From Candidatus Dadabacteria bacterium (lineage in GTDB: Bacteria > Desulfobacterota_D > UBA1144 > Nemesobacterales > Nemesobacteraceae), in contig JAPPAR010000010.1 of NCBI GenBank assembly GCA_026705445.1, positions 1 to 46,834 on the forward strand: a stretch of 46,834 nucleotides of DNA, read 5' to 3'. Both the position numbers and the translations under genes were made by a program. Positions within the stretch are counted from its first letter, which is position 1; each line of letters opens with the position of its first letter. Below are positions 1 through 46,834 of this stretch, one piece after another. Below the pieces are notes generated by a model, which saw nothing but the letters and a program-made list of their open reading frames with translations, was not told the DNA's origin and did no database searches.

Positions 1-66
1 CTTTATTATAACACAAACAACGGCCTTTTCTATACCTTACCGTGAGAAATCCGGGTTAGTGTGATT

Positions 67-168
67 ATGGATAAATTTAGATTGGTGTTTGAAGTAGTTT
101 GGAAAGTGTTGTTGGTTGTTAATTTGCTGGGCCTGACCTATTATTTGGCGTGTCGGGCCCCGCTCTAA
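67..168 (+). CDS. Possible 33-aa single-span membrane peptide
   Basis: A small reading frame starts at ATG 67 and ends with TAA at 166-168. The predicted 33-residue peptide has a charged N-terminus, then a hydrophobic run (about residues 10-29, rich in V, L, Y) able to span a membrane once, and a short basic tail. No clear Shine-Dalgarno sequence precedes it. It lies downstream of the abiE-type pair on the opposite strand. It could be a small membrane protein or chance; length alone gives little support. Confidence 0.2.
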   Translation: MDKFRLVFEVVWKVLLVVNLLGLTYYLACRAPL

Positions 169-215
169 GAAAGGCGGAAGCCTAGTGGTGTGAGTCCGCA
201 GAAATCTGCTATTTT

Positions 216-1106
216 TCAGGGGGTCCGTGTTGTTTGCCAGGGCAGGTCTCTGTAGAACTGCGAAACCCGTGCGAAACAATCTTCAAAATCCGGCACTTCC
301 CCCAGCTCAAGCTCCATAGTCTGCCAGTCTGCCCCCGACCGTCTTTTTATTTCGGGGTGGTCAAGAGACATACGGGTCGGACTGATGCGGCGCGAGTTGC
401 ATTTCTCGATAAGAGCATCCAGGATCTGCGCACGGCAGGAATCGTCAATCTGGTCATCCGCTATCAGCAGGTCGAGATCATAAACGTCCTGTCGCCGGTT
501 GCGTCTGCGCGCAAGCTGCTGAAGCATGGCGCGATATTTTTCGGCGATGAGATCTACGAGGCCGTAAGCCCGCAGTTGTTGTCCTCCGGTCAGTTCAAGC
601 ACTTGGAATTGTCCCAGCGGTTCATTAAAGGAGATGTCAAGGTTGATCACGCTGGTGGTTTTACCTTCCGAGAGTGCCGTCTCTTCCCTCGTGCCTCGTC
701 GTGCGTAGGCGATTTTTAGTTGCAGTGCGGGGAATTGCGCTTTTTCAAAATCCATTTTTGGCGGGAGGCGCTTCACCGAGTAGGTTCTGACAATGAGGTC
801 GGCATAACCAAGTGCGGTGGCAGCTCTCGGTAGCGCCGAATCCAGAAGTCTTCGGATTTTGTTGTCGACATTGGCCTCTGCGGTGAGATATGTCGTCAGA
901 TCTATATCAGATGTTTGCCTCGGGCTGTCGTAGGCAAGTCCCATCAGGATGCCGCCTTTTAGGAACATCTCCACATTCAGAGGAGTTGTCATGGCGATTG
1001 AATTGAGGACAATCTCGATCGTCTGGCGTTGTCGGTAGGCTGCGGGGTCGGGCTTTGCCCGTTCAACCCAGTCCGCGACTTTGATTTCAAGTACGGGGTT
1101 AGACAT
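216..1106 (-). CDS. AbiEii-family nucleotidyltransferase toxin (AbiE system 1)
   Basis: A 296-residue protein of the AbiEii/AbiGii nucleotidyltransferase family, the toxin half of type IV (AbiE) toxin-antitoxin and phage-abortive systems. Visible hallmarks are a Gly-Gly pair at residues 51-52 in a KGG context, followed by an S-D-I-D-L metal-binding motif (Asp67, Asp69), and a late R-Q-D-V-Y-D-L-D segment (about residue 200) typical of the family. Family members are thought to transfer nucleotides to tRNA acceptor ends; that activity is not shown by this sequence. The ATG overlaps the stop of the upstream antitoxin gene by 8 bases, so translation is probably coupled. Ile is mostly ATC/ATT and Arg mostly CGN, unlike the ATA/AGG-rich neighbours, which suggests transfer. 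Confidence 0.85.
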   Translation of the reverse strand: MSNPVLEIKVADWVERAKPDPAAYRQRQTIEIVLNSIAMTTPLNVEMFLKGGILMGLAYDSPRQTSDIDLTTYLTAEANVDNKIRRLLDSALPRAATALGYADLIVRTYSVKRLPPKMDFEKAQFPALQLKIAYARRGTREETALSEGKTTSVINLDISFNEPLGQFQVLELTGGQQLRAYGLVDLIAEKYRAMLQQLARRRNRRQDVYDLDLLIADDQIDDSCRAQILDALIEKCNSRRISPTRMSLDHPEIKRRSGADWQTMELELGEVPDFEDCFARVSQFYRDLPWQTTRTP

Positions 1107-2007
1107 TAAGCGATATCATCCAGGTTTCGGAAAAAGTAGGCGCATAGGCCTCAGTCGGATCGAGTTTGCGGCTGCTCCCGCGCTGACAGAATTTCTTCCA
1201 ACTCTCAATTGTACCGTGACGCAGGCCCAAGCGCTCTTCAAGTATATAACCGGCCCGACTTTTTACAATGCCGTTTTCGCAAGAGTCGACTGCGGAGACG
1301 ATGTCGTCGAGATAATTTTCCGCGTGCTCTTCCCAGACGTCGAGAATATAAGACATGCCTCCGCACAGATCGGGTCTTCTGAGCATGTCGAGGAACGTCT
1401 GCCCGATCGTAGAGAGACGAAATTCGCTTCCCCGGTTTCTGAGCCACTTCCCCGGTGCCTTGCTTTCGTGAACTCGGATAGCTCGTCGCCTCACGCGGTC
1501 CGGATGCCCTATGATTTTCAACGGGAAAGGAGTGGTTTCGTCTTTGCCCAAGACTTCTTTCATGTAATTCCGAATTCTCTGCGCCGCAGTTCTGCGATCG
1601 GGGCGCGTAAGCATCAAGGCATTCGACCTCCGGTCGGTTAGCCCCCACCGCTGCATGGCAGAGAGGTGGGATACGTAGCATGTCGGGTCGACGAGACAGA
1701 CGATGTCTTCTGCGGGAAGGTCGGAAATGGCCAGCACCCTGATGACGCGTCCGCCGTAATCCCTATCTGTTGCAACTATGGCTGTTTTCTTGAAATCTGA
1801 TATTATCCGGGTGTAGTCGTCTTTCGTCGGAACGTCTCGGCGCAGGTACAGTTTTCTTCCGCCGTGATCCCGATACATTTTCCGAACGATCTGGAAAAAA
1901 TCGAACTCCGTGAGAACTGGCTTGTTATTTTTTTCCAGCAGTTCCGCTAAGTAGCGGCCAGCACGAGTTAGTCTTGTCGGATAGATTATGGGAATTTTGT
2001 TCGGCAC
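1099..2007 (-). CDS. AbiEi-family antitoxin / autoregulator (AbiE system 1)
   Basis: A 302-residue protein placed directly before, and overlapping by 8 bases, an AbiEii toxin gene. Its length, the N-terminal helical region with a possible winged helix (about residues 10-75), and the middle part with the pattern 'YVSHLSAMQRWGLT...R' (about 110-130) fit the AbiEi antitoxin/transcriptional regulator family. AbiEi proteins neutralise the toxin gene's effect without tight binding to the toxin and repress their own operon. The start is GTG at 2007, since no in-frame ATG is available; a purine-rich AGAGAG lies about 10 bases upstream. A perfect 23-bp-arm dyad 15 bases upstream is the likely binding site. 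The antitoxin call rests on context and general family pattern. Confidence 0.8.
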   Translation of the reverse strand: MPNKIPIIYPTRLTRAGRYLAELLEKNNKPVLTEFDFFQIVRKMYRDHGGRKLYLRRDVPTKDDYTRIISDFKKTAIVATDRDYGGRVIRVLAISDLPAEDIVCLVDPTCYVSHLSAMQRWGLTDRRSNALMLTRPDRRTAAQRIRNYMKEVLGKDETTPFPLKIIGHPDRVRRRAIRVHESKAPGKWLRNRGSEFRLSTIGQTFLDMLRRPDLCGGMSYILDVWEEHAENYLDDIVSAVDSCENGIVKSRAGYILEERLGLRHGTIESWKKFCQRGSSRKLDPTEAYAPTFSETWMISLNV

Positions 2008-2022
2008 GGTTCTAAACTCTCT

Positions 2023-2069
2023 TTCCTGTTTCCGTTATATGTCCTTAGGACATATAACGGAAACAGGAA
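2023..2069. promoter_or_regulatory. Perfect 47-bp dyad, candidate AbiEi operator
   Basis: Two perfectly complementary 23-base arms (2023-2045 and 2047-2069) flank a single central T at 2046. The dyad lies 15 bases before the GTG of the abiEi-like gene and covers the predicted -10. AbiEi proteins are known to bind 23-bp inverted repeats in their own promoter. The inferred transcription start falls near the dyad centre, so the full hairpin would not be in the mRNA from this promoter. That favours a DNA operator over an RNA structure. Confidence 0.7.
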
Positions 2070-2079
2070 GGGAAGTCAA
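2051..2079 (-). promoter_or_regulatory. Predicted sigma-70-type promoter of AbiE system 1
   Basis: On the minus strand TTGACT (2079-2074) is followed after 17 bases by TATATG (2056-2051). The -10 lies inside the right arm of the perfect dyad, so a bound repressor would block RNA polymerase. Confidence 0.5.
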
Positions 2080-2099
2080 GAAAAAATATTTTAAGATTG

Positions 2100-2184
2100 A
2101 ACATCTTCGGACGAAAAGGTTTTTTAAAACGAAGTATGAGGGAAAAGGAATTAGAAATTCTATTTTTCCTAGGTTGAAGATGTT
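2100..2184. terminator. Nested inverted repeats downstream of the PP-loop gene
   Basis: AACATCTTC (2100-2108) is complementary to GAAGATGTT (2176-2184). Inside these is a second AT-rich stem formed by about 2141-2152 and 2156-2170. The structure lies just past the stop of the PP-loop gene on the minus strand and could end its transcript or insulate it from the AbiE promoter. There is no long T-run, so a terminator role is uncertain. Confidence 0.3.
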
Positions 2185-2233
2185 TTTACGGACGTGCGTA
2201 TTAAAATCAATGAGCATAATCGTCGGACCGGGA

Positions 2234-2914
2234 CTAGGATGCACGGTGCGAACTTAATAAGAGGTCGTAGAAAAAGAAACCGTTTCTTTCCACTACCGTA
2301 CCGCCTGTGAACTCAATCGGCCAGGAGAATATCGGTCCGTCGAAAACAAACGTGTGGAATTCCCCGTTCTCTCCGCAGGGGTCGACCCCGCTTGGAAGGT
2401 CATCAAGAAACGTCGTGTCGAAATGGCGTCCGGCGAAGGACTCATCAAGCATTTTGGAGTAAACGCATACAGTTACCGCACGAAACCCTTCGTCTATAAA
2501 GGTCCGGGCTAAAGACCGAGTCGGCTTCTTCCACAGGGGGAAGAGGCAGGTTAATCCCGAGGCCGCGAGCTGCCGTTCTCTGTAATCCCTAAGATCTTCC
2601 AAGAATATATCGCCGAAGGCAATCCGGCGAATGCCCTTGTCGCGGATATTGGAGAACGCCTTTCCCATTTCCTGTTCGTAGACAGCATTTGACGATTCCG
2701 GCGGCACCACGACTTCCACAAGTGGTAGACCTAAGGACTCCGCCTGTCTGCGAAGCAGCGTACGACGCACTCCGTGCATGCTCACCCGATCGTAGGCGTC
2801 AGTTACCGTCGTCACAAGTTCCGCCACGCGGTATTCCCCGCGCTTTCGGATTTCCTGAAGCGCCATGGCACTGTCTTTGCCGCCGCTGAAGCAAAGGGCA
2901 ATCGGTTCGCTCAA
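2234..2914 (-). CDS. PP-loop ATP pyrophosphatase, diphthine-ammonia-ligase-like
   Basis: A 226-residue adenine-nucleotide alpha-hydrolase. The P-loop-like PP motif S-G-G-K-D-S is at residues 10-15, and the C-terminal motif G-E-N-G-E-F-H-T-F-V at 181-190 is diagnostic of the Dph6/MJ0570-type family. Eukaryotic and archaeal members amidate diphthine on elongation factor 2. Bacteria lack diphthamide, so the bacterial substrate is unknown; a tRNA or small-molecule amidation is possible. The start is TTG at 2914, with AAGGAG about 10 bases upstream. It stands alone on the minus strand between djlA and AbiE system 1. Confidence 0.85.
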   Translation of the reverse strand: MSEPIALCFSGGKDSAMALQEIRKRGEYRVAELVTTVTDAYDRVSMHGVRRTLLRRQAESLGLPLVEVVVPPESSNAVYEQEMGKAFSNIRDKGIRRIAFGDIFLEDLRDYRERQLAASGLTCLFPLWKKPTRSLARTFIDEGFRAVTVCVYSKMLDESFAGRHFDTTFLDDLPSGVDPCGENGEFHTFVFDGPIFSWPIEFTGGTVVERNGFFFYDLLLSSHRAS

Positions 2915-2965
2915 TGGAAAAATACTCCTTTCAGGGTGTCCTAGGGGACCGTCTGCGTAGAGGGA

Positions 2966-3697
2966 TCAGATTGCCTTTCGCTCCTTCTCGATCCGGTCGT
3001 AGGCATCGTTTATGACTGCGAGCTTCTCGTTTGCCGCATCAACAAATTCCTGGGGAACGCCTTGGGCGATCAGGCTGTCGGGATGGTGCGCGCGGACAAG
3101 TTCGCGGTACTTGCTTTTAAGTTCGTTGTCCGAGATGTCCCTTGTAACTCCCAGGACTTCGTACGGATCCGGCTTGTCGACGCCATGTGCGGCGCGAATC
3201 CGCCTGAATGCCGCTTCGCTCAGTCCGAATATCTCGGCCACGCTTTTGAGATACTCATTTTCCTTGGTGTGGTAGACGTTATCGGCCTTGGCGATGAGAA
3301 ACAGGCAGTTTAAAAGCTCCTCAAGAACTGCGGGGTTGCCCCTGAACATTTCGGCAAGCTGCTGTGCGTAGGGCTCAAAGCCTTCTGAGTCTTTCTTAGC
3401 GATATTGAAGACGCGGGCAACCTCGGCTTCTTTTACCTCGTCCCTCAGGATCGGATGAAACACCTTTCGGAAAGCTTGGATCTCCTCTTCGCTTACTACC
3501 CCGTCAGCTTTAGCCATCTTGGCCGCCAACACTATAACTCCGGCCGTGAAGGCGATCTGTTTTCTCGAGCGCGTGTCGGTTGGTCGCTCCCCGGTATCCA
3601 CGAACGCGTGACCCGCCATGGCACCGAGCAACTCACCGATAGGGCCACCGAGAGCAAAACCCGCGGCACCGCCGATTATTTTTCCCCATACGCTCAT
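2966..3697 (-). CDS. djlA: DjlA-like co-chaperone (TerB domain plus J domain)
   Basis: A 243-residue protein with three parts. Residues 1-32 form a Gly-rich hydrophobic N-terminus, probably a membrane anchor. Residues about 45-165 are an acidic helical TerB/DjlA-type domain. Residues about 177-240 are a C-terminal J domain with the HPD tripeptide at 205-207 that stimulates DnaK ATPase. This order matches DjlA, the inner-membrane J protein. ATG 3697 is preceded by a strong AGAGGAG. It follows the DUF4403 gene on the same strand with an 81-base gap, so the two may share a transcript. Confidence 0.88.
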   Translation of the reverse strand: MSVWGKIIGGAAGFALGGPIGELLGAMAGHAFVDTGERPTDTRSRKQIAFTAGVIVLAAKMAKADGVVSEEEIQAFRKVFHPILRDEVKEAEVARVFNIAKKDSEGFEPYAQQLAEMFRGNPAVLEELLNCLFLIAKADNVYHTKENEYLKSVAEIFGLSEAAFRRIRAAHGVDKPDPYEVLGVTRDISDNELKSKYRELVRAHHPDSLIAQGVPQEFVDAANEKLAVINDAYDRIEKERKAI

Positions 3698-3749
3698 ATG
3701 ATTTTCTCCTCTAAAAAATGTACCAGAAAAACTCCACTTCGAAATCTCC

Positions 3750-3764
3750 TCCAGAACTTCTGGA
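3750..3764. promoter_or_regulatory. Short perfect dyad between DUF4403 gene and djlA
   Basis: TCCAGAA (3750-3756) and TTCTGGA (3758-3764) are perfect complements around one C. It lies in the 81-base gap upstream of djlA and could be a regulator site. The arms are too close together for a good RNA hairpin. No regulator can be named. Confidence 0.25.
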
Positions 3765-3778
3765 CGCGAAAAAATACG

Positions 3779-5275
3779 CTAAGGAATTGCCTGCACTCTT
3801 GCCCTAACCCTGCCTTCTGCCGTGAGGACTAAACGCAGGTGTTCGGGCCCCACGTCAAGGCGGGTCAGGCGCACCTGGCGCACCTTGCCCGTAACCGAGA
3901 CGTTCTCCGATGAAAGCGCCAAGATCGCGTCCTCCGCACCGTCTCGCAGTTCCTCAAGCTTAGGCCCGAGATCGAATGGAAGACGCTTTGAGATGGCTTC
4001 CAGTAGCAGTGGCTCCGCTGCCTTTCCAGCCATTGAGAAAAGCACGTTTTGCGAATCGATATCGAGTGCTACGTTTTCCAGCGTTATGGTCTGAGTCTCG
4101 GCGTCTAGTTCCGGTTCGGCAACCACGTACAGGATTCCCTTCACTTCCGTGTCTGAGAGGATTTTGGCCTCCACAGCCACCGTGGTTTCAAGCAGAAGCT
4201 TTTCTCCATACGGGTGAACCCTTATTGCCTTTATGGCTATGGAGATGTTTTTGCCCACAGACTTGCCGACTACCTCCTCGGCGAGTGTTCGCTCAAGCGT
4301 TTCGTAGTCGAGTATGGTGGGCATAATGATTTCGAAGCCTTCTGGCTTTGGCTTTTCTAGGAGCAGGGTTCTCGGGAAGGGGCATTCTGGCTGCGTTTGC
4401 TCTGTCAGGATGCGCGTTTTTACTTCAACTCCAATCGTAGTGCGGATGTCTTTGCGGCCGATGCGGATCTGTGCTGCGCGCGCAACTACGGGCCTTGTTT
4501 CAAGCCAGAGATCCGAGTCTTCTCCAAGCGGTGTTGAACCGCAAAGCCTCTTCCAGCCTTTTCTTACCGCCTGCTCAAAAAAATCGCTCCTGGCCACGCT
4601 TTGGTTAAGTTGCGTGCGAAGCGCATCGGCCGTGATTCGAACTCCGGGAAGTATATCTCCTCTTACGTCAAGGCTTCCAATGCGTTTTATCGGTATGTCG
4701 GCCTTTTGTATATCTATTTTTACCTCGGAGAGGTTCGGGGATACGCGCCAGTTGGTCTCAAGGGTCGGACTCGCGGTGAGGGAGACGCTTGCAAGTACGT
4801 CGCCGCGTGCGTTTACGTCAAACTTTCTTATCAGCCGAAGAGTCCCCGCTGCGCGAGCCTCTCCGCTAAGCCCGGTCGCTATGTCCAGCGCTCCGCTTCG
4901 GCCCAATACCTGAAGACGGGAACGGCTTAGATTCCAGCTGAGTTCGCTTTGGGCGAAAGGTCTTCCGAGACTGTTTTTCCTTGAACCCGACTCCTGCTTC
5001 GGCGTCTTGCGCTCAAGCGCTTCCTCTATTGCAGCTATGGGAACGGAGACTGGGATAGTTGCTCTTGAAAGATGCTCCGCAAGCGGTTCAAGCGCCGGGG
5101 TCTTGTGAGTGGGTCTTTCGGCGTCATGCCTCGACACGTTCTCCGAGAGGAAAACCCCCGCCGCGAGAATCACCCCGAGCACGAAAATGACCAGTATTAT
5201 CCTTCCCATATTGAGGATATATGGTAAGGGAATTTCTGCGAATTTAAAGATTTTGGTCTCTTTGGGAGATTTCAT
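3779..5275 (-). CDS. DUF4403 family membrane-anchored periplasmic protein
   Basis: A 498-residue protein with a single hydrophobic segment at about residues 26-45, then a long soluble region. The segment after the anchor (about 65-90: 'LSRATIPVSVPIAAIEEAL') and the repeated beta-rich halves resemble DUF4403 proteins, which are predicted periplasmic or lipid-associated proteins of unknown role. The ATG at 5275 has no good ribosome site. An internal ATG at 5209 (MGRIIL...) begins just before the membrane segment and may be the true start. It is followed by djlA on the same strand. Function unknown. Confidence 0.7.
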   Translation of the reverse strand: MKSPKETKIFKFAEIPLPYILNMGRIILVIFVLGVILAAGVFLSENVSRHDAERPTHKTPALEPLAEHLSRATIPVSVPIAAIEEALERKTPKQESGSRKNSLGRPFAQSELSWNLSRSRLQVLGRSGALDIATGLSGEARAAGTLRLIRKFDVNARGDVLASVSLTASPTLETNWRVSPNLSEVKIDIQKADIPIKRIGSLDVRGDILPGVRITADALRTQLNQSVARSDFFEQAVRKGWKRLCGSTPLGEDSDLWLETRPVVARAAQIRIGRKDIRTTIGVEVKTRILTEQTQPECPFPRTLLLEKPKPEGFEIIMPTILDYETLERTLAEEVVGKSVGKNISIAIKAIRVHPYGEKLLLETTVAVEAKILSDTEVKGILYVVAEPELDAETQTITLENVALDIDSQNVLFSMAGKAAEPLLLEAISKRLPFDLGPKLEELRDGAEDAILALSSENVSVTGKVRQVRLTRLDVGPEHLRLVLTAEGRVRARVQAIP

Positions 5276-5323
5276 CTGCTGTGGGATGGCCGGACCCTGA
5301 TTTCAACAAGCTTAAATTTCTCC

Positions 5324-5350
5324 TTGACAATTTTTTAAGGACTTGTTAAT
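5324..5350 (+). promoter_or_regulatory. Predicted promoter of the TetR-family gene
   Basis: A perfect -35 TTGACA at 5324-5329 is followed by an AT-rich -10 region, GTTAAT at 5345-5350 (15-base spacing) or TTAATC one base further. The palindrome at 5351-5370 directly follows, so the transcription start would lie inside it. Confidence 0.5.
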
Positions 5351-5370
5351 CTGACTGACGAGTCAGTCAG
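5351..5370. promoter_or_regulatory. Palindromic operator, likely TetR autoregulation
   Basis: CTGACTGAC (5351-5359) and GTCAGTCAG (5362-5370) form a perfect 9-bp dyad around two bases. It sits between the predicted -10 and the start of a TetR-family gene. Size, symmetry and position fit a TetR-dimer operator for self-repression. Confidence 0.65.
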
Positions 5371-5373
5371 TGG

Positions 5374-6012
5374 GTGAGGAGTATGGTTCAGACTAACAGC
5401 GTTCCCCAGAGAAGTACGCAGAGCACACAGACGTCCCGCAAGTTCAGGCGCCGCGACGAGATATTAAGAGCTGCGACCGACCTTTTCTCCGAGAAGGGCT
5501 ACCACGAGGTCACCATGGAAGAGATAGCCGAGGAGATGGGCGTATCGAAAGGAACCCTCTACAACTACTTCTCTTCCAAGGAGAATCTCTACCTCGAAAT
5601 CCTTAAGGAGAGCTTCGAGGCCATAGAAGCGCTCCTGCATGAGGAAGTAGAGAATTCGGACCCAGCCCCCCTGAAGCTCCGCAAGCTGCTTACGACCATA
5701 TTCACTTTCTACAGACAGAACTTGAAGGTTCTTCGCATACTGAGCCGCGACGAGACTCATCTTCTTAAGGAACACTTTGAGCTTACCGAGAAGTGGAGAA
5801 CGCGGCGGGTGAGGCTCTACGAAAAGATAATAGAAAAAGGCATAGACGAAGGAAGCTTCGTGAGGCAGAATCCGAGGCTTCGCGCCCTCATGCTCTACGG
5901 GGCCGTGGGCGCGGTAATGGTTCACCACGATTTCTCGATGGATGCGGGAGAGGTGGCCGACGCGGTTTTCTCGCAGCTTGCTTCCGGACTGCTGATAAAC
6001 AAGGACTCTTAG
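5374..6012 (+). CDS. TetR/AcrR family transcriptional regulator
   Basis: A regulator of about 210 residues. The N-terminal helix-turn-helix is clear: 'ILRAATDLFSEKGYHEVTMEEIAEEMGVSKGTLYNYFSSKENLY' style, about residues 30-70. The C-terminal helical half is the ligand and dimer domain. The start is GTG 5374 or ATG 5383; AGGAG lies only one base before the ATG, so neither has an ideal ribosome site. The palindrome immediately upstream suggests self-repression. An aminotransferase and an M48 protease follow on the same strand after 33- and 77-base gaps, and the aminotransferase could be a target. The inducer is unknown. Confidence 0.9.
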   Translation: MRSMVQTNSVPQRSTQSTQTSRKFRRRDEILRAATDLFSEKGYHEVTMEEIAEEMGVSKGTLYNYFSSKENLYLEILKESFEAIEALLHEEVENSDPAPLKLRKLLTTIFTFYRQNLKVLRILSRDETHLLKEHFELTEKWRTRRVRLYEKIIEKGIDEGSFVRQNPRLRALMLYGAVGAVMVHHDFSMDAGEVADAVFSQLASGLLINKDS

Positions 6013-6045
6013 CTTTTTGAAAAAAACTTAAGGAGGAGAGGAGTT

Positions 6046-7218
6046 ATGTCATCATATGGATACAGTTCGCGTACCTCGCACTTTGTTCCGCCCAAGCAGT
6101 GGGCGAGCATGAGGGTCGCGAGGGAACTTGAGAGGAAAACGGGAAAAAAGATCATTCACTTTGAAAAGGGTGATTATCAGGGACCCGATTTCGATACGCC
6201 GGAGCATGTTCTTGACGCTACGGAGCAGGCGCTTAGAGACGGTTACGTAAGGTACGACCCAGGGCCGGGACTTCCCGAGCTTCGGGAGGCCATAGCGGAG
6301 AAGATGGGTGAGCGGGGAAGACCCACGGAACCCGACGAGGTCATAGTGACGGCGGGAGCGAAGCACTCCCTTACGATGAACCTTCTTACCTTTCTTGAGG
6401 ACGGGGACGAGGTGATATTCCCGAACCCGGGATATCCCCCCGATGAGGTATGGGCCAAGTACGCAAACGCGGTGATAAAACACACCCCGCTTACAAAGCC
6501 CGACTGGCAGTTCGACGTTGAGAAGCTGGAAGGACTCATCACCCCGAAAACGAAGCTCGTGATCATAAACACTCCCCAGAGGCCGAACGGCCACCTGGTG
6601 GAGAACCCCCAGGAGATAGCCGATATGCTTGAGCGCCATCCCCAGGTGATGATCATATCTGACGAGATATTCTCCCAGGTAACCTTCGGAAAGCCGCATC
6701 TCTCGATCTCATCGATAGAAAGCATACGCGACAGGGTGATCTGCATAGACACGTTCTCAAAGACATGGGCTATGACAGGGTGGAGAATAGGTTGGACCGT
6801 GGCCCCGAGGCCGGTTATCGAGAAGCTCTCTATATTCCTTCAGGACTCAATCACAAACGTGGCTGCGTTCATACAGAAGGCAGCGCACGCGGCTCTAACC
6901 GGGCCGCAGGACTGGGTTGAGAACAAGCTGGTTCTGCTTGAGCAGAAAAGGGACCGTATGGTCGCCGGGCTAAACAGCGTCGACGGTATAACATGCGATA
7001 CTCCCGACGGTGCGTTCTACGCCTTCGCCGACATTTCGGGAACGGGACTTACCTCCCAGGAGTTCACCGACAGGTTGGTTGAGCGCGCGGCGGTCGCCGT
7101 AGTGGCCGGCACAGCATTCGGAAGCCAGGGGGAGGGTTACGTGAGGGTTACCTACGCGTGTTCTGACGACGATATAGACGAAGGAATGAAAAGGATGAGG
7201 GAAGCGGATCTTTCCTGA
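6046..7218 (+). CDS. Class I/II PLP-dependent aminotransferase
   Basis: A 390-residue fold-type I aminotransferase, the usual length. The motif S-K-T-W-A-M-T-G-W-R-I-G carries the PLP Schiff-base lysine at residue 239. A YDPGPGLPELREAIA segment (about 66-80) and a substrate-carboxylate-binding Arg near the C-terminus ('YVRVTYA', about 366-372) fit aspartate-aminotransferase-like enzymes. It moves an amino group between an amino acid and a 2-oxo acid in the cytoplasm; the exact substrate cannot be read from sequence. A very strong AAGGAGGAGAGG precedes ATG 6046. One small oddity is the Gln-Arg in 'NTPQRPNG' (about 178-185), where Asn-Pro-x-Asn-Pro is usual. Confidence 0.9.
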   Translation: MSSYGYSSRTSHFVPPKQWASMRVARELERKTGKKIIHFEKGDYQGPDFDTPEHVLDATEQALRDGYVRYDPGPGLPELREAIAEKMGERGRPTEPDEVIVTAGAKHSLTMNLLTFLEDGDEVIFPNPGYPPDEVWAKYANAVIKHTPLTKPDWQFDVEKLEGLITPKTKLVIINTPQRPNGHLVENPQEIADMLERHPQVMIISDEIFSQVTFGKPHLSISSIESIRDRVICIDTFSKTWAMTGWRIGWTVAPRPVIEKLSIFLQDSITNVAAFIQKAAHAALTGPQDWVENKLVLLEQKRDRMVAGLNSVDGITCDTPDGAFYAFADISGTGLTSQEFTDRLVERAAVAVVAGTAFGSQGEGYVRVTYACSDDDIDEGMKRMREADLS

Positions 7219-7253
7219 TTCCATTAGTTTAGAAAGTTAGGCTTTTTACTTGA

Positions 7254-7283
7254 CTCAGGGCCCGCAGGCTTGCGGGCCCTGAG
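7254..7283. terminator. GC-rich hairpin between aminotransferase and M48 genes
   Basis: A perfect 13-bp stem (7254-7266 with 7271-7283) closes a GGCT loop. It sits 35 bases after the aminotransferase stop and 12 bases before the M48 start. There is no T-run after it, so it is either a terminator without U-tract or an mRNA-stabilising hairpin. Confidence 0.45.
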
Positions 7284-7295
7284 AATTAACGGAAA

Positions 7296-8132
7296 TTGAG
7301 GTCGATATTTAAAAGGAAAAGTCTTTTTCCGGCCGGAGTTCTGCTTTTTCTGCTCCTCCTCGTTGCGTGCGCCAGGGCCCCGATTACCAACAGAACGCAG
7401 TTTATACTACTCCCCCAGGCCTTCGAAATGCAGCTTGGCGCAAGTGCGTACGTGAACCTGCTTGAGACCGAGAAGATCTCGCGTGATGCGCACTACAACG
7501 GGGTCGTGAGGAGGGTCGGACAGCGTATAGCCGCGGTTTCCCACACCCCCAACCTCAGGTGGCGGTACACCGTTTTCGATAACGACAAGTTGGTGAACGC
7601 CTTTGCGCTTCCCGGGGGGAAAATCGGGGTTTACACCGGGATGATGCCCGTTGCCAAAACCGAGGCGGGGCTCGCTACCGTGATGGCCCACGAGGTTGCC
7701 CACGCAACGGCGCGCCACGGAGGGGAGAGGCTTACTCTCGGAATTCTGCTCCAGATGGGCTCTGCGGCGCTCGCGTCGGCCATGAAGAAAAAGGACAAAA
7801 AAACCACAAGCAGGGTTCTTGCCGCCTACGGGGTGGGGACAACGCTCGCGGTCGCCCTGCCGTTTTCAAGAAAGCAGGAATCAGAGGCCGACAGGATAGG
7901 CCTCATATACATGGCAAAGGCGGGCTATGATCCCCGCGAGGCCATCCCCTTCTGGGAGAGGATGGGGGCTGCGGGACGAGGGGCTCCGCCCGAGTTTCTC
8001 TCTACCCACCCCGGGTACAGGACCAGGATAAAAAACATCCGCAAGTGGATGCCCGAGGCGCTCGAATACTACGAGGCGAGCCAGAAGGCTCCCAACAGGC
8101 GCATAGTAATTGCCGAGGGAACCGGACGCTAG
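7296..8132 (+). CDS. M48-family zinc metalloprotease, predicted lipoprotein
   Basis: A 278-residue peptidase of the M48 family. The zinc motif HEVAH is at residues 132-136, and the downstream third ligand is in 'ESEADRIGL' (about 190-198). The N-terminus is a lipoprotein signal: basic residues, a long Leu-rich run, then a lipobox L-V-A-C, so the protein is probably anchored to a membrane in the envelope. Similar proteins (LoiP/YcaL type) degrade misfolded outer-membrane proteins. The start is TTG 7296; no in-frame ATG precedes the signal sequence. A 13-bp hairpin ends just upstream. Confidence 0.9.
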   Translation: MRSIFKRKSLFPAGVLLFLLLLVACARAPITNRTQFILLPQAFEMQLGASAYVNLLETEKISRDAHYNGVVRRVGQRIAAVSHTPNLRWRYTVFDNDKLVNAFALPGGKIGVYTGMMPVAKTEAGLATVMAHEVAHATARHGGERLTLGILLQMGSAALASAMKKKDKKTTSRVLAAYGVGTTLAVALPFSRKQESEADRIGLIYMAKAGYDPREAIPFWERMGAAGRGAPPEFLSTHPGYRTRIKNIRKWMPEALEYYEASQKAPNRRIVIAEGTGR

Positions 8133-8189
8133 CACAGGAGAGCGGCTTTTTCTCCGAAGTTTTATCAGTTTTTTCCACATTCTTTTTTG

Positions 8190-8227
8190 TTCATCTTTTT
8201 TTAATTGCTTCTTAACACCCGCTTAAC
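8190..8227 (+). promoter_or_regulatory. Pho box upstream of pstS (11-bp-spaced half-sites)
   Basis: Four pentamers repeat exactly every 11 bp: TTCAT (8190), TTAAT (8201), TTAAC (8212), TTAAC (8223). PhoB/PhoP-type regulators bind tandem direct repeats with one-turn spacing, and TTAAC resembles the Bacillus PhoP half-site TTAACA. An AT-rich possible -10 lies 10-15 bases downstream (about 8239-8246). The same element occurs before the porin gene. Confidence 0.75.
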
Positions 8228-8294
8228 TTTTCCGGGTTTTAATTAATCCGACTTGCTTGGTTTGTTTTCCACTATCTTAAGGAGGATTCTCGTA

Positions 8295-9287
8295 ATGAAG
8301 AATTTCAGTGTTACGTCGTGTTTTACGCTTTTTGCGATCGTTTACACGCTTGCCTCCGGTTCTGTCGCGGGGGCCCAGACGGTCAAGGTTGATCCGTCCA
8401 TACCTTTCTATGCGAAGGCGACGGGCGTTTCGGGGAACATAGACAGCGTGGGTTCCGACACAATGAACAACCTTATGACGTTCTGGTGCGAGGGATTTTC
8501 AAAGTTCTACCCCAATGTTAGATGTCAGATAGAGGGTAAGGGTTCAAGCACTGCCCCCCCGGCTCTCATAGCGGGGACTTCCCAGTTCGGACCCATGTCG
8601 AGAATGATGAAATCAAAAGAGATCGACGCCTTCGAAAAGGAAACCGGTTACAAACCGACTGCGGTTCCGACGTCAATTGACGCTCTCGCGGTTTACGTCA
8701 ACAAGGATAACCCGATCGGGTGTCTTTCGATAAAGCAGGTAGACGCCATTTTCTCAAAGAACAGAAAGTGCGGTGGCGGTTCCGATATTTCTATCTGGGG
8801 GGCGGCTGGGCTCGGCGGCGATTGGTCCGGCAAGCCGATAAGCGTCTATGGGCGAAACTCGGCTTCAGGGACCTACGGTTACTTCAAAAAGAAGGCGCTT
8901 TGCAAGGGCGACTACAAGGACACCGTCAAGGAGCAGCCGGGATCCTCCGCCGTTGTGCAGGGAATTACTGAGGATCTCCAGGGAATCGGCTACAGCGGCA
9001 TCGGGTACAAAACTTCCGGAGTGAAGGCGATCGAGATTGCCAAGACCGCCGAGAAGGGCTGTTTCGGGCCCAGTATCGAGAATGTCGTCGGCAAGAAGTA
9101 TCCGCTCGGAAGGTATCTTTATCTTTACGTGAACAAAAAGCCGAACGAAGCCCTTGATCCGCTACGCCTTGAGTTTCTGAAATACATTCTGAGCCAGGAG
9201 GGACAGGAGATAGTAATAAAGGACGGTTATCTTCCCTTGACCGCCGGGAAAGCCTCTGAGTTAAGAGACCTTATAGGTGCGAACTAG
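8295..9287 (+). CDS. pstS: PstS periplasmic phosphate-binding protein
   Basis: A 330-residue substrate-binding protein of the phosphate ABC importer. The start is ATG 8295, with TAAGGAGG 8-10 bases upstream; an earlier TTG at 8253 has no such site. Residues 1-27 are a Sec signal peptide ending near A-G-A. The mature protein shows phosphate-binding loops: 'GSDTMNNLM' (about 52-60), 'GKGSSTAP' (about 81-88) and 'GRNSASGTYGYF' (about 187-198). It captures phosphate in the periplasm and delivers it to PstCA. It is first in pstS-pstC-pstA-pstB-phoU and sits behind a Pho box, so it should be induced by phosphate starvation. Confidence 0.96.
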   Translation: MKNFSVTSCFTLFAIVYTLASGSVAGAQTVKVDPSIPFYAKATGVSGNIDSVGSDTMNNLMTFWCEGFSKFYPNVRCQIEGKGSSTAPPALIAGTSQFGPMSRMMKSKEIDAFEKETGYKPTAVPTSIDALAVYVNKDNPIGCLSIKQVDAIFSKNRKCGGGSDISIWGAAGLGGDWSGKPISVYGRNSASGTYGYFKKKALCKGDYKDTVKEQPGSSAVVQGITEDLQGIGYSGIGYKTSGVKAIEIAKTAEKGCFGPSIENVVGKKYPLGRYLYLYVNKKPNEALDPLRLEFLKYILSQEGQEIVIKDGYLPLTAGKASELRDLIGAN

Positions 9288-9392
9288 GTATGCTATTTAA
9301 GGCTTTTTGCGCGGATGGACCCGGAACTGTTTCGGATCTGCCTGCGTTCGGCCGTTTACCCCGGGGAGGTCGGATTTTAAGCCGTCTTTTTC

Positions 9393-9412
9393 GCACCTGA
9401 TGTCCCGGGTGC
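9393..9412 (+). other. Hairpin in the pstS-pstC gap
   Basis: GCACCTG (9393-9399) pairs with CGGGTGC (9406-9412) with one G-U pair and a 6-base loop, 12 bases before the pstC start. Such hairpins often protect the 3' end of the highly expressed binding-protein message and lower permease expression. The 137-base gap holds no gene. Confidence 0.35.
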
Positions 9413-9424
9413 AGGGTAATTTCA

Positions 9425-11719
9425 TTGTCAAGCGATAGAACTGACGAGCTTGGAATCGAAGAAAGTTCCAAGCAAAAGCAGATACGGAGAAGAAAGCTCT
9501 ACGACAGGCTGGCGAGGCACGTGGTGTTTGTCGGCGGTGCCGGAATCATTCTCTGTATCATAGCGATACTTTTTTTCATAGGGATCGAAACCGTACCTCT
9601 GTGGAAAAGTCCCGGGAAAAAGCTTGAGAGCGTCTCGGAAATGAAAGATCGTCTTGTTTCCGGGACGGCTGCCGGGCAAGTGCGTATTTTCGACATAGGG
9701 GTGGATGAGTATAGGGAGCAGTTTTTCACGGTGGACTCCCTAGGGTCGGTACGCTTCTTCACTCTGGAAGAAAAACCCAAGTCCCTCAAGACTCACACCA
9801 TTTCTCACAAGACAGTCGGCTATACCTCTTTTTATAATGCCATAAGCAATACTTCCTACGCGCTTGCTGACCGGGAAGGCTACGTAAAGCCTTTCGATGT
9901 AAGCTTCGGGGTCGAGTTCCGCGAAGGGACGGAAAGAACCGTAGTATCAAAAGTGACGGAGGGAGAAGCCCTTCGCGTAACGCAAGAACCGATAGAAATC
10001 TTCGCCTATCAAAGCTCGCCCGAGACCGGGGCTCCGGTAGTCGCGGCCTACACGGCCTCGGGGCGCCTCATAACCTACTTGGAAGTCAAGGAGGAAGGGT
10101 TTCTGGGAGAGAGCGAAACTGAAATCTTCACGACCGATCTTACAGCGGAGCTTAAAGGAGTCGCGGTCACCGGAGTGCAGATCGATTCCGAAACCCAGAA
10201 CCTCTACGTCTCAACGAAGAACGGGAAACTTTATCACTGGTCGCTTTCAGACCCCTCTTCTCCGGAACTCAAATCCACGCTTGGGGCTACTGCGGGTCCC
10301 GGGGTGGCAGTTACTAAAATAGGGTTCCTTCTAGGTCACCGTTCCCTTATTGTCGGTGACTCCGCGGGAAACGTGAGCGTGTGGTTTGAGACCACAGGTG
10401 GCGGCGAAGAAAGCAAGCTCACTAAAGTGCACGTCTTGCCTCCGCTTCCAGGGCCGGTAGACAAGTTCTCCGCGTCGCAGAGGGGAAGAGGTTTTCTTGC
10501 TTCAGACACCTCGGGAAACATATTCCTTTATCAAGCCACTTCCGCCACGAAGCAGCTTGATTTTCCGGGCCGGGGGAAGCCTTATGCGGGGATTAGCTTT
10601 TCTCCCAAGGCGGACGGGGTGGTGGCTGTGGATTCCGATATGGCGCTTTCAAGCTACTATCTTGATAATCCGCACCCCGAGACGAATTTCCGCTCCCTTT
10701 TCGGAAAAATATGGTACGAGGGTTACGACAGGCCCCGGTATGTTTGGCAGTCAACGGGAGGGACAGACGAGTTCGAACCCAAGTTCAGCCTGACGCCGCT
10801 TGCCTACGGAACCATGAAGGGCGCCATATACACGATGCTACTTTCGATCCCGCTTGCGGTTCTGGCGGCAATATGCGTTTCGCAGTTTCTCCATCCCTCC
10901 ATAAGGAATGTGGTAAAGCCCGTGATAGAGGTAATGGCGGCGCTTCCAAGCGTTGTGCTCGGATTTCTGGCGGGTCTCTGGCTTGCGCCGCTGCTTGAAA
11001 AGGTCTTTGTCGCGATTCTGGTGATGCCGTTTATTGTGATCGCGCTTACCCTTCTTGTGCTTTTCCTGTGGCACCGTTTTCCGTTCTCGCTTTCGGGGAG
11101 ATTCCGGGTGGGAGCCGAGCTTTTCACGCTCGTGGGAGTGATAGGGATTGCCGCTACGCTTTCCCTGTGGCTCAACAGTCCGCTTGAGAGCCTCGTTTTC
11201 GCCGGGGACTTTAGGGACTGGTTTTTCAGAATGTTCGATCTTCGCTACGATCAGAGAAACATGCTGGTCGTGGGATTCGCGATGGGCTTTACGGTGATTC
11301 CCATCATATTCACAATCTCTGAAGATGCGCTCTCGAGTGTTCCAAGGACTCTTTCTGCGGGATCTCTGGCCCTCGGGGCCAACAGGTGGCAGACGGCTAC
11401 AAGAATAGTTCTGCCCTCGGCGAGCGCCGGCATATTCTCGGCCATCATGATAGGTTTCGGAAGGGCCGTGGGAGAGACGATGATCGTGCTCATGGCCACG
11501 GGCAACACCCCGGTCATGGACTGGAGCTTCTTTAACGGCTTCCGGGCTCTTTCGGCCAACATCGCGGTCGAGCTTCCCGAAGCCCCGCACGGGGGAACCC
11601 TCTACAGGGTCCTTTTCCTGACGGCGATCCTGCTGTTTGCGGTCACCTTTCTGCTTAACACTCTGGCGGAGATTCTAAGCCAGAGACTGAGGAGGAAATA
11701 CGCTCAATCCGATGCCTAA
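9425..11719 (+). CDS. pstC: PstC phosphate permease subunit, long form with propeller-like insert
   Basis: A 764-residue permease, more than twice the size of E. coli PstC. One membrane segment (about 33-57) is followed by roughly 380 residues of repeated beta-strand units of WD40/propeller style, with recurring G-x-(V/I)-x-(V/I)-(W/Y/F) patterns. The classical permease domain fills about 455-760, including the coupling-helix region 'LSAGSLALGANRWQTATRIVLPSA' (about 645-670). It forms half of the channel with PstA. The start is TTG 9425 with a weak ribosome site. It overlaps pstA by 8 bases. Comparable long PstC proteins are known in Pseudomonas-type bacteria; the insert's job is unclear. Confidence 0.93.
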   Translation: MSSDRTDELGIEESSKQKQIRRRKLYDRLARHVVFVGGAGIILCIIAILFFIGIETVPLWKSPGKKLESVSEMKDRLVSGTAAGQVRIFDIGVDEYREQFFTVDSLGSVRFFTLEEKPKSLKTHTISHKTVGYTSFYNAISNTSYALADREGYVKPFDVSFGVEFREGTERTVVSKVTEGEALRVTQEPIEIFAYQSSPETGAPVVAAYTASGRLITYLEVKEEGFLGESETEIFTTDLTAELKGVAVTGVQIDSETQNLYVSTKNGKLYHWSLSDPSSPELKSTLGATAGPGVAVTKIGFLLGHRSLIVGDSAGNVSVWFETTGGGEESKLTKVHVLPPLPGPVDKFSASQRGRGFLASDTSGNIFLYQATSATKQLDFPGRGKPYAGISFSPKADGVVAVDSDMALSSYYLDNPHPETNFRSLFGKIWYEGYDRPRYVWQSTGGTDEFEPKFSLTPLAYGTMKGAIYTMLLSIPLAVLAAICVSQFLHPSIRNVVKPVIEVMAALPSVVLGFLAGLWLAPLLEKVFVAILVMPFIVIALTLLVLFLWHRFPFSLSGRFRVGAELFTLVGVIGIAATLSLWLNSPLESLVFAGDFRDWFFRMFDLRYDQRNMLVVGFAMGFTVIPIIFTISEDALSSVPRTLSAGSLALGANRWQTATRIVLPSASAGIFSAIMIGFGRAVGETMIVLMATGNTPVMDWSFFNGFRALSANIAVELPEAPHGGTLYRVLFLTAILLFAVTFLLNTLAEILSQRLRRKYAQSDA

Positions 11720-13328
11720 ACTCTGGAAAGCAGGCGACGCCTACATTTGGATATCGGGCCTTGCCCTCATGATCACGCTCGTGATGATAGGAGGACTTCT
11801 GTTTCTCATAGCCGCAAAGGGTCTAGGCTCTATGTGGCCGACGGACATCGGGCGCTACACGCTTAGAGACGGCTCTGTCTACCTAGGGCAGTTTCGAGCC
11901 AAGGAGTCCGTGCGGGATAGCGACGGAGTAAGAGGTTCTGAGTCTCGGATTAAGCTCAAGATAGGAAACAGGGACCTCTACGGTCTTGACTTCAAATGGA
12001 TAAACGAGGCGGACATAGCGTCGCGCGGCTATCCTCGCGACGCCGTGATTTTGGAACGGCACGAGTGGGGTAATTACCACGGCTACCTAAAGGAGATAAG
12101 GAAGAACGGGGTGGTGATCCCGGGCGGGGACCCTGAGGCTTTCTCCGTGTTTCGGGATCTCATACGCGACTCAAACGAGATACACGCCAAGATACTTAAG
12201 ATAGAAAAGGGCGAGATAGGAGACATAAATTACGGGATTGAAAAACGGCGTCTTAAGCTCCGTGGCCTTGCGATGCGCGGCGAAGGCGATCCTGTTAAGG
12301 AGGCCGAGCATCGCCTGAAAATAAAAGAATATGAAGAGCGCTACAAGGAAAGCGAGGCGAAACTCGAAGCGCTCTACTCGGAACTTAACAGAAACGAGGC
12401 GGTGATGATCTCCGCCGGGGGAGACGAGAAGGTAATCCCGCTTGGGAAGATCGTGCTTGCCTTTCGTCCAAACGACATGGGATTTGCGGAAAAAGCCGGT
12501 TTTTACGTCAAGAGATTCTGGGGATTTGTCTCCGATGATCCGAGAGAGGCAAACACCGAGGGCGGAATCTTCCCCGCGATATTCGGTACGGTGCTCATGG
12601 TGTTTATCATGAGCATAGTGGTCATGCCTTTCGGAGTCATAGCGGCGCTTTATCTCCGGGAGTATGCTAGGCAGGGAGTGATGGTGAGAATTGTTCGGAT
12701 ATGCGTTAACAACCTGGCCGGGGTCCCCTCGATAGTGTTCGGAGTTTTCGGAGTGGGATTCTTTCTCTACGGCGTAGGGGGCATAATTGACTCCGTGTTT
12801 TTCAAGGAGGCTCTCCCAAGCCCGACTTTCGGCACGGGAGGAATACTGTGGGCATCGCTTACCCTTGCTCTTCTCACTGTTCCGGTGGTAATAGTCGCGA
12901 CCGAAGAGGGGCTCGCTGCAGTTCCGAGAAACATAAGGGAGGGATCGCTTGCGCTCGGGGCAACGAAGTTCGAGACCACCTGGAAGGTGGTTATCCCGAG
13001 TGCGCTTCCGGCCATACTTACGGGCCTTATCCTCGCGGTCGCCCGGGCCACCGGAGAGGTGGCGCCGCTCATGATAACGGGGGTTGTGAAGCTTGCGCCT
13101 GATCTTCCCATAGACGGGCACTTTCCCTTCCTTCACCTCGAGAGAAAGTTCATGCATCTCGGGTTCCACATATACGATCTCGGCTTTCAGTCTCCAAATG
13201 CCGAGGCGGCAAAACCCATGGTGTTCATGACCGCGTTTCTGCTCATACTGATAGTTATTGTGCTTAACATAACGGCGATAATAATAAGAAACAGGCTAAG
13301 GAAAAAATACGCGACTTCCGCGGTGTAG
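11712..13328 (+). CDS. pstA: PstA phosphate permease subunit, long form
   Basis: A 538-residue permease. A first membrane helix (about 13-38) leads into a roughly 240-residue extracytoplasmic-type insert with a charged helical/coiled-coil section (about 150-225). The usual PstA permease domain follows from about 290 to the end, with the coupling motif 'IREGSLALGATKFETTWKVV' (about 400-420). The insert corresponds in position to the DUF3333-type N-terminal region of long PstA proteins. Its ATG lies inside the last codons of pstC (8-base overlap), implying coupled translation and equal amounts of both channel halves. Both channel partners carry large inserts, so these may contact each other in the periplasm. 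Confidence 0.93.
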   Translation: MPKLWKAGDAYIWISGLALMITLVMIGGLLFLIAAKGLGSMWPTDIGRYTLRDGSVYLGQFRAKESVRDSDGVRGSESRIKLKIGNRDLYGLDFKWINEADIASRGYPRDAVILERHEWGNYHGYLKEIRKNGVVIPGGDPEAFSVFRDLIRDSNEIHAKILKIEKGEIGDINYGIEKRRLKLRGLAMRGEGDPVKEAEHRLKIKEYEERYKESEAKLEALYSELNRNEAVMISAGGDEKVIPLGKIVLAFRPNDMGFAEKAGFYVKRFWGFVSDDPREANTEGGIFPAIFGTVLMVFIMSIVVMPFGVIAALYLREYARQGVMVRIVRICVNNLAGVPSIVFGVFGVGFFLYGVGGIIDSVFFKEALPSPTFGTGGILWASLTLALLTVPVVIVATEEGLAAVPRNIREGSLALGATKFETTWKVVIPSALPAILTGLILAVARATGEVAPLMITGVVKLAPDLPIDGHFPFLHLERKFMHLGFHIYDLGFQSPNAEAAKPMVFMTAFLLILIVIVLNITAIIIRNRLRKKYATSAV

Positions 13329-13361
13329 TTTAATAGGGTATAAGTAGAGGAGGAAGACTTA

Positions 13362-14222
13362 ATGCTGTCTGGAAAACCGATGGAAAAACAGGAGTTCAAA
13401 CCCCCGGAGACAAACGGCGTTTCCCCGGCTCCCAAGGCCAAGAAACCGAAGAAGGCAAAGTCCGTTCCCGATCCCTTGGCCGAGGTCGAAAGCTTGAGCC
13501 TTTTTTACGGCGCGAAGCAGGCTCTTCGGGACATCAACATGAATATCCCGAGAAAACAGGTCACGGCGTTTATAGGTCCTTCGGGCTGCGGTAAATCCAC
13601 GCTGCTTCGCTGTTTTAACCGCTTAAACGATCTCATTGATGACTGCAGGACCGAAGGGGACATATCGATTAACGGCAAAAGCATATTCGATTCCGATGTC
13701 GACATCACCGATCTTAGAAAAAGGGTCGGTATGGTATTTCAGAAATCAAACCCGTTTCCCAAATCGATCTACGAGAACGTCGCCTACGGAGCCAGGATAG
13801 CGGGGATCAAGAAGAAATCTGTTCTTGACGATATCGTGGAGAAGAACCTCAAGCGCGCCGCCCTCTGGGAAGAGGTAAACGACAGGCTTAATGACAGCGC
13901 CATGGGTCTTTCGGGAGGTCAGCAGCAAAGACTCTGCATCGCGAGGGCAATAGCGGTTGAACCGGATGTGCTTTTGATGGATGAGCCCTGCTCCGCGCTT
14001 GATCCCATAGCTACGGCCAAGATAGAGGATCTTGTTACGGAACTTAAAAGCAAGTTCACCATAGTGATCGTGACCCACAATATGCAGCAGGCCGCCCGGG
14101 TCTCGGATTACACGGCCTTTATGTACATAGGAGACATAGTGGAGTTTGACACCACGGAGAAGATATTCCTTAACCCTGCCAAAAAACACACTGAAGACTA
14201 CGTCTCGGGCAAGTTTGGCTAG
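13362..14222 (+). CDS. pstB: PstB phosphate ABC transporter ATPase
   Basis: A 286-residue ATP-binding subunit that powers PstCA. It has Walker [10 protein letters not shown] at 72-80, the signature LSGGQQQR near 183, and Walker B with catalytic Glu in '[12 protein letters not shown]' (about 205-216). The first 35-40 residues are an extra Lys/Pro-rich tail not needed for the fold. ATG 13362 follows AGAGGAGG; an in-frame ATG at 13380 would shorten the tail by six residues. It sits between pstA and phoU on one transcript. It is also expected to join PhoU and PhoR in phosphate signalling. Confidence 0.97.
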
Positions 14223-14246
14223 GCATCTCCGAAGGAGCAATTACAG

Positions 14247-14912
14247 ATGATAAAGTACCAAGGGGAACTCGTGCTTCTTAACAAGAAACTGCTTGAGATG
14301 GCATCCCTTGTCGAAACCATGATTGCCAAGAGCATAAAGGCCCTTCGCGAAGGCAACATGATTCTTGCTCAGGAGGTTATCAGCACGGACGACCAGGTAA
14401 ACTCGATGGAGATCGAGATAGACAACCTCTGCATTAAGATACTGGCTCTTTACCAGCCGGAGGCCACAGATCTGCGGACCGTCACCATGATAATGAAGGT
14501 CAACAACGATCTTGAGAGGATAGGGGACCATGCCTCGAGTATCTCGAGACTGGCTCTTTTCATGGCCGACTACCCGCCTATAAAGCCGCTTATTGATATT
14601 CCCAAGATGGCTGACAAGGCGATGGAGATGCTCCGCGAGGCCTTGGACGCGTTTATAAGAAGCGATGAACGACTCGCCGTCGAGGTCTGTCGCAAAGACG
14701 ACGAAGTCGATAACTACGAACCCCAGATAGTGAGGGAGCTTATAACCTTTGTGATATCGGACCCCTCAACGCTTAACCGGGCGCTTCGCTACATTTACGT
14801 TGCGAGGCATCTTGAAAGGGTGGCGGATCTTGCGACCAACATAGCCGAGAACGCCTACTACATAGCCACCGGAGAGATGCTTAAGCATCAGCACACTTCG
14901 GAGATGAACTGA
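14247..14912 (+). CDS. phoU: PhoU phosphate-signalling regulator
   Basis: A 221-residue all-helical protein of two PhoU repeats, each with the metal-binding-type pattern E/D-x-x-x-D (first repeat around 'MEIEIDNLCIKIL', second around 'DDEVDNYEPQIV'). It links the Pst transporter to the PhoR kinase and keeps PhoR quiet when phosphate is plentiful. AAGGAG lies 10 bases before ATG 14247. It is the last gene of the pst operon; phoR ends only 9 bases away on the opposite strand, so the two transcripts converge. Confidence 0.96.
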   Translation: MIKYQGELVLLNKKLLEMASLVETMIAKSIKALREGNMILAQEVISTDDQVNSMEIEIDNLCIKILALYQPEATDLRTVTMIMKVNNDLERIGDHASSISRLALFMADYPPIKPLIDIPKMADKAMEMLREALDAFIRSDERLAVEVCRKDDEVDNYEPQIVRELITFVISDPSTLNRALRYIYVARHLERVADLATNIAENAYYIATGEMLKHQHTSEMN

Positions 14913-14921
14913 CCGCCGCGC

Positions 14922-16289
14922 TTACTTCTCAGGTCGCGGGAGTTCGACGGTGAACGTGCTTCCTTCACCTTCCGCGCTTCTCACAGCTATGGTTCCCCCG
15001 TGCTGTATGACTATGTGCTTCACTATGCTGAGTCCGAGTCCCGTTCCGCCTATCTCTCTCGAACGGTTCTTATCCACCCTGTAGAATCTCTCGAATATTC
15101 TTTCTTGATGCTCCGGGGGGATTCCGATCCCGTTATCTTCAATCTCTATGCACAAGGTGCCGTTTAGGGCCGAGGCGCGGACCACAACAGAGCCGTTTTC
15201 CGGGGTGTACTTGGCCGAGTTCTCAACGAGATTAATGAGCATGCGTTCCACGAGGAACCTGTTTGCCCTGTAGGGAGGCATGCCGTCCTCAATTTCAAGA
15301 GAGAGATTGACTCCTTTTTTCGAAAAAAGCGAGTCAAGAGAACCCACGGAGCGGAGGATCGTTTCCCTGATGTCAATCTCTTCGTCTCCTTTCCTTGAAT
15401 CTTGAGAGTCGGCTTCCCCGCTTTCAAGTTCCGAGAGCACCAGAAGATCGGAAGCTATTGCTATAAGCCTGTCGGTATTTTCCTCCATTATCTCGAGAAA
15501 ATGCTTTTTCTCCTCATCCGTGTCATAGCTTCTGTCAAGAAGGGTTTCGATGTATCCCTTTATGGACGTAAGCGGGGTTCTGAGTTCATGGGAAACGTTC
15601 GCCACGAAATCGGCCTTTATCCTCTCAAGCTTCTTAAATTCCGTTATGTCAAAAATGACAACCACGATTTCCCAGTAGCGTGGACTTACGCGGACGCTTA
15701 CGAGATACGATTTTTCCTGGGGGTAAAGCACGGAGATTTCTTGGGTGGCCGATTTTTTCTTCTGCTTCATGCGGGAGATAAGCCTCTGGAGATCGGGGTT
15801 TCGTATGGTTTCCATGTAAGGGTGGCCAATTGCCGCGTCGTCTATTGCGAACATTTCCTTCGCAGCGTCGTTTACGAGCAACAGATCCTCCTCTCTGGAT
15901 ATCACTATGACTCCTTCCTTCATGGACTCGATTATACTTTTAAGCTGGTTCCCCTCCCTCTCGGTTGACTGCATCTGAAGGGAGATTCTCTCCGAGAGTT
16001 CGCTTATGGAGATCGATACCCCCGTGTCGAAATCGCTTACCTTGCGGCCTGTTTTGCGGGCTTTCTTCTGCTTCTCCGGCAGAAGCTCAAGCGCCTTCGA
16101 TATTCTTGAGAAGTCCTTCAGGATGTCTCTTTCGACTATCCACAACAGCACGAATCCGAATGCCGTAAATGCGGCTACGCACACAATGTAACCCAAAGCT
16201 CCGCGTCCGGGGGGAAGCAGCATGGCGAGCAGAGCCGCGGCGGCGGCCAGGCAGAGCAGGTAAAGGAAATGTTTTCTGAATATCTTCAA
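14922..16289 (-). CDS. phoR: PhoR sensor histidine kinase
   Basis: A 455-residue kinase. Two closely spaced membrane helices (about 8-26 and 31-52) leave almost no periplasmic loop, as expected for PhoR, which senses transporter state and not phosphate itself. A linker and PAS domain (about 112-220) follow, then the HisKA box with phospho-accepting His234 in S-H-E-L-R-T-P-L, and a HATPase domain with N, G1 (DNGIGI) and G2 (GTGLGLSI) boxes. Its start overlaps the phoB stop by 4 bases (ATGA), so kinase and regulator are translated together. Confidence 0.94.
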   Translation of the reverse strand: MKIFRKHFLYLLCLAAAAALLAMLLPPGRGALGYIVCVAAFTAFGFVLLWIVERDILKDFSRISKALELLPEKQKKARKTGRKVSDFDTGVSISISELSERISLQMQSTEREGNQLKSIIESMKEGVIVISREEDLLLVNDAAKEMFAIDDAAIGHPYMETIRNPDLQRLISRMKQKKKSATQEISVLYPQEKSYLVSVRVSPRYWEIVVVIFDITEFKKLERIKADFVANVSHELRTPLTSIKGYIETLLDRSYDTDEEKKHFLEIMEENTDRLIAIASDLLVLSELESGEADSQDSRKGDEEIDIRETILRSVGSLDSLFSKKGVNLSLEIEDGMPPYRANRFLVERMLINLVENSAKYTPENGSVVVRASALNGTLCIEIEDNGIGIPPEHQERIFERFYRVDKNRSREIGGTGLGLSIVKHIVIQHGGTIAVRSAEGEGSTFTVELPRPEK

Positions 16290-16984
16290 ACCGTTTGGAT
16301 CTCTTCTAGCTTGTAACCGATTCCTCTCACGGTCTTTATCATCTTGCCGGCGGAACCCAGTTTTTCTCTCAGGTTTTTTATGTGAACGTCTATCGTTCTG
16401 TCAAAAACCACCCGTTCGTCTCCCCAGAGGGTTTTTCTTTTAAGCAATTGATCGCGGGTGAACACCTTTCCTTCCGCTTCTGCGAGGGCCTCAAGTATTT
16501 TGAACTCCGTGGTGGTTAGGTCGATTTTCTGTGAATCGACCGAGACCTCGTAGCTTGCGGGGTTTATGCTGAGGGAGCCGATCCGAAGTGTTTCGTCCCC
16601 GGGGTTTTTCATCGCATATCTTCTCAAGATGCTTTTCACTCTGGCGACAAGTTCACGAATCCGGAAAGGCTTGACTATATAGTCATCAGCGCCGAGTTCG
16701 AGGCCCACGACGATATCGGCCTCGGTGGATTTCGCGGTGATCATGATTATGGGTATTGAGTGCGTTTGGGGCTTGCTTTTCAGGATCCTGCAGAGCTCAA
16801 GGCCGTCCATGCCGGGCAGCATTATGTCAAGCAGCACTAGATCGGGCGGAACGGAATTTATGTAGAGCAGAAAGTCCTTTCCGCTCTGAAAGGGCTTTAC
16901 CCGGTATCCCTCGCGCTTTAGATGGTGGGTTATCAGGTTGAGTATATCTTTTTCGTCATCTACTACTGCTATGAGCTTTTCCAT
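16286..16984 (-). CDS. phoB: PhoB response regulator
   Basis: A 232-residue OmpR/PhoB-type regulator. The receiver has acidic residues at 9-10, phospho-acceptor Asp53 in L-L-D-I-M-L-P-G-M-D, and the conserved Lys of 'VKPF' near 106. The C-terminal winged helix ends in 'RTIDVHIKNLREKLG...VRGIGYKL', which matches PhoB closely. When phosphorylated by PhoR it should activate pstS and the divergent porin through the TTAAC repeats. Its start codon is 166 bases from the porin start, and both promoters share this gap. Confidence 0.94.
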   Translation of the reverse strand: MEKLIAVVDDEKDILNLITHHLKREGYRVKPFQSGKDFLLYINSVPPDLVLLDIMLPGMDGLELCRILKSKPQTHSIPIIMITAKSTEADIVVGLELGADDYIVKPFRIRELVARVKSILRRYAMKNPGDETLRIGSLSINPASYEVSVDSQKIDLTTTEFKILEALAEAEGKVFTRDQLLKRKTLWGDERVVFDRTIDVHIKNLREKLGSAGKMIKTVRGIGYKLEEIQTV

Positions 16985-16998
16985 ATGCTTTCCCTGAT

Positions 16999-17027
16999 AA
17001 TTTACAGAATACGAAAGGGTACATCAA
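16999..17027 (-). promoter_or_regulatory. Predicted phoB promoter
   Basis: On the minus strand TTGATG (17027-17022) and TAAATT (17004-16999) are separated by 17 bases, directly upstream of phoB. The match is moderate. Confidence 0.4.
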
Positions 17028-17044
17028 TTGCGTGGCGCGGACTC

Positions 17045-17082
17045 TTAACGTAGAATTAACGGCTTATTTATTCCGAATTAAC
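17045..17082 (+). promoter_or_regulatory. Pho box upstream of the porin gene
   Basis: TTAAC occurs at 17045, 17056 and 17078, and TTTAT fills the missing register at 17067, so four half-sites lie exactly 11 bp apart. A good -10, TATCAT (17093-17098), begins 10 bases after the last half-site, the geometry of PhoB-activated promoters that lack a -35. The repeats point toward the porin; they may also influence the divergent phoB. Confidence 0.8.
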
Positions 17083-17150
17083 CATTTAAACATATCATTA
17101 GGCCAGAGCTGTTAAGAGCAGAACAATAACCACACCAAGGAGAATATGGG

Positions 17151-18422
17151 ATGAGAGTTTTAGCAGTTTTAGCCGTGTCTTTTTTGACGTTGCTTTCCTT
17201 TATGTCGCTTCCCGCCCAGGCCGGCGGCGACCAGAGCATCAGGGAACAGATTGAGGAACTTAAGAAGCAGATAGAAAGGCTCGAGGAACAGAGCCAGCAG
17301 ATGAACATGAAGATGTACGAGGGCAAGGACCCCAAGGCTTGGTACAACAAGATAAAAGTCAAGACCAAAAAAGGCGCGGGTCTTACTTTCCAGACCTCGG
17401 ACAGCAACTACAAGCTCAGGATGAGGCTCCACAGCCAGTTCCAGACTAACTACATAAACCCTGACGGAGAGGACAATGAAAGTCTCGGTTTCAGGGTAAG
17501 AAGACTCAGAGTGACCTGGGACGGTAACGCTTTTGCCCCGTGGATGAAATATAAGATTCAGTACGATTTCTCAGGAGGTGGAGAACTCAAGGATATGAAG
17601 CTTTCGTTTGCCAAGAACAGAGCTTTTGTTCCGGTCGCAGGTCAGTACAAGATTGCGTTCAACAGGGAGGCGCTCACATCCTCTTCCGCCCTTCCGCTCG
17701 TCGGCCGCTCTATCATAAATGACAACTTTCAGTATGACAGGGATATCGGTGTAGGCGTTTACGGTCTTCTCGGTGGCGGAATGCTCCGCTATGATCTCGG
17801 CGTTTTCCAGGGAGAAGGTGCGAACGTGAAAAATGACACGGGAGATACGGGAATGCTCTGGGCTGGTAGAATTCAGGCGGCTCTTCTCGGCGGAAAGGCG
17901 AAAAGCGTGAAAGAAAATTTCGCCAAGAGACCCACGATTACAATTGGAGCCGCTGTTGCGGGCGTAGACGTTGAGGAAGGTGGTGATTCCGGTAATAAGG
18001 CAATTAAGAATGCGGGACTCGAAGACGGCAGGATGACTTCAATCACCTTCGACGCGAACTACAGAGACCCGAGATTTAATCTTACCGGTGAGTATATCGG
18101 AAGATGGTTGAATCCCGACGATGCGGGTGTGGAAACAGGCTATGACTACGGTTTCAGGGTCCAGGGCGGTTTCTTCCTGATTCCGAAGAAAATCGAGGTT
18201 GCTTCCAGATATGCCATGGTTGTTTATGATAATGATCCAAACGCGTTCAAAGCAGAAGAGCTTGACAACGTATGGACGTTCACCCAGGGACTTAGCTACT
18301 ACCTAAGCGACAATCACAAGTGGAAAGTGCAGCTTGACTACACATTCCAGAGGAAAGAGGACCTCGATGGCGCAGAGTCTGATGAGTCGATGGTAAGAGC
18401 TCAGGTTCAGGCCTATTTTTAG
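17151..18422 (+). CDS. OprP/OprO-like phosphate-selective porin
   Basis: A 423-residue outer-membrane porin. Residues 1-24 are a signal peptide ending A-Q-A. Residues about 27-55 are a coiled coil ('EELKKQIERLEEQ'), as in trimeric OprP-type porins. The rest is alternating amphipathic beta-strands ending in a C-terminal Phe, the assembly signal for the outer membrane. Its position inside the pho regulon behind a Pho box supports phosphate uptake. AAGGAG is 8 bases before ATG 17151. Ion selectivity itself cannot be read from sequence. A strong terminator follows. Confidence 0.9.
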   Translation: MRVLAVLAVSFLTLLSFMSLPAQAGGDQSIREQIEELKKQIERLEEQSQQMNMKMYEGKDPKAWYNKIKVKTKKGAGLTFQTSDSNYKLRMRLHSQFQTNYINPDGEDNESLGFRVRRLRVTWDGNAFAPWMKYKIQYDFSGGGELKDMKLSFAKNRAFVPVAGQYKIAFNREALTSSSALPLVGRSIINDNFQYDRDIGVGVYGLLGGGMLRYDLGVFQGEGANVKNDTGDTGMLWAGRIQAALLGGKAKSVKENFAKRPTITIGAAVAGVDVEEGGDSGNKAIKNAGLEDGRMTSITFDANYRDPRFNLTGEYIGRWLNPDDAGVETGYDYGFRVQGGFFLIPKKIEVASRYAMVVYDNDPNAFKAEELDNVWTFTQGLSYYLSDNHKWKVQLDYTFQRKEDLDGAESDESMVRAQVQAYF

Positions 18423-18472
18423 GATCCTACGCTAAGGAACAATTTTTTTCTTTCCTTTTAATCTGTTAGACC

Positions 18473-18511
18473 AAAGCTCCTTGCGTCGGATGCGGCGCGA
18501 GGGGCTTTTTT
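18473..18511 (+). terminator. Rho-independent terminator after the porin gene
   Basis: A 13-bp stem (18473-18485 with 18496-18508, two G-U pairs) closes a 10-base loop and runs into TTTTTT (18506-18511). It separates the pho regulon from the trp genes. Confidence 0.85.
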
Positions 18512-18548
18512 ATTCTCATTCGGATACGATTAATTAATTCTGCCTCAT

Positions 18549-18564
18549 CGGTTAGGATTAACCG
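18549..18564 (+). promoter_or_regulatory. Hairpin over the trpF ribosome site
   Basis: CGGTTA (18549-18554) and TAACCG (18559-18564) form a perfect stem with loop GGAT. The only Shine-Dalgarno-like sequence, AGGA at 18554-18557, lies in this loop, 3 bases before trpF ATG 18568. It may limit or time translation initiation. Confidence 0.4.
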
Positions 18565-18567
18565 CAA

Positions 18568-19188
18568 ATGACTAGAGTAAAGGTGTGCGGAATAACCAAC
18601 TCGGAGGACGCGCTCTGCGCGGTGGGGCTGGGAGCTTCGGCTCTCGGTTTCGTTTTCTACGAGAAAAGCCCGAGGTTTATCAGTGCCGAAGAGGCGGGAG
18701 AAATAATAAGCCAGGTCCCCCCGTTTGTAGCCAAGGTGGGGGTTTTCGTAAACGCCGAGGCGGATTGCCTGAGGGAGGCAAAAGACATCGCGGGTTTTGA
18801 TGTCTATCAGTTCCACGGGGATGAGACCCCGGAGTTTTGCGCTGCGTTCGCAGAGAACTACATAAAGGCCATAAGGGTTAAGAATGCGGGAAGTCTCGAT
18901 GCGGTGGAACTCTACGATACGGACGCATTTCTTTTCGATGCCTACTCGCCTGATGCCTATGGAGGCACGGGAGAGAATTTTTCGTGGGACGTTCTTTCCC
19001 GCCGGAAACTTGAGGATAAATTCGTTATACTTTCCGGAGGACTTAACTCGGGTAACGTGCGCGAGGCCATACAGGCGGTGAATCCCTACGCCGTCGACGT
19101 GAGTTCCGGGGTTGAAAGCTCCCCGGGCATAAAAGATCATCTTAAGCTCAAGCGGTTTATGGAGGCCGCGGGTTATGGGCAAGACTGA
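18568..19188 (+). CDS. trpF: Phosphoribosylanthranilate isomerase
   Basis: A 206-residue TIM-barrel enzyme that isomerises phosphoribosylanthranilate to CdRP in tryptophan synthesis. The general-base Cys7 is in V-K-V-C-G-I, and the barrel-end motif '[18 protein letters not shown]' (about 173-190) with its phosphate-binding loop is typical. ATG 18568 is the start; the hairpin described just upstream overlaps its weak ribosome site. It overlaps trpB by 14 bases, so the pair is co-translated. trpC, trpD and trpE are not in this window. Confidence 0.95.
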
Positions 19189-20374
19189 CCGGAGATACAG
19201 CTATCCTGACACGGGAGGTCATTTCGGAGACTTCGGAGGTCGTTATGTCTCAGAAACCCTTATGCCCGCTCTGATCGAGCTTCAGAGGGCCTACGAGGAG
19301 GCCGCGGCTGACGAGACTTTTCACGAGGAGATCGATTACTACCTGAAGCAGTACGCGGGGAGGCCCACCCCGCTTTATTACGCCCGCGCGATGACGGAGA
19401 GTCTCGGCGGCGCCAAGATTTACCTTAAAAGAGAGGATCTTGCCCACACCGGGGCGCACAAGATAAACAACACGATAGGACAGGGGGTTCTCTGCGGGAG
19501 GATGGGCAAGGACAGGATAATAGCCGAAACCGGGGCGGGACAGCACGGGGTCGCCACAGCCACGGTTGCTGCGCTTTTGAACAAGGAGTGCGTGATATAC
19601 ATGGGGGAGGAGGACACGAAACGCCAGGAACTCAATGTTTTCCGCATGAAGCTTCTGGGAGCTGAGGTGAGGCCCGTGGTCTCGGGCACGAAGACACTCA
19701 AAGACGCCATGAACGAGGCCATGAGAGACTGGGTTACGAACGTGAGAAACACCTTCTACATAATAGGAAGCGTTGCCGGTCCCCATCCCTACCCGATGAT
19801 GGTAAGGGATTTTCAGTCCGTGATCGGGCATGAGGCGATGGAGCAGATACTCGCCGCGGAGGGAAAGCTTCCCGACACCCTGGTTGCCTGCGTCGGTGGA
19901 GGCTCAAACGCCATGGGCCTTTTCTTCCCTTTCATAGAGGAATCCGGGGTAAGGAAAATCGGCGTGGAGGCGGCGGGCCATGGTCTTGAGAGCGGTCTTC
20001 ACTCCGCGACCATAACCGCGGGCTCAGTAGGGGTCCTTCACGGAAGCAAAACCTACCTGCTCCAGGATGAAGACGGCCAGGTACAGGGCGCCCATTCCGT
20101 CGCCGCTGGTCTTGACTACCCGGGCGTGGGTCCCGAGCATTCGTATTTCCAGGACGCGGGCGAGGTCGATTACGTTTCCGTAACGGACGAAGAAGCGCTC
20201 TCGGCGTTTTCCTATCTCTCGGAAGTAGAGGGAATAATACCCGCGCTTGAAACCGCACACGCAATAGCCCACGTGCGCAAAATCGCTCCGTCCATGTCCC
20301 CCGAGCAGATTATAGTTATCTGTCTCTCCGGCCGGGGGGATAAGGACATACATACCGCTTCCTCTCTTATATGA
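19175..20374 (+). CDS. trpB: Tryptophan synthase beta subunit
   Basis: A 399-residue PLP enzyme that joins indole and serine to make tryptophan. The PLP lysine is Lys96 in H-T-G-A-H-K-I-N-N. The catalytic Glu follows in '[11 protein letters not shown]' (about 116-126), and the phosphate loop '[10 protein letters not shown]' is near 235. It is the usual TrpB1 type and should pair with TrpA. It starts inside trpF. trpA follows only after a 149-base gap with its own promoter. Confidence 0.97.
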
Positions 20375-20410
20375 AGCGGCGCGGACCGGTTTTTCTTCCC
20401 CGCCACCAGC

Positions 20411-20439
20411 TTGACAATAACCATACGCGCGTATATAAA
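20411..20439 (+). promoter_or_regulatory. Strong sigma-70-type promoter for trpA
   Basis: A consensus -35 TTGACA (20411-20416), a 17-base spacer, and TATAAA (20434-20439). Transcription from here would give a leader of about 78 bases before trpA ATG 20524. Confidence 0.75.
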
Positions 20440-20523
20440 GCTTCCGAAGGTTGGAGGTTCGTTTTTTATTCTGTCTGCTTGCGATTTCTGCGTTTCCAGA
20501 CTGCCGGCTTCTTATAAAAGCAC

Positions 20524-21324
20524 ATGGGAAGGATAAAGGAAAAATTCCGCGAACTTCGGGAGAAAAACAAAGCGGCTTTAATCTGCTATGTTACCGCCGG
20601 GGATCCCGATATCGACTTGACCGAGCAGATCATTGACCACCTGGAGGCAAGCGGTGTCGACATGGTGGAAATCGGCATACCCTTTTCGGACCCCATGGCG
20701 GACGGGCCGGTGATCCAGGCTGCTTCGGAACGGGCTCTTGCTAACTCGACATCCCTCTCCGACGTGCTTTCGCTTGTTAAAAGGATAAGGTCCCGCTCGG
20801 ATATTCCCGTGATACTTTTCGGCTACTACAACCCTTTTTTCTCCTACGGTACCGAGCGATTCGCGCGCGACGCCCGCGAGGCGGGAGCGGACGGAGTTCT
20901 GGTCGTTGATCTTCCGCCCGAGGAAGCCGGGGAACTGAACGTCCATGTCGAGCAGGAGGGGCTTGACCGCATTTTTTTGCTTGCCCCTACGAGTACCGAA
21001 GAAAGGATAGAGATGGTGTCGCAAAACGCCTCGGGTTTTATCTATGTGGTTTCGGTTACCGGGGTCACGGGAGCGCGTCCTGACATGGACTACGATCTTG
21101 AGGATCTGGTGGAAAGAATAAAGCGCCGCTCTGAGCTTCCCGTCGGGGTAGGTTTCGGGGTGTCCTCCGCACGCCAGGCTGCCGCGATAGCCTCTTTTTC
21201 CGATGCTGTTATCGTGGGGAGCGCCCTTGTGAGAATAATCGAGAGCGGTGGAGAGGGAAGGCAGGAAATGCTGGGTAGGATTTCAAGCTTCACAGAGGAA
21301 CTTAGCGCCGCCTGCTACAGATAG
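20524..21324 (+). CDS. trpA: Tryptophan synthase alpha subunit
   Basis: A 266-residue TIM-barrel lyase that splits indole-3-glycerol phosphate into indole and glyceraldehyde-3-phosphate. The catalytic pair Glu49 and Asp60 lies in 'VEIGIPFSDPMADGP'. The loop 'VSVTGVTGAR' (about 177-186) and phosphate-binding 'VGFGVSSARQ' (about 213-222) are also typical. It passes indole through a tunnel to TrpB. The ribosome site before ATG 20524 is weak. It is separated from trpB by an independent promoter, so alpha and beta could be made in unequal amounts. Confidence 0.96.
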   Translation: MGRIKEKFRELREKNKAALICYVTAGDPDIDLTEQIIDHLEASGVDMVEIGIPFSDPMADGPVIQAASERALANSTSLSDVLSLVKRIRSRSDIPVILFGYYNPFFSYGTERFARDAREAGADGVLVVDLPPEEAGELNVHVEQEGLDRIFLLAPTSTEERIEMVSQNASGFIYVVSVTGVTGARPDMDYDLEDLVERIKRRSELPVGVGFGVSSARQAAAIASFSDAVIVGSALVRIIESGGEGRQEMLGRISSFTEELSAACYR

Positions 21325-21345
21325 ATGCTCTGAATTCCAGATACT

Positions 21346-22662
21346 ATGAGTACGAACGGGGAAAGGCGATATATGTTCATCGGAGAATTTGATATTCTCC
21401 TGATGAGCCTTTTTAAGAACAGGGGTAAGGTAACAGAACTTGATTCTCCCGATGACGCGTTCAAGCAGAAGGGAACCTTTACGCTTATAGTCGTAAACAA
21501 CGAATTTGCAACCAAGGAGTTTCTGGTATCCCTTGCTCGCAGTTATTCCACGAGCCCGATAGTTGTTTCCGCCGACGGTAAGAGGCGCAAGGACGGCTAT
21601 ATAGCGAGATACGTGAGATTCGACGAAGTCGCCGACAGCCAGATATCCTTTGAGGAGAAGCTCGCGAGGTCCGATATCTCCGTAAGACTGATAAGAGAGG
21701 TTCACCGCGACGCGAAAAAGCTTCTCATACTCGTTCATAATCACCCCGACCCGGACGCGATCGCAAGCGCCATGGCCCTTCGGACCCTTCTTAGAAGGAA
21801 CAGGAAGACGGCGACCATAGGCTACCTCGGGGAGAAAATTTCAAGACCAGAGAACGTGGCCATGGTGGAGCTTATGGACATAGACTTGCAGGTGATTTCC
21901 CAAGATGACATAAAAAATTTCGATTCCATAGCGCTTGTCGATGTGCAGCCTTCTTATTTCAGAGGGGAGATTGCGGATGTCGATTCGGTGATCGACCATC
22001 ATCCGATAACCCCCGAGTGCGATGCAAAATTCACAGAGATAAGTTCCGAGGAAGGAGCTACCGCGACGATCATGACCCGGCTCCTCAGGGCCGCACAGGT
22101 TGAGATTTCCGCGAAACTCTCGGCCGCGCTTCTCTACGGCATAAAAACCGACACCATGATTCTCAACAGGGGTGCGGATCTTGACGACCTTGAAGCGTTC
22201 ACATACCTCTACAGTCAGGCTGACTTGGGTTTGCTCAGGAAAATAGAGTCCAAAAACCTGTATTCAGAAGAGATCAAGCATTACGGCCAGGCGCTCTCAA
22301 GACACTGGATAAATGACGGAATAATTTTCATGAACCTGGGAAGGATAGAAAAGGAACATCTTATTGCCCAGGTGGCTGACATGGGGATGAAGGTGGAAGG
22401 GGTCAAATGGTCTGTTGCCTTCGGGATTGTTTCCGGTTCCCATGTGGTTATGTCCGTAAGAAACAGCGGATCCGTCAAGAGTGCCGGGCGGCTGCTTTTC
22501 GAGCTTTTTGACGAAATAGGAAGCGCCGGAGGACACAGATCCTACGCCAAGGCCGTGATTCCCATGCAAGAAGTGAGTGAACTTATAGGAAAAACCTCGC
22601 GCAAGAACATAGAGCAGTGGATCGACAGGGTATTTAGAACCGCGACCGCTCAGAAGACCTGA
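21346..22662 (+). CDS. DHH-family phosphoesterase (NrnA-like) with extra N-terminal domain
   Basis: A 438-residue protein. The first 120 residues form an alpha/beta domain, possibly a nucleotide-binding TrkA-N-like fold. After it comes a DHH phosphoesterase: motif I 'HNHPDPDAIAS' (about 138-148), then D-H-H at 217-219 and a Gly-rich DHHA1 region with 'GGHRSYA' (about 393-399). Such enzymes degrade nanoRNA, pAp or cyclic dinucleotides using Mn2+. ATG 21346 lacks a ribosome site; ATG 21373 (residue 10) has GGGGAAAGG 7 bases upstream and may be the true start. A weak terminator follows. Confidence 0.85.
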   Translation: MSTNGERRYMFIGEFDILLMSLFKNRGKVTELDSPDDAFKQKGTFTLIVVNNEFATKEFLVSLARSYSTSPIVVSADGKRRKDGYIARYVRFDEVADSQISFEEKLARSDISVRLIREVHRDAKKLLILVHNHPDPDAIASAMALRTLLRRNRKTATIGYLGEKISRPENVAMVELMDIDLQVISQDDIKNFDSIALVDVQPSYFRGEIADVDSVIDHHPITPECDAKFTEISSEEGATATIMTRLLRAAQVEISAKLSAALLYGIKTDTMILNRGADLDDLEAFTYLYSQADLGLLRKIESKNLYSEEIKHYGQALSRHWINDGIIFMNLGRIEKEHLIAQVADMGMKVEGVKWSVAFGIVSGSHVVMSVRNSGSVKSAGRLLFELFDEIGSAGGHRSYAKAVIPMQEVSELIGKTSRKNIEQWIDRVFRTATAQKT

Positions 22663-22685
22663 GGACGGAAGCCAACCTCTTTTTT
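22661..22685 (+). terminator. Weak terminator after the DHH gene
   Basis: GAGG (22661-22664) can pair with CCTC (22676-22679), with an inner GG/CC pair, and a run of six T (22680-22685) follows. The stem is short and interrupted. Confidence 0.35.
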
Positions 22686-22793
22686 CCGCTGAACCCGGTT
22701 TTTCCCTTCCGCTTTTAAAGCTATATTAATGATAGCAAGCCCCATATTAATCAAGGTGGATTTGCGACGAACAGCTTGGTTTCCCAAGAGAAG

Positions 22794-23822
22794 ATGAAAC
22801 TCAAGACGGCAATTCTGGGAGTTACGGGTTATGTCGGCCAGCAGCTTCTTTCCCTTCTGGCGCGCCACCCTAACATTGACCTGCGGGTGCTTACGTCTGA
22901 GAAGTTCTCGGGCAGGAGGGCGGATGAGGCGTTTCCGCATCTTTTGGGCTACTCGGATCTTATCCTAAGCCCCGTATCGAAAATTCCTGACTCAGAACCT
23001 CTTGATCTTCTGTTCTCCTGTCTTCCCGGGGGTACTTCTTCTGTTTTCGTGCGGAAGTTCCTTGAGAAGGGCGTAAGGGTGATTGATCTCAGCTCCGACT
23101 TAAGATTCTCTGACCCTGCCGACTACTCCCAGGCTCACGGCGTAGCGCCGCGCTTTCCCGAACTTCTCTCTCAAGCGGTCTACGGACTTAGCGAACTTAA
23201 CCGCGAGAGAATAAAAAACGCCCCGTTGATTGCTAACGCGGGTTGCTACTCTACCTGCGTTTCACTCGCCGTGGTGCCTTTTCTTAAAGAGTATGAAGTG
23301 GAAAACGACATTATAGTGGACATAAAGTCTTCTTTTTCGACTTCGGGACGAGCGCCGAAACCCGAGAGTCACTACACCGAGGTAAAGGAGGACGTATCTG
23401 CTCGTGGGGCTGGAGGGGATGACCAGAAACATGAGATTCTTCGCGTGCTCTACGATTTCTGCGGCGTGAAGAAGAAACTGCTTTTCTTCAATACACGTAT
23501 TCCGGTTAAAAGGGGAATAATGGCCACTTCGTATCTCAGGCTCCGCTCGGAGATCTCCCCCGATGAGGTAAGGGAACTTTACGCCGGGTTCTACAGAGAT
23601 GATGCTTTCGTCCGGGTCTGCGACGAGCCGCCCGGAATGGCGTCTGTTTCCGGTTCCAACTATATCTCTTTGGGTTTCTGCGAGCGGGAAGGGCACCTTG
23701 TCATCGTCTCGGTTCTTGACAATCTCATGAAGGGAGCCGCGGGCCAGGCCGTTCAGAACATGAATATAGTCTTTGGATTTCCCGAGGACACTGGACTCGG
23801 ACAAGTTCCCCTTTTCCCGTGA
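22794..23822 (+). CDS. argC: ArgC-like semialdehyde dehydrogenase lacking the usual HRH motif
   Basis: A 342-residue protein with the full ArgC layout: N-terminal Rossmann motif 'GVTGYVGQQLL' (9-19), catalytic Cys151 in N-A-G-C-Y-S-T, and the typical C-terminus 'NLMKGAAGQAVQNMN'. ArgC reduces N-acetylglutamyl phosphate to the semialdehyde in arginine synthesis. The usual G-x-H-R-H-x-P-E-I stretch, which holds the catalytic His, aligns without gaps to residues 207-214 and reads D-D-Q at 209-211, so this His appears lost. The start is ATG 22794; an upstream TTG (22776) is possible. The AMP-ligase gene begins 7 bases after the stop and the ACP gene follows, which is unusual company for argC. Confidence 0.85.
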   Translation: MKLKTAILGVTGYVGQQLLSLLARHPNIDLRVLTSEKFSGRRADEAFPHLLGYSDLILSPVSKIPDSEPLDLLFSCLPGGTSSVFVRKFLEKGVRVIDLSSDLRFSDPADYSQAHGVAPRFPELLSQAVYGLSELNRERIKNAPLIANAGCYSTCVSLAVVPFLKEYEVENDIIVDIKSSFSTSGRAPKPESHYTEVKEDVSARGAGGDDQKHEILRVLYDFCGVKKKLLFFNTRIPVKRGIMATSYLRLRSEISPDEVRELYAGFYRDDAFVRVCDEPPGMASVSGSNYISLGFCEREGHLVIVSVLDNLMKGAAGQAVQNMNIVFGFPEDTGLGQVPLFP

Positions 23823-23829
23823 CGGGGCG

Positions 23830-25275
23830 ATGAGAAACTACTGCGAAATACTTTATTCAAACCTGGAGCGAAATTCCCGGGGAGCGGCCGTCTGGTATCA
23901 AGGAGAAATCTACAGCTACGCGCAGCTCTGCGGCTTTGTTGACGGCTTTTCCTCGTTTCTTTCCAACCTAGGGGTGTCACGGGGGGATAAGGTGTGCGTT
24001 TTTCTTCCCAATTCGCTTTCCCTTGCCGTATCTGTTTTCTCGATAGCGAGACTCGGAGCTGCCTGCGTTCCGATCGACAGCACCTCTGGAACCGAGGAGA
24101 TAAGACACTGCCTTGAGTTCTCGAAGCCGGCCCTGATCGTTACGGACGAGTCTCTTGCGCATACCGTGAACGCCGTTTCCGGAGGCATAACCACCGTTTG
24201 CGTGACCCGGGACAACTTTCTGGGCGAGGCTCCCGCGGATCCGCTAGGAAACCGTCCTTCGGAGGAATCCATCTACCTTTTTTCCACTGGCTCAACCGGA
24301 AAGCCTAAGTGCGTTGCGAGAAGCCACGCCAACATGATCGCCCTTGCCCGGAATCACACGGCCACAATAAACTGGGATAGCGGGGACAGGATTCTTTTTT
24401 CGATTCCGATATCGCATACCTATGGTCTTGGGAACTTCGTAAGCGCAGTAAGCGTCGGGGCGTGCTGTTATTTCCTTCCGAGGTTTACCAGAAAAGAGGT
24501 CCTGGGCGTGCTTGAAGAAGAACAGATAACGGTCTTTCCCGCCGTCCCGTTCATGCTAGAGACCCTTGCTCGAAGCGCGGGCCGTGGGGATTATGATTTC
24601 CCGCGGCTAAAGCACGTTATTTCCGCCGGGGCTCCCCTGCCCGAGGAAACCTTTTTTTCCTTCCACCGGGCTTTCGGCGTCTATCCCCGCCAGCTCTACG
24701 GTTCCTCCGAGACCGGGGTGATGGCAATTAATATCGCGGAGAACATAGAGGAGAAGCGTTTTTCAGTCGGAGTACCGGTTGAAAACGTCGTTATAAGGGT
24801 GGTCTCGGAAACCGGGGGTGAACTTCCGGTCGGGCAGATCGGCGAGATAATAATAAGGAGCCCTTCCATGACAGACGGCTACGTTGATTTTCCGGAAGAG
24901 ACCGAGAGGGTTTTTGTCGACGGTTTTTACCACACCGGGGATCTCGGAATGTTCGACGACGACGGGTATCTTTTCATTCGCGGAAGAAAGAAGCTTTTCA
25001 TCAACATCTCTGGGAACAAGGTTGACCCGTTCGAGGTTGAGAACCTGCTTATGACTCACGGGGTAATAACGGAAGCTGCGGTGATAGGAACCCTTGGAGC
25101 CGGGGGCAGGGAAGAGGTAAAGGCCTTTATCGTCGCGGACGGACTCACGAGGCGGGAAGTTGTCAGTTTCTGCAGGGGAAAAATTTCCGACTACAAGATT
25201 CCCGTGAAAATGGAATTTGTAGATGCACTTCCGAGAAGCCCGGCAGGCAAAGTGCTTAGGGGGAAACTTAAGTGA
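23830..25275 (+). CDS. AMP-dependent acyl/amino-acid ligase
   Basis: A 481-residue ANL-superfamily adenylating enzyme. It has the phosphate loop 'STGSTGKPKCVARSH' (about 154-168), 'YGSSETG' (about 295-301), 'YHTGDLG' (about 375-381), the hinge 'GRKKLFINISGNKVDP' (about 393-408), and the C-terminal catalytic Lys in 'PRSPAGKVLRGKLK'. It activates a carboxylic acid as the acyl-AMP and transfers it to a thiol. The carrier is probably the ACP encoded next, whose GTG overlaps this stop by 4 bases. ATG 23830 is chosen because an earlier GTG would overlap argC by 50 bases. The substrate is unknown. Confidence 0.88.
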   Translation: MRNYCEILYSNLERNSRGAAVWYQGEIYSYAQLCGFVDGFSSFLSNLGVSRGDKVCVFLPNSLSLAVSVFSIARLGAACVPIDSTSGTEEIRHCLEFSKPALIVTDESLAHTVNAVSGGITTVCVTRDNFLGEAPADPLGNRPSEESIYLFSTGSTGKPKCVARSHANMIALARNHTATINWDSGDRILFSIPISHTYGLGNFVSAVSVGACCYFLPRFTRKEVLGVLEEEQITVFPAVPFMLETLARSAGRGDYDFPRLKHVISAGAPLPEETFFSFHRAFGVYPRQLYGSSETGVMAINIAENIEEKRFSVGVPVENVVIRVVSETGGELPVGQIGEIIIRSPSMTDGYVDFPEETERVFVDGFYHTGDLGMFDDDGYLFIRGRKKLFINISGNKVDPFEVENLLMTHGVITEAAVIGTLGAGGREEVKAFIVADGLTRREVVSFCRGKISDYKIPVKMEFVDALPRSPAGKVLRGKLK

Positions 25276-25532
25276 CCGAGCGAAAAGAAGTTCTTGGAGA
25301 GAAAATAAGGCGGCTTGTCGTCGGCAAGTTCAATCTTGACATCAGTCCTCAGGACATATCGGCTGAGCAGTCGCTGATCGAGCTCGGAGTTGGCGTTGAT
25401 TCCGTTTCGACGCTTGAATTCATTATGGAGCTCGAAGAGGAGTTTGGGGTCTCAATTGACGAGTCCGAGGTTCCCCCCGGGATTCTTGAGACCGTTGAGA
25501 GCTTATCTGAGTTTATTCTCTCGCTTAAGTGA
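25272..25532 (+). CDS. Acyl carrier protein
   Basis: An 86-residue carrier of four helices. The phosphopantetheine-attachment serine is Ser44 in G-V-D-S-V-S-T-L-E-F. The start GTG overlaps the ligase TGA (GTGA), so ligase and carrier are made together. It is probably the stand-alone thiol acceptor of the upstream AMP ligase and not the fatty-acid ACP, which normally sits with fab genes. The next gene, nadE, converges with a 9-base gap. Confidence 0.9.
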   Translation: MTERKEVLGEKIRRLVVGKFNLDISPQDISAEQSLIELGVGVDSVSTLEFIMELEEEFGVSIDESEVPPGILETVESLSEFILSLK

Positions 25533-25541
25533 TTTGTCCTT

Positions 25542-27281
25542 TTACTTCTTGTAGAGGTTGGTTATCGGGAAGCGGCGGTCCTTTCCGAAGGCAAGCGACG
25601 TTATTTTTACCCCCGGGGCGCTCTGCCTTCTTTTGTACTCGTTCGTGTTTACCATTCTGACTATTCTCCGCACTACGCTTCTTTTCTCCCCGAGCTTTAC
25701 TATGTCGTTGACCCCGAGGCCGTCTTCCACGTAGGCTTTCAGTATCCTGTCGAGCGTATCGTATTCGGGAAGCGAGTCGGAGTCTTTCTGGTCTGGGCGA
25801 AGTTCGGCTGAAGGGGGCTTTTCGATCACAGATTTCGGTATTATTTGTTTTCCCCGAAGGCGGTTGTAGTAATGAGAGAGTTCGTAGACCATGGCCTTAG
25901 GCACATCCTTTATCACCGCGAACCCCCCTGACATGTCCCCGTAGAGTGTAGAATAGCCGACCGCGAGTTCACTTTTGTTTGATGTGGCAAGCACGAGCCA
26001 CCCGAACTTGTTTGAAAGCGCCATGAGGATATTTCCTCTTATCCTCGCCTGAATGTTCTCTTCCGTTACGTCTGATTCCATTCCGGAGAAAAACTCGGCG
26101 AACATTCCCTCGTAGCACCTGAAAACGTCTTCTATGGGAATGCTTAAGAGCTCGATTCCGAGATTGCGCGCGAGCTTTTTCGCATCAGTGACGCTTCCCT
26201 TGGAACTGTACATTGAAGGCATGGAAACTCCGACGACTTTTGAGGGTCCGACGGCTTCTGTGGCAATGACGGCTGTAAGCGAAGAATCTATCCCGCCGCT
26301 TAACCCAAGCACCACCTTTTCAAAGCCGTTCTTTCTTATGTAATCCCCGGTGCCGAGGACAAGTGCCGAGAAGGCGCATTTTAGAGGATCTCCTGAAGGA
26401 TCAGTCTGTTTCCCCGGGATTTTCACTTTCCGCTTTGTTTTCGTAGTCTTAAGCGTGAATGTTTCGAGCTGGTTTTCCTCGAAGGAGAGCTCGTATCTTG
26501 TCTTTCTTATGGTCGGAGTGTTAAGCCTTGATTTGTAAACCCTTTCGGTGTTAACGTCGCAGACCAGCAGGTCTTCTTCGAAATGTCGCGCAGTGGCGAC
26601 GATGTTGCCTTTTTCATCTATGAACATGCTGTTTCCATCAAACACAAGCTCGTCCTGCCCGCCGACCATGTTGCAGTAGGCTATTATTGTGTTGTAGTCA
26701 ACCGCCCTTGTGGCGAGCATCCTCTCCCTCGCCAGAGGCTTTCCCATGTAGTAGGGTGAAGCCGAGAGGTTGAATATGATCTGGGCGTTTCCCAGCAGAA
26801 CTTGGCTTCTTATAGGTTCTCCGGGATACCATATGTCCTCGCAGATCGTAACCCCGAAAGTCATTTTTCCCATGGAGTAAACGGGAAACCGTCTTTCTGA
26901 CTGGAAATAGCGGTTCTCGTCGAACACTCCGTAGTTGGGAAGGCGGAGTTTGTGGTATACGTCGATTAGTTCTCCTCTCTGGATTACGGCTGCCGAGTTG
27001 AATATGTCGTCCTTTTTATCGACAAAGCCCACTATGACGACCATGTTGTCCGGACAGTGCTTCTTTATTTCGTCAAGCGCCCGGATGTTGTCGTCGATGA
27101 ACTCGGGTTTAAGAAGAAGATCCTCGGGGGGATAGCCGGTCACGGAAAGCTCGGGGAAACACAAAATGTCTATATCGAGACCTCGCGCCGCCTCGATCAC
27201 TTTGGTTATTTTCTTAGTGTTTCCGGTTATGTCCCCCACGCTCGGATTGATCTGGGAGAGACCGGTCCGCAACTGTTTCAT
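25542..27281 (-). CDS. nadE: Glutamine-dependent NAD+ synthetase
   Basis: A 579-residue two-domain enzyme making NAD+ from nicotinate adenine dinucleotide, ATP and glutamine. The N-terminal nitrilase-like glutaminase (about 1-260) has its Glu in 'CFPELSVTGYPPEDLL', Lys in 'KLRLPNYGVF' and Cys in 'TICEDIWYPGEP'. The C-terminal synthetase (about 300-579) has the PP-loop S-G-G-I-D-S-S near 327. A TATAGT hexamer ends 6 bases before the ATG and there is no Shine-Dalgarno, so the mRNA could be leaderless. It converges on the ACP gene. Confidence 0.96.
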   Translation of the reverse strand: MKQLRTGLSQINPSVGDITGNTKKITKVIEAARGLDIDILCFPELSVTGYPPEDLLLKPEFIDDNIRALDEIKKHCPDNMVVIVGFVDKKDDIFNSAAVIQRGELIDVYHKLRLPNYGVFDENRYFQSERRFPVYSMGKMTFGVTICEDIWYPGEPIRSQVLLGNAQIIFNLSASPYYMGKPLARERMLATRAVDYNTIIAYCNMVGGQDELVFDGNSMFIDEKGNIVATARHFEEDLLVCDVNTERVYKSRLNTPTIRKTRYELSFEENQLETFTLKTTKTKRKVKIPGKQTDPSGDPLKCAFSALVLGTGDYIRKNGFEKVVLGLSGGIDSSLTAVIATEAVGPSKVVGVSMPSMYSSKGSVTDAKKLARNLGIELLSIPIEDVFRCYEGMFAEFFSGMESDVTEENIQARIRGNILMALSNKFGWLVLATSNKSELAVGYSTLYGDMSGGFAVIKDVPKAMVYELSHYYNRLRGKQIIPKSVIEKPPSAELRPDQKDSDSLPEYDTLDRILKAYVEDGLGVNDIVKLGEKRSVVRRIVRMVNTNEYKRRQSAPGVKITSLAFGKDRRFPITNLYKK

Positions 27282-27377
27282 CTAAAAACTATACTTGTAA
27301 CCGCAGGATATTTCGAGAATTTTGTGGTTTTACAGAGCGCTTTTTGCTTCACATAAATAACAGAGAATTTTTATCAC

Positions 27378-27405
27378 TTGACTGTCTCGAATTGTTTAGT
27401 ATATT
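27378..27405 (+). promoter_or_regulatory. Predicted promoter of AbiE system 2
   Basis: TTGACT (27378-27383) and TATATT (27400-27405) lie 16 bases apart, upstream of the abiEi-like gene. A second candidate, TTGATT (27422-27427) with TATTAA (27445-27450) at 17 bases, would start transcription at the ATG itself. Confidence 0.4.
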
Positions 27406-27451
27406 AATCTGACATAAATTCTTGATTTTTGCGAATTAAAGGCATATTAAT
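27389..27451. repeat. Imperfect direct repeat, candidate AbiEi operator (system 2)
   Basis: GAATT followed 12 bp later by ATATTAAT (27389-27408) recurs about 43 bp downstream as GAATT, 11 bp, ATATTAAT (27433-27451). The repeats overlap both possible -10 regions and end 5 bases before the abiEi ATG. Confidence 0.4.
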
Positions 27452-27456
27452 ATAGC

Positions 27457-28269
27457 ATGAAGGAAATTAATACACATTTGCCTGCAGGAAGAGCGAAGCT
27501 TGTAGCAGTGATTAAGGCCGCTGGTGATGTTGTGACTATTGACGATGCGGTGCATACCCTTAACTTCTCCCGCACCCAAGCGGCCAAGATACTGTCGCGT
27601 TGGACAGAACAAGGATGGTTGCGGCGCGTGGGTACCGGAACCTATGTTCCGGTCCAGATTGATATGCTGGATACAGATCAAGTTGTTCAAGATCCTTGGG
27701 TTTTAATTCCTGCCTTGTTTGATCCGGCATACATTGGCGGATACACTGCCGCCGAGCACTGGGATCTCACGGAACAGATATTCAGAGATATTGTAATCTT
27801 TACGGCTCGGCGGCCCAGAGTAAAATCACTCAAACGGCAAGGGGCTGTATTCACTTTTTTTCCTGTTCGCGATGATCATATTTTTGGTACTGAATTTGTC
27901 TGGCGCGGGCAGACCAGAATAGAGGTTTCCGATATACACCGGACAATCGTTGACATGCTAAATAAACCTGCTGTTGGAGGAGGTATTCAGCATGTTGCCG
28001 ATTGCTTCGAACAATACATGAAACGGCGAGACAGCGATCCAAACAAACTGATCGATTATGCTGACCGCATTGGCAATGGAGCGGTTTTCAAGCGCCTTGG
28101 ATTTCTTGCGGAACGTTCGCAAAAAGGAGTTGAATTGATAGCTGCCTGCAGAGCGCGTCTTACCGAAGGCAATGCTCTCTTGGATCCAAGTCTTCGTTGT
28201 CCTCGGCTGATTACTCGCTGGCGTCTGTGGGTAACCAACATGTGGGCTCGTCAAGGAGTCAATAAATGA
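27457..28269 (+). CDS. AbiEi-family antitoxin / autoregulator (AbiE system 2)
   Basis: A 270-residue protein. The N-terminal winged helix (about 12-55: 'VTIDDAVHTLNFSRTQAAKILSRWTEQGWLRRVGTGTYVP') and the following 'IGGYTAAEHWDLTEQIF' segment are typical of AbiEi antitoxins. They repress their own operon and counter the paired nucleotidyltransferase toxin. No Shine-Dalgarno precedes ATG 27457. Its TGA overlaps an ATG at 28266 (ATGA), the expected start of the toxin gene. Codon choice (ATT Ile, CGN Arg) differs from nadE and birA nearby, pointing to acquisition by transfer. Confidence 0.88.
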   Translation: MKEINTHLPAGRAKLVAVIKAAGDVVTIDDAVHTLNFSRTQAAKILSRWTEQGWLRRVGTGTYVPVQIDMLDTDQVVQDPWVLIPALFDPAYIGGYTAAEHWDLTEQIFRDIVIFTARRPRVKSLKRQGAVFTFFPVRDDHIFGTEFVWRGQTRIEVSDIHRTIVDMLNKPAVGGGIQHVADCFEQYMKRRDSDPNKLIDYADRIGNGAVFKRLGFLAERSQKGVELIAACRARLTEGNALLDPSLRCPRLITRWRLWVTNMWARQGVNK

Positions 28270-28373
28270 TTCCAAAACATGAGCTTCTGAAAATTGCGAC
28301 CACAATCAGCCTCAATCCAAAGTATTGTCGAGAAAGACTATGCGCTAGGTTGGATGTTGGCAGGAATTTTTAA
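28266..28373 (+). other. Out-of-frame 5' end of the system 2 toxin gene (1-nt frameshift)
   Basis: ATG 28266, overlapping the antitoxin stop as ATGA, begins M-I-P-K-H-E-L-L-K-I, the usual start of AbiEii toxins, but hits TAA at 28371-28373. The next family block, S-I-V-E-K-D-Y-A-L-G-W, is in the +1 frame from about 28322. Removing one A from the AAA at 28319-28321 would join both halves into one protein. The change is either a recent mutation, an assembly or homopolymer error, or less likely programmed frameshifting. Confidence 0.75.
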
Positions 28374-29667
28374 CCATGGTGAACTGACCAAGAGTTGGAT
28401 TTTCAAGGGTGGTACTTGCCTCAAGAAATGTTATTTTGAAACCTATCGTTTTTCCGAAGATCTTGACTTCACGCTCTTGTTGGAAGACCATCTCAATGAA
28501 GAGTTTCTGCGGCGTATTTTTGGAGAGATATCGGAATGGATCTACCAGCAAGTCGGTCTCGAGTTTCCTGTGAACTTGCAGTCATTTGAGATTTATAAGA
28601 ATCCCCGGGGGAATCTCAGTTGTCGGGCTAAACTTAGTTATCGCGGTCCGGTTTCTCCAAGTTCTGGGGGATTGCCACGAATCAAGCTTGACCTTACCGC
28701 CGACGAACTCCTTGTTCTACCGCCTGTACGGATACCGATTTTGCATCCCTACAGCGATGCTCCAGCCGAAGGCATTCAAGTTCTAGCCTATGCATATGAA
28801 GAGGTCTTCGCCGAGAAGATCAGGGCACTTGCTGAGCGTACAAGGCCGCGTGACCTCTACGATGTTATAAACTTGTTCAGGAACACCAAATCTAGGCCTT
28901 CGGCCTCGGTGTTGCTTCATATTCTCAGTCGGAAATGCGAATTCAAAGGTATTTCAGTACCGCAACACGGGGACTTTGACGAACATCAAAGTGACCTTGA
29001 AGGCGGATGGGATATGATGCTGGAGCATCAACTTCCAGCATTACCGCCAGTGTCTACATTTTGGAACGTTTTGCCGGAGCTTTTTGCCTGGCTTGACGGA
29101 GGTTTATTTCCCCAAGTGCCTCTTTCCTATGAGCTTGAGCGTGGCGATACTATTATTCGTGAACGCACGTTAAATTTGCCGCTATCTAGCAATGCGCAAT
29201 CCTACCTTGAGATCATTCGATTTGCAGCCTCTAACAGACTTTGTGTCGATCTTGGCTACGCCAGCAAGACTCGACGGATCGAACCATACTCTTTGCGGCT
29301 TACAAAAGAAGGCAACTTCATCCTGCACGCATGGAATGTTGATAGTGATGCACACCGCAGTTACCGCATCGACCGGATTGAAGGTGCCAAAATTACTGGA
29401 CAGAATTTTTCACCGAGATACGAGGTTGAACTTATTCCGACAGGCCCAATTACTGTGCAGGAGACACAAGGGTCTACAGGATTCTCCATACGTAATACGG
29501 TAAGATCTATATCGCGAAACTATGGACCGATTTACATTCTCGAGTGTGGCCTGTGCGGCAAAAAATTCCGCAGAAAAACTTCTTCCAGAACTCTTAGAAA
29601 ACACAAAACTCCAGACGGATTTTCATGCTCCGGTCGCACAGGGTATTTAATCGACATCAAGTATTGA
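28294..29667 (+). CDS. AbiEii nucleotidyltransferase toxin fused to WYL-like and zinc-finger-like domains
   Basis: A 457-codon frame from TTG 28294; the native start is probably ATG 28266 in another frame. Residues about 10-200 are AbiEii: K-G-G at 38-40, E-D-L-D-F at 55-59, and 'AEKIRALAERTRPRDLYD' at 173-190. Residues about 303-380 resemble a WYL ligand-sensing domain, with 'IRFAASNRLCVDLGYASKTRRIEPYSL' style spacing and R-x-Y-R-I-D-R-I (355-362). The tail has Cys418, Cys421, His437 and Cys445 in a zinc-finger-like arrangement. Typical AbiEii toxins are about 300 residues, so the added 150-residue tail is unusual. It may let a ligand or nucleic acid control the toxin. The 1-nt frameshift may mean the copy is inactive. 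Confidence 0.8.
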   Translation: MRPQSASIQSIVEKDYALGWMLAGIFNHGELTKSWIFKGGTCLKKCYFETYRFSEDLDFTLLLEDHLNEEFLRRIFGEISEWIYQQVGLEFPVNLQSFEIYKNPRGNLSCRAKLSYRGPVSPSSGGLPRIKLDLTADELLVLPPVRIPILHPYSDAPAEGIQVLAYAYEEVFAEKIRALAERTRPRDLYDVINLFRNTKSRPSASVLLHILSRKCEFKGISVPQHGDFDEHQSDLEGGWDMMLEHQLPALPPVSTFWNVLPELFAWLDGGLFPQVPLSYELERGDTIIRERTLNLPLSSNAQSYLEIIRFAASNRLCVDLGYASKTRRIEPYSLRLTKEGNFILHAWNVDSDAHRSYRIDRIEGAKITGQNFSPRYEVELIPTGPITVQETQGSTGFSIRNTVRSISRNYGPIYILECGLCGKKFRRKTSSRTLRKHKTPDGFSCSGRTGYLIDIKY

Positions 29668-29756
29668 GGCATCGAGGGAATCAGATTGTTGATGTCTTAG
29701 GTTATAGATGGCTTTAAACAGCATGTACTTACTAACTTGGCTCAAAACCGCATTTG

Positions 29757-29775
29757 GAAAAACTCTACGTTTTTC
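29757..29775. terminator. Weak hairpin downstream of AbiE system 2
   Basis: GAAAAAC (29757-29763) pairs with GTTTTTC (29769-29775) around a 5-base loop, 90 bases after the toxin stop. It is AT-rich, so termination would be weak. The 158-base gap to the CPBP gene holds no gene. Confidence 0.3.
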
Positions 29776-29825
29776 TGAGATTCTGATTTATTCCACCCGT
29801 ATCGGGGGGAGTGGGGTGATTCGGA

Positions 29826-30509
29826 TTAGACCAATCTGAAAGACAGGTAGACGATATTCGCAGCGAAGTGAAAGAAGACGCTTGACCAGATGTTTCCGGT
29901 TCTCATGTATAGATACCCCATGACAAGCGAAGGGAAAAAGGTGAGGACGTTCTGCGCGCAGTAGCTCCCACCGGAGAATACGCAGATCACGAGAATATGT
30001 GCCAAGGCAAAAAGCACGCTTGCCGCAATAATCGCGCCCCATCCGCCGCCGAGAGTTCTCTGAAGGTATCCCCTGAAAAAGAACTCCTCGGGAAACGCGA
30101 TAACTACAAGGTGTGTGAGCACGAAAAGCGCCGTCGGTTCAACGAACTTGACCGTTTTTCCCAAGTAGGCTGAAAAAAGATATAGGCAGACCAAGTAGGA
30201 GAAAAGCACTGCAATAGAAATTACCGCTCCCCGAACCAGTCCCCGCAGATCGAACCTCAAAACACCCACCGCGCCGCGGTCAAGCAGAAACGGAACCCAG
30301 AGCATGAACCCCGCCGAGAGCAAAAGGGCGTACTCGCGGCCAATCGCGGCTCTTGAGATTATGATCGCCGCTATCACCACCCCGTAGGCGGCAAACGGTA
30401 TCGCAAGGTTTTTCGAAAGAAGTCGTTTCACGGAACCGAGTTTTTTTCTTGAGCAGAAGTTCCGACTATAATACTTGAATATCGCGCAAAAGGGGTGCTT
30501 TATCTGCAT
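29826..30509 (-). CDS. CPBP-family intramembrane metalloprotease
   Basis: A hydrophobic protein of up to 227 residues with about six membrane helices. Motif 1, E-E-F-F-F-R-G-Y-L-Q-R (about 140-150), motif 2, 'FALAH' (about 166-170), and motif 3, 'VFFHFAAN' (about 212-219), identify an Abi/CAAX (CPBP) protease. Substrates are unknown. The longest frame would start at 30509 and overlap the divergent birA. GTG 30431 (residue 27), just before the first membrane helix, is a more likely start and leaves a shared intergenic region. Confidence 0.85.
   Translation of the reverse strand: MQIKHPFCAIFKYYSRNFCSRKKLGSVKRLLSKNLAIPFAAYGVVIAAIIISRAAIGREYALLLSAGFMLWVPFLLDRGAVGVLRFDLRGLVRGAVISIAVLFSYLVCLYLFSAYLGKTVKFVEPTALFVLTHLVVIAFPEEFFFRGYLQRTLGGGWGAIIAASVLFALAHILVICVFSGGSYCAQNVLTFFPSLVMGYLYMRTGNIWSSVFFHFAANIVYLSFRLV
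30467..30472 (+). promoter_or_regulatory. Consensus -10 upstream of birA
   Basis: TATAAT lies 35 bases before birA ATG 30508. The -35 region is only a T-rich stretch (30441-30450), so the promoter call is partial. Confidence 0.4.
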
Positions 30510-31293
30510 GGAAATTTCGAGAATAAGAAACCATCTTCAGGCGGAAAAAGTTGGCGAGCAGCTTTTTGTTTTCAATGAGTTAGGTTCCACAAATGACGTT
30601 CTGCGTGAACTCGTAGCGGAAGGCTCAGACGCGGACGGAACGGTAGTGGTCTCCGATTCGCAGACCGGGGGTAGGGGACGGCTTGGGCGAAAGTGGTTAT
30701 CTCCCGGGGGCATGAATCTTTATCTCTCCGCCTTGTTTCGCCCGGAGGTATCCCCGCAGAGATCCTCCGTCTTTACCTTCCTTGCGTCCTGCGCCCTTGT
30801 CGAGGTTTTCTCAACTTACGGAGTAGACGCCGAGATAAAGTGGCCGAACGATATTCTTGTCGGCGGAAAGAAGATTTCGGGGGTGCTCACGGAACTTGGA
30901 ACCTCCGGCGGCGCTATCGACTATCTTGTGATCGGCATCGGGGTTAATCTCAATTTGCCCGAGGAATTCATCCGCCGCGAAATGGAGGATATTTCAGAGA
31001 AAACCACCTCTCTTTCTATACTCCTCGGAGAGGAAGTTAACAGGGAGAAGTTCTGCGCGGAGCTTATTAACGCCCTTGATCGGTTCTACGGGGAGTTTCG
31101 TCGCCGCGGGACAGGGGCGATTGTGGATACGTGGATCGAGATGTGGGGATTTCTGGGAAAGGAGATATCCGTAGACGTCTCGGGAGAGGTTGTAAGCGGA
31201 GTCGTGGAACGCGTCGATGCAAATGGGTTTCTTTATCTGAGAACGGATGAAGGCGACCTTCGCAAGGTGATTACGGGAGATACTGTTTTCTAG
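30508..31293 (+). CDS. birA: Biotin-[acetyl-CoA-carboxylase] ligase, no DNA-binding domain
   Basis: A 261-residue monofunctional biotin-protein ligase. The biotin/ATP loop G-R-G-R-L-G-R-K-W is at 55-63, K-W-P-N-D-I at 111-116, and 'KKISGVL' at 121-127. A small SH3-like C-terminal domain completes the enzyme. It attaches biotin to carboxylase carrier protein. The N-terminal helix-turn-helix of E. coli BirA is absent, so it should not repress biotin genes. ATG 30508 is preferred over an upstream in-frame start at 30475 that would collide with the divergent gene. Confidence 0.94.
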   Translation: MEISRIRNHLQAEKVGEQLFVFNELGSTNDVLRELVAEGSDADGTVVVSDSQTGGRGRLGRKWLSPGGMNLYLSALFRPEVSPQRSSVFTFLASCALVEVFSTYGVDAEIKWPNDILVGGKKISGVLTELGTSGGAIDYLVIGIGVNLNLPEEFIRREMEDISEKTTSLSILLGEEVNREKFCAELINALDRFYGEFRRRGTGAIVDTWIEMWGFLGKEISVDVSGEVVSGVVERVDANGFLYLRTDEGDLRKVITGDTVF

Positions 31294-31631
31294 AGCACCT
31301 CGATTATCTCGTGGCGAAGCCTGCGCATCAGGTCCATCCATTCGTTTATCGTCTCCTCGGGTTCGTCGCTTACGTCTTTTTTTATGACTATTCCGTAGAC
31401 CCTGGGTTCTACGGCGCATTTCCCGTATTTTTCTGCGACGATGGAGCCGAATCTGTAGAGTATGTCGAGAGCCTTTCTGTTCTTTCCCTCGAACCTGCTC
31501 ACGAGGACCATCTCGGAGGAAAAACCCTCGAATATCCTGTTCCACAAAGTCGCGCTTGACTCCATGTGGAAAGAGAGGATTATGCTTTCAGGGTCTTTTT
31601 TCTCTTTGATTTCCTGGGGATTAATTGCCAT
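31290..31631 (-). CDS. Conserved-looking small protein, unknown function
   Basis: A 113-residue soluble, charged protein that I do not recognise. It appears alpha/beta with a C-terminal helix ('NEWMDLMRRLRHEIIEVL'). Reasons to think it real: ATG 31631 is preceded by AAGGA at near-proper spacing, a minus-strand TATAAT (31649-31644) lies just upstream, and codon use matches neighbours. It converges on birA with a 4-base stop overlap and is divergent from gltB. Confidence 0.6.
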   Translation of the reverse strand: MAINPQEIKEKKDPESIILSFHMESSATLWNRIFEGFSSEMVLVSRFEGKNRKALDILYRFGSIVAEKYGKCAVEPRVYGIVIKKDVSDEPEETINEWMDLMRRLRHEIIEVL

Positions 31632-31684
31632 CTTTCCTTGTTTATTATAACCGTGGGAGGTGCGTGTGCGGAGTTTCGGATTTA

Positions 31685-31693
31685 TGTTATAAT
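31685..31693 (+). promoter_or_regulatory. Extended -10 promoter of gltB
   Basis: TGTTATAAT is a perfect extended -10 (TGnTATAAT) about 86 bases before gltB. The -35 is poor, as is usual for this class. Confidence 0.6.
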
Positions 31694-31779
31694 TACACGA
31701 TGGCGTCTGAAGAGGTTGCTTACGCCGGCATCAGCTCTCGCGTTGTTTTTTCATAACAACACAACAGGCGGACAGTTAT

Positions 31780-34700
31780 ATGAATTTTAAGAAACTTCCC
31801 GAAAAAAGGGGACTTTACGACCCTGCGTTTGAACACGATTCCTGCGGAATAGGATTCGTTGTTAACGTTAAGGGCACGAGGTCGAATTCCATAATCCGCG
31901 ATGCTATAACCGTCCTAAAAAACTTGGAGCACCGCGGGGCCTGCGGGTGCGAGCCGAACACGGGAGACGGTGCCGGAATACTGTTCCAGAAACCCCACGC
32001 GTTTTTCGTCGATGCCTTGGAATCTGAGGGAATCACTCTCCCGTCAGAAGAGGATTACGGAGTCGGAATGATATTTCTCTCTCCGGATCCATCTGTTGAG
32101 AAGAAAACGAAAAAGAGGCTTGAGGATGTAGTCGCCGAGGAAGGCCAGAGCATTTTGGGCTGGCGGACCGTTCCGACCGACAATTCCTCTCTGGGCGCGA
32201 CCGCTCTAGGGTGTGAGCCCGGGATACGGCAGATATTCATCGGCCGGGGAGACGGGACCCTCGCCGGGGACGATTTTGAGAGAAGGCTCTACATAATAAG
32301 AAAGCGCGCGGAGAACGAAATAAAGACCGCGGGGAGCGACGAGCATTTTTACGTGACGAGCCTTTCATCGAGGACAATAGTTTACAAGGGAATGCTTGTT
32401 ACCTGGCAGCTTGTGCCCTATTTCCCGGACCTCATGTCTGATCTCATGGAAAGTGCAATAGCGCTTGTGCACTCGCGTTTCAGCACGAACACGTTTCCGA
32501 GCTGGGACAGAGCTCACCCTTACAGATACGTGATACATAACGGCGAGATAAACACGCTTCGTGGGAACATAAACTGGATGCACTCAAGGCAGGCCGTTTT
32601 GGAATCCAAGTTCTACGGCGACGACATAGAAAAAATCTTCCCGGTGATAGCTCCCGAGGGAAGCGATTCCGCCTCTTTCGATAACGCGATGGAATTTCTT
32701 TGCCTGTCGGGCTACTCCATAGAGCATGCCGTGATGATGATGATTCCCGAACCGTGGTCAAAGCACGAGAGCATGTCCGAGGAGAAAAAGGATTTCTACA
32801 GGTTTCACAGTTGCCTTATGGAACCCTGGGATGGTCCTGCTTCCATAGCTTTTACAGACGGCGAGAAAGTGGGAGCGGTGCTTGACAGAAACGGGCTTCG
32901 TCCCACGAGATATTACGTTACCAAGGACGACACCGTGGTGCTGGGTTCAGAAGTGGGAGTCCTCGACATACCGCCCGAGAGGGTGAGCTACAAGGGTCGC
33001 CTGCTCCCGGGAAGGATGCTTCTTATAGACACGCGTGAAGGCCGCATCGTTGGCGACACGGAACTCAAGGAGAGACTTTCAACGGAAAAACCCTACGGAA
33101 AGTGGCTCAGGGAAAACATGGAGAGCTTCTCCGGGATTATGGAAGGAGAGCCGGCGGAGACTCCGCCCGAGTATGACTCCGAAACGCTTCTTACGAGGCA
33201 GAGGGTTTTCGGCTACACCTTCGAGGATCTGCGCATTCTTCTGGGTCCGATGTCGAAAAACGCGGTCGAACCTGTGGGTGCCATGGGAGTCGATACCCCG
33301 CTTGCGGCGCTCTCTGACGAATCGAAGCTTCTTTACAACTATTTCAAGCAGATGTTCGCTCAAGTCACAAATCCCGCTATTGACGCCATACGCGAGGAAC
33401 TTATAACCGGGACCATGGTCACGCTGGGCAAGACGGCCAACATACTCCGTCCCGAGGCGAAAAGCTCCGAGAAATTAGAACTTGAGACCCCGTTTCTTAC
33501 GAACCCGGAAATCGAAAAACTGAAAACCATTCGCGGAGAGAAGTTCCGCTGCGAAGTAATTCCCACCCTTTTTGATCCCAAGAAGGGAGACGAGGGGCTA
33601 GAGGAGGCGCTCTCCGGGATGTTCGCCCGCGCCGATGAACTCATAGAAAAGGGTGCCAACATCCTGGTTCTCTCGGACAGGGGCTTTGATGCTGAAAACG
33701 CCCCCATTCCCGCCTTGCTGGCGGTCTCGGGGCTTCACCACCACCTGATAAAAAACGGAAACAGGATGCGCGCGGCGCTCGTTGTTGAATCGGGCGAGCC
33801 GAGGGAGACTCATCACATGGCGCTTCTTATAGGCTACGGCGCAAGCGCCGTCGCCCCCTACATGGCCTACGAGACCCTAAACGGCATGATCCACCAGAAC
33901 ATGCTCGTGGGCATATCTTACGAGGAAGCGGTCTCCGGGTACGTGAAGAGTCTCGTGAAGGGCATAGTGAAAATAATGTCCAAAATAGGCATTTCCACGG
34001 TGCAAAGCTACCACGGGGCCCAGATATTCGAGGCCCTCGGGCTAAATACCGAGTTTGTCGGGAAATACTTCACCTGGACGGCTTCCCGTATACAGGGAGT
34101 TGGAATTGACGTCATAGCGGAGGAATCGATAAAACGCCACTCCAAGGCTTACGCGGAAAGGGATGTTGAGACCGCGACGCTTGAGACCGGAGGGGTTTAC
34201 AGGTGGAGACCCGACGGAGAGCGTCACATGTACCACCCGCGCACCGTGCACAAGCTTCAGGAAGCCTGCCAGACGAGAAGCTACGAGAAATTCAAGGAAT
34301 ACACGAAGCTTGCAAACGATGAGGAAAAGGAACATTTTACGCTCCGCGGCCTGATGGAGCTTAAGTACTCGGACAATCCCGTGCCGCTTGACGAGGTGGA
34401 GTCGGTCGAGAGCATATGCAGGAGGTTCAAGACGGGGGCTATGTCCTACGGGGCGATAAGCAAGGAGGCCCACGAAAGCCTTGCCATTGCGATGAACCGA
34501 ATAGGAGCCAAGAGCAACACGGGCGAGGGGGGAGAAGATTCAGACAGATATACCCCCGATCCGAACGGGGATCTCAGGAGAAGTGCCATAAAGCAGGTTG
34601 CTTCCGGCCGTTTCGGCGTCACGAGCGAATACCTGGTGAACTCGGACGAGATACAGATAAAGATAGCTCAGGGAGCGAAGCCGGGTGAAGGCGGACAGCT

Positions 34701-36378
34701 TCCCGGGAGAAAGGTTTACCCGTGGATAGCCAAGGTGAGACTCTCGACTCCGGGAGTGGGCCTCATATCGCCTCCCCCGCACCACGACATCTACTCGATC
34801 GAGGATCTGGCGCAACTCATCTACGATCTTAAAAACGCGAACAAGCATGCGAGGATAAACGTCAAGCTGGTTTCCGAGGTTGGCGTCGGTACCATAGCCG
34901 CCGGCGTGGCGAAGGGTCATGCGGACGTGATACTCATAAGCGGAACCTCTGGGGGAACGGGAGCATCCCCGCAAAGCAGCATACACCACGCGGGACTTCC
35001 CTGGGAACTGGGCATAGCCGAGACGCATCAGACGCTTGTTCTTAACAACCTTAGAAGCAGGGTGGTTCTTGAGACGGACGGTCAGATGAAAACCGGAAGG
35101 GATGTGGCCATTGCGGCCCTTCTGGGTGCCGAGGAATACGGGTTTTCCACGGCTCCGCTCATAGTTCTCGGATGCATAATGATGAGGGTCTGCCATCTTG
35201 ACACCTGTCCCGTGGGAGTTGCCACGCAAAACCCCGAGCTTCGAAAGAAATACACTGGAGATCCGGCGCACGTGGTCGATTTCATGCATTTTGTCGCCGC
35301 TGAGTTCCGCGAAATAATGGCGAAGATGGGTTTCCGGACCGTAAACGAGATGATAGGCAGAACGGACTGCCTCGAGATGAGAGAATCGCTTGATCACTGG
35401 AAGGCCAAAGGCATAGATATAAGCAGCATCCTCTTCCGTCCCGAAGTTCCGGAGGACTGGGGAACCTACTGCCAGATCGAACAGGACCACGGCATACAGA
35501 ACTCTCTTGATGAAACCGTCCTGATGGATCTATGCCGCCCGACGATTGAAAAGGGAGAGCGGGTCCGCGCCGATGTATCCATAAAAAATGTTAACAGAAC
35601 TGTAGGGACCATAGTTGGAAGCGAGCTTACGAGAAGATACGGCCTTGGTGGGCTTGAGGAGGATACGGTAAGGCTTCATTTCTCTGGTTCGGCGGGCCAA
35701 AGCTTCGGAGCCTTCGTTCCCAAGAGCATGACACTTATTCTCGAGGGCGACTCGAACGACTATACGGGAAAGGGGCTTTCTGGAGGGAAAATGATCATTT
35801 ATCCGCCGAAGGAGTCCACCTTCATTGCTGAGGAGAATATAATAATCGGGAACGTAGCGTTCTACGGCGCCACCGGAGGGGAAGCCTACGTGAGAGGTGT
35901 TGCCGGGGAGAGGTTCTGCGTGAGAAACAGCGGAGTCCGCGCCGTGGTGGAGGCTGTCGGGGATCACTGCTGCGAATACATGACCGGGGGCCGCGTCGTG
36001 GTGCTGGGTTCGACCGGGAGGAATTTTGCGGCCGGGATGTCGGGCGGCATGGCGTATGTTTACGATCCCGAGGGGGGTTTCCACGGAAGGTGCAATACCG
36101 AATCCGTGTTCCTTGAATTCGTGGAGGAGAATGACGAAGCGGAACTTCTTGGGATGGTAAGGAAACACCTTGAGTACACTGGAAGCGAGGTAGCGCGGCG
36201 GATATTGGAGAACTGGTCCGGGAGTCTTCCCAGATTCGTTAAGGTGATACCGAAAGACTACAAGAGAATGCTCGAGCACATAAACCGCGCGCAACAGAGC
36301 GGTCTTTCGGGTGACGAAGCCCTTATGGCTGCTTTTGAGGAGAACAAACGAGATCTCGCGCGCGTAAGCGGAAACTGA
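31780..36378 (+). CDS. gltB: Glutamate synthase large subunit (GltB)
   Basis: A 1,532-residue enzyme of ammonia assimilation, making two glutamates from glutamine and 2-oxoglutarate. Domains in order: an N-terminal class II glutaminase whose nucleophile is Cys22 after a 21-residue propeptide; a central domain; an FMN-binding TIM barrel (about 840-1200) with the 3Fe-4S ligands in C-x5-C-x4-C ('[12 protein letters not shown]', about 1131-1142); and the C-terminal Gly-rich beta-helix (about 1280-1480). gltD follows after 32 bases. The 5' leader is about 80 bases and can form a GTTGTT/AACAAC hairpin. Confidence 0.98.
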
Positions 36379-36410
36379 CACGGAAGCTCTGACGGAGGAG
36401 AAGTTTTTCA

Positions 36411-37895
36411 ATGGGTGATCCCACAGGTTTTATGAATTATAAAAGGAAGCTCGGGCCTGACAGGGATCCTGCCCGCAGAATCGCCGACTGGGACGAGTTT
36501 CACGGCCATCTCCCCGAAAAAGAGCTTGCCACTCAGGGCGCAAGGTGCATGGACTGCGGGGTCCCCTTCTGCCAGACGGGCCAGATAATCGGCGGCATGA
36601 CCTCCGGATGCCCCATAAACAACCTTATACCCGAGTGGAACGACCTGATTTATTCGGGACTCTGGAGAGAGGCTCTCGAGAGACTTCACAAGACGAACAA
36701 TTTCCCCGAGTTCACGGGCCGGATATGCCCCGCTCCCTGCGAGGGGTCGTGCGTTCTGGGCATTAACGAGCCCGCGGTCACCATAAAAAGCATAGAGTGC
36801 GCCATAGTCGACAGGGGTTTTGAGGAAGGATGGATAACCCCCGAGCCCCCCGAGATCAGAACCGGGAAGAAAATCGCCGTCATAGGCTCCGGGCCCGCGG
36901 GACTTTCCTGCGCCGCGCAACTTAACAAGGCGGGACACCTGGTCACCGTGTTTGAGAGGGACGACCGCATCGGCGGACTGCTCATGTATGGAATTCCCAA
37001 CCCCCACCTCGACAAGAAGATAGTCGACCGCCGCGTCAATATACTCGCGGAGGAGGGAATCGAGTTCGTCACCAACACGGAAGTGGGAAAGGATATCGAC
37101 GGAAACGAGCTCGTGGAGAACTTTGACGCGGTCGTGATATGCACGGGAGCTACGAAGCCCAGGGATCTTCCGATTGAGGGAAGGGACCTTGACGGAATCC
37201 ACTTTGCTATGGAGTTCCTGAGGGCCAACACGAAGAGCCTTCTTGACAGTGGGCTCGCCGACGGCCGCTACATCTCCGCCGCGGATAAGGACGTTATCAT
37301 TCTCGGGGGCGGCGATACCGGAACCGACTGCGTCGCGACATCCATGAGACACGGATGCAGGAGCCTTCTTCAGTTCGAAATACTTCCCAAGCCTCCGCTC
37401 GAAAGGGCTGCGGATAACCCGTGGCCGCAATGGCCTAGGGTGTACAGGCTTGATTACGGCCAACAGGAGGCCATGGCGGTTTTCGGAGAAGATCCGAGAA
37501 GGTACCAGGTTCTTACCAAAAGATTCGTAGGAGACGCAGAGGGCAGGCTGGCGGAACTTGAGACCGTACGCATTGAGTGGTACATGGGGGATGACGGAAG
37601 GATGACTTTTCGGGAAGTTGAGGGTTCCGAGCAGAAATGGCCATGCGGTCTAGTGCTTTTGGCCCTCGGATTCTTGGGACCCGAACAGGAACTCCTCCAG
37701 CAGATGAATATCCATACCGACGAGCGCTCAAACGCCATGGCGGAATACGGAAAGTACATGACGAATGTCGAGGGAGTTTTCGCCGCGGGGGACTCGCGCA
37801 GGGGGCAAAGCCTTGTGGTGTGGGCTATAAACGAGGGAAGAGAAGCCGCAAGAGAGTGCGACAGGTATCTTATGGGGTCAACCGATCTTCCATAA
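36411..37895 (+). CDS. gltD: Glutamate synthase small subunit (GltD)
   Basis: A 494-residue flavoprotein that passes electrons from NAD(P)H to GltB. The N-terminal Cys clusters for 4Fe-4S centres are in 'CMDCGVPFC' (44-52) and 'CPAPCEGSC' (about 105-113). The FAD Rossmann motif G-S-G-P-A-G is near 162-167, and the NAD(P)H motif '[11 protein letters not shown]' near 296-306. ATG 36411 follows GGAGGAG. It is co-transcribed with gltB; tyrS follows after 34 bases. Confidence 0.97.
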
Positions 37896-37929
37896 ATAGG
37901 CTAAACCCGCTGCGAGGAGGAATTTCCAG

Positions 37930-39129
37930 ATGGCCTTCGCTGATCCTAAAGAACAATTAAAGGTAATAAGACGGGGAACCGAGGCGATAATTCCCGAAGA
38001 GGAGCTTCTTTTGAAGCTCGAAGCTTCAAGAGAGAACGACCGTCCCCTGAAGGTAAAGGCAGGGTTTGACCCCACCTCTCCCGACCTGCATCTGGGTCAC
38101 GGGATAATCCTCAAGAAGCTCCGCGATTTTCAGACTCTGGGCCACGAGGTTCTTTTCCTGATAGGGGATTTCACCGCCTACATAGGAGACCCCTCCGGCA
38201 GGAGCGAAACCCGCCCCTCGATTTCAAAAGAAGAGATAATCAAGAATTCAAGGACCTACGAACGTCAGGTTTTCAGGGTTCTTGACAGAAAAAAGACCCA
38301 GATTCTTTCAAACTCCCGCTGGCTCAGCAACCTCGATCCAGAAGAGTTCCTCGGGCTTACCTCTCTGGTTAACGTATCGCGGATACTTGACCGGGATGAT
38401 TTCTCAAAGAGGTACAGGGAGGGAGTGTCCATTTCCCTCAGGGAGTTCATATATCCCCTGGTGCAGGCGTACGACTCGGTGCAGATGCACTGCGACGTTG
38501 AACTTGGCGGTACGGATCAGACCTTCAACATACTGCTCGGCCGCGATTTCCAGAGACATTACGGACAATCTCCGCAGGTAGGAGTCTTTCTTCCAATACT
38601 TGAGGGAACGGATGGGGTAAAGAAGATGTCAAAGTCACTTGGAAACTATATAGGTCTTGACGAATCTCCGCAGGATATATACGGGAAAATGATGTCGATT
38701 TCTGACGACCTTATGTGGAGATACTATCTTCTTTTAAGCACCTGCAATGAAAAAAAGATACGAAAACTAAGAACCGAGCATCCTATGGATGCAAAAAAAG
38801 GGCTTGCCAAGGAAATCGTTTCCTGGCTCCATGACACCCGGGGTGCCCTTGAAGCCGAACGGGATTTTGAAACCAAGTTCTCAAAGAGATCTTTTCCAGA
38901 AGACGCAAAGGAAAAAGACTACGTTGCCGGCTCCCGAAAGGTAGTTGATCTTGTTATAGGAGTGTCCGATTCCGTCAGCACTAAAGGGGAGGCTAAAAGG
39001 CTCATATCCCAGGGAGGACTTGTCATAGACGCAGAGAAGTACACCGATCCGAATTCGGAATTTCCCGACAAAGTCGCTTTCGAGGTTAAAATCGGAAAAA
39101 AAGAGTTCCTGAAAGTCGTTATCAAGTAA
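37930..39129 (+). CDS. tyrS: Tyrosyl-tRNA synthetase
   Basis: A 399-residue class I synthetase of the TyrZ-like subgroup. The HIGH motif appears as H-L-G-H at 54-57 and the KMSKS loop as K-M-S-K-S near 236-240. A C-terminal S4 RNA-binding domain (about 335-399) contacts tRNA-Tyr. GAGGAGG lies 8 bases before ATG 37930. It follows gltD closely and may share its transcript. RNase P RNA converges from the other strand. Confidence 0.97.
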   Translation: MAFADPKEQLKVIRRGTEAIIPEEELLLKLEASRENDRPLKVKAGFDPTSPDLHLGHGIILKKLRDFQTLGHEVLFLIGDFTAYIGDPSGRSETRPSISKEEIIKNSRTYERQVFRVLDRKKTQILSNSRWLSNLDPEEFLGLTSLVNVSRILDRDDFSKRYREGVSISLREFIYPLVQAYDSVQMHCDVELGGTDQTFNILLGRDFQRHYGQSPQVGVFLPILEGTDGVKKMSKSLGNYIGLDESPQDIYGKMMSISDDLMWRYYLLLSTCNEKKIRKLRTEHPMDAKKGLAKEIVSWLHDTRGALEAERDFETKFSKRSFPEDAKEKDYVAGSRKVVDLVIGVSDSVSTKGEAKRLISQGGLVIDAEKYTDPNSEFPDKVAFEVKIGKKEFLKVVIK

Positions 39130-39197
39130 TCAGGCCCGGTTTCTTTCCAGATAATTCTGACCGTATCGAACCTGTCTACGCGAGAATAGCGAAAGGA

Positions 39198-39563
39198 AGC
39201 GAGTCAGCCTGTAAGCCGAGTTCTGTCAAGTACGGTCATCCATCTGAGATATCTGTTGCCAGGATACCTTAAGCGACTACCCGAAAACCAGGACGGGCCG
39301 CCCTGACCGGACAGTTGTCCGGACGTTTTCCTATTTGTCTTTCTTCAGGCGGGGTTTGCCTTGCCTCCTCCATCACTTTCGGAGCGGTGGTCTCTTACAC
39401 CACCTTTTCACCCTTACCGGGACGCCTGCGGCGCCCAGGCGGTATGCTTTCTGCTGCACTTTCCGTTGTCTCGCGACACCTGGTCGTTAACCAGCGCCCT
39501 GCCCTGCGAAGCTCGGACTTTCCTCCCGCGTACAAGCCGCGGGCGACCGCCCGGCCGACTCGC
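39198..39563 (-). ncRNA. rnpB: RNase P RNA (bacterial A type)
   Basis: The catalytic RNA that trims 5' leaders of pre-tRNAs. On the minus strand the conserved 5' block GAGGAAAGTCCGAGC, the central AGAAAGC/GTAAGGGTGAAA blocks, and the 3' block ACAGAACTCGGCTTACAGGC are all present. The ends pair as helix P1 (39553-39563 with 39198-39208, one G-U), which sets the borders at about 366 bases. The 5' end abuts the rnhA stop codon, so its promoter lies inside rnhA or upstream of the zinc-ribbon gene. Confidence 0.95.
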
Positions 39564-39979
39564 TAATCATTAAAATATCTATCTATCGCCTCGTTCGCAA
39601 GACTGTCAGCTTCTACGTTATTCTCCCTGGGGATATATTCTATATCGAGTGCCGGAAGGGATGAAGCGAGTTTTTTCGCTTCCGAGTGAAGTATTCTAAG
39701 CTTTGAATCCTTTACTTTCCATAGCCCGTTCATCTGGCTTGCGACAAGCTGGGAATCGGTGTGGATTTTCACTTGGAGGCGGCCTTCAGCCACGAGATAA
39801 CCGAGCGCTTTTATGAGCGCCTTGTATTCCGCCTCGTTGTTCGTTCCCCTGCCGATATACTCCCTTATTTCCTCTCTTGTTCCGTCCGGGCGGATAACAA
39901 GAACCCCGATTCCGGATTCTCCTGGGTTTCCCCTTGACGCTCCGTCTATATAGACTTCGGTTGTTTTCTCTGAGGTCAT
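39563..39979 (-). CDS. rnhA: Ribonuclease HI family protein
   Basis: A 138-residue RNase H that cuts RNA in RNA-DNA hybrids. The four metal-binding acids are visible: Asp12 (I-D-G-A-S-R-G-N-P-G), Glu49 (N-N-E-A-E-Y), Asp75 (H-T-D-S-Q) and Asp125 (E-A-D-S-L-A). It lies 30 bases after the zinc-ribbon gene, and its stop codon touches the 5' end of RNase P RNA. The three are probably one transcription unit. Confidence 0.94.
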   Translation of the reverse strand: MTSEKTTEVYIDGASRGNPGESGIGVLVIRPDGTREEIREYIGRGTNNEAEYKALIKALGYLVAEGRLQVKIHTDSQLVASQMNGLWKVKDSKLRILHSEAKKLASSLPALDIEYIPRENNVEADSLANEAIDRYFND

Positions 39980-40009
39980 GTTTTTAATTTGGATAACCGC
40001 ATCAAACGG

Positions 40010-40711
40010 TTACGGGTTTGTGTAAAGAATCTTCTTGCAGTTCGGACACTGAACCAGTTTTGTCTGTTTCAGTATTTCGTTGTAGAGCTGAGGCGGAATG
40101 TTTATGTTGCAACTCGTGCACTGCTCGTTTTCGGCAAGCGCAAGCGCCCTGCCGTTTCTTTTGAAGATTCTTTCGTAAAGCGGAAGTATTTTGGGGTCTA
40201 TGGTAGAGAGGATTTCACTTTTTTCCTTTTCCGCCGGTTTACGGGAAATCTCGAGTTCTTCGATCTTTTTTTCTTTTTCCGCAATCTGCCCCGCGTATTG
40301 CTCTTTTAGAGTCGCGTAGTTTTCCTTTTCTTCGGTGAGTGTCGCCTCGGTCTCTTCGATTTCCGCCATTACCGAGATCGTGCGGTCTTCTATCTCGAAG
40401 TTTTCTTTTCTGGTATCGGTTATTTCCTTCTGAAGCGCCTCGTATTCCTTGTGGGTCTTTATGGCAAAAAGCCTTTCCTCGGATTTTTTTATGGATTCTT
40501 GATTGGAGAGAAGAGAGGATTCAAGACCGTCTCTTTGCGCCTTGAGTTCTGAGAGAGAGGTTTCCTTGAGATTTATCGATTCTTCTTTTCCAAGGAGGTC
40601 TTTTTTAAGGTCGTCAATTTCGTTTGGATATCTCTCGAGCCCTTCAGTTAGCTCTCTGATTCTTAAGTCAACTGTCTGAAGTTTCTGCAGGCTTTCAATA
40701 TGCTGTTGCAT
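40010..40711 (-). CDS. Coiled-coil protein with C4 zinc ribbon
   Basis: A 233-residue protein: a long antiparallel-type coiled coil (about 1-175, heptad-rich in E, K, L) followed by a C-terminal zinc ribbon with C-T-S-C and C-P-N-C knuckles (about 198-225). This matches the zf-RING_7/DUF164 family, proposed to bind nucleic acid. Start ATG 40711 is just downstream of a long inverted repeat. It is first in zinc-ribbon/rnhA/rnpB, a grouping that suggests an RNA-linked role. Confidence 0.88.
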   Translation of the reverse strand: MQQHIESLQKLQTVDLRIRELTEGLERYPNEIDDLKKDLLGKEESINLKETSLSELKAQRDGLESSLLSNQESIKKSEERLFAIKTHKEYEALQKEITDTRKENFEIEDRTISVMAEIEETEATLTEEKENYATLKEQYAGQIAEKEKKIEELEISRKPAEKEKSEILSTIDPKILPLYERIFKRNGRALALAENEQCTSCNINIPPQLYNEILKQTKLVQCPNCKKILYTNP

Positions 40712-40727
40712 AATTTTTTATTTCAGG

Positions 40728-40796
40728 CGAAGCAATCCCGATGTGCTTTTTAGGGGGAAAATGGTATTTCGGGGGCTTTTGGATGGGGTTGCTTCG
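40728..40796. repeat. 12-bp inverted repeat with long loop, upstream of zinc-ribbon gene
   Basis: CGAAGCAATCCC (40728-40739) and GGGGTTGCTTCG (40785-40796) are complementary with one G-U pair and enclose 45 bases. The structure lies between the tRNA gene and the zinc-ribbon start, 16 bases from the ATG. It could be a leader structure or tRNA-processing/termination element. Confidence 0.45.
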
Positions 40797-40838
40797 GCTT
40801 TCTCTTTATTGACCTTCATGGTCTCTGTTTCTCAATTC

Positions 40839-40912
<74 letters not shown>

Positions 40913-40931
40913 TAATAAAACTAGGAAACAC

Positions 40932-40959
40932 AATATAGTTGATCGAATTTTTTTGTCAA
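40932..40959 (-). promoter_or_regulatory. Predicted promoter of the tRNA gene
   Basis: On the minus strand TTGACA (40959-40954), a 16-base spacer and TATATT (40937-40932) lie just upstream of the tRNA, placing the start about 12 bases before its 5' end. Confidence 0.65.
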
Positions 40960-41006
40960 ATTATCATTTCAAAAAGTGTAAAAACCGGTATTTAGGCCTA
41001 CTGTGC

Positions 41007-41783
41007 TTACCGGAAAACAAGAAGATTTTCGCTTCTGGGGTCCCATGAACCCCTTACTTTAAATACCGACGAGAGAAGCTTTTCGGAAAGCACGCGGGAC
41101 GGTTCTCCCAAGGCTGCGACTCGTCCATTTTCAAGTACAAGGATCCTTTCGCAGAATTTGCTCGCAAGATCAAGGTCGTGGAGAACGGCCACGACCCCTT
41201 TTCCTTCTTGAGCTAGCGACTCGAGCAGTTCCATGAGGGCGAACTTGTGGTGTATGTCAAGGTGGGAGGATGGCTCGTCAAGGAAAATAAAATCGGTTTC
41301 CTGCGCAAGAACCCTTGCGATCGACACTCTCTGCTGCTCTCCTCCCGAGAGTGTCGTTACTTTTCTTCGAGAAAACCCTTCCAGATCCACAAGCGAAAGG
41401 CAATCCTCGGCGCGCTTTATATCTTCTGTGCTTTCGCTTTCGAAAATTCCCAGGTACGGATACCTTCCCGTAAGTACTACCTCAAGCACGCTCAGCGGAA
41501 AATCAAAATACGAGGTTTGGGGGAGAAACGATATTTTTTTGTAAAGCTCTTTTGCTTCGTATCCCGAGATATCCTCTCCGTCAAGCAGAATGTGGCCTCC
41601 GGTGGGATTGATTATACGGGCAAGAAGGCGAAGAAGCGTGGATTTCCCCGTGCCGTTGGGGCCGACTATGCCCAGAAACTCGTTTCTTTTGATCTCGAAG
41701 CTTACGTCATCAACTATGATTTTTCCGTTTACTCCGTAACTGAGCCCCGATGTTTTTAAGAGTTCTCTTTGCATTTTACGCAA
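41007..41783 (-). CDS. ABC importer ATPase, iron-siderophore/heme/B12 type
   Basis: A 258-residue FecE/BtuD-type ATPase. Walker A GPNGTGKST is at about 39-47, the signature LSGGEQQRVSIAR near 142-154, and Walker B 'FIFLDEPSSHLD' near 163-174. It powers the type II importer formed with the permease upstream, whose stop it overlaps by 8 bases. The start is ATG 41783 or the in-frame ATG 41774. It is the last gene of the four-gene minus-strand run. Confidence 0.93.
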   Translation of the reverse strand: MRKMQRELLKTSGLSYGVNGKIIVDDVSFEIKRNEFLGIVGPNGTGKSTLLRLLARIINPTGGHILLDGEDISGYEAKELYKKISFLPQTSYFDFPLSVLEVVLTGRYPYLGIFESESTEDIKRAEDCLSLVDLEGFSRRKVTTLSGGEQQRVSIARVLAQETDFIFLDEPSSHLDIHHKFALMELLESLAQEGKGVVAVLHDLDLASKFCERILVLENGRVAALGEPSRVLSEKLLSSVFKVRGSWDPRSENLLVFR

Positions 41784-42813
41784 GTCCTCTCCCGCTGAAA
41801 TTTCGCCTCAGCAGAAACACGAAGAAAGGAACTCCGATGAAGGAAGTGATTATCCCGAGGCGAAGTTCCTCAGGGCTCATGACGGTTCTTGCTATAAGAT
41901 CCGCTGCGGGCAGAAATATGGCTCCGGCAATAAAACTTGCGGGCAGGAGCCGGCGATGATCTACTCCGATCAGCAATCTTATTGAGTGTGGAATTATAAG
42001 TCCGACGAACCCCACGATGCCGCTTACCGCCACGCTTGCTCCAACTATTAGGGAACTCAGGACTATGAGATGCTTGGTCGTTTTCTCTATGTCGATACCG
42101 ACGGTCTTCGCTGTCTCGTAGCCTAGAAGTCTTGCGTTTAGGTTCTTAGCGTAAAAAAGCAGCATAACCGAGGCGGCAAGCACGGGAACCGCTGCCATTG
42201 CGAAATGCGTCCATGTGCGCGAGTCGACTCCGCCCATTATCCAGAAAAGCATTTCCTTCATTGACCACGCGTTTGATACCGAAAGCACGAAAGTCGTGAG
42301 AGAGACAAAAAGTGTTCCTAGTGCTACCCCGCAGAGAAGAAGCGTCGTATTCTCGACAAACCCCCTGTAACGTGATATTCCGTAGACTGCGTATGCCGTG
42401 AGGAGTGTGCCTGCAAACGCAGCGAGAGGGAGCAGAAGAAACCACTGCTGATGAATACCGGTGTAGATCACCAGAACGGCGAAAAAAGCCCCTCCGCTTG
42501 ACCAGCCCAGTATTCCAGGTTCAGCAAGGGGGTTTCTGAACATCGCCTGCATTACCGCTCCCACAATTGAGAGTCCTCCTCCTATGGTGGCGGCGAGAAG
42601 AACCCTGGGGAGCCTAACGTTCCAAACGATAAGTTCCTGTGATTTTTCGATTCCCGCTCCGGTATCAAGCCAGAGCAGCTTGCCGGCTATCACGCTGACT
42701 ACCTTGTCAAACGGAACACTCACCGCCCCGAGCGATACGCACACAATGACGGTCAACAGAAGCAGGGAGGCGAGTACTACGTATACGGAAAGCGTTTTCT
42801 TACCGGTCGGCAT
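41776..42813 (-). CDS. FecCD-family ABC permease
   Basis: A 345-residue inner-membrane permease with about ten hydrophobic helices. The segments 'LPRVLLAATIGGGLSIVGAVMQAMFRNPLAEPGILG' (about 69-105) and 'GFVGLIIPHSIRLLIGVDHR' (about 265-285) are FecCD/BtuC hallmarks. It should move ferric siderophore, heme or cobalamin; sequence alone does not decide. It overlaps the binding-protein gene by 14 bases and the ATPase gene by 8. Confidence 0.94.
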   Translation of the reverse strand: MPTGKKTLSVYVVLASLLLLTVIVCVSLGAVSVPFDKVVSVIAGKLLWLDTGAGIEKSQELIVWNVRLPRVLLAATIGGGLSIVGAVMQAMFRNPLAEPGILGWSSGGAFFAVLVIYTGIHQQWFLLLPLAAFAGTLLTAYAVYGISRYRGFVENTTLLLCGVALGTLFVSLTTFVLSVSNAWSMKEMLFWIMGGVDSRTWTHFAMAAVPVLAASVMLLFYAKNLNARLLGYETAKTVGIDIEKTTKHLIVLSSLIVGASVAVSGIVGFVGLIIPHSIRLLIGVDHRRLLPASFIAGAIFLPAADLIARTVMSPEELRLGIITSFIGVPFFVFLLRRNFSGRGLA

Positions 42814-43654
42814 TGTTCTCTGCTCTGAATATCAGGTTCACCAGATCAATTACGGCCCGTGCCGCATAATGAGACGCGGCGTCTAGATGTTTTCCCGCGA
42901 CGACTATGATCTTCTTGTCTCTGAAGGCGGAATTTTTGAACATCTGGCCCACAAAATCCGGGTGAGATGGATTATAACTACTTGTAAGCACTAGGTCAGG
43001 GTTGTTCTGGATTACGTATTCGGTAGATATGTTGCTGTGTCCGCTTAGCCCGAGGCGTGCCGGGAGGTTTATGGCTCCGGAACTTTCTATTATGTCGTTT
43101 ATGGTTGAGCGTTTGCCGACCGTGAACCCTGGAGCTCCGTAGAAAAGAACCGTCGGGGCTTTTGCGTGAGGCGGAATCTTTTCCCTGGCATCCGCGATCT
43201 GGGCTTCCATTTTTTTTACGAGGTTTTTCGCCGCGGCTTCCTCGCAGACAGCCTCTCCAACCAGTTCTATATTCTTTTTTATGCTCTCAAGAGAGGCGAT
43301 TTCGTGGAGCACCAGTACTTTTATTCCCGCTGCCTCAAGATGCGCGCGTATGTTCGGGTTAGTGTGACCCGCGACTATCACGAGATCCGGAGATTTTGCA
43401 ATTACCTGCTCGAGGTTTGCTTGGACCTGCGGAATTCCCCGCGCTTTTTCCACGACGTTTGAGATCAGCGGGTCGGTCGAGAAATAGGTAAGCGCAGCTA
43501 TTTTCTTTCTGTCGCCGATTATATCGACTAGGATTTCATCTGAAGCCAAAGTGAGCGATATTATGCTTTTTGGGCAGTGCGGTTTTGCTAGGCATACAAC
43601 TGGCGCGGCGAAGAGGGCGAACAGAAACGCCGCGAACAGATTTTTGATGCTCAC
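42800..43654 (-). CDS. Periplasmic binding protein of the iron/heme/B12 importer
   Basis: A 284-residue class III binding protein with a signal peptide (1-23, 'FALFAAPVVCLAKP'; the Cys could make it a lipoprotein). The body fits the BtuF/FhuD fold: 'IISLTLASDEILVDIIGDRKKIAALTYFS' near the N-terminus and 'SPDLVIVAGHTNP' (about 88-100). The start is GTG 43654. It is 20 bases downstream of the oxidoreductase gene and overlaps the permease gene, so all four are probably co-transcribed. Confidence 0.88.
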   Translation of the reverse strand: MSIKNLFAAFLFALFAAPVVCLAKPHCPKSIISLTLASDEILVDIIGDRKKIAALTYFSTDPLISNVVEKARGIPQVQANLEQVIAKSPDLVIVAGHTNPNIRAHLEAAGIKVLVLHEIASLESIKKNIELVGEAVCEEAAAKNLVKKMEAQIADAREKIPPHAKAPTVLFYGAPGFTVGKRSTINDIIESSGAINLPARLGLSGHSNISTEYVIQNNPDLVLTSSYNPSHPDFVGQMFKNSAFRDKKIIVVAGKHLDAASHYAARAVIDLVNLIFRAENNADR

Positions 43655-43674
43655 CTTGAAAATCAGGCTTTTCC

Positions 43675-44670
43675 TTACGGGTTCAGGATGACTTTTCCGA
43701 ACTGCTGGCGGTCTTCAAGAATTTTCTGCGCCGCAGCCGCTTCACTCAGGTGAAACCTGCTGTGTATCGAAGGTTTTAGGGCACCTTCTTCGGCAAGCTG
43801 CGCGACTTTCTCGAAGTGTTCCGCCCGGGCGTTAAACACCGTTACTCCCAGTACGGAGAGATCTTTCATGATAAGCGGGCCGAGGGCTGCTTCCGTGGCG
43901 CCACCTCCGGCAACTCCGATCAGCAGAAGTTTTCCCCCGGGGGCCAGATACTGCGTGTTCTCTTTCCACACCGAAGCTCCCACGGGATCGAAGATCATGT
44001 TTATCTTATGCGTTTTTGTAATTTTCTTTAGCTCCTCTCCGAGATCCGAGGAGTTGTAGTTTATGGTGACGTCGGCTCCGATTTCTTTTGCCTTCTCAAG
44101 TTTTTCGTCGCTTCCCGCGGTAGCTATTACGAAGGAATCGAAGAGCTTGGCTACCTGGATCGCCGCGCTTCCCGTTCCGCTTCCCGCCGCGTGCACAAGC
44201 ACTGTTTCTCCCTTGGCGATATTCCCTCTTTCGCAGAAGCCGTACCAGGCGGTGACGTAGCAGGTTGGAAGGGTTGCCGCGTCGTCAAAGGAGAGCCCTT
44301 CGGGAATCGATACCACGTTAGATGAAGGTATCTTTACATATTCAGCGAATCCTCCGTGGAGGTTGACCCCGACTATCTCAAGGCCCCTTTCCGAGCGCAC
44401 GGCCGGCATGATCATGACCCGATCGCCCGTTTCCACGTCAGACACGTCCTCGCTTTTCTCGCATACAATGCCCGCCACGTCTACTCCCCCCACGTGCGGC
44501 AGGGGCACTGGACGGGGTGATTTCCCGCTTCTGAGCCTGAGGTCGACGAAGTTTATGGAGGAGGATTTTACCTCTACAAGGACTTCTCCCGGTCCAAGTT
44601 CCGGCTCGCTCACCTCTTCGTATTTAAGAACATCGGTTTCTCCGAATTCGTGATAGATAATCGCTTTCAT
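43675..44670 (-). CDS. MDR-family NAD(P)H:quinone oxidoreductase-like enzyme
   Basis: A 331-residue medium-chain dehydrogenase/reductase. The N-terminal GroES-like domain has 'EVLVEVKSSSINFVDLRLRSG' (about 30-50); the Rossmann domain has 'VHAAGSGTGSAAIQVAKL' (about 155-172). It lacks the zinc-binding Cys/His set of alcohol dehydrogenases, which places it with zeta-crystallin/quinone reductases using NADPH. CAAAGGAG precedes ATG 44670. It heads the importer operon, so a reductive step on the imported compound is possible but unproven. Confidence 0.88.
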   Translation of the reverse strand: MKAIIYHEFGETDVLKYEEVSEPELGPGEVLVEVKSSSINFVDLRLRSGKSPRPVPLPHVGGVDVAGIVCEKSEDVSDVETGDRVMIMPAVRSERGLEIVGVNLHGGFAEYVKIPSSNVVSIPEGLSFDDAATLPTCYVTAWYGFCERGNIAKGETVLVHAAGSGTGSAAIQVAKLFDSFVIATAGSDEKLEKAKEIGADVTINYNSSDLGEELKKITKTHKINMIFDPVGASVWKENTQYLAPGGKLLLIGVAGGGATEAALGPLIMKDLSVLGVTVFNARAEHFEKVAQLAEEGALKPSIHSRFHLSEAAAAQKILEDRQQFGKVILNP

Positions 44671-44814
44671 TGTTGCGAACTCCTTTGGAATATTTGCTGC
44701 AATTAAGGTACTTGGCTTTGCGGGTTTGGCAATAACGGGAGCTATGCTGCCGATAGCGCCGAGGATCTAATGAGCTGCAGAGTTTCTAGGGACCTGTGAT
44801 ACGATCAAAGGCTT

Positions 44815-46095
44815 TTATAGAACAGGGGCGGGGAATAACAAGCCGCCGAAAAGAATCCAGGCTATAATCAGTGTCCAGATGACGTTCATTCCCTGCGCTA
44901 TGAGAAACGCGTAGGCGGGCCGTCCTTCTTCCATGCTGACCAGGGTGGAAAAACGGGTCTCAAGGCCAATACACACAAACGCAAGGGCGAACCACCAGCC
45001 GCGAAGCCCTTTCATGAGTCCCTTGGTCTGCGAAACAAGATCGTCTCCAACTGCGAAGGAAAAAAGAAGGGATGCCGCCATGAAACCTAATATGAACTTT
45101 GGGAAACGCTCCCAGATGACCCCGACCGACGGCTTTACCCCTTCATCCGCTCCTTGGCGAAATGTCCACCAAAGAGAAAGGGCAAACGCCGCTAGACCCA
45201 GCATGGCGTTCTGCGAAAACTTCACCACCACGGCAGCGTTCATCGCCGATTCTCCCACCAGTTCCCCAGCCGCTACCACGGCTCCTGTGGTGTCAATGGT
45301 TCCTCCGATCCATGCTCCTCCGATCACCGCAGGAATCTGGAAATGCTCTACAGCCCAAGGCATGATCAGCATCATGGGGACGGCCACTATGAGAACGAGA
45401 GAAGTTACGTAGGAAAGCTTTTTTCTGTCTCCGCCTATGGCTCCGCAGGCCGCAATGGCGGCAGAGACTCCGCAGATGGAAACGGCTGTGGAGAGCATGG
45501 CGGCGAACTCGGAATCCACGGCAAGCCTCCTGCAGATCCAGTAGCATGCGTACCAGATGACGAGCACAACGAACAGGGCTTGCAGAATCCCCGCCGACCC
45601 CGCGGAGAGTATTTTGCCGAACAGGATTCCGGAGCCCAGAATTATAAGCCCAATCTTGATGTAGTACTCGGTGCGGACCGCCTCCCGGAAGCGATCGGGG
45701 AAAACATTGCCAACGAACATTCCGATTAAAAGAGCAAAGATGACATAGCTTACACCCCATTCCTTGGCCATTGCGTTTCCGGCCAGAAACTTGGATGCCC
45801 ACGCAAGTGCGAAAACTATGGGAAAACCCACGACATAACGAGCAACCGATCCGCCCATCATACGGACACCGAAGCTTGAAAAAAACAAAAAGACCACTCC
45901 CAGCGAAAGGGAAAGAGAGATGTTCTTTGCGCTTAAGACCTCGCCCAGAGAATCTGGTGTCCATGAAAACTTGGGAAGAGAAAGATAGGGAAAAAGAAGC
46001 CCGAGGGCTATAAGGATGAAAGCCGGTCCGAAAACCACCCAGTCTTCGGAGAGTCCGCGGCTTTCCTCGGGGGAACCTGCTGTTTCGTTTTCCAT
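44815..46095 (-). CDS. YeiH-family (UPF0324) membrane transporter
   Basis: A 426-residue protein with about 11-12 membrane helices. Segments such as 'EYYIKIGLIILGSGILFGKIL' and 'SICGVSAAIAACGAIGGDRKKLSYV' are characteristic of the YeiH/putative sulfate exporter family; the substrate remains unproven for most members. The start is ATG 46095, since 44 further upstream codons are Arg-rich, non-membrane and would nearly meet the nuclease gene. The nuclease gene lies 50 bases upstream on the same strand. Confidence 0.85.
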   Translation of the reverse strand: MENETAGSPEESRGLSEDWVVFGPAFILIALGLLFPYLSLPKFSWTPDSLGEVLSAKNISLSLSLGVVFLFFSSFGVRMMGGSVARYVVGFPIVFALAWASKFLAGNAMAKEWGVSYVIFALLIGMFVGNVFPDRFREAVRTEYYIKIGLIILGSGILFGKILSAGSAGILQALFVVLVIWYACYWICRRLAVDSEFAAMLSTAVSICGVSAAIAACGAIGGDRKKLSYVTSLVLIVAVPMMLIMPWAVEHFQIPAVIGGAWIGGTIDTTGAVVAAGELVGESAMNAAVVVKFSQNAMLGLAAFALSLWWTFRQGADEGVKPSVGVIWERFPKFILGFMAASLLFSFAVGDDLVSQTKGLMKGLRGWWFALAFVCIGLETRFSTLVSMEEGRPAYAFLIAQGMNVIWTLIIAWILFGGLLFPAPVL

Positions 46096-46145
46096 GAAGG
46101 TAAGAGTGACACGAACTCCCGGTTTTTCAATACTTCGCTGTCTGC

Positions 46146-46688
46146 TTACTGACCGTGCGGTCGGGAACCGGTCGCGAGCCGTTCTCCTTTTCGCCAGCTC
46201 CAGGGCGCGACGAACTCCCCGGCCCACAGGCCGCGGCTGTTTTCGCGGGCCTCCTGTTCGGCGGAGACATAACGGCCCGAGTAGCGTGCGTAGGCGAGAG
46301 CGTAACCGTTTCGGACCATCCAGCCGTTTAAGTCGAGTTCATTTAGGTAGCAGACCCCGAGAAAGCGTCCGTAGCGGTCGCGCTTTGTTCCCTCGCACGT
46401 AATGGAATTGCGCCCTATTTTGTTTCTAAGAGCTGCGGTTGAAACAATGCCGCAGTCATAGCCTTTTCCAGATGCGTCTTTGCACCGCTGGTTCCTCTCC
46501 GGCGCGTCAATTCCTTCAAGCCTGATCCGTTCTCCCGAAATTTTGACCGTATCGCCGTCTGTAACGTAAGGCTTGCCGGTCAGGGTCTCGGCTTCCGCCG
46601 ACGTCGGGCAAAGCAGCAGAAGAAGCGTTAAGCACAATGATTGACAGAGCAATCTGGGACCGTACTTTGAATCAGGGATCTTTTTCAT
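46146..46688 (-). CDS. Secreted thermonuclease-like (SNase) protein
   Basis: A 180-residue staphylococcal-nuclease-fold protein. Residues 1-33 are a signal peptide (Leu-rich run, then A-E-A-E). Catalytic and Ca2+-site residues are visible: D-G-D-T at 44-47, Arg56 and Glu64 in 'IRLEGIDAPE', and Arg108 in 'RDRYGRFLG'. It should cleave DNA or RNA outside the cytoplasm. ATG 46688 is chosen because it begins right before the signal peptide; an in-frame start 18 codons earlier is possible. Confidence 0.88.
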   Translation of the reverse strand: MKKIPDSKYGPRLLCQSLCLTLLLLLCPTSAEAETLTGKPYVTDGDTVKISGERIRLEGIDAPERNQRCKDASGKGYDCGIVSTAALRNKIGRNSITCEGTKRDRYGRFLGVCYLNELDLNGWMVRNGYALAYARYSGRYVSAEQEARENSRGLWAGEFVAPWSWRKGERLATGSRPHGQ

Positions 46689-46834
46689 TACGCACCCGAC
46701 AGCTAGCGGTTTATTACTGGGTGTTTCCGTCGTCCACGGCAAGCTTTTTCGCCGTCCTTCTTTTTCTTCTTTTTTTCTGTCACAACTTGAACTTTAAAAC
46801 GCACCACTGAGTTCGATAATCTCTTTTCAGGGGA

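Follow-up and report, generated by a model that had tools for sequence, protein, structure and literature searches.

Gene content and promoter of the locus

The window analysed here, a stretch of 46,834 nucleotides from a Candidatus Dadabacteria genome, carries an AbiE gene pair together with a palindromic promoter element (Table 1). The abiEi product was identified as AbiEi by PADLOC (PDLC02237, E 1.5e-98), and no significant match was found in Pfam or in a sequence search against the PDB. When its AlphaFold2 model (pLDDT 87.5) was searched with Foldseek, the best PDB matches were the AbiEi of S. agalactiae (6y8q, 1.8e-5) and Rv2827c (1zel, 7.8e-5), and the model is consistent with an AbiEi antitoxin consisting of an N-terminal winged helix and a C-terminal domain. 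Together with the adjacent nucleotidyltransferase toxin AbiEii, the regulator appears to form a type IV toxin-antitoxin system, and 74 of 76 related loci have an AbiEii homologue downstream. A second AbiE system at 27457-29667 consists of an AbiEi_4-type regulator and, after it, an AbiEii that carries a fused WYL domain at its C-terminus (PF08843, 6.1e-37; PF13280, 3.4e-7); no perfect palindrome is found at this second locus.

Table 1 Features of the abiE locus and its promoter in the window.
Feature	Position	Strand	Details
abiEii, nucleotidyltransferase toxin gene	216..1106	-	overlaps abiEi; Pfam PF08843 1.8e-25; PADLOC PDLC02306 8.1e-103
abiEi, antitoxin/regulator gene	1099..2007	-	302 aa; GTG start; N-terminal winged-helix domain
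Perfect palindrome	2023..2069	.	arms 2023-2045 and 2047-2069, centre T2046
Palindrome core	2041-2051		GTCCTTAGGAC; within the perfect palindrome
-10 hexamer TATATG	2051..2056	-	from sequence; inside palindrome arm
-35 hexamer TTGACT	2074..2079	-	from sequence; TTGAC at equivalent place in relatives

The two promoter hexamers are separated by 17 bp on the minus strand, and counting from the -35 places the predicted +1 at about 2044, at most about 2 nt from the palindrome centre. Among 91 proximal palindromes of relatives, TTGAC occurs at the equivalent place in 72, with the -35 lying 31-38 nt from the centre in 72 and on the mirrored side in 9. The dyad lies 15 bp (2008-2022) upstream of the abiEi start codon, a GTG at 2005-2007. 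The initial annotation had described 23-bp perfect arms around one T, covering the -10 of a TTGACT-17-TATATG promoter at 15 bp from the antitoxin start, and the coordinates agree with this description throughout.

The palindrome

The element is a perfect dyad of 47 bp with the geometry 23-1-23, zero mismatches and a central T that is A when read along the abiEi strand. No other perfect dyad of the window is as long, the runner-up having arms of 9 bp, and in 20 Markov-1 shuffles of the window the longest perfect arm was at most 11 bp; a dyad of this kind is not expected by chance. Querying the 1.78-Mb genome with the half-palindrome, allowing up to 3 mismatches, gave no second site. The element is thus single copy in the genome and not a member of a dispersed repeat family, which the initial annotation had named as one of two observations that would refute an operator.

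Occurrence among related loci

A search across bacterial and archaeal genomes yielded 80 loci of this AbiEi subfamily, and palindromes were counted where at least 400 bp of upstream DNA was available and the perfect arms were at least 16 bp long. One or two perfect palindromes were found in 73 of 75 loci of the subfamily, but in no case among 37 loci from other AbiEi subfamilies, the second AbiE of the window included. The perfect dyad is conserved, while the outer letters differ between loci; the recent origin suggested by the initial annotation is wrong, since the feature spans many phyla. Even among close relatives the letters change: two orthologues from Dadabacteria, of 85% and 83% identity, carry perfect dyads at the equivalent place but with another outer sequence, and in a comparison of three Dadabacteria orthologues all are perfect, yet 3-4 of 14 positions differ (k 7-20, k being the position in the arm counted from the centre). 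Plasmid loci at 28-45% identity have perfect palindromes in 14 of 14 cases. Loci with two palindromes are numerous, with a median centre-to-centre distance of 102 bp, and the distal one is in tandem at 20 loci and divergent at 24, while another 20 lack a clear -35 there.

When eight genomes were searched for the core, it was found only at abiE loci, apart from three chance matches, and no core with palindromic flanks was present away from abiE in these genomes. Within the subfamily, one locus has a short palindrome (L056, arm of 10) and another has none (L130). Just one relative, an Arenicellales abiEi homologue (L053, 3001-3882), has an in-frame stop, a single one, and its promoter is without a palindrome, which favours an operator read by AbiEi although it is a single case; a second abiEi copy on the same chromosome (L054) retains a palindrome with 17-bp arms. 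On the E. coli plasmid pDW54_3 a PP2C-type phosphatase gene (3344-3997 of locus L147) follows abiEii with a 4-bp overlap, and in the 4.7-kb enterobacterial abiE plasmids such a gene is placed as if in the abiE operon. AbiEi was not found in phage records or viral contigs. The core occurs in 43 stretches of viral contigs, of which two show arms of 18-19 bp at unrelated places; these two palindromes (L191 at 5490, arms of 19 bp; L198 at 231, arms of 18 bp) adjoin phage genes, and no AbiEi homologue lies near them.

Conservation of pairing and drift of sequence

Across 147 distinct palindromes, the only conserved parts are the core GTCCTnAGGAC and a -10-like TATA. Positions 1-4 do not vary among the 145 distinct arms, position 5 hardly varies and position 6 is C or T; a TATA-like bias follows at positions 7-10, whereas positions 11-22 carry at most 0.21 bits and positions 15-22 only 0.01-0.18 bits. 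The two halves nevertheless match each other in 100% of cases at k 1-10, in at least 98.6% up to k 18 and in 97% at k 19, falling to 90% at k 21, 61% at k 23 and background from k 24; palindromes entered the sample if they had the core and an arm of 9 or more, which fixes the first positions by selection but not positions 10-22. A count of 415 paired and 0 unpaired changes arises by construction, as the arms were cut at perfect length, and is not evidence. In highly diverged loci the arm lengths concentrate between 20 and 25, and the two palindromes of one promoter have equal arm length in 35 of 61 cases (12.5 expected). The clearest single internal mismatch, CTAAGTCCT vs AGGACATAG at position 6 from the centre, is seen in the distal palindrome (about -139) of locus L097 and is possibly an intermediate. 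Bacteria thus seem to keep the pairing, not the letters, of these palindromes, and the strong selection suggested by the initial annotation is, if taken to act on the sequence, not the explanation for the outer arm, which drifts freely at a roughly neutral pace with complementarity as the conserved property.

The rate of this drift can be compared with that of synonymous sites. At k 11-20, the paired arm difference between close orthologues was 0.289 against 0.183 at four-fold synonymous sites, and in a second comparison 0.050 against 0.034, with the orthologue pairs not all independent. The arms diverge in pairs at a rate at least equal to that of four-fold sites, as estimated from few positions. 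If pairs arose by separate point mutations under selection, population genetics would predict paired change far slower than neutral.

The centres are hypervariable. Six near-identical 4.7-kb E. coli plasmids vary at three sites over the 3.4 kb surrounding the operon. Two of these sites are the palindrome centres, which occur as T, A or C and, for T and A, in all four combinations. Of 20 E. coli records, 12 have T and 6 have A at the distal centre, and 16 have T and 2 have A at the proximal centre, the remainder being unresolved. In published work, template switching is marked by spacer inversion combined with homogenised arms (PMC8604942, PMC8794818), and the mechanism has also been described for E. 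coli quasipalindromes (PMC7202029). Both paired arm changes with few mismatched intermediates and T/A alternation between perfect arms are seen here, as expected of a template-switch-maintained inverted repeat; the one centre changed to C cannot come from inversion alone, and few sites underlie the inferred rate of template switching. In simulations, copying without selection eroded the arms until, at saturation, their median was about 10-19 bp, so that selection on arm length or symmetry is also needed.

Interpretation

We consider it most probable (roughly 0.6) that the palindrome is an autoregulatory AbiEi operator placed at the transcription start site, with halves kept identical by frequent hairpin template switching and by selection for pairing. 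In proven AbiEi operators, autorepression works through two inverted half-sites, each of 23 bp, that lie on the promoter (PMC3985639, PMC7319586). Here, too, two inverted half-sites of about 23 bp overlap an abiE promoter, and the operator reading is preferred because half-site length, place and partner match the proven cases; the operator proposed by the initial annotation is in this respect well supported by comparison, given the AbiEi neighbour, a similar geometry and the restriction to one subfamily among the loci compared. The element would be the subfamily-specific form of the known AbiEi operator in the abiEi-abiEii promoter. RNA polymerase would start at the palindrome centre, and AbiEi on both half-sites would cover the -10 and the start and thereby repress. 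Outside the core the arms are held by complementarity, not by sequence: hairpins formed during DNA copying may allow one arm to be rewritten from the other, as the signature of paired change and hypervariable centres suggests, so that arm sequence drifts while the halves stay identical. Selection must act too, since copying alone would erode the arms, and would favour symmetry or pairability over about 21-24 bp in each arm.

Although it accounts for the core, a conventional sequence-specific operator leaves the arms unexplained. If AbiEi read the arms, the palindromes of one promoter should resemble each other more than that of the nearest relative, and this is not so: the matches number 234 with the same-promoter partner vs 229 with the nearest relative at k 7-14, and 144 vs 151 at k 15-22. 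AbiEi thus appears to impose no locus-specific arm; an apparent signal of such reading, positive without phylogenetic control, vanished against nearest relatives. That every base is contacted by AbiEi and that compensating point mutations accumulate singly under purifying selection only is therefore improbable, even though the half-site length equals that of known AbiEi boxes (PMC3985639) and the core is strongly conserved, because paired change at a roughly neutral rate with mismatched intermediates nearly absent is unlike two independent point mutations, and arms within one promoter are unmatched beyond lineage level. The operator model leaves unexplained why free positions must match, and this, together with the lack of a locus-specific arm, makes pairing itself, as hairpin or cruciform, a serious rival. 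The functional state would then be the extruded structure, a cruciform having been raised by the initial annotation as well. Extrusion would be driven by supercoiling, or by polymerase as it opens the centre, and would either remove the -10 from the promoter or show the structure to AbiEi; it needs arms that are perfectly paired and about 22 bp long, and nothing more. We regard such a switch as rather doubtful. In its favour, pairing is conserved where sequence is not, mismatches of any kind are very few, and same-promoter palindromes are alike in length and not in arm sequence beyond lineage level. Arms of 21-24 bp would extrude at a sigma of about -0.027 to -0.036, near physiological, a value that is suggestive only and depends on assumed textbook-type constants with a formation cost of 15-18 kcal/mol. 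Against it, the core GTCCTnAGGAC is not AT-rich, from which slow extrusion is expected, the energy constants are assumed, and a sequence-conserved core better suits reading by a protein. An RNA hairpin is out as the selected state: it would tolerate G-U, for which the near absence of mismatches leaves no room, and with the predicted start at the centre a normal transcript carries one arm only. A wider formulation, which we advance tentatively as a possibility with appreciable weight, is that outside the short core the heritable content would be self-complementarity, with a DNA hairpin or cruciform of set length as the working switch, kept perfect by arm-to-arm copying.

The arms might also be functionless, with template switching keeping any perfect palindrome perfect. 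Hypervariable centres and a published mechanism (PMC8604942, PMC7202029) speak for such a mutational relic, which is nonetheless quite improbable: the arms simulated without selection are shorter than those of highly diverged loci, arm length is common to the palindromes within loci, and other AbiEi promoters are without such palindromes. Perfect palindromes can act as terminators or mobile-element ends, and the element might be a dispersed repeat, terminator or recombination site unconnected to abiE. This is hardly credible for an element that lies on the abiE promoter in nearly all relatives; its repeat form is refuted by the single genomic copy and rejected also by the abiE-specific core, which has no palindromic flanks elsewhere in the eight genomes.

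Significance and comparison with known systems

Operators are normally known by their conserved letters, whereas these approximately 150 natural palindromes from many phyla combine exact pairing with nearly neutral drift of letters. The set makes possible a direct test of whether DNA hairpins or cruciforms serve as bacterial regulatory states, allows the rate at which template switching rewrites inverted repeats in nature to be tested, and offers a simple signature in the sequence by which this AbiE subfamily can be found. No description of these palindromes was found in the open-access literature searched.

The closest parallel is the AbiEi operator of S. agalactiae (PMC3985639; Hampton et al. 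2018), where an AbiEi-type regulator likewise has two close 23-bp inverted half-sites over the abiE promoter. That operator has the geometry 23-3-23, mismatches at 4 of 23 positions and the -35 in its left arm, whereas here the centre is 1 nt at the start site, the arms are perfect, the core GTCCTnAGGAC is conserved and relatives often have two palindromes about 102 bp apart. Rv2827c of Mycobacterium tuberculosis, which has an AbiEi-like fold, has two pairs of 23-bp inverted repeats upstream (PMC7319586), comparable to the two palindromes in many relatives; unlike here, its repeats are spaced by 13 bp within a pair, match the consensus unequally and are bound with negative co-operativity. Template-switch inverted repeats described elsewhere share the arm homogenisation and spacer inversion (PMC8794818, PMC8604942), but those are RNA stems and yeast coding repeats, whereas the present element is a promoter element found in many phyla with perfect arms of set length.
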